From positions 1 to 22,470 of the IMG/VR virus record IMGVR_UViG_3300046000_005349: a stretch of DNA of 22,470 bases; one strand, written 5' to 3'. Shown one piece after another: positions 1 to 22,470 of the stretch. This DNA comes from a virus. Position 1 is the stretch's first letter. Every line of letters starts with the position of its first letter. Below the pieces are notes generated by a model. The model was not told the origin of the DNA. It saw only the letters and a list, made by a program, of their open reading frames with translations, and ran no database searches. Position numbers and translations under genes: made by a program.

Positions 1-189
1 CCGTTGCAGCAAAATCCGTTCAGTGTTTTGGCTAATGAATCGCGGTTGTCGGTGCGGGCGCTCGCACGCTTTTTGCGTGTGCGCCCTGATACCGTGATGC
101 ATTGGCGCAAGGGGCGGCGCGAGGTGCCGGAAGGCATATTGAATGAATTGCGGGCGTATGTGGCGGGGATGATTGACAGCGATGCTTGA
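1..189 (+). CDS. Small helix-turn-helix protein, 5' end probably outside the window
   Basis: The frame is open from the first base; the first possible start inside the window is TTG at 4, giving 61 residues, so the true start may lie upstream. The middle part (LSVRALARFLRVRPDTVMHWRKGRR) has the layout of a Cro/YdaS-type helix-turn-helix: a helix with AxxLxV, a turn, then a recognition helix with TVxxWRxGRR. Such proteins bind DNA as small phage repressors or replication accessory factors. Its stop TGA (187-189) lies just inside the next gene, whose ATG is at 182, so the two are probably translationally coupled. This suggests a regulatory or replication role, but that is inference. The DNA-binding call rests on the motif only. 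Confidence 0.6.
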   Translation, partial: PLQQNPFSVLANESRLSVRALARFLRVRPDTVMHWRKGRREVPEGILNELRAYVAGMIDSDA

Positions 190-2650
190 CGCGTTAAAAG
201 GCTACCGGCAATGGGTTGTATGGAAACTGATTCACCGACCCGGCAAGGTGAAGGCGGACAAGATACCGTTCAACGCTGCAACCGGTTATCCGGCTTCGCC
301 CGTTGATCCATCGCATTGGTGCAGCTATGACGAAGCCGTGGCCGCGATGGCGACGGGAAATTATAGCGGTGTCGGTTTCATATTTACCGCAAATGATCCT
401 TTCGTTTTTATCGACCTTGATTCATGCCGTGATACCACAACCGGCGAATGGTTGCCGGAAGCCGTAGAAATTTGCACGCGGTTTGCCGGTGCTGCGATGG
501 AAATTAGCCAAAGCGGAACGGGTGCGCACATAATTTGCAGTACGTTCGATAAATCGCTATTCGCTGCGCATTACAACAAATGGAACGGCTGGATTGAATG
601 CTATAGGTCCGGTCGCTTCGTCGCCATTGCGGGCGATGCTTGGCAAGGTGATGCGACCGTTGACCACACGGCGGCGTTGCTCGATTGGGTGCCTATGCGA
701 CCCGCTGGAAGCGTTGCGGGTGATGCGGGTGACGTTGCGACCGTTGGACGCGACCCGCGTTGGTGCGGTCCAGAAGATGACGCGGAGCTATTGCGCCGGA
801 TGATGGTGCATAAGGAACCGGACGCGGCATTGATTGCCGACCTTGCGGAAAAGGTACAGGCTGCACCGGGCGATGCGTTTTTAAAATGGCAATACGATCA
901 AGCAACGCGCGAGCGCTTGCCGTTTGAATGGTTATGGAATGCGGACCCGCGCATAGGTCAACAACATGCCGACACTTCGGGCGCACAAGGTCGCGCGTTC
1001 GATTGGAGCGCTGCCGATCAAGCGTTGATGAATCGCCTTGCATTTTGGACCGGTAAAGATTGGCCGCGAATGCAAAGGTTGTTCGGTCAATCGGCGCTCG
1101 CACAACGCGAGAAATGGCAAACGCGTCCGTACTATTCAAATTTGACAACTAGCAGCGCGTGCCGATGGGCAAAAGACGTTTATAAAGGCACGAAGGCGGA
1201 TAGGCGCGATGAAGAAAGGCGGCGGCAACAAATGCGCGCCAATGAACAAATTGGTGACGCGTTCCGCGAAGAAGATCACGTTGCACCAATTTTGACGCTT
1301 GAAGAAATGCACCAACGGCTAGTGTACGTCACGTCGATAAATTGGTTCGTGGATCGTGTGACCTTCAAGGATTACAAGGTTGACAATTGTGAATATGTTT
1401 TTGCAAGTAGCTTGACTGAAATTGATACAGGCAAGCGCGACAAAGATACGGGGCAACCGGTTTTCTCGCATGTGCCGACCGTCAAACTTTGGTTGAAAGA
1501 ACACCAAGCGCAAAAGCGCATCGTTGATAAAATCAGTTGGAAGCCGAACGGCGGAATCATTTGTGACGTACCCGAGTCATTTAACACGGGCGTCAATATG
1601 TGGCGCGGACTCGTAAAGCCGCGTTGGGCGGATTATTACCGCGACAATTTGCCCGAACGTGAACAAGCGATTGCGGGTTGGCGCGCACACCTTGAATATC
1701 TTGTGCCGTATGAAGTTGAGCGCACACGCTTTGAAAAATGGTTGGCGCACATGCTGCAACGTCCTGAGACGTTACCACATACGGCATATCTCATGTTCAC
1801 ACCGGAAGTCGGGACCGGACGCAATTGGTTGTCTAGCGTGTTGGTGCGCGTGTTGCGCGGGTACGTTGCTGCGGGCGTCGATATTCAAGAGGTGTTGGAC
1901 GGTTCTTTCAACGGTCGCTTGTCGCAAAAGTTATTGGCTATCGTGGATGAAGCAAAAGCCGGGATGCAAGATGCGAAGCGATACGCGCGCTCGGAACGTT
2001 TGAAAACTCTTGTCAATCAATCGGCGCGAGAAATCAACGTGAAGCATGGGCTTCAATCGGTTGAGCATAATTGTATGCGATGGCTGTTCTTCTCGAATCA
2101 TTCGGACGCGTTGCCGTTCGATAACAATGACCGGCGTATTGCGGTCATCGCGAACCCTACGCAACGGCATTCGGGCGGGAGTGCGTACTACTCGGCATTG
2201 TATGCGCTGTTAGATGACACGGCGTTTATATCGGCGGTGTGGGCGCACCTTATGTTCGGCGTTGACGTGAGCGACTTCAACCCCGGCGAACATGCACCAA
2301 TGAACGAAGCGAAGCGCATTGCGTTGAGTGAAATGCAAAGCGAAGGGGAACGCGCGGTGCGGGACTTATTTGCTAAATGTCCCGGCGATCTTATAACGGC
2401 GCGACAAGTGCGCGAATATATCGACCGCTATAATTCGGATCAGAGTGGAACGAAGGCGCATTCTCGTATTTTAAAAATATGGTTAGAAAAGGCGGGGTTT
2501 ATTTCAACGGCGCTTGACGTGCGAATTAACAACATGACGCAAAAAATTATAATTGTGCGCAATTATACGGCTGAAACCGTGAACCAATTGGACCGCCAAG
2601 TTATTGCAAATATCGTTGGTAAAAATGATATTTGGTTGAAATTGGAATAA
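182..2650 (+). CDS. Primase-polymerase/helicase, NrS-1 polymerase-like (DUF5906 helicase)
   Basis: 824 residues from ATG 182; an upstream in-frame TTG at 173 is possible, but the ATG overlaps the preceding gene in normal phage fashion and follows a GGCGGGG stretch. The N-terminal third has the archaeo-eukaryotic primase motifs: D78-x-D80 in a hydrophobic strand (FIDLDSC), then GAH at H116, then GRFVAIAGD near residue 145. The C-terminal part is a superfamily 3-type helicase: Walker A-like VGTGRNW around residue 547, Walker B AIVDE with D589/E590, then a sensor FFSN and a probable arginine finger in NDRR. The last 100 residues look like a winged helix. In this family one protein primes, copies and unwinds DNA. 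The Walker A lysine position holds arginine (R547). A GGGCGATTT palindrome lies directly downstream. Confidence 0.87.
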   Translation: MLDALKGYRQWVVWKLIHRPGKVKADKIPFNAATGYPASPVDPSHWCSYDEAVAAMATGNYSGVGFIFTANDPFVFIDLDSCRDTTTGEWLPEAVEICTRFAGAAMEISQSGTGAHIICSTFDKSLFAAHYNKWNGWIECYRSGRFVAIAGDAWQGDATVDHTAALLDWVPMRPAGSVAGDAGDVATVGRDPRWCGPEDDAELLRRMMVHKEPDAALIADLAEKVQAAPGDAFLKWQYDQATRERLPFEWLWNADPRIGQQHADTSGAQGRAFDWSAADQALMNRLAFWTGKDWPRMQRLFGQSALAQREKWQTRPYYSNLTTSSACRWAKDVYKGTKADRRDEERRRQQMRANEQIGDAFREEDHVAPILTLEEMHQRLVYVTSINWFVDRVTFKDYKVDNCEYVFASSLTEIDTGKRDKDTGQPVFSHVPTVKLWLKEHQAQKRIVDKISWKPNGGIICDVPESFNTGVNMWRGLVKPRWADYYRDNLPEREQAIAGWRAHLEYLVPYEVERTRFEKWLAHMLQRPETLPHTAYLMFTPEVGTGRNWLSSVLVRVLRGYVAAGVDIQEVLDGSFNGRLSQKLLAIVDEAKAGMQDAKRYARSERLKTLVNQSAREINVKHGLQSVEHNCMRWLFFSNHSDALPFDNNDRRIAVIANPTQRHSGGSAYYSALYALLDDTAFISAVWAHLMFGVDVSDFNPGEHAPMNEAKRIALSEMQSEGERAVRDLFAKCPGDLITARQVREYIDRYNSDQSGTKAHSRILKIWLEKAGFISTALDVRINNMTQKIIIVRNYTAETVNQLDRQVIANIVGKNDIWLKLE

Positions 2651-2661
2651 AACGTGAACCT

Positions 2662-2775
2662 ATCGCCCAAATCGCCCAAATCGCCCATATTGTAGACCTT
2701 TGGAATTTGAAAATTTATATAATTAGGGAAATAGCATAGGTGTGAGATATGGGCGATTTGGGCGATTTGGGCGAT
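2662..2775. repeat. 29-bp perfect inverted repeat of 9-bp iterons; candidate replication origin
   Basis: The left arm (2662-2690) and right arm (2747-2775) are exact reverse complements over 29 bp. Each arm consists of tandem copies of a 9-bp unit, GGGCGATTT on the + strand in the right arm and AAATCGCCC in the left arm, ending in ATAT next to the spacer. A further GGGCGAT follows the right arm (2776-2782). The 56-bp centre is AT-rich and contains TATATAAT. Iterons flanking an AT-rich segment next to a replication gene are the usual layout of phage and plasmid origins. A terminator is unlikely because the arms are 56 bp apart and no T tract follows. Confidence 0.6.
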
Positions 2776-2829
2776 GGGCGATAATTTTGAAAAGTGTGGA
2801 ATATGGAAAATGAAATTTAAATTGGCGTG

Positions 2830-3066
2830 ATGGGTGCGGGAATTAAAATTTTTCGCAATGATACAACTTTAAAATTAACTGCACTTGCTCACCGATCAAC
2901 GTTGCAAATAATTTTAATCGAAGATGTGAACGGCGCGCGAGAATATATAATTCTTGACGGTAGCAACCCGATTTTTGCTACTGCGACAATTGAAGATATA
3001 AAACGCGCGCTCACCGGTTTGAAAATGATGGAAGCAAGCGCAACCGACAAAGACACAATAAATTGA
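2830..3066 (+). CDS. Hypothetical protein, 78 aa
   Basis: ATG 2830 is chosen over the in-frame GTG at 2827; neither has a strong ribosome binding site, only weak purines upstream. I do not recognise a family. The protein is a soluble mixed alpha/beta sequence with two beta-like stretches (TLQIILIEDV and REYIILDG) followed by a helix (TIEDIKRALTGLKMM). It sits between the iteron palindrome and the DUF7768-like gene, four bases before that gene's ribosome binding site, so it probably shares its transcript. Base composition is more AT-rich than the neighbours. Confidence 0.6.
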   Translation: MGAGIKIFRNDTTLKLTALAHRSTLQIILIEDVNGAREYIILDGSNPIFATATIEDIKRALTGLKMMEASATDKDTIN

Positions 3067-3079
3067 AGGGGTGCGAGAT

Positions 3080-3499
3080 ATGCGATTGGTAATTTTAGAA
3101 AGTCCGTATGCCGGTGACGTTGAAAATAACGTTGAATATGCGCGTGCATGTTTGCGTGATTCATTGATGCGTGATGAGTCACCGTTAGCGAGTCATCTAC
3201 TTTATACGCAATGCGGCGTGTTGAACGATGACGAACCATTCGAGCGTCAACGCGGCATTGCTGCCGGTCTAGCATGGCGACGGTTCGCGCATTGCTCGGT
3301 GGTGTACTATGATCGCGGCATATCGTCCGGTATGCGCCAAGGGATCAACGCTGCAATCTTGCAAGGCATATGGGTTGAACCTCGCAGCTTGAAAGGCGCA
3401 CCCGTACCGAATGAGTTTTATGACGCGTTGAACGAAGCGCGAGCGGCGCGCGAGAAAGCGTTGCACGTTCCCGCGTGTTGGGGCGCGTGGCAACCGTGA
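3080..3499 (+). CDS. DUF7768-like protein (nucleoside deoxyribosyltransferase-like fold)
   Basis: 139 residues from ATG 3080, which has GAAGGGG eight bases upstream; the in-frame GTG at 3071 lies inside that site and is rejected. The protein carries the family pattern almost complete: ESPYAGDVENNVEYAR near the N terminus, SPLASHLLYTQ around residue 40, ERQRGIAAGLAW in the middle, and YYDRGISSGMRQGINAA before the C-terminal part. These phage and bacterial proteins have a nucleotide-binding alpha/beta fold related to DUF4406 and nucleoside 2-deoxyribosyltransferases; the substrate is not known to me. It overlaps the next gene by four bases (GTGA). Confidence 0.75.
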   Translation: MRLVILESPYAGDVENNVEYARACLRDSLMRDESPLASHLLYTQCGVLNDDEPFERQRGIAAGLAWRRFAHCSVVYYDRGISSGMRQGINAAILQGIWVEPRSLKGAPVPNEFYDALNEARAAREKALHVPACWGAWQP

Positions 3500-3873
3500 G
3501 CGTCATTGCGTTTGAACATTTTGCCATCGTGATATTGAAGCGGAATTTTCCGCCGATAAAATCGCGGCGCGAATTGCTCGCGTTCATGGGCGGTGACTCA
3601 CATGCAAATTTAATATGGTCCGAATATTTGAGTTGGCATTGCCGATTGAATCCGGCAAACCGCAAGGAAAGTTTTCGCGCGTGGATGAAAGAGCTACCGC
3701 GCGACCGCTGCACTCATTCGGAATGGTCGCTTGTTGCAGACGTTCAAGCCGATAAAAAATTTCCGGTTGGTCGCATTGATAAAATGACCGACTACCTCGC
3801 GCGCATAGGCGCGGACGATTCAACGCTTGATAGTCTCGAATCGCTTTGGATCAAATATCACTCAAAAGATTAG
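3496..3873 (+). CDS. YozE/SAM-like small protein
   Basis: 125 residues from GTG 3496, whose GTGA overlaps the stop of the upstream gene; an earlier in-frame GTG at 3475 would need a longer overlap. Towards the C terminus, ADVQADKKFPVGRIDKMTDYLARIGADDSTLDSLESLWIKYH matches the YozE_SAM_like pattern: a helix ending in D..FP, a short linker, a YL helix, and a final helix with W..Y. That fold is a four-helix bundle found in many small phage and Firmicute proteins with no agreed function. The N terminus (about 50 residues) has no recognised domain. A promoter (-35 at 3874) begins right after the stop codon. Confidence 0.6.
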   Translation: MSVIAFEHFAIVILKRNFPPIKSRRELLAFMGGDSHANLIWSEYLSWHCRLNPANRKESFRAWMKELPRDRCTHSEWSLVADVQADKKFPVGRIDKMTDYLARIGADDSTLDSLESLWIKYHSKD

Positions 3874-3903
3874 TTGACAGCGCTGTAAATTTTATGGTAA
3901 AAT
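3874..3903 (+). promoter_or_regulatory. Sigma70-type promoter P0 with palindromic -35 region
   Basis: TTGACA (3874-3879) and TAAAAT (3898-3903) are 18 bp apart. The sequence ACAGCGCTGT (3877-3886) is a perfect 10-bp palindrome overlapping the -35 box, so it could be an operator. It lies directly after a stop codon and 47 bp upstream of promoter P1, giving a tandem pair before the 60-aa gene. Confidence 0.55.
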
Positions 3904-3949
3904 GGTTTGATGCGCGCAATATGCCCATAAAATAAAGGAAAAGTTCCTA

Positions 3950-3977
3950 TTGACAGGGGTGTAAAACCCGATAAGAT
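3950..3977 (+). promoter_or_regulatory. Early promoter P1, cassette family
   Basis: TTGACA (3950-3955), 16-bp spacer, TAAGAT (3972-3977). It shares TTGACAGGGGTG and the downstream GATGGGCGCACCAACCAAGCAAA with the cassettes at 4199, 4841 and 5212. A 5-bp hairpin AGGAA-AAG-TTCCT (3936-3948) replaces the AT-rich block found upstream of the other copies. Transcription would start near 3984, which excludes the in-frame ATG at 3976 as a start codon for the gene at 4018. Confidence 0.7.
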
Positions 3978-4017
3978 GGGCGCACCAACCAAGCAAACCC
4001 CTGAAAGGGAAACCACC

Positions 4018-4200
4018 ATGACCGTTAAATTCTTCATCACCGGGCGCAACGTTGAAACCGAAATGAGCTTTGCGGATATGCGCGCGAAGTTTGTTGCAGC
4101 CGGTGAGTGCAAAGGTTGGAATTGGGAAAAGCTTGAAGAAGCTTTGAACGCGGGTTTTCGTATCGTTATGCCCTTGGGTATCGAAATTTACCGGGCATAA
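4018..4200 (+). CDS. Hypothetical early protein, 60 aa
   Basis: ATG 4018 is preceded by GAAAGGGAAA. An earlier in-frame ATG (3976) lies inside the -10 region of P1 and cannot be on that promoter's transcript. The sequence has a short N-terminal beta strand (VKFFITG), an amphipathic helix (SFADMRAKFVAAG), a tryptophan-rich stretch (KGWNWEKLEEALNAG) and a final strand (IVMPLGIEIYRA). I do not recognise a family. It has its own cassette-type promoter, like two other small genes downstream, which fits an early-expressed accessory gene. Confidence 0.65.
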   Translation: MTVKFFITGRNVETEMSFADMRAKFVAAGECKGWNWEKLEEALNAGFRIVMPLGIEIYRA

Positions 4201-4275
4201 TAACTTTTCTTATTAACAGGGCTGACAACCCCGCTATAATGGCGACACCAACCAAGCAAAGGAACCGCCCGGATG
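4199..4275 (+). repeat. Promoter-leader cassette copy (77 bp)
   Basis: This copy runs from AATAACTTTTCTTATT (4199-4214), an A/T block with its own AATAA/TTATT symmetry, through the promoter and a conserved leader (ACCAACCAAGCAAAGGAACC) to the ATG at 4273. It can be aligned with 4841-4918 and 5212-5288 almost base for base, and more loosely with 3932-4020. Confidence 0.75.
4213..4240 (+). promoter_or_regulatory. Early promoter P2, cassette family
   Basis: TTAACA (4213-4218), 16-bp spacer, perfect TATAAT (4235-4240). The spacer includes GGG-CTGACAA-CCC. It drives the gene at 4273 and probably the two that follow (4418 and 4680). Confidence 0.7.
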
Positions 4276-4482
4276 ACCAAGATTGAAAACAAAGTTCGCT
4301 GCGACATTTACGAAGAAAAAGGTGCATGGTTCTATTGCTTCCGTGATGATCGCGCGGTAGGTCCGTTCGCTACTAAAGAAGAAGCCTGTATTTCGTTATT
4401 AATAGGAAAGCGCACCAATGAACAGCAATCATCCCTTAAACCGTTTGCGCCATCATGTGAGCGGTCCAATCGCGCGCGGTGA
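4273..4482 (+). CDS. Hypothetical early protein, 69 aa, overlapping the next gene
   Basis: ATG 4273 follows AAAGGAACC at a normal distance. The first 43 residues look like a compact beta-rich domain, with EEKGAWFYCFRDDRAVGPFATKEEACISLL, a pattern (W.Y..... GPF.t.eeA) often seen in small phage proteins of unknown function. The last 22 residues are basic, low in structure and encoded in the 65-bp overlap with the gene at 4418, so they may be dispensable or the result of a lost earlier stop codon. No family name can be given. Confidence 0.6.
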   Translation: MTKIENKVRCDIYEEKGAWFYCFRDDRAVGPFATKEEACISLLIGKRTNEQQSSLKPFAPSCERSNRAR

Positions 4483-4675
4483 AGCCGTGGCAATCACCGA
4501 ACAGCGCAAGATAGCGATTCAAACGAACGCGGATTTTACCCCGAAAGGAAAGCGCGCGGCGCGCACGGTCCAAACTTCGCTCGGTTCTCAACATCGCTGG
4601 TATGTGGCCGGTCGCATCTTCCGCGCACCCGCACCAATCGAAATGACGGCGGAATGGCTTAAGGCAGGAAAATAA
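4418..4675 (+). CDS. Hypothetical basic early protein, 85 aa
   Basis: ATG 4418 has AGGAAAG (4404-4410) upstream, which supports translation in spite of the 65-bp overlap with the preceding gene in another frame. The protein is strongly basic in its first two thirds (arginine and lysine-rich, with RLRHH, KGKRAARTVQ) and ends in a segment RWYVAGRIFRAPAPIEMTAEWLKAGK. Such charge suggests nucleic acid contact, but no domain is recognised. It shares a transcript with the RMF-like gene, whose ATG is only four bases after this stop. Confidence 0.6.
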   Translation: MNSNHPLNRLRHHVSGPIARGEAVAITEQRKIAIQTNADFTPKGKRAARTVQTSLGSQHRWYVAGRIFRAPAPIEMTAEWLKAGK

Positions 4676-4679
4676 AACA

Positions 4680-4838
4680 ATGACAATTCAATACGGCGGT
4701 AAAGATGAGCAATCGAAAAAGAATCGCAAGGCTTACGACGAAGGCGCGGAAGCTTCGCGGCTATCGGGCGATAACCCTTACCCTCGCGACAGTCAAGAAT
4801 GGAAAGCATGGGAACATGGGTTCAAATACGGGAAATAA
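4680..4838 (+). CDS. Micro-protein, Rmf/CrpP family-like (52 aa)
   Basis: This gene is short: ATG 4680 to TAA 4838, with AGGAAA nine to ten bases upstream. The sequence AYDEGAEASRLSGDNPYP followed by W..W..GF..G has the spacing of the ribosome modulation factor/CrpP family (A...G..A...G..NPY......W..GF). E. coli RMF drives 70S ribosomes into inactive 100S dimers; CrpP-like relatives are common on phages and plasmids, where their role is less clear. A phage copy could affect host translation during infection, but that is inference. The first 15 residues are a charged, lysine-rich tail. Confidence 0.7.
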   Translation: MTIQYGGKDEQSKKNRKAYDEGAEASRLSGDNPYPRDSQEWKAWEHGFKYGK

Positions 4839-4840
4839 TA

Positions 4841-4918
4841 AATAACTTTTCTTATTGACAGGGGTGACAACCCGCCTATAATGGGCGGACCAACCCAAAC
4901 AAAGGAAACGCAAAAATG
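4841..4918 (+). repeat. Promoter-leader cassette copy (78 bp)
   Basis: It begins two bases after the RMF-like stop codon with the same AATAACTTTTCTTATT block (4841-4856), and continues through promoter P3 and the leader ACCAACCCAAACAAAGGAAA to the ATG at 4916. Confidence 0.75.
4855..4882 (+). promoter_or_regulatory. Early promoter P3, cassette family
   Basis: Perfect TTGACA (4855-4860) and perfect TATAAT (4877-4882) with a 16-bp spacer. The spacer contains GGGT-GACA-ACCC, a short dyad. This is the closest to consensus of the set and should be strong with host sigma70. Confidence 0.8.
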
Positions 4919-5206
4919 AGCACTCTTGAAATTATCGCCACTCTCACCGCAAACGAAACCGCTGTTTTGAAGTCGCTCGCGTTCAACAATTACGGCGACG
5001 GCGGTTCGGATGTTTGGTCATGGGCCATCAATGATAGCTCGGAACCGTCCGGTATTGAAGGCAAAGCGCTATCGGGCGTTGTGGCGTCAATCTGCAAAAA
5101 AGGAATTTATAAAACTGCGGACGCGGGCGGCAAGGATGGCGCGTATATCTACCGCACCGAATTGGGTGATGAAGTCATCGCGGCGTTATTTCCCGAAAGC
5201 CGGTAA
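4916..5206 (+). CDS. Probable winged-helix protein, 96 aa
   Basis: ATG 4916 follows AAAGGAAACGC. The layout is that of a small MarR-like winged helix: LTANETAVLKSLAFN (helix 1), ALSGVVASICKKGIYK (a recognition-helix region with the usual G-hydrophobic-hydrophobic-S..KKG turn), then a wing with a beta pair (DGAYIYRTELGDEVIAAL). Such a protein could regulate the early promoters, but no operator assignment is possible. It stands alone behind cassette promoter P3, and cassette P4 starts directly after it. The fold call is from pattern only. Confidence 0.6.
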   Translation: MSTLEIIATLTANETAVLKSLAFNNYGDGGSDVWSWAINDSSEPSGIEGKALSGVVASICKKGIYKTADAGGKDGAYIYRTELGDEVIAALFPESR

Positions 5207-5211
5207 AAATA

Positions 5212-5288
5212 AATAACTTTTCTTATTGACAGGGGTGTTGAGTGCGCTAGAATGGGCGCACCAACACAAACAAGGAACCGCCCCGATG
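5212..5288 (+). repeat. Promoter-leader cassette copy (77 bp)
   Basis: The AATAACTTTTCTTATT block (5212-5227), TTGACAGGGGTG and the leader GGGCGCACCAACACAAACAAGGAACC are conserved; only the inner spacer (TTGAGTGCGC) differs from the other copies. It ends at the ATG at 5286. Confidence 0.75.
5226..5253 (+). promoter_or_regulatory. Early promoter P4, cassette family
   Basis: TTGACA (5226-5231), 16-bp spacer, TAGAAT (5248-5253). It lacks the GGG...CCC dyad of P1-P3, so a regulator reading that dyad would not act here. It serves the genes at 5286, 5476 and 5744, which follow with short gaps. Confidence 0.7.
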
Positions 5289-5462
5289 TATCAAGCTGTT
5301 GAAATTGGCGACACCGTAAAAACCTGGAAAATCAAATGCACCAACGAACACGGCATTTCTTCTTTGCGCGGTTCGTTTGACAGCGAAGCCGAAGCGAATG
5401 AAGCAATCGCGCAGATGCTCGCGGCGCGTTATGCTTATGCTTACGATACAGCGAATTATTAA
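5286..5462 (+). CDS. Hypothetical early protein, 58 aa
   Basis: ATG 5286 is chosen because it follows AAGGAACC and lies downstream of the P4 transcription start; the longer in-frame GTG at 5226 lies on the -35 box. The protein has an N-terminal beta-like stretch (YQAVEIGDTVKTWKIKC), then a turn with RGSFDSEAEANEAIAQMLAARYAYAY, an alanine-rich helix. It resembles other tiny phage proteins with a beta-hairpin plus helix, such as modulators of host enzymes, but no family is recognised. Confidence 0.6.
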   Translation: MYQAVEIGDTVKTWKIKCTNEHGISSLRGSFDSEAEANEAIAQMLAARYAYAYDTANY

Positions 5463-5475
5463 AGGAACCGACTTA

Positions 5476-5730
5476 ATGAACCTCCCGTTCGCAATGTCGC
5501 TGCCGGAAAAAATTGCAACCGTGATGCTTTCGCGCAAGTCGGGCAACCTCGGAACGTTCCGCGATATGTCGCACGGTCGCTATATCGTTGACGTTGATGG
5601 AACCCGCGCAATTATCAGCGGCAATGCGCGCGGTTGGGTTGTTTCGATTGTTGGCCGTTGCCGCGCTATCGTTAATGACCGTGACCTAGAAACCGCATTG
5701 CGCGATGCACTCGCGCTAACAGTGAAATAA
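5476..5730 (+). CDS. Hypothetical early protein, 84 aa
   Basis: ATG 5476 has AAAGGAACC at the right spacing; the frame stays open further upstream, but those codons overlap the preceding gene and have no ribosome binding site. The sequence has a helix (LPEKIATVMLSRKSG), several short strands (GRYIVDVDGTRAIISG, GWVVSIVGRCRAIV) and a C-terminal helix (DLETALRDALALTV). It appears to be a small alpha/beta domain of unknown function, cotranscribed with its neighbours. Confidence 0.6.
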   Translation: MNLPFAMSLPEKIATVMLSRKSGNLGTFRDMSHGRYIVDVDGTRAIISGNARGWVVSIVGRCRAIVNDRDLETALRDALALTVK

Positions 5731-5743
5731 GGAACCCCACAAC

Positions 5744-5950
5744 ATGAAAAAACTTTTGGTGAGCTACGGCGGCACGGCTGTTCGTCTTGAACGCGGCATA
5801 ATTTCAACACTCGTTAGCAAGGCAACGCGGTTGCATGAATACAATGAACGCGGTTGGTATACAAAGCCGGGTAAATGGCGCGAGCTTGTCCGCGTGCGAG
5901 TGCGCGACCATGCCGGGTTGCTTGGTCACGATGGCGGCGAAATTTATTAG
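5744..5950 (+). CDS. Hypothetical basic early protein, 68 aa
   Basis: ATG 5744 follows AAGGAACCCC. The protein is basic (many arginines: RLERG, KWRELVRVRVRD) with a short N-terminal strand (KKLLVSYGG) and a glycine/histidine-rich end (HAGLLGHDGGEIY). I do not recognise a family. It is the last gene before promoter P5, which begins five bases after its stop codon. Confidence 0.55.
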   Translation: MKKLLVSYGGTAVRLERGIISTLVSKATRLHEYNERGWYTKPGKWRELVRVRVRDHAGLLGHDGGEIY

Positions 5951-5954
5951 CCGA

Positions 5955-5982
5955 TTGACAGTGTTGTAAATTCAGATATTGT
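5955..5982 (+). promoter_or_regulatory. Early promoter P5
   Basis: TTGACA (5955-5960), 16-bp spacer, TATTGT (5977-5982). The -35 region TTGACAGTGTTGTAAATT closely matches that of P0 (TTGACAGCGCTGTAAATT). The leader is not of the cassette type, so P0 and P5 form a second subclass. It probably drives the genes at 6014 and 6224. Confidence 0.6.
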
Positions 5983-6013
5983 GCGAGTGTGGAAATCCAA
6001 AGGAGTTTTAAAA

Positions 6014-6214
6014 ATGCAATTTATCGTTACCCAATCACCGAAACATAAATACCGTGACGTTTATTCGTCCGTTGTGATGATCGTTGAAGCCGCGAGCGCT
6101 GCCGAAGCCAAGCGCACGGCACGCGCGGACAAGCCCGAAGAATTTGGCGCGCATTCGGATTTTAAAGCGATGACCGCCGAACCGTTGACGCTCGGCGCGG
6201 TTTATCTGTTCTAG
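6014..6214 (+). CDS. Hypothetical early protein, 66 aa
   Basis: ATG 6014 follows AAAGGAG; the upstream in-frame GTG (5981) overlaps the -10 box and is excluded. The sequence starts with a strand (QFIVTQSP), then VVMIVEAASAAEAKRTARAD, a pattern (strand, then a helix starting with (A/S)xxEA) seen in many tiny phage proteins, and ends PLTLGAVYLF. Function unknown; probably a small alpha/beta fold. Confidence 0.6.
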   Translation: MQFIVTQSPKHKYRDVYSSVVMIVEAASAAEAKRTARADKPEEFGAHSDFKAMTAEPLTLGAVYLF

Positions 6215-6223
6215 GGGTGCAAC

Positions 6224-6538
6224 ATGAAAACAAATGAACAGCTTTATCATATGTATTATGACGGCGGGCAACCCGTCGCAGCCGTCAAAGCGTTGCGCGA
6301 GCAAACCGGATGCACCTTGCGCGATGCGGTTTACGCGTTCAGGGAACGCACGATTGACAACGTGTTGAACGTTGCAGCCGAACGCGATGCACGGTTGCGC
6401 CTTGAAGCCGCTGCACCGCAATTGCTCGCACTTGTGCAACGTGTCGCAGCGCTCAACCGTGATGCGGGCGAAATCGGCGCGGGTATGCTCGCAAGCTTGG
6501 TTGATGACGCTCGCACGCTGATTGCAATGAGTGAATAA
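6224..6538 (+). CDS. Small protein with L7/L12 C-terminal-like segment, 104 aa
   Basis: ATG 6224 follows AGGGGTGC, nine bases after the previous stop. Residues about 15-35 (QPVAAVKALREQTGCTLRDAVYAFR) match the helix-turn-helix of the ribosomal protein L7/L12 C-terminal domain (K.Avk.lre.tgl.LkeAk..v), which in the ribosome contacts translation factors; phages and bacteria carry many unrelated-function copies of this fold. The rest is a long alanine-rich helix, probably coiled-coil (RLRLEAAAPQLLALVQRVAALNRD). This is the last gene before the terminase promoter. Confidence 0.55.
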   Translation: MKTNEQLYHMYYDGGQPVAAVKALREQTGCTLRDAVYAFRERTIDNVLNVAAERDARLRLEAAAPQLLALVQRVAALNRDAGEIGAGMLASLVDDARTLIAMSE

Positions 6539-6560
6539 AACCGCGCTAATTTCCCACACC

Positions 6561-6589
6561 TTGCAACATGGTCGCGCATAAATTATAAT
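6561..6589 (+). promoter_or_regulatory. Promoter of the terminase/late operon, leaderless
   Basis: TTGCAA (6561-6566), 17-bp spacer, perfect TATAAT (6584-6589). A transcript would begin near 6596-6597, at or one to two bases before the ATG at 6598, so the mRNA would have no leader. No Shine-Dalgarno sequence lies before that ATG. Confidence 0.65.
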
Positions 6590-6599
6590 GCGCGACCAT
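6568..6599. promoter_or_regulatory. 12-bp perfect palindrome over the terminase promoter (operator candidate)
   Basis: ATGGTCGCGCAT (6568-6579) and ATGCGCGACCAT (6588-6599) are exact reverse complements around the 8-base centre AAATTATA. The right arm includes the last two bases of the -10 box and the first two bases of the start codon. A dimeric regulator here would block the polymerase. A terminase recognition site (pac/cos region) is an alternative. Confidence 0.6.
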
Positions 6600-7116
6600 G
6601 AACGTTTTAAAAGAACCAAGACACGAACGATTTGCGCAAGCGATTGCGGCGGGTAAATCGCTGCACCTTGCGTCACAGTTGGCCGGTTATCTACAACCCG
6701 CATACGCGCTCGCGCGTGACCCCGTGATTCAAGCCCGTGTGGCCGAACTTCTCAAAGACGCTGCAACGGATGCGGTGATGCAATCGCGCGAATGGCAAGA
6801 GCGCGAAACGCGTTCGGCGCGCGTCGATATTCGTGCGCTGTTCAATATGCAAACCGGCTTGTTGTTGCCAATGAGTGAATGGCCGGATGATGCAGCCGAA
6901 GCGGTTGAGTCAATCGAGTATGATAAATTCGGAATGCCAAAAATCAAATTGCGCAAAACCGGATCAATGAACAATCTTGGAAAAAATCTGAGAATGCTCA
7001 CTGACAAAGTTGAGTTGAGCGGGCCGAATGATGGACCGTTGCAAACGATCACCAACACGATGACGCCACAAGAGGCGGCGGAAGCTTATGCCGCGATGTT
7101 GAACCCCGGCAAATGA
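6598..7116 (+). CDS. terS: Terminase small subunit
   Basis: 172 residues. The N terminus (EPRHERFAQAIAAGKSLHLASQLAGY) is the classic DNA-binding helix-turn-helix of phage TerS proteins, which bind the packaging site and form a ring that loads the large subunit. The middle is charged and helical, and the C terminus (TMTPQEAAEAYAAMLNPG) is the usual region for contact with TerL. There is no ribosome binding site before ATG 6598, but the start agrees with the family N terminus and with the promoter directly upstream. The stop codon overlaps the terL start (ATGA), showing tight coupling. Confidence 0.85.
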   Translation: MNVLKEPRHERFAQAIAAGKSLHLASQLAGYLQPAYALARDPVIQARVAELLKDAATDAVMQSREWQERETRSARVDIRALFNMQTGLLLPMSEWPDDAAEAVESIEYDKFGMPKIKLRKTGSMNNLGKNLRMLTDKVELSGPNDGPLQTITNTMTPQEAAEAYAAMLNPGK

Positions 7117-8741
7117 CCGCCGTTGCTTGGCCTCCCGATTATCTTTCCGTTTGGTCAATGCGTCAAACGCGGCTCGGTGTGCTGCGATCAATGCCGGAAT
7201 TATGGGCGGGCGCATTCGAGCATTACCGAACACACCCCGTCGATTTTATAAACGATTGGTGCGATACATACGATCCACGGAACGCGGGCCGCGACAAGCC
7301 TTCATATATGCCGTTCATTCTGTTTCCGCGACAGGTGACGTTGGTTGCCTTCTTACAGGCATGTTTAAGCGGTGAGGAATCCGGCCTAGTTGAGAAATGC
7401 CGCGATATGGGCGCGACTTGGGTATGCGCGGCGTTTAGCGTTTGGCTATGGCGGTTCTATCCCGGCGCGGCGGTTGGTTGGGGATCACGTAAGGAACAGT
7501 TGGTTGATAAATTAGGCGACCCGGATTCGATATTTGAAAAGATGCGGATACTTGTTCGCCGGTTGCCGCGCGAATTTTGGCCGCGTGGTTTTGTTGAGTC
7601 CGACCATATGGCTTATATGCGTCTTGTAAATCCCGAAACGGGCGCAACCATCACGGGCGAAGCGGGCGACAACATCGGGCGCGGCGGACGCAAGCTGATT
7701 TATTTTAAAGATGAATCCGCACACTATGAGCGACCGGAAAAAATTGAAGCGTCATTGTCAGACAACACGCGCGTTCAAATTGACATTTCGAGCGTCAACG
7801 GTTTGGGCAATGTGTTCCATCGGAAGCGCGAAGCGGGCGAAGAATGGAACAGCGGACCCGCGTTGAAAGGTAAGACGAACGTTTTCATTATGGATTGGCG
7901 CGACCATCCCGAAAAAAATGAAGCGTGGTATATGTCGCGCAAAAAGAAAGCGGAAGCGGACGGGCTTTATCATATTTTTGCGCAAGAGGTTGACCGAAAT
8001 TATGCGGCGGCGGTTGATGGCGTTATCATTCCCGCCGAATGGGTCAACGCTGCGATTGACGCGCATGTGAAATTGAATTTTGAAGCAACCGGGCAACACG
8101 TTGCAGGGTTGGACGTTGCAGACGAAGGCGGCGACCGTAATGCGCTCGCGCTGCGCAAGGGTGCCTTGCTTGTCAATTTGGATGATTGGGCCGAAGGCGA
8201 TACAGGACAAACTACGCGGCGCGCGGTTGGTATGTGCGAGGGTATTGGACCGGTCGCATTGCAATACGATCCAATCGGCGTCGGTGCGGGCGTGAAGTCC
8301 GAAGCAAACCGATTGAAGGCGGAAGGATTATTGAAGCCGGGAATTATTTTTGTTCCTTGGTGGGCGGGAGCTAACCCGCAAGACCCGGATGGGCATGTTA
8401 TTCCGCGTGACAAAGATACACCGTTAAACAAAGATTTTTATTCCAACTTGAAGGCGCAAGGTTGGTGGGAATTGCGTTTGCGATTTGAGCGCACCTATCG
8501 CGCCGTCACTGAGGGAATCACTTATTCGCCGGATGAATTAATTAGCATTCCCTCGCATCTTCCAAAGCTGCGACAATTGCAAAAAGAATTGAGCCAAGCG
8601 ACGGCGGGACGCTCAACCGGTGCAATGAAATTGGTAGTAAACAAAGCGCCATCCGGCACGCGCTCGCCTAACCTTGCCGATTCCGTGGTGATGGCGTATT
8701 ATCCGCTAATTGCAAAGCTTGCGACCGTTCGCATGTGGTAA
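7113..8741 (+). CDS. terL: Terminase large subunit (ATPase/nuclease)
   Basis: 542 residues from ATG 7113, overlapping the terS stop by four bases. ATPase: Walker A-like RDMGATW at 97-103, a variant common in one branch of phage TerL proteins that lacks the GKS/T ending; Walker B YFKDE with D200/E201. Nuclease (RNase H fold): D334 in GLDVADEGGD, D386 in YDPIGVGAG, and D523 in NLADSVVMAYY give the acidic triad that binds two metals. The enzyme cuts concatemeric DNA and pumps it into the prohead through the portal. Length and motif spacing are normal, with no sign of damage. Confidence 0.93.
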   Translation: MTAVAWPPDYLSVWSMRQTRLGVLRSMPELWAGAFEHYRTHPVDFINDWCDTYDPRNAGRDKPSYMPFILFPRQVTLVAFLQACLSGEESGLVEKCRDMGATWVCAAFSVWLWRFYPGAAVGWGSRKEQLVDKLGDPDSIFEKMRILVRRLPREFWPRGFVESDHMAYMRLVNPETGATITGEAGDNIGRGGRKLIYFKDESAHYERPEKIEASLSDNTRVQIDISSVNGLGNVFHRKREAGEEWNSGPALKGKTNVFIMDWRDHPEKNEAWYMSRKKKAEADGLYHIFAQEVDRNYAAAVDGVIIPAEWVNAAIDAHVKLNFEATGQHVAGLDVADEGGDRNALALRKGALLVNLDDWAEGDTGQTTRRAVGMCEGIGPVALQYDPIGVGAGVKSEANRLKAEGLLKPGIIFVPWWAGANPQDPDGHVIPRDKDTPLNKDFYSNLKAQGWWELRLRFERTYRAVTEGITYSPDELISIPSHLPKLRQLQKELSQATAGRSTGAMKLVVNKAPSGTRSPNLADSVVMAYYPLIAKLATVRMW

Positions 8742-8753
8742 AAGGATTCTTCA

Positions 8754-8795
8754 ATGCGATATTTCGTTGACGTTCGGAATGCACGGACCCCGTGA
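8754..8795 (+). CDS. Tiny ORF (13 aa) after terL, may be first half of a split gene
   Basis: ATG 8754 has a good ribosome binding site (AAAGGA at 8741-8746) and encodes MRYFVDVRNARTP before TGA at 8793-8795. The stop overlaps the GTG of the next tiny ORF (GTGA). The junction holds a CCCC run (8788-8791), where a -1 slip would join the two into one protein of 43 residues. Either a translated leader/coupled mini-gene or the 5' part of a frameshifted gene. Confidence 0.4.
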   Translation: MRYFVDVRNARTP

Positions 8796-8884
8796 TAAAA
8801 TTCGGCGCGGTCACAAGCGTTGGGCAAAATTTGTTTGAAGAAGTAATTTTGCGCGTGCGCGCCGATCCATTTGGAACCACATAA
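8792..8884 (+). CDS. Tiny ORF (30 aa) before portal, may be second half of a split gene
   Basis: GTG 8792 to TAA 8884 encodes a well-composed short sequence (IKFGAVTSVGQNLFEEVILRVRADPFGTT) with a clear amphipathic helix in the middle. It begins inside the stop of the upstream tiny ORF and ends one base before the portal ATG, so it fills the space neatly. It has no ribosome binding site of its own, so it would rely on reinitiation or on a -1 frameshift from 8754. No family is recognised. Confidence 0.4.
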   Translation: MIKFGAVTSVGQNLFEEVILRVRADPFGTT

Positions 8885-8885
8885 A

Positions 8886-10199
8886 ATGAAATCCATTATC
8901 AACGCGCAACGCAGCTTGCCGAATTTGTTTCCCGGCTATTTCAGCGGTGGAAGTACGAAGCATGACCATGCGACCGATTACGGTTGGCCGGTGTCGCTCG
9001 AATTTGACCAACTCTATCGCATGTACGCGCGCAACGGTTTGGCGGCGGCGGCTGCGGATCGTTTGAGTCTGCGCACTTGGAAAACGTTGCCGGAATTTAT
9101 GGAAACGGATGCACCGAAAGAAAACAAAGGTGAATCCGATTTGCGGCAACGCTTGGAAGATATACGCGGTTGGCAAGCGCTCATTGAAACCGACTTGCGC
9201 GCGTTCGTCGGTGGATACGCGGGCGCGATCTTGCGTGTTGCTGACAACAAACCTTTCAACCAACCCGTTGACCGTGTTGCGGGCGGTGTTGATGGGATTG
9301 TTGAGATTGTTCCCGCGTGGCGTGGTCAAATCTTTGTCAAGACTTGGAACGAAGATACATCATCGGAAAATTACGGGCGTCCGGTCATGTACGAATTTCG
9401 CGAAAGTGCTGTTCCGAATAAGAACGCGGGAAACAACGCACCGCAAAACCGCACGTTTGATTTGCACCCGGATAGATTGCTGTTGTGGTCCGCCGATGGA
9501 ACAGTGTTCGCGCGCTCAAATCTTGAAGCGGGCTATAACAGTTTAATCGACGTTGAAAAAATTGTTGGCGCGGGCGGTGAAGGGTTTTGGAAAAATGCAA
9601 AGTCCGCACCGGTACTGACAGCCGATGAAACGTTTGACCCGGCTTCAATGGCGGCTTCGCTCGGTGTGTCGCAAGATATGATTAAAGAGGCGATGAGCGA
9701 ACGCGTTGAAGATTGGCAAAAGGGTTTTGATAAACTGCTAATGTTGCAAGGTATCAAAGCTGAAACGCTCGGCGTGACTCTCCCGCAACCGAACGAATTT
9801 TTTATGATGGCCGCGAATATGTTTGCCGCGTCGGTATCAATGCCGGTGCGCGTTCTTATCGGCAATCAAACGGGCGAACGCGCGTCAACAGAAGATCAAA
9901 CAGACTTCAATCAAACGTGCATGGCACGGCGGGAACGCGTGATTGTGCCGATGTTGCGCGAATTATTGAACCGGCTAGAAAAATGGGGTATTATCCCCGA
10001 ACGTGATTGGCTCATTGGGTGGGAAAGCCTCTTGGATTCATCGCCTTCGGAAAAGATGACGCGCGCAAGCGGCATGGCCGAAATCAACGCGAAGTCACAA
10101 GGCGCGATGGGCGACGGCGAACCGGCATTCTCGATTGATGAAATCCGCGCAGAAGTTGGTATGGCACCGCGCGATGAAGTTGGGGTAACAGATGAATAA
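8886..10199 (+). CDS. Portal protein (DUF1073-like)
   Basis: 437 residues from ATG 8886, with GGAACC eight bases upstream; an in-frame TTG at 8871 overlaps that site. The order and content are those of a dodecameric portal: N-terminal LEFDQLYRMYARNGLAAAAADRLSLRTWKTLP (the usual opening with a residue run for the wing), a wing/stem beta region, KIVGAGGEGFWKNA before the long helix, PVRVLIGNQTGERASTEDQTDFNQ in the crown-stem region, and a helical end. The pattern fits the DUF1073 branch, which some databases label Acb1-like; I see no reason to call it an anti-CBASS enzyme. The portal forms the DNA entry channel and starts prohead assembly. Confidence 0.85.
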   Translation: MKSIINAQRSLPNLFPGYFSGGSTKHDHATDYGWPVSLEFDQLYRMYARNGLAAAAADRLSLRTWKTLPEFMETDAPKENKGESDLRQRLEDIRGWQALIETDLRAFVGGYAGAILRVADNKPFNQPVDRVAGGVDGIVEIVPAWRGQIFVKTWNEDTSSENYGRPVMYEFRESAVPNKNAGNNAPQNRTFDLHPDRLLLWSADGTVFARSNLEAGYNSLIDVEKIVGAGGEGFWKNAKSAPVLTADETFDPASMAASLGVSQDMIKEAMSERVEDWQKGFDKLLMLQGIKAETLGVTLPQPNEFFMMAANMFAASVSMPVRVLIGNQTGERASTEDQTDFNQTCMARRERVIVPMLRELLNRLEKWGIIPERDWLIGWESLLDSSPSEKMTRASGMAEINAKSQGAMGDGEPAFSIDEIRAEVGMAPRDEVGVTDE

Positions 10200-11328
10200 A
10201 CAGGTTCGCGTCAACGTCCGCACAAACTCGGTGAGCAAACCGCGCGAAGAAATGCGCAACGGTCGCAAGGTCATCGTGGTTTCAAGCGCGACAATGCCCG
10301 ATGACGTGGTGATGAATGATATTCGTTATCCGGCAACCGAAATTGAAAAATCATTTGCAACGTTGAACCGTGCGCCCGCGCCGTTGGGTCATCCGATGAT
10401 TGGCGGCATGTTCGTTTCAGCGCGCGACCCGGAAGCCATCAACGCAAATCATGTTGGTGCGTGGAATGAAAACGTGCGCCGTGAAAAAGGGCGCGTGTTG
10501 CTCGATAAGGTGATTGACGTTGAAGTTGCAAACCGCACCGAAGCGGGGCGCGGTCTAATGGCTGCGATCAATGAAGGCAAACCGATTCACACTAGCACGG
10601 GCCTTGTTGCCAATCTCGAAACTGCACCGGAAAATTCCGGCGCGAAATACTTTGCAAAAAATATCATCTTTGACCATGACGCAATCTTGCTGAATGAAAA
10701 AGGTGCAGCGACACCGGAACAAGGTGTGGGCATGTTCGTCAATTCGACGGGCGAAACAGTTGATGTTGTGAATAGCGTTCTTGAAGATAGCGCTATAAGC
10801 GACTTGGAATGGGCGGCTGATATGGCCGTTCGCGCGGTTGAGAAGTTGGGGCGGGCCTCACTTGTTGAACGCGTTGCGACCGCAATCAAAAAAGCCCTAA
10901 CCGGCGAAGGTGGCGGAACCTCGGAACTTAACAATGGAGAAAGTGAAATGGACGAAAAAAAGTTCAACGATCTTTCCGCGAAGGTTGACGCCATTGCGGA
11001 TAGCATGAAAGGCATTGACGCTCTTGTTGCCAATGCCGTTGCGGTTGCGGTTAAGCCGCTTACCGATAACCTCACCGCCATCACGGCGGCGAACGCTGCG
11101 AAAGATGCGGCGGAACTTACCGAACTTCGCGCCAAGATCGTGAAAGCGAATCTTATGAGCGAATCAACGGCGGGCGAATTGACGCTCAACACGGCGCGCG
11201 AGTTGGCGAAGAAAGCCGAACCGGGCAAAGCCGCTGCCGTCATGGGTGCGTTCCACAATTCATCGGGTGAGTCCGATGAGTTCGCGGGCGTTGATCTTAA
11301 TGCGGCGATGACCACGGGAGGCAAATAA
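10192..11328 (+). CDS. Capsid maturation protease (DUF2213-like) with C-terminal scaffold domain
   Basis: 378 residues, starting within the portal gene (eight-base overlap). Residues 1-200 are like the DUF2213 family: PLGHPMIGG (H67), HTSTGLVA (S135), FDHDAILLNEKGAATPEQG (D161, H162, D163). The serine and histidine would be the catalytic pair in a serine protease that cleaves scaffold and capsid N termini. From about residue 250 the protein becomes a charged, alanine-rich coiled-coil (scaffold), separated from the protease by a G/S/N-rich linker. An internal start at 10948 would make the scaffold alone. The arrangement is protease-scaffold fused upstream of the capsid gene, as in lambda C/Nu3. 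Confidence 0.82.
   Translation: MNKQVRVNVRTNSVSKPREEMRNGRKVIVVSSATMPDDVVMNDIRYPATEIEKSFATLNRAPAPLGHPMIGGMFVSARDPEAINANHVGAWNENVRREKGRVLLDKVIDVEVANRTEAGRGLMAAINEGKPIHTSTGLVANLETAPENSGAKYFAKNIIFDHDAILLNEKGAATPEQGVGMFVNSTGETVDVVNSVLEDSAISDLEWAADMAVRAVEKLGRASLVERVATAIKKALTGEGGGTSELNNGESEMDEKKFNDLSAKVDAIADSMKGIDALVANAVAVAVKPLTDNLTAITAANAAKDAAELTELRAKIVKANLMSESTAGELTLNTARELAKKAEPGKAAAVMGAFHNSSGESDEFAGVDLNAAMTTGGK
10948..11328 (+). CDS. Nested scaffold protein from an internal in-frame start (126 aa)
   Basis: ATG 10948 lies in the frame of the protease gene, and GGAG (10936-10939) stands eight bases before it, an ideal ribosome binding site in the middle of a gene. The product would be MDEKKFNDLSAKVDAIADSM..., a helical scaffold identical to the C-terminal third of the protease. 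It falls exactly after the flexible linker, at the domain boundary. Lambda Nu3 inside gene C works the same way. Expression of the short form is inferred from sequence only. Confidence 0.7.
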   Translation: MDEKKFNDLSAKVDAIADSMKGIDALVANAVAVAVKPLTDNLTAITAANAAKDAAELTELRAKIVKANLMSESTAGELTLNTARELAKKAEPGKAAAVMGAFHNSSGESDEFAGVDLNAAMTTGGK

Positions 11329-11330
11329 TC

Positions 11331-11777
11331 ATGGCTAAGAACGTAATTTATTTTGGTCCGATCACCAAAGAACCGCAGACGGTTGACCGCGTTTGCACGG
11401 GTGCGCTCGTTGTCGGTTCTATCGCCTATAGCAACGCGGGCACGATGACGGTTGCGGCGGCTGCGCAAGACGGGCTTGAATTGTTCATTGTGAACAATCG
11501 GCGCGAAATCGGGCAAGACGTTGCGACGGCGTACACTTCCGGCGATATGATTAACGCGTACAAGCCCGTACCCGGTGAAAAATATCAGGTGCGTGTGGCC
11601 GCTGAAACGTTCGCGGTTGGCGACAAGCTGACCTTGGGCGCGTCGGGCCGTCTCACAAAGACGATTGCGGCGGCGGACATTACGCAAGCGTATTTCGCTG
11701 ACACGGCGGGCGCGTACTCGGCGGGCGATTTGGCCGCTGTAACTTGGGCGGGTGCCGGTGGCACGGCCATTGCCTAA
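11331..11777 (+). CDS. Head decoration/cement-like protein
   Basis: 148 residues. ATG 11331 follows GGGAGGC and starts three bases after the protease/scaffold stop. The sequence is rich in alanine, glycine, threonine and short beta strands (TGALVVGSIAYSNAGTMTVAAAA, FAVGDKLTLGASGRLTK) as in DUF2190-type cement proteins that sit on the capsid surface and add stability. Its place between scaffold and major capsid gene is the usual one for gpD-like proteins. The family assignment is by composition and position rather than by a strong motif. Confidence 0.62.
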   Translation: MAKNVIYFGPITKEPQTVDRVCTGALVVGSIAYSNAGTMTVAAAAQDGLELFIVNNRREIGQDVATAYTSGDMINAYKPVPGEKYQVRVAAETFAVGDKLTLGASGRLTKTIAAADITQAYFADTAGAYSAGDLAAVTWAGAGGTAIA

Positions 11778-11795
11778 AGAAAGGGATTAAACATC

Positions 11796-12791
11796 ATGTT
11801 GAAGTTTACCAAAGAACAGCAAGACTACATTCTTGCAAATCGTCGCGAGTTCAACACCCGTCAAGCCGCGATGGCTTCGCTCATGGGTTCGGGCGCGACG
11901 ATGATTGGAAACGCAACCACGTTGCCGCGTGACGTGTGGGGCGAATGGGATCGCGAAGGAATCGAAATCCAGCGCGAAGTTCTCAGCGTGTTCAATACTC
12001 TTGCCGCGTCCGTCTCGCGTCCAATGCCAATCGGTAAGATGATTCACTATTTCCAACAGGTCAGTGATAGCGGCGTTGCAAACGTCACCCTTGACGGTCG
12101 CAGCAAAGCCAACACCGATCAACAGACGTTCAACTATGTCGGAACCCCGCTGCCGATCACCGACAGCACGTTTAGTTATGGTTGGCGTCAAGTTGCGGCG
12201 GCTCAAACGGAAGGCTTCGCGCTTGACCCGGTTGGCCGTAACAACTCGATGTTCAAAGTCGCGAAGAAACTTGAATCCCTCATTCTCGACGGCGATTCAA
12301 ACATCGTGGTTGGTGGTGCAACGCTTTACGGGCTGCGCACGCATCCGAAGCGCGAGACGCGCACAACCTCGCAAGCCTTGATTACCGCGACCGGCGCGCA
12401 ATGGGCTGCGGACGTGAACGCAACAATCAAGTTGCTTCACAACAATAACTTCCGCGTTCCGGCAACGTTGTTCGTGAATTGGAATGATTGGTACTACGCG
12501 GGTAACACCGATTACACAACCAACTATCCCAAATCCATTGCGCAGCGCATTCGCGAAATGGACGGCGTTGGGGAAGTTATCCCGGCTTCGGACGTTACGG
12601 CGGGTCAGATCATCGCGGTCGTGAAGAATAGCCGCGTGTTGCAGGTTCTCAACGGAATGCCGATGACAACGCGTGCGCAGTTCCGCGCGAACCCGGAAGA
12701 TGACTATAACTTTGTGACGATGGCGGCGGCGGCGCTCGAAATCAAATACGACTCCACAGATCAGTGTGGTATCGCGGTTTCGTCGCTCTAG
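11796..12791 (+). CDS. Major capsid protein, HK97 fold
   Basis: 331 residues from ATG 11796, which follows AAAGGGATT. Recognisable parts: an N-terminal helix (KFTKEQQDYILANRREFNTRQAAMASLMG), the E-loop region with DREGIEIQREVLSVFNTLAASVSRPMPIGKMIHYFQQVSDSG, the KLESLILDGDSNIVVGGATLYGLRTHPKRET stretch with strong similarity to DUF6260/encapsulin-like capsids, and a C-terminal part (VVKNSRVLQVLNGMPMTTRAQFRANPEDDYNFVTMAAAALEIKYD) typical of the A-domain end. No obvious long prohead delta domain. It is followed by a strong terminator, fitting a highly made protein. Confidence 0.88.
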   Translation: MLKFTKEQQDYILANRREFNTRQAAMASLMGSGATMIGNATTLPRDVWGEWDREGIEIQREVLSVFNTLAASVSRPMPIGKMIHYFQQVSDSGVANVTLDGRSKANTDQQTFNYVGTPLPITDSTFSYGWRQVAAAQTEGFALDPVGRNNSMFKVAKKLESLILDGDSNIVVGGATLYGLRTHPKRETRTTSQALITATGAQWAADVNATIKLLHNNNFRVPATLFVNWNDWYYAGNTDYTTNYPKSIAQRIREMDGVGEVIPASDVTAGQIIAVVKNSRVLQVLNGMPMTTRAQFRANPEDDYNFVTMAAAALEIKYDSTDQCGIAVSSL

Positions 12792-12815
12792 TCAAAACTG
12801 TTAAACGATGATAAG

Positions 12816-12851
12816 AATGAGGCGGGCTTAATTGTCCGCCTCATTTTTTTT
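12816..12851 (+). terminator. Intrinsic terminator after the capsid gene
   Basis: AATGAGGCGG (12816-12825) and CCGCCTCATT (12836-12845) form a 10-bp perfect stem with a 10-base loop, then eight T's (12844-12851). It separates the capsid gene from the connector and tail genes. Confidence 0.93.
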
Positions 12852-12880
12852 GCACATATCAAACAAGGGAATTTCCCCAC

Positions 12881-13192
12881 ATGAAAGTTCGCATTACCGA
12901 AAAAGGCGTCAACGATTCAAACAACAACACGATTCCCGTTGGAACGATTATCGACGTTCCCGGCGATACGATTCCCGCTTCGCTTGTCAATAAGTGCGTT
13001 GTCGCGGAAATCATCACCGGTCAAGCCGGTGCCGGTAATCCGATGACCAAAGCCGAACAGAAAGCGTTGCAGAAAGAAATCGCAGCGCGCACCGATGTTG
13101 CAACCGTTCTCGGTGTCACGGTTGACCCGAATTGGACGCTTGAACAGATCAACGCGGCTATCACCGCTGCGGAAAATCCTGCGCAGCCATAA
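12881..13192 (+). CDS. Hypothetical small head/neck protein, 103 aa
   Basis: ATG 12881 follows AAGGGAA. The N-terminal half has short beta strands with IPVGTIIDVPGDTIPASLVNKCVV; the C-terminal half is helical and ends in NAAITAAENPAQP, with a LEM/SAP-like helix (WTLEQINAAI). In many phages a protein of this size and position caps or joins the head vertex, but I do not recognise a specific family. It lies alone between two intrinsic terminators, and no promoter is visible in front of it, so expression would depend on read-through. Confidence 0.6.
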   Translation: MKVRITEKGVNDSNNNTIPVGTIIDVPGDTIPASLVNKCVVAEIITGQAGAGNPMTKAEQKALQKEIAARTDVATVLGVTVDPNWTLEQINAAITAAENPAQP

Positions 13193-13200
13193 ACTAAACA

Positions 13201-13234
13201 CCCCGCGCCGTTTGATATGGCGCGGGGATTTTTT
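13201..13234 (+). terminator. Intrinsic terminator, second after the capsid gene
   Basis: CCCCGCGCC (13201-13209) and GGCGCGGGG (13219-13227) form a 9-bp G+C stem with a 9-base loop, followed by ATTTTTT. Strong on sequence grounds. It lies 22 bp before the next gene's start codon, so downstream genes must get their mRNA by read-through, antitermination or an unseen promoter. Confidence 0.9.
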
Positions 13235-13256
13235 CTAACTCGAATGAGGTTCCCGC

Positions 13257-13712
13257 ATGTTTGGTTCAATAGCAGGATGGCGCGCATACGCGCTCGCGCG
13301 AGGCAACAGCGCACCGACAAGCGCGAGCGATGCAAACGCAACGGCGGCGCTTGTTCGCGCGAGTGATTATGTACGCTCGCGGTATATCGCAAATCTATTT
13401 TCACCGAATGCCTATAACACAATTCCAAGCGGCTACACGTTGTCTTTCGGTGAAGAAGGCGCGTATATCGCGGCGGCGTTTGAGTTGACCACGGCGGGTT
13501 TCTTTTCCAAGACGTTCACACCGGCTCAACAGAAGGTGTTGACCAAAGCGGGCGGTGTGTCTTGGTCCGTTGTCGGTAATGGTGCGGGCGAAATTTATGG
13601 AGCATCGCCAATCAGCACGTTGCTTGATAATTATTTTCGTCCGTTCATTTTTGACCGCAACAAAAAATCATTCAACATGATGAGCATTGGACTCGGTTGC
13701 TTAGATGAGTAA
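13257..13712 (+). CDS. Head-tail connector/adaptor protein
   Basis: 151 residues from ATG 13257, which has TGAGGT upstream. The N-terminal pattern (GSIAGWRAYALARGNSAPTSASDANATAALVRASDYVRSRYI) is that of the adaptor family often annotated as DnaT-like single-stranded DNA-binding protein: a surface-exposed helix, DA..A...AALVRAS.Y...R, then a beta/helix part. These form the first ring under the portal. The protein's stop codon lies within the next gene (ATG 13705). Database DnaT labels for it would be misleading. Confidence 0.72.
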   Translation: MFGSIAGWRAYALARGNSAPTSASDANATAALVRASDYVRSRYIANLFSPNAYNTIPSGYTLSFGEEGAYIAAAFELTTAGFFSKTFTPAQQKVLTKAGGVSWSVVGNGAGEIYGASPISTLLDNYFRPFIFDRNKKSFNMMSIGLGCLDE

Positions 13713-14082
13713 CGGTAGCGACATTGCAGCGGAAATTGCAGCAGCGCTCGCAGACGTTGGAAACGATACCGGAAGCGGGCCGCTTGTTGCTACTGTTACC
13801 CGTGCGCCCGGTGATGCTGCGGTAAATCCTTGGGATGCAGTAAGCACAACCGCGTTTTCAACTTTTACCGCGAGCGTTATTCAAGACGCGTGGAAATTTG
13901 GCGAAATCAACGGCACGTCGATTCTTGCGACCGATTTAAAATTGATGATGGCTGCGGGCGTTGTTGTGCCGGACGTTGCTGACACGATCACGGTTGCGGG
14001 CGAAGTTTATAATATTATGGACGTGATGCCGGAAGCCGTTGGCGGTGTGGATTTGTTCTATATCATTCAAGCGCGGAAATAA
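13705..14082 (+). CDS. Head closure/stopper protein
   Basis: 125 residues, overlapping the adaptor gene by eight bases and the minor head gene by one. Strand-rich sequence with VATVTRAPGDAAVNPWDAVSTT, TASVIQDAW, ILATDLKLMMAAGVVVPDVADTITVAGEVYNIMDVMPEAVGGVDLFYIIQAR: the pattern L.L...G......D.I...G..Y.I..V......G....Y..Q.R is typical of SPP1 gp16-like/gp9-like head closure proteins. It would plug the head and join the tail. Confidence 0.72.
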   Translation: MSNGSDIAAEIAAALADVGNDTGSGPLVATVTRAPGDAAVNPWDAVSTTAFSTFTASVIQDAWKFGEINGTSILATDLKLMMAAGVVVPDVADTITVAGEVYNIMDVMPEAVGGVDLFYIIQARK

Positions 14083-15047
14083 TGGCGACCACATTTGACA
14101 CGCTATTGGGAAAATACGGACCCGAAATTGCGCGGGCGTATCGGCGTGTCATTGCGACAGCGAAAAAATCAATCAATGAGCAAGTGCTGATTGACGCAAT
14201 CGACGCGCGCAATATTTCCGCGATGGTTGAAGCGCTCGGATTGACCGAAGCGCAAATCTTCCCGCTAACCGAAGCCATCCGGTCAAGCTATGTCGGTTCC
14301 GGTATGGCCGTTGGTGAGGCAATAAGGGGCGGCACGTTCGGTTTCTCAGCGCTGCAACCACGGGCGATGCGTTGGATTGAACAGACTACCGCGCGCCTTG
14401 TGCAAGGCATTCAAGAGCAATCGCGCGAAATGGTAACGGACGTTGTGCGACAGGGCGTTATTGAAGGGCGTTCAACGGCTGCAATGGCTCGCGATATTTT
14501 GGGGCAAGGTCGCGACCGCATCGGCTCGCGCGTTGGTATCACGGTGCAGCAATCGCAATACGTTGACAACATGCGAACCGATTTGGAAAATTTGAGTGAG
14601 CGTTATTTTACGCGCGCCCAACGTGACCGGCGATTTGATGCGAGCGTGCGCGCGGCGATCAAGAGCGGTAAGCCATTATCGGAATCGGACGTTGCAAAAA
14701 TCACCGCGCGTTATGCGGAGCGGTTTGAAAAATATCGTGCGACCGATATTGCGCGACAGGAAACGCGGGCGGCGGTGGCGTCGGGTCAAGCGGAGGGATA
14801 TTTCCAGCTTCAAGAAAGTCCCGATGTTGAGCGCGTCACTGTTCGTTGGCAACACAACACCGGAAGTCAGAAAGAATTTCGCGAAGATCACGAACGCTTT
14901 GACGGTGAGATTCACGATCTAGGCGAACCGTGGATAATGGATGATGGAAGCGCGATGCTTTACCCGCATGACCCAACGGGCGGACCCGCGCAAAATGCAA
15001 ACTGCCGTTGCTCGCCTTTCTTCCGTCCGATCTTGAAGGCTGAATAA
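14082..15047 (+). CDS. Phage Mu F-like minor head protein
   Basis: 321 residues, starting in TAATG with the previous stop. The C-terminal domain is the Mu F/SPP1 gp7 signature: DIARQETRAAVASGQAEGYFQ, then VRWQHN, EDHERFDGEIHDLGEPW, YPHDPTGGPAQNANCRCSPFF. The His/Asp and CRC residues are conserved in the family and probably bind metal. The N-terminal part is helical. Family members enter the capsid with the portal and are packaged or ejected. Unusually, the gene lies after the connector genes and not next to the portal gene. Confidence 0.87.
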   Translation: MATTFDTLLGKYGPEIARAYRRVIATAKKSINEQVLIDAIDARNISAMVEALGLTEAQIFPLTEAIRSSYVGSGMAVGEAIRGGTFGFSALQPRAMRWIEQTTARLVQGIQEQSREMVTDVVRQGVIEGRSTAAMARDILGQGRDRIGSRVGITVQQSQYVDNMRTDLENLSERYFTRAQRDRRFDASVRAAIKSGKPLSESDVAKITARYAERFEKYRATDIARQETRAAVASGQAEGYFQLQESPDVERVTVRWQHNTGSQKEFREDHERFDGEIHDLGEPWIMDDGSAMLYPHDPTGGPAQNANCRCSPFFRPILKAE

Positions 15048-15496
15048 TGTCGCGTTCATTTAGCGCGGACGTGAGACAATTTGCAAATTTGACAGCGAAG
15101 CAAATGCGCAAAGTTGTCGTTGATAGTTTGCACGATGTTTTAGAAGGTGCGCAGACAAGCGCGCAAGGTGTCACGGCGGGCGGTATAATCAAAGAAGGTC
15201 GCATCCCGGTTGTGTCCGGTGACTTGATTAACAGCCTTGCCGTTGAAATAAACGGTTCGCTTGGTCCGAAGGGTGCCGGAAGTTATAGCGTAGCAATCGA
15301 CGGCTATAACGTTGGCGATTACATGCGCTTCGGTTGGACGATGGAATATGCGATGCGAGTTGAAAACGGATTCACCGGAACGGATCAAACGGGGCGCACG
15401 TTCAATCAATCCGGCTGGCATTTCGTCTCGCATAATGCTGCGAAATGGCCGCGCATTGTGGCGAAGTATGTTGAAAGGTACGCGGTGAAGCTATGA
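15047..15496 (+). CDS. Tail completion protein (HK97 gp10-like)
   Basis: 149 residues, starting in TAATG. Basic, with a helix at the N terminus (TAKQMRKVVVDSLHDVLEGAQ) and a centre with RIPVVSGDLINSLAVEI, then YMRFGWTMEYAMRVENG and WHFVSHNAAKWPRIVAKYVERY. The GxLxxS-type segment (VVSGDLINSL) and the Y..R.E.G motif are diagnostic of the HK97 gp10 family that joins the connector to the tail tube. Followed by an ATGA overlap with the tail terminator gene. Confidence 0.8.
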   Translation: MSRSFSADVRQFANLTAKQMRKVVVDSLHDVLEGAQTSAQGVTAGGIIKEGRIPVVSGDLINSLAVEINGSLGPKGAGSYSVAIDGYNVGDYMRFGWTMEYAMRVENGFTGTDQTGRTFNQSGWHFVSHNAAKWPRIVAKYVERYAVKL

Positions 15497-15894
15497 GCAT
15501 TTCACTAGACGAAATCGAAATCGAATTGTGCAAGCATCTTGAGTCAATGGATGATGCGCCCGCGATTGCTTGGCAAAACAAAGACATTGACCCGGCGCGA
15601 CCGTTCCTTGCTGCCGATCATGTGCCCGGTTCGCGCACCGACCCAACCCTTGACGGAACGGCGGAAACCGTCACGGGGCAATTCATGGTTTACGTGGTCA
15701 TTAACGGCGGCACGTTCACAAAACCCGCGAATTTATTGGCGGATAAGGTGATGCAGCGGTTCAAATATCGGACCTTAATTTCACTCGCGGAAGGTGGTAT
15801 ATTGATTGTTAAACCGCCCGAAGCATTGCCGGGTTATAGGGACGGTCCCGATTGGCGCGTGCCGGTTCGGATTGACTACGAAATACAAACTTAA
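15493..15894 (+). CDS. Tail terminator protein (DUF4128-like)
   Basis: 133 residues from ATG 15493. Pattern: ISLDEIEIELCKHLESM (N-terminal helix), AWQNKDIDPARPFLAADHVPGSRTDPTLDG, then GQFMVYVVINGGTFTKPANLLADKVMQRF, and GYRDGPDWRVPVRIDYEIQT at the end. The W.N....P...P.l...h.P sequence and the Gxxxvxvxxxxg(t/k) strand followed by a helix are typical of DUF4128/lambda U-like terminators that cap the tail tube. Next gene starts 27 bases on. Confidence 0.8.
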   Translation: MSISLDEIEIELCKHLESMDDAPAIAWQNKDIDPARPFLAADHVPGSRTDPTLDGTAETVTGQFMVYVVINGGTFTKPANLLADKVMQRFKYRTLISLAEGGILIVKPPEALPGYRDGPDWRVPVRIDYEIQT

Positions 15895-15921
15895 ACCGGC
15901 TTGAAAAAGGAGAATCTTAGA

Positions 15922-16101
15922 ATGAACGAAAAAGAAAATACTAATGCAGTTGTTCCGGCTGCAAAGATGGCGGAAAAAGTTTTAATTGTGAACCGGCACG
16001 GCGGAACAGCAAGCGTGCTGAAAACTAGCCTTCCAAAATGGTTCGCCATTGCGGGCGAAGGTTGGAAACTGGCTGACACGTCAAACAACGGAGTAAAGTA
16101 A
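15922..16101 (+). CDS. Hypothetical small protein, 59 aa
   Basis: ATG 15922 follows AAGGAG (15906-15911) with a good spacing; an in-frame TTG at 15901 would begin inside the ribosome binding site. The sequence has a charged, low-complexity N terminus (NEKENTNAVVPAAKMAEK), then VLIVNRHGGTASVLKTSLPKWFAIAGEGWKLAD, a beta-rich core. Small proteins of this type often lie before tail tube genes in siphophages. Function unknown. Confidence 0.6.
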   Translation: MNEKENTNAVVPAAKMAEKVLIVNRHGGTASVLKTSLPKWFAIAGEGWKLADTSNNGVK

Positions 16102-16102
16102 C

Positions 16103-16591
16103 ATGACTACAAAAAACAATATCGGAAAGACAATTTACATTTCGGCGGCGTTGCCGGGAGTCAACACGGCAGTTGGTACAACTGGTTTTAATTCGTTGAC
16201 ATTTACGCAAATCGGTGGCGTGCAATCGCTTCCGCAATTGGGCGTGACCGGTGCAAATATCGACGTGCCGGATTTGGCGACCGGGTTTACTTCCGGCGTC
16301 AAAGGCGCAATGAGCGGCAACGAAAGCACAATGACATTTCGAATGCTTACAAGTGATGCAGGACAAGCTCTTGTTGAAAGCACGGCGAATAGTGCCGAAG
16401 GCAAGTGTTCACTTAAAATTGTTCGCGGTTCGGGTGTGAGTGGTGCGCCCGTGCTTGGCGACCCGGTGCAATATGCGCAAGGTTACTTGAACGGCTTTCT
16501 TGAAACCCAAGGCGATACTACAACGCACGAAGGTTTCACGGTCACTTTTAAGCAAAACAACTTTACGGTTGACACGACTCAACCGACTTAA
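16103..16591 (+). CDS. Major tail tube protein
   Basis: 162 residues from ATG 16103. Beta-rich sequence with IGKTIYISAALPGVNTAVG, SLTFTQIGGVQSLPQLGVTGANIDVPDLATGFTSGVKGAMSGNESTMTFRML, then KCSLKIVRGSG and YAQGYLNGFLETQGDTTTHEGFTVTFKQNNFTV. The arrangement fits siphophage tail tube proteins: I..IG.v.S.p..g.........v..l......K...G.......t......G, and a final beta strand with F.QN. It lies between the terminator and chaperone genes as expected. Many copies make the tube whose length is set by the tape measure. Confidence 0.83.
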   Translation: MTTKNNIGKTIYISAALPGVNTAVGTTGFNSLTFTQIGGVQSLPQLGVTGANIDVPDLATGFTSGVKGAMSGNESTMTFRMLTSDAGQALVESTANSAEGKCSLKIVRGSGVSGAPVLGDPVQYAQGYLNGFLETQGDTTTHEGFTVTFKQNNFTVDTTQPT

Positions 16592-16625
16592 AACCGAACA
16601 AGCATTCTCCCCGCGAGTTCGGTTC

Positions 16626-16661
16626 GATACGGCGCGCATTGTGTGGGGTGCGCGCCGTATC
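16626..16661. other. 13-bp perfect hairpin after the tail tube gene, no T tract
   Basis: GATACGGCGCGCA (16626-16638) and TGCGCGCCGTATC (16649-16661) pair perfectly around a 10-base loop (TTGTGTGGGG). The stretch after it (ACTTCCCAC) has no T run, so it is not a standard terminator. It could stabilise or mark the end of the tail tube mRNA or act as an RNase site. No ORF crosses it credibly. Confidence 0.6.
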
Positions 16662-16700
16662 ACTTCCCACAATCCCACAAACTCACAGGAGCAAATTACG

Positions 16701-17186
16701 ATGGACTTTTCAAAACTTGATTCGCGCACCGCTGCGGAAAAACCGCAACAGGTTCATTTGCGCAACCCGGCGACCGGCGAATATATCATGGACGGCGACA
16801 AGCCTTGCGTGGTGTTGGTTGTCGGTTCTCATTCGCGTTCGGTGCAAGCCGGTATCCTTGATGATGCTCGCGCAAAATTGAACGCGTCAAAGGGTAGGAA
16901 AAAAACCAAAGACGAACAAGCGAACGCGCTTGCCGATGTTCAAAAGACATTGGTTGAAGGTGCAACGCGCGTCATTCGTGGTTTCGTGAATATCTCGCGC
17001 GGTGATGTTCCGTTGACCACAAGTGCGGACGATCTTGCGTGGTTCCTTGACTTAAATTTTCTTTCGGTCAAATCGCTCATGGCGACCGGCGAAGATGATG
17101 AATCGGACGTGTGGCGCGGTGATAGCTTCGCGCAGCAAATTTTAAAAGCGTCGAACGATGCGGGCGCTTACTTGGGAAACGCATAG
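16701..17186 (+). CDS. Tail assembly chaperone, short form (gpG-like)
   Basis: 161 residues from ATG 16701, which follows CAGGAGC. The protein is charged and helical: DFSKLDSRTAAEKPQQVHLRNPATGEYIMDG, SVQAGILDDARAKLNASKGRKKTKDEQ, TLVEGATRVIRGFVNISRGDVPLTTSADDLAWFLD, SDVWRGDSFAQQILKASNDAGAYLGN. It fits the lambda gpG family: sits before the tape measure gene, binds it during assembly and is absent from the virion. A GGGAAAC slippery site at 17174 lies one codon before its TAG stop and allows the long form. Confidence 0.8.
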   Translation: MDFSKLDSRTAAEKPQQVHLRNPATGEYIMDGDKPCVVLVVGSHSRSVQAGILDDARAKLNASKGRKKTKDEQANALADVQKTLVEGATRVIRGFVNISRGDVPLTTSADDLAWFLDLNFLSVKSLMATGEDDESDVWRGDSFAQQILKASNDAGAYLGNA

Positions 17187-17524
17187 CCGACCTGATTCGT
17201 TACGCGGCTCAGGTTGGCTATCTTACAACGGTTCCGAAAGAAGCGAAACAAAGTCGCGCGGAGGAAATGGGAATTGAATACCCGAAACCGCCCGAAGGAA
17301 TACACCTTGTTCAAGCAATCATTGAATTGGGATGGTGTGCGACTAACGGCGTCGGTATGTGCGTGCTACCTTGGGCCGAAATTAAGTCATACGCGGACGC
17401 AACCGAAACCCTAAGCGAACCTTGGGAATTTCGGTGCGTTCGCGAAATGAGCGCGGCATATGTGACCGAACGAAACCACGATGAAGTTTTGCGGATTGCA
17501 CCTTATGACAGGACAAAAAAATAA
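16701..17524 (+). CDS. Tail assembly chaperone, long form (gpGT-like) via -1 frameshift
   Basis: Slippage on GGGAAAC (17174-17180) moves the ribosome from the 16701 frame into the -1 frame, which is open from 17126 to TAA 17522-17524. The fusion would have about 274 residues: 160 from the first frame and 114 from the second (RIADLIRYAAQVGYLTTVPKEAKQ..., EPWEFRCVREMSAAYVTER). The second segment has the W-E....mS.aYv pattern of T-domains. An ATG at 17267 exists in that frame but is three bases after a weak GGAGG, so it is probably not the main start. In lambda and many other tailed phages the ratio of short to long form is fixed by the slip. Confidence 0.72.
17141..17147 (+). other. Second possible slippery heptamer TTTAAAA
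   Basis: In the chaperone frame the codons read TTA AAA after a T, so T TTA AAA fits the X XXY YYZ pattern. It lies inside the region where the -1 frame is open (17126-17186) but is further from the stop and lacks a clear stem-loop at the normal distance. It is the less favoured site. Confidence 0.35.
17174..17221 (+). other. -1 programmed frameshift site: GGGAAAC plus 13-bp stem-loop
   Basis: G GGA AAC at 17174-17180 matches X XXY YYZ in the reading frame of the chaperone gene. Two bases downstream a stem starts: 17183-17195 pairs with 17209-17221 over 13 bp, including one G-U pair, around a 13-base loop. The stem contains the TAG stop (17184-17186). The short 2-base spacer would lengthen to about 5 bases if the first three A-T pairs breathe, as in many stimulators. 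Confidence 0.75.
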
Positions 17525-20500
17525 TGACTGACTTTGCAAAATTGGTCATGGGTGCCGACACTAGCAGTTTAAAGGTAGCGCTAAAAGATTTAGCGGACCT
17601 TGCAACCGGTGCCGAAAAAACTGACAGTAAAACAGCGTTCTTAAATAAAAGTTTGTTGGCGCTCGGTGCTGCCGGTGCCGTTGCCGCAACGGCGTTGGCG
17701 GTTGGCGTCAAGAGCGCAATCAATACGGCTGACAGCTACGCAAAGCTAAGTCAACGGCTCGGCATTGCGGTCAAAGATTTGGGCGCACTCGCACACGCGG
17801 CGGACTTGTCCGGTGTGTCGCTCGATAGCGTTGCAATGGGTGTGCAGTTCTTATCGCGCAACATGGCAAACGCTCTTGAAGATGCGACGGGCGCAACGGC
17901 GCAATCATTCAAGACATTAAATATCAGCGTGACGGATGCGCAGGGAAATTTGCGCGGAACGCAAGACGTGTTAAACGATCTTGCCGACCGATTCCAAGCA
18001 ATGCCCGATGGCGCGCAAAAGACCGCGTTTGCAATGGACCTTGTTGGGCGCGGCGGTGCGATGCTGATTCCGTTGTTGAACGGCGGAAGCGCTGCAATGG
18101 AAGATATGCGCAAAGAAGCCGAAGCGCTTGGGCTTGTGATGACGGAAGAAACTGCAAAAGCTGCCGAACAATTTAATGATGACCTTTCGCGCGTTGCGAG
18201 CGGACTAACCGGCGTTTTCAACATTATCAGCGCGCAAGTTTTACCGGCGCTCGTAACGTTGTCCGAAAAAATGGTCATCGCGACGAAAGACGGCGTGCAA
18301 TTCTTTAGTGAAAATCTTGGCGTATTGAATGAGGTGTTAGATCGCGCGCTTGTTGCTGCGACATTGGTTGCCACATTCATGGCCGGTAAATTTGCGGCGT
18401 CATTGATTGCCGCTGGTTTTGCGGCGGCTGCACCAACTTTGCAAATGTTGGCGCTTGCCGCATCTATCAGCGCGTCAAGCCTTGCCGCGTCGGTGGCAAG
18501 CGTAGCGTTTAAAGCGTTGGGGCGTGCGTTGCTGTTGTCGGGTATCGGCGCGGTTGTCATTGCAGCGGTTGAACTAGGCGCGTTGTTGATTGATTTGAAG
18601 CGCTCAACCGGTTCATGGGGTGAAGCATTCGCGCTCGTTGGCGGCGTCATCAAAGGCGTTTTTGCGGACGTGGCAACATGGGTTGACCAAATTGTTGCGG
18701 GTGGTATCGCGGCGTTTGTCGGGTTGTGGGAAGCCGCTAAAGCCGCATTGACGGGCGGTGATATTAGCGATGCGTTTATGAGCGCGTTCAAAAATATTGA
18801 GTTTGGCGCAACCAATACGATGGCGGCAATTGCCGCGTTGCGTGCTGGACTTGTTGAAACGAAAGATGAAACAGTTGAAGCGGCAAAAGAGATTGCGGTT
18901 GCAGTTGGTGCAGCCGGTAAATCATTCGATTACGTGCGCGTTGTGACCGAAGATGCGGACGTGTCTGCCGGAACGTTGAATCAAACGTATTTCAAAACGA
19001 TCAAGGCTTTAAAAGATCAAACCGGCAATGTGGGAAAATCCGGCAAGGCTATGGCGATTTGGACGGCGCAAGCGAACTTAGGTTGGCGCGCGTCCGATAA
19101 CATGCTTGAAAGCGTTGGACGCTTGGCCGGTGAGTTGTATGACCTAGAAGAAGCGGAAAGCAAAGGCGTTGCGGTACGGCGCGCGGTGATGACCGATCAA
19201 CAAAAGCTGAATGAAATGATTGCGGAATACGCAATGTTTCTCAGCGAAGGCGTGATTAATCAAGATGAGTTCACACGCGCGGTTGCGAAATTCAAAGAAG
19301 GTCTAACCGATCTTACCGACACGCGTTCAATCGGTGAGCAAATGTGGGATGGTTTAAAATCCACGTTCTTTGATCCTTTGAAAAAAGGTTCGGAAGAAAT
19401 GGCGGACAAATTTGCCGCGCAAGTTGATCGCATGTCACAAGCTGCCGACCGGATGAACAACGGAAAAAATACCGTTGATAAAATTCAAGGCGGGCTTGAC
19501 GTGCTTTCAAATATTCCGGGTCCGATTGGCGCTTATGCTGGCATGGTTTCAAAAGCGATCAGTGTTGTTAAGTCGATTGTCGGAATTGTCAAATCTGTCA
19601 AAACAGCGTTATTCGGCGGTAGCTTTGAAACCACGGGCGGCGGTTTGCAATTGCAGCTAGGCGCGCAAGGTGTGACCGGTCAAAACTTTGAAGATCAAAC
19701 GAAGAAAGGCGGACTATTCAGCGGCACTAAGACGCGCACTAATTATTCAGCGGTTGGCGGCGATCAAGCTGCGCAATTCAGCGCGGCATATGGTGCCGTT
19801 CTCGATAACGCTACAACGGCGTTTAGTTTGTTCGGTATGGATGCAAGCCGCGAAATGATGGAGCAAGTCCGTATTGCGGCGCTCAATATCAAAACGTCCG
19901 GTGAAGGTGCGTTGTCTGAATCCGATGCAAAAGCCGCTGTTGAAAATTGGTTTAAGCAACTTGACGCGGCGATTGTCGGCGCGGTTGGTGGCGAAGCAAT
20001 TCAACAGTTGCTTGACCTTGCGACCGATGGCGAAGCCGCGACCGAAACGCTTATTCGTCTTGGTAATCAACTCAACACGGTCAACGGGCTGTTTGATCTT
20101 ATCGACGTTGCGTTTTATGACATTGGAATAAACGGCGCGGTGTTGGCTGACTCGTTAGTGAAAGCGGTTGGCGGAATGGACGCGTTGCAAGCGGGCGTCA
20201 ATTCGTTCTTTGCAAACTTCTACACGCAAGAGGAACAATTTGAAAAATTAAGCGAACGTCTCAACGGTACGTTCGGCGCGTTGAACATGACGTTGCCGAC
20301 TACGCGCGCGGGCGTGCGTGCACTTGTGGAAGGTTTGGACTTGACCACAGAAGCGGGGCAAGCCGCGTTCGCTGCAATCATCAATTCAAGCGATGCACTC
20401 AACGCGTATTTCACAACGCTTGAAGCCAATGCGGAAAAAGTTGTTGAAGCCGTTGCACCGGTCACGGGTGCGGTTGAAGATTTAACGGACGCGTTCAATT

Positions 20501-21717
20501 TCTTCTTTGAAAATTTCTTTACGCAAGAAGAACAATTTACAAAATTGAGTGGCGATCTAAACACGATCTTTGCCGGATTAAATATGACGCTTCCGGCAAC
20601 GCGGATCGGTGTGCGCGATCTTGTGCAAGGCTTGGACCTAACCACAGAAGCGGGGCGCACGGCTTATTCCGCAATCCTAAACGCGGGCGGTGCGCTCGAT
20701 AGCTATTACGACACGCTAGAGGGGCGCGCGTTGGACGCTGCCAATGCTGCGGAAGATGCTGCAAAGGCGGCTGCGGACGCTGCAAACGCGGCGCGCGATG
20801 CTGCCGAAGCGGCTGCACAAGCGGCTCAAAAGTTGGTGCAAGAGGCGTTGAAGGCTGCGCAGGATGCGACCAACGGCGCTTTGTCCGCGCTGCGCAAGTC
20901 GATTGACGCGGAAAAGGCGATTAAGAAAGCCGCATATAATGAATCGCTTGATTTGATTAAGCGCGAAGCGGACGCGCGGACGGATGCAGCAAACCTCGCA
21001 CTTGACGCGGCACGCAAAAATCTTGCGAACCTTCAAAGCGAAGTCGGCGGAATTATGAGCGCTTTGAGCGGCGCAACTTCGCAGCTTGACCCGATGGGTT
21101 CACAATCGCGCGCGGTGTCATTCCTTAAAGCGGCGTTGCAAAGCGGCAATCTCACCGGCACGGGTGCAGCGGCGCAAGAGGCTTCGCGGTTGAGCGCGGG
21201 TAATTTTGCCAATGCGGCGGCGTTCCGTCGCGAGCAAGTCCGCACAATAAATCTTCTTAGCGACATTTCGGAAGTTGGAACTGAACAAATCAATTACGCT
21301 GAATTGACCGTGCGCGGAATTGAAGATGAGATTAAAGCCATTCGCGAATCAACGGCGGAATTGATTGACTTTGAAACGCTCATGTTTGAACAGGAACTTG
21401 AAGCTCTCGATAAACAATATGTCACCGCCGAAAATCAATTGAACGAATTGCGCGGAATCAAAACCGGCATTGCTTCCGTTGAAGCCGCGTTGAAAGATTT
21501 TTATTCATCTATCGCGGCGGAACGAAACGGCGGCGGCGCACCTCCCGGCATTGTGGCCGACATTGTGAAACCGGGCCGTGAAGTTATGACCGTGAAAATT
21601 GAATCGACGCTGGAAGAAATCAAAAAGTACAGTCAAGCAACTGCCGTTTCCACCACGAAAGATTTTATTTTGAATGATCGTCAATGGCGTGAAGCGCAAG
21701 CGGAGTTGGTGGTATGA
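17524..21717 (+). CDS. Tape measure protein
   Basis: 1397 residues, starting in TAATG with the chaperone long-form stop. Domains: N-terminal helix with hydrophobic segment at about 44-66, tape measure core with DSYAKLSQRLGIAVKDLGALAHAADLSGVSLDSVAMGVQFLSRNMANALED (about 70-130), a long hydrophobic stretch at about 270-360 which may insert in the host membrane during DNA entry, a middle part with helical segments, and an internal repeat near T901 and T1000 spaced 99 residues. An alanine-rich coiled coil follows (about 1073-1175). By the usual rule (0.15 nm per residue) this predicts a tail near 210 nm. It overlaps the next gene by four bases (ATGA). Confidence 0.92.
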   Translation: MTDFAKLVMGADTSSLKVALKDLADLATGAEKTDSKTAFLNKSLLALGAAGAVAATALAVGVKSAINTADSYAKLSQRLGIAVKDLGALAHAADLSGVSLDSVAMGVQFLSRNMANALEDATGATAQSFKTLNISVTDAQGNLRGTQDVLNDLADRFQAMPDGAQKTAFAMDLVGRGGAMLIPLLNGGSAAMEDMRKEAEALGLVMTEETAKAAEQFNDDLSRVASGLTGVFNIISAQVLPALVTLSEKMVIATKDGVQFFSENLGVLNEVLDRALVAATLVATFMAGKFAASLIAAGFAAAAPTLQMLALAASISASSLAASVASVAFKALGRALLLSGIGAVVIAAVELGALLIDLKRSTGSWGEAFALVGGVIKGVFADVATWVDQIVAGGIAAFVGLWEAAKAALTGGDISDAFMSAFKNIEFGATNTMAAIAALRAGLVETKDETVEAAKEIAVAVGAAGKSFDYVRVVTEDADVSAGTLNQTYFKTIKALKDQTGNVGKSGKAMAIWTAQANLGWRASDNMLESVGRLAGELYDLEEAESKGVAVRRAVMTDQQKLNEMIAEYAMFLSEGVINQDEFTRAVAKFKEGLTDLTDTRSIGEQMWDGLKSTFFDPLKKGSEEMADKFAAQVDRMSQAADRMNNGKNTVDKIQGGLDVLSNIPGPIGAYAGMVSKAISVVKSIVGIVKSVKTALFGGSFETTGGGLQLQLGAQGVTGQNFEDQTKKGGLFSGTKTRTNYSAVGGDQAAQFSAAYGAVLDNATTAFSLFGMDASREMMEQVRIAALNIKTSGEGALSESDAKAAVENWFKQLDAAIVGAVGGEAIQQLLDLATDGEAATETLIRLGNQLNTVNGLFDLIDVAFYDIGINGAVLADSLVKAVGGMDALQAGVNSFFANFYTQEEQFEKLSERLNGTFGALNMTLPTTRAGVRALVEGLDLTTEAGQAAFAAIINSSDALNAYFTTLEANAEKVVEAVAPVTGAVEDLTDAFNFFFENFFTQEEQFTKLSGDLNTIFAGLNMTLPATRIGVRDLVQGLDLTTEAGRTAYSAILNAGGALDSYYDTLEGRALDAANAAEDAAKAAADAANAARDAAEAAAQAAQKLVQEALKAAQDATNGALSALRKSIDAEKAIKKAAYNESLDLIKREADARTDAANLALDAARKNLANLQSEVGGIMSALSGATSQLDPMGSQSRAVSFLKAALQSGNLTGTGAAAQEASRLSAGNFANAAAFRREQVRTINLLSDISEVGTEQINYAELTVRGIEDEIKAIRESTAELIDFETLMFEQELEALDKQYVTAENQLNELRGIKTGIASVEAALKDFYSSIAAERNGGGAPPGIVADIVKPGREVMTVKIESTLEEIKKYSQATAVSTTKDFILNDRQWREAQAELVV
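20200..20760 (+). repeat. Internal tandem duplication inside the tape measure gene, 297-bp period
   Basis: FYTQEEQFEKLSERLNGTF...LNMTLPTTRAGVRALVEGLDLTTEAG (first copy, from residue about 893) and FFTQEEQFTKLSGDLNTIF...LNMTLPATRIGVRDLVQGLDLTTEAG (second copy, from about 992) can be aligned without gaps. The ACG codons at 20224 and 20521 are 297 bp apart, giving a 99-residue period. DNA identity has fallen well below protein similarity, so the duplication is not recent. Confidence 0.82.
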
Positions 21718-22470
21718 AATTTGTAGTCCCGATCACGGTTGATAACACCAACTTAACAACAAACGTTGTAAACGAGGCGGCTGATTGGACCGCTGGAACT
21801 TATTTAGAAGGCGTTACCGCTGTTGAAGGTGAGTTGGTTTATCAAGTCGTACATCATCCAAGCACAACGGATCAACCATCCGTAGGTGCCGCTAAGGTAG
21901 TACCGACTTGGATTGTGATGGGGTACGCAAACAAATGGCGTATGTGGCGTGAAGGTTCGGACTCAGTAAGCACGCGCACAGGAACGGCGGGCATTGCCGT
22001 TTCAGTCACACCACTTGGACCGGCGGCAGTCACAACGGTTGGCGTTCTCGGTGTTGAAGCGTTAAGCGTCACTGTTGAAATGACGGACGCTGTTGACGGC
22101 GTTGTGTACGATGAAACAAAAGACGTTGCCGATATTGGCGTTCCCGATTGGTGGAGTTATTTTTTCACCGGTTACGAACGCAACAGAAGTTTAGTCTTTG
22201 AAGATTTGCCCGCTTATTATGGTACGGGCGTTACGCTCGCAATCACGATCAACCCCGCGTCACCGACCGATGAGGTTGAATGCGGGCGCGTGGTCATCGG
22301 TCCAACACTTGACGCGGGCCAAACCTTGCAAGGCGTCAAATCGCGCAACATCACCTTTAGCAAAAAAGAGCGCGACGAATTTGGGAACTTGACCCTTATT
22401 AACCGGCGCACAATCCGCGTGGTTGATTACCCCGTGATGATTCCAAATGTCAACGTTGACGCAATTCAAC
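21714..22470 (+). CDS. Distal tail/tail tip protein, 3' end outside the window
   Basis: ATG 21714 overlaps the tape measure stop by four bases, and the frame is open to the last base (252 codons seen). The N-terminal region has WTAGTYLEGVTAVEGELVYQVVHHPSTTDQP followed by PTWIVMGYANKWRMWREGSDS, a W..GTY..GV.A...g..Y...........W...G..N.Wrmw module that occurs in distal tail or receptor-related proteins of phages. Later parts are beta-rich, with WWSYFFTGYERNRSLVFEDLPAYYGTGVTLAITI. By position it should be a Dit-like or tip subunit that joins the tape measure end to the baseplate; the exact family is unclear. Confidence 0.65.
   Translation, partial: MKFVVPITVDNTNLTTNVVNEAADWTAGTYLEGVTAVEGELVYQVVHHPSTTDQPSVGAAKVVPTWIVMGYANKWRMWREGSDSVSTRTGTAGIAVSVTPLGPAAVTTVGVLGVEALSVTVEMTDAVDGVVYDETKDVADIGVPDWWSYFFTGYERNRSLVFEDLPAYYGTGVTLAITINPASPTDEVECGRVVIGPTLDAGQTLQGVKSRNITFSKKERDEFGNLTLINRRTIRVVDYPVMIPNVNVDAIQ

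Follow-up and report, generated by a model that had tools for sequence, protein, structure and literature searches.

How does a phage that encodes its own primase-polymerase select the place where its DNA synthesis begins? The question is raised by a linear viral fragment from IMG/VR, 22,470 bases long (called the window here, meaning the whole stretch of DNA that was analysed), in which a gene for an NrS-1-like primase-polymerase is followed directly by an inverted array of short repeats and, further downstream, by genes for terminase, portal and tape measure. The reading developed below is that the array is the replication origin of the phage and is recognised, through the steps proposed further on, by the protein encoded just before it. 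We give this reading a probability of about 85%. The coordinates of the features are collected in Table 1.

Table 1. Features of the polymerase gene and the adjoining inverted array (positions in the window)
Feature	Position	Strand	Remarks
Small HTH protein gene	1..189	+	5' end beyond the window; stop overlaps polymerase start
NrS-1-like primase-polymerase	182..2650	+	Helix-bundle, DUF5906/SF3-type helicase, C-terminal winged helix
Helix-bundle domain PF22763	1007..1186	+	Pfam match
DUF5906 helicase domain PF19263	1808..2137	+	Pfam match
Predicted C-terminal winged helix	2306..2554	+	AlphaFold2 model
Wing hairpin	2501-2554	+	MTQ at 2534-2542 begins its second strand
Left iteron arm	2662-2690	-	Three 9-bp units; G-rich strand is minus
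AT-rich centre	2691-2746	.	Candidate melting region; 30% G+C
Right iteron arm	2747-2775	+	Three 9-bp units; exact reverse complement of left arm
Extra GGGCGAT core	2776-2782	+	Directly after right arm

The left arm reads ATCGCCCAAATCGCCCAAATCGCCCATAT, and both arms are composed of GGGCGATTT units at a 9-bp step, each arm containing three GGGCGAT cores with the same spacing. The centre is 56 bp long, and its G+C content of 30%, compared with 51.8% for the window, places it in the lowest 0.6% of all 56-mers of the window. An earlier note on this DNA had described a perfect 29-bp inverted repeat made of 9-bp units around an AT-rich 56-bp centre, and all of this is confirmed in the letters. The distance from the polymerase stop, given there as ten bases, is actually 11 bp, because the stop codon occupies 2648-2650. 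With up to three mismatches, GGGCGATTTGGGCGAT is found six times in the window, five times within the array, where 0.47 occurrences are expected, and none of 100 shuffled sequences reaches six. Four of the five window copies of TTTGGGCG also lie inside the array. A strict detector, defined by a tandem 6-mer and its inverted tandem with the same step within 260 bases, returns the array as its sole match in the window and returns zero arrays in 2.06 Mb of Markov background; this strict detection overlooks degenerate arrays.

The polymerase start is best set at ATG 182, overlapping the stop of the HTH gene, which results in a protein of 822 aa. The HTH gene is an ORF open at the left edge of the window and has weak HTH matches in Pfam and PHROGs. 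The polymerase matches the Pfam families NrS1-1_pol-like_HBD (PF22763) at 6.5e-14, above the cut-off, and DUF5906 at 4.5e-16. Its best solved relatives are the NrS-1 polymerase chains 7rr3 and 6a9w (E ~1e-33; 3.8e-33 for 7rr3 with phmmer), and the helicase region also matches 6k9c/6k9e (2e-6). In its AEP PrimPol domain, the motifs FIDLD and H fall on their NrS-1 counterparts in the alignment, and the protein is of the kind that the earlier note had named, with D-x-D and H at the stated places. In relatives, the helix-bundle domain binds the primase recognition site (PMC8718748). The AlphaFold2 model of the C-terminal 132 residues has the H-E-H-H-E-E order of a winged helix (pLDDT 76). When this model is aligned with VIA-align, the matches have Z of 5-7 and are mostly assorted winged-helix domains, which is a common arrangement; Foldseek with the same model gave nothing under E 0.001, and a search of phage records with the C-terminal 161 aa gave no match. 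The initiator is predicted, at moderate confidence, to carry a C-terminal DNA-binding domain.

Three close relatives, with proteins 71-82% identical to that of the window, were found in viral contigs, and each has an inverted array or palindrome at the same position. L001 (80% aa identity) has three copies of TGGGCGTAA with perfect 24-bp arms, L002 (71%) has three copies of GGGTTACnC, and L003 (82%) has perfect 22-bp palindromic arms in which the tandem units are degenerate. An inverted array with the unit AGTGGCGCA is present in the more distant L020 (31%), and the array unit of L004 is GGGTTCCTG. An exact search of viral contigs with the window's own repeat gave no matches, a null result which shows that the unit is not shared among these contigs and says nothing about the absence of the feature elsewhere. 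Among these relatives, the array is conserved in layout and not in sequence. The persistence of position and architecture in the near relatives and in NrS-1, in spite of the differing units, supports an origin that is read by the upstream protein. The condition that would, by the earlier note, refute its reading, namely relatives with the polymerase but no iterons nearby, applies to many distant relatives, mostly of lytic type, and not to the near ones.

Phage NrS-1 itself has an inverted array at 17052-17270, directly 3' of its polymerase gene. All seven copies of GGTTACACTTT in its 37-kb genome lie within 17052-17330, in both orientations, and the sole genome copy of TTTGGTTA, the published start site of NrS-1 polymerase (PMC8718748), sits in this array. 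The structure paper names the 8-nt site as a possible origin; the repeats are not mentioned there. The likeness to the window includes the closest solved relative of the enzyme, 3' inverted iterons, and a regulator gene that overlaps the polymerase start (CII-like in NrS-1, at 14895-14898), as the small HTH gene does in the window. The unit GGTTACACTTT, the step of ~12 and the more dispersed array are features of NrS-1's own, and the C-terminal 'tail' of its polymerase belongs to Pfam family PF22762, unlike that of the window protein. L039, whose protein is 68% identical to NrS-1 polymerase, has GGTAACACTTT at the same place.

How general this layout is was assessed in 47 distinct loci from Pseudomonadota genomes that contain DUF5906 or P4-family primases with complete 3' ends. 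A strict array lies between -40 and +300 of the stop in 20 of them, compared with five matches in the 149 kb of these loci outside that interval, making strict inverted iterons ~37-fold denser per kb after the gene than elsewhere. The period is 9 in 15 of these 20 loci. With a looser score, 25 of the 47 loci are positive, compared with 4 of 47 in-gene controls. At the matching position, Lactobacillus phage A2 carries an annotated rep_origin. The survey suggests that an array after DUF5906/P4-type primases is common. There is no array after the gene in KP1, B2, R3, AXL_3, the Agrobacterium phages Milano, OLIVR4 and 7-7-1, HMSP1 and L015-L019, which are distant and share the PrimPol-HBD part, nor in two of the four genome loci retrieved by way of the helix-bundle domain. 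In many origins (L049, L060, L064, L073, L075, L076, L098 and family A loci such as L112-L141), and not in the window, an alternating purine-pyrimidine centre, for example TATACGCGCGTGCGCG, replaces the plain AT-rich stretch.

Which part of the protein recognises the units may be deduced from a family that is related to that of the window and is not its own, namely 70 distinct proteins related to the primase of E. coli phage 606R2. The cores of their arrays include GGTGAC, GGTGGC, GGTAAC, GGTGTC, GGTTAC, GTTGTC, GTGGTC, GGTACA, GGTTCC and GGGACA. In two subfamilies, with 451 and 180 variable columns, the columns most informative on the core are residues of the C-terminal wing. When a partial Mantel test controls for the rest of the protein, core and wing correlate at r = 0.73 and 0.81 (p = 2e-4) in the two subfamilies; when it controls for the wing, the correlation of the core with the rest is ~0 or negative. 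In the first subfamily, the tail between the wing and the array does not track the core. Among the 70 proteins, 12 of 13 recurrent wing tripeptides occur with a single core, and H(core|wing) is 0.04 bits compared with 1.67 when shuffled, an association that is inflated because wing and array are closely linked, ~150-250 bp apart. The core changes 21 times on the tree of residues 1-690, where the minimum is 8. The C-terminus of this family is modelled with low confidence (pLDDT 56); in the model, the residues that covary most strongly lie on a hairpin of two strands.

Pairs of loci from the 606R2 family point in the same direction. L190 and L193 are 98.6% identical in the DNA of the body and 97% in the tail, but 68% in the HTH-wing and 71% in the iteron region. 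Conversely, the bodies of L198 and L206 are 67% identical in DNA, whereas HTH-wing, tail and array are 91-97% identical, an apparent cassette exchange. Together, these patterns argue strongly, if indirectly, for reading of the iterons by the wing and for movement of wing and array as one cassette. The tripeptide KVL, the one exception, is associated with a mixed array of two units. Such arrays of GGTTAC and GGATAC, with this one wing type, are found 3' of the primase gene in L224, L236 and L244; they are perhaps caught in the middle of a change of specificity.

In the window's four-member family, the wing and unit pairs are MTQ with GGGCG (window and L001), VAH with GGGTTAC (L002) and YTQ with mixed units (L003), and these few members agree with recognition of the iterons by the wing. 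L003 also has a free-standing 109-aa ORF (8623-8952) right after its array. It resembles the C-terminal winged helix of the primase, being 33% identical to the window's C-terminal domain over 81 residues, and might compete with, or regulate, binding to the origin. The literature searched, with partial coverage, yielded no description of a correspondence between wing and iteron, which is apparently undescribed so far and would make the specificity of an origin predictable from sequence.

The layout of the origin is already known from PICI/SaPI islands and, under the name of a stem-loop, from plasmid pRN1, and these precedents place the window in a known kind of origin. In PICI/SaPI elements, the origin is situated just 3' of the initiator gene, with two iteron sets flanking an AT-rich region (PMC6092414). 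The C-terminal domain of SaPI Rep recognises the iterons just 3' of its gene, and the isolated C-terminal domain of SCCmec Cch2 binds the putative origin (PMC7581432). The window shares with these elements the position 3' of the initiator gene, the two iteron sets and the AT-rich stretch between them. It differs in having an NrS-1-like primase-polymerase with a helix-bundle and a different iteron sequence, and it belongs not to a satellite but to a phage, whose genome encodes a terminase, a portal and a tape measure of its own.

Behind ORF904, the PrimPol-helicase gene of pRN1, lies a stem-loop of 100 bp (21-nt stem, 58-nt loop). Together with the replication operon, this element is necessary and sufficient as the origin; the authors describe it as a stem-loop and state that pRN1 lacks any iteron structure (PMC4234260). 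Its arms nevertheless contain TGTCCA twice at a 9-bp step, and the strict detector picks this array up. ORF904 resembles the window protein in the combination of PrimPol, helix bundle, SF3 helicase and C-terminal winged helix, and the inverted repeat, ~54 bp after the stop, resembles the window's array in its 21-bp arms, AT-rich loop and 9-bp units. The helicase of ORF904, however, is of the P4/D5 family with a Pox_D5 C-terminal domain and not of the DUF5906 family. The alpha protein of P4 is likewise a primase-helicase with a C-terminal winged helix, which binds the ori/crr iterons, but its primase is of the TOPRIM type (summarised in PMC4234260). The PICI iterons, the pRN1 stem-loop and the NrS-1 start site, which were described separately, are united here as one layout. 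The self-contained pair of polymerase and origin that the earlier note envisaged is well supported by the relatives, by NrS-1 itself and by these known systems, and NrS-1-like self-priming polymerases, NrS-1 included, gain a concrete candidate origin beside their gene.

The following sequence of events is proposed for initiation at the array. The C-terminal winged helix would bind the 9-bp units as duplex DNA with the wing hairpin reading the core, as the covariation in the related family suggests. Two oppositely oriented groups of protein molecules would then assemble, one on each arm. Their helicase domains may form hexamers and melt the AT-rich centre, by analogy with PICI/SaPI and pRN1. 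The PrimPol and helix-bundle domains would then start DNA synthesis without a primer on the exposed single strands, as expected from the biochemistry of NrS-1 polymerase; the start could be at the iterons, in the centre or elsewhere. As the protein and its site are adjacent, wing and iterons could be exchanged together as a specificity cassette.

The units might also be, chiefly, templates for a primer-free start by PrimPol, with TTTGG as the start signal on each strand and hence a bidirectional start, as the earlier note had suggested. The location of NrS-1's only TTTGGTTA inside its array, the concentration of TTTGGGCG in that of the window, and the start of the SCCmec primase-polymerase within the iterons of its putative origin (PMC7581432) all favour this explanation, and TTTGG is plausible as a start template in NrS-1. 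However, TTTGG is missing from the units of L001, L002 and L003, and TTTGGTTA is absent from the 10 kb around the gene of L039. The site choice of NrS-1 polymerase is loose, as GTGA/GTGG are also used, even better (PMC8718748). A central TTTGGAA, considered as a possible conserved start motif for the primase, is present in the window and L003, roughly in L002, and absent from L001 and L039. The bidirectional start was deduced from the symmetry of the arms, and in the proposed check, cumulative GC skew keeps its sign across the array, be it that of the window, of the two more complete relatives L001 and L003, or of NrS-1; the skew is uninformative here because it follows gene orientation. The iterons match the wing of the C-terminal winged helix most clearly, and not the primase domain. 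A role chiefly as start templates is unlikely. A dual use is a tentative possibility: the wing would read the duplex units by a short, nearly deterministic code, and the melted units would then serve as templates for the primer-free start. If this were true, one repeat would set both the choice of origin and the first nucleotide.

Recognition of a hairpin or cruciform with a 29-bp stem and a 56-nt loop, the repeats within the arms being incidental, would account for the folding of the single strands, which is far better than that of shuffles (z -10.9 and -12.3 in the window, -11.3 in L001, -7.8 in L002), for the perfect 22-bp palindrome kept in L003 despite its degenerate tandem units, and for the requirement of pRN1 for its intact 100-bp stem-loop, which is sufficient besides the replication operon (PMC4234260). 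Yet a long palindrome is missing from NrS-1, A2, 606R2, L021 and L004, whose iterons still occur in both orientations (the longest perfect arms are 11-18 bp and spread), units of unrelated sequence mostly keep a 9-bp step, and the wing residues in the 606R2 family are tracked by the letters of the core and not by the stem. The pRN1 stem itself has two TGTCCA units per arm at this step. Recognition of the hairpin as such is quite improbable. An element acting in transcription or on mRNA (a terminator, a processing hairpin, or an operator where a repressor of the following genes binds) would suit the location, which is flanked by two genes of the same orientation, and the strong RNA hairpin that the sequence would form. 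The reading as a terminator was rejected, as there is no T-run and no terminator-like site at the array, and pRN1 can do without the terminator next to its stem-loop but not without the stem-loop itself (PMC4234260). The array, moreover, follows the primase gene irrespective of what lies beyond it, and its core varies with the wing of the primase. Such elements are very unlikely here, and the array is better explained as an origin read by the upstream protein.

Two further observations concern the region downstream of the array. A DUF7768 / nucleoside 2-deoxyribosyltransferase-like gene lies near the origin (3071-3499) and is also the next gene in L001. Further on, the window contains four 77-nt repeats (3936-4012, 4199-4275, 4841-4917 and 5212-5288), in every one of which a sigma-70 promoter close to consensus (TTGACA..TATAAT-like) and a leader common to all four precede a small ORF. 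By these putative signals, the four repeats are repeated early-promoter cassettes.
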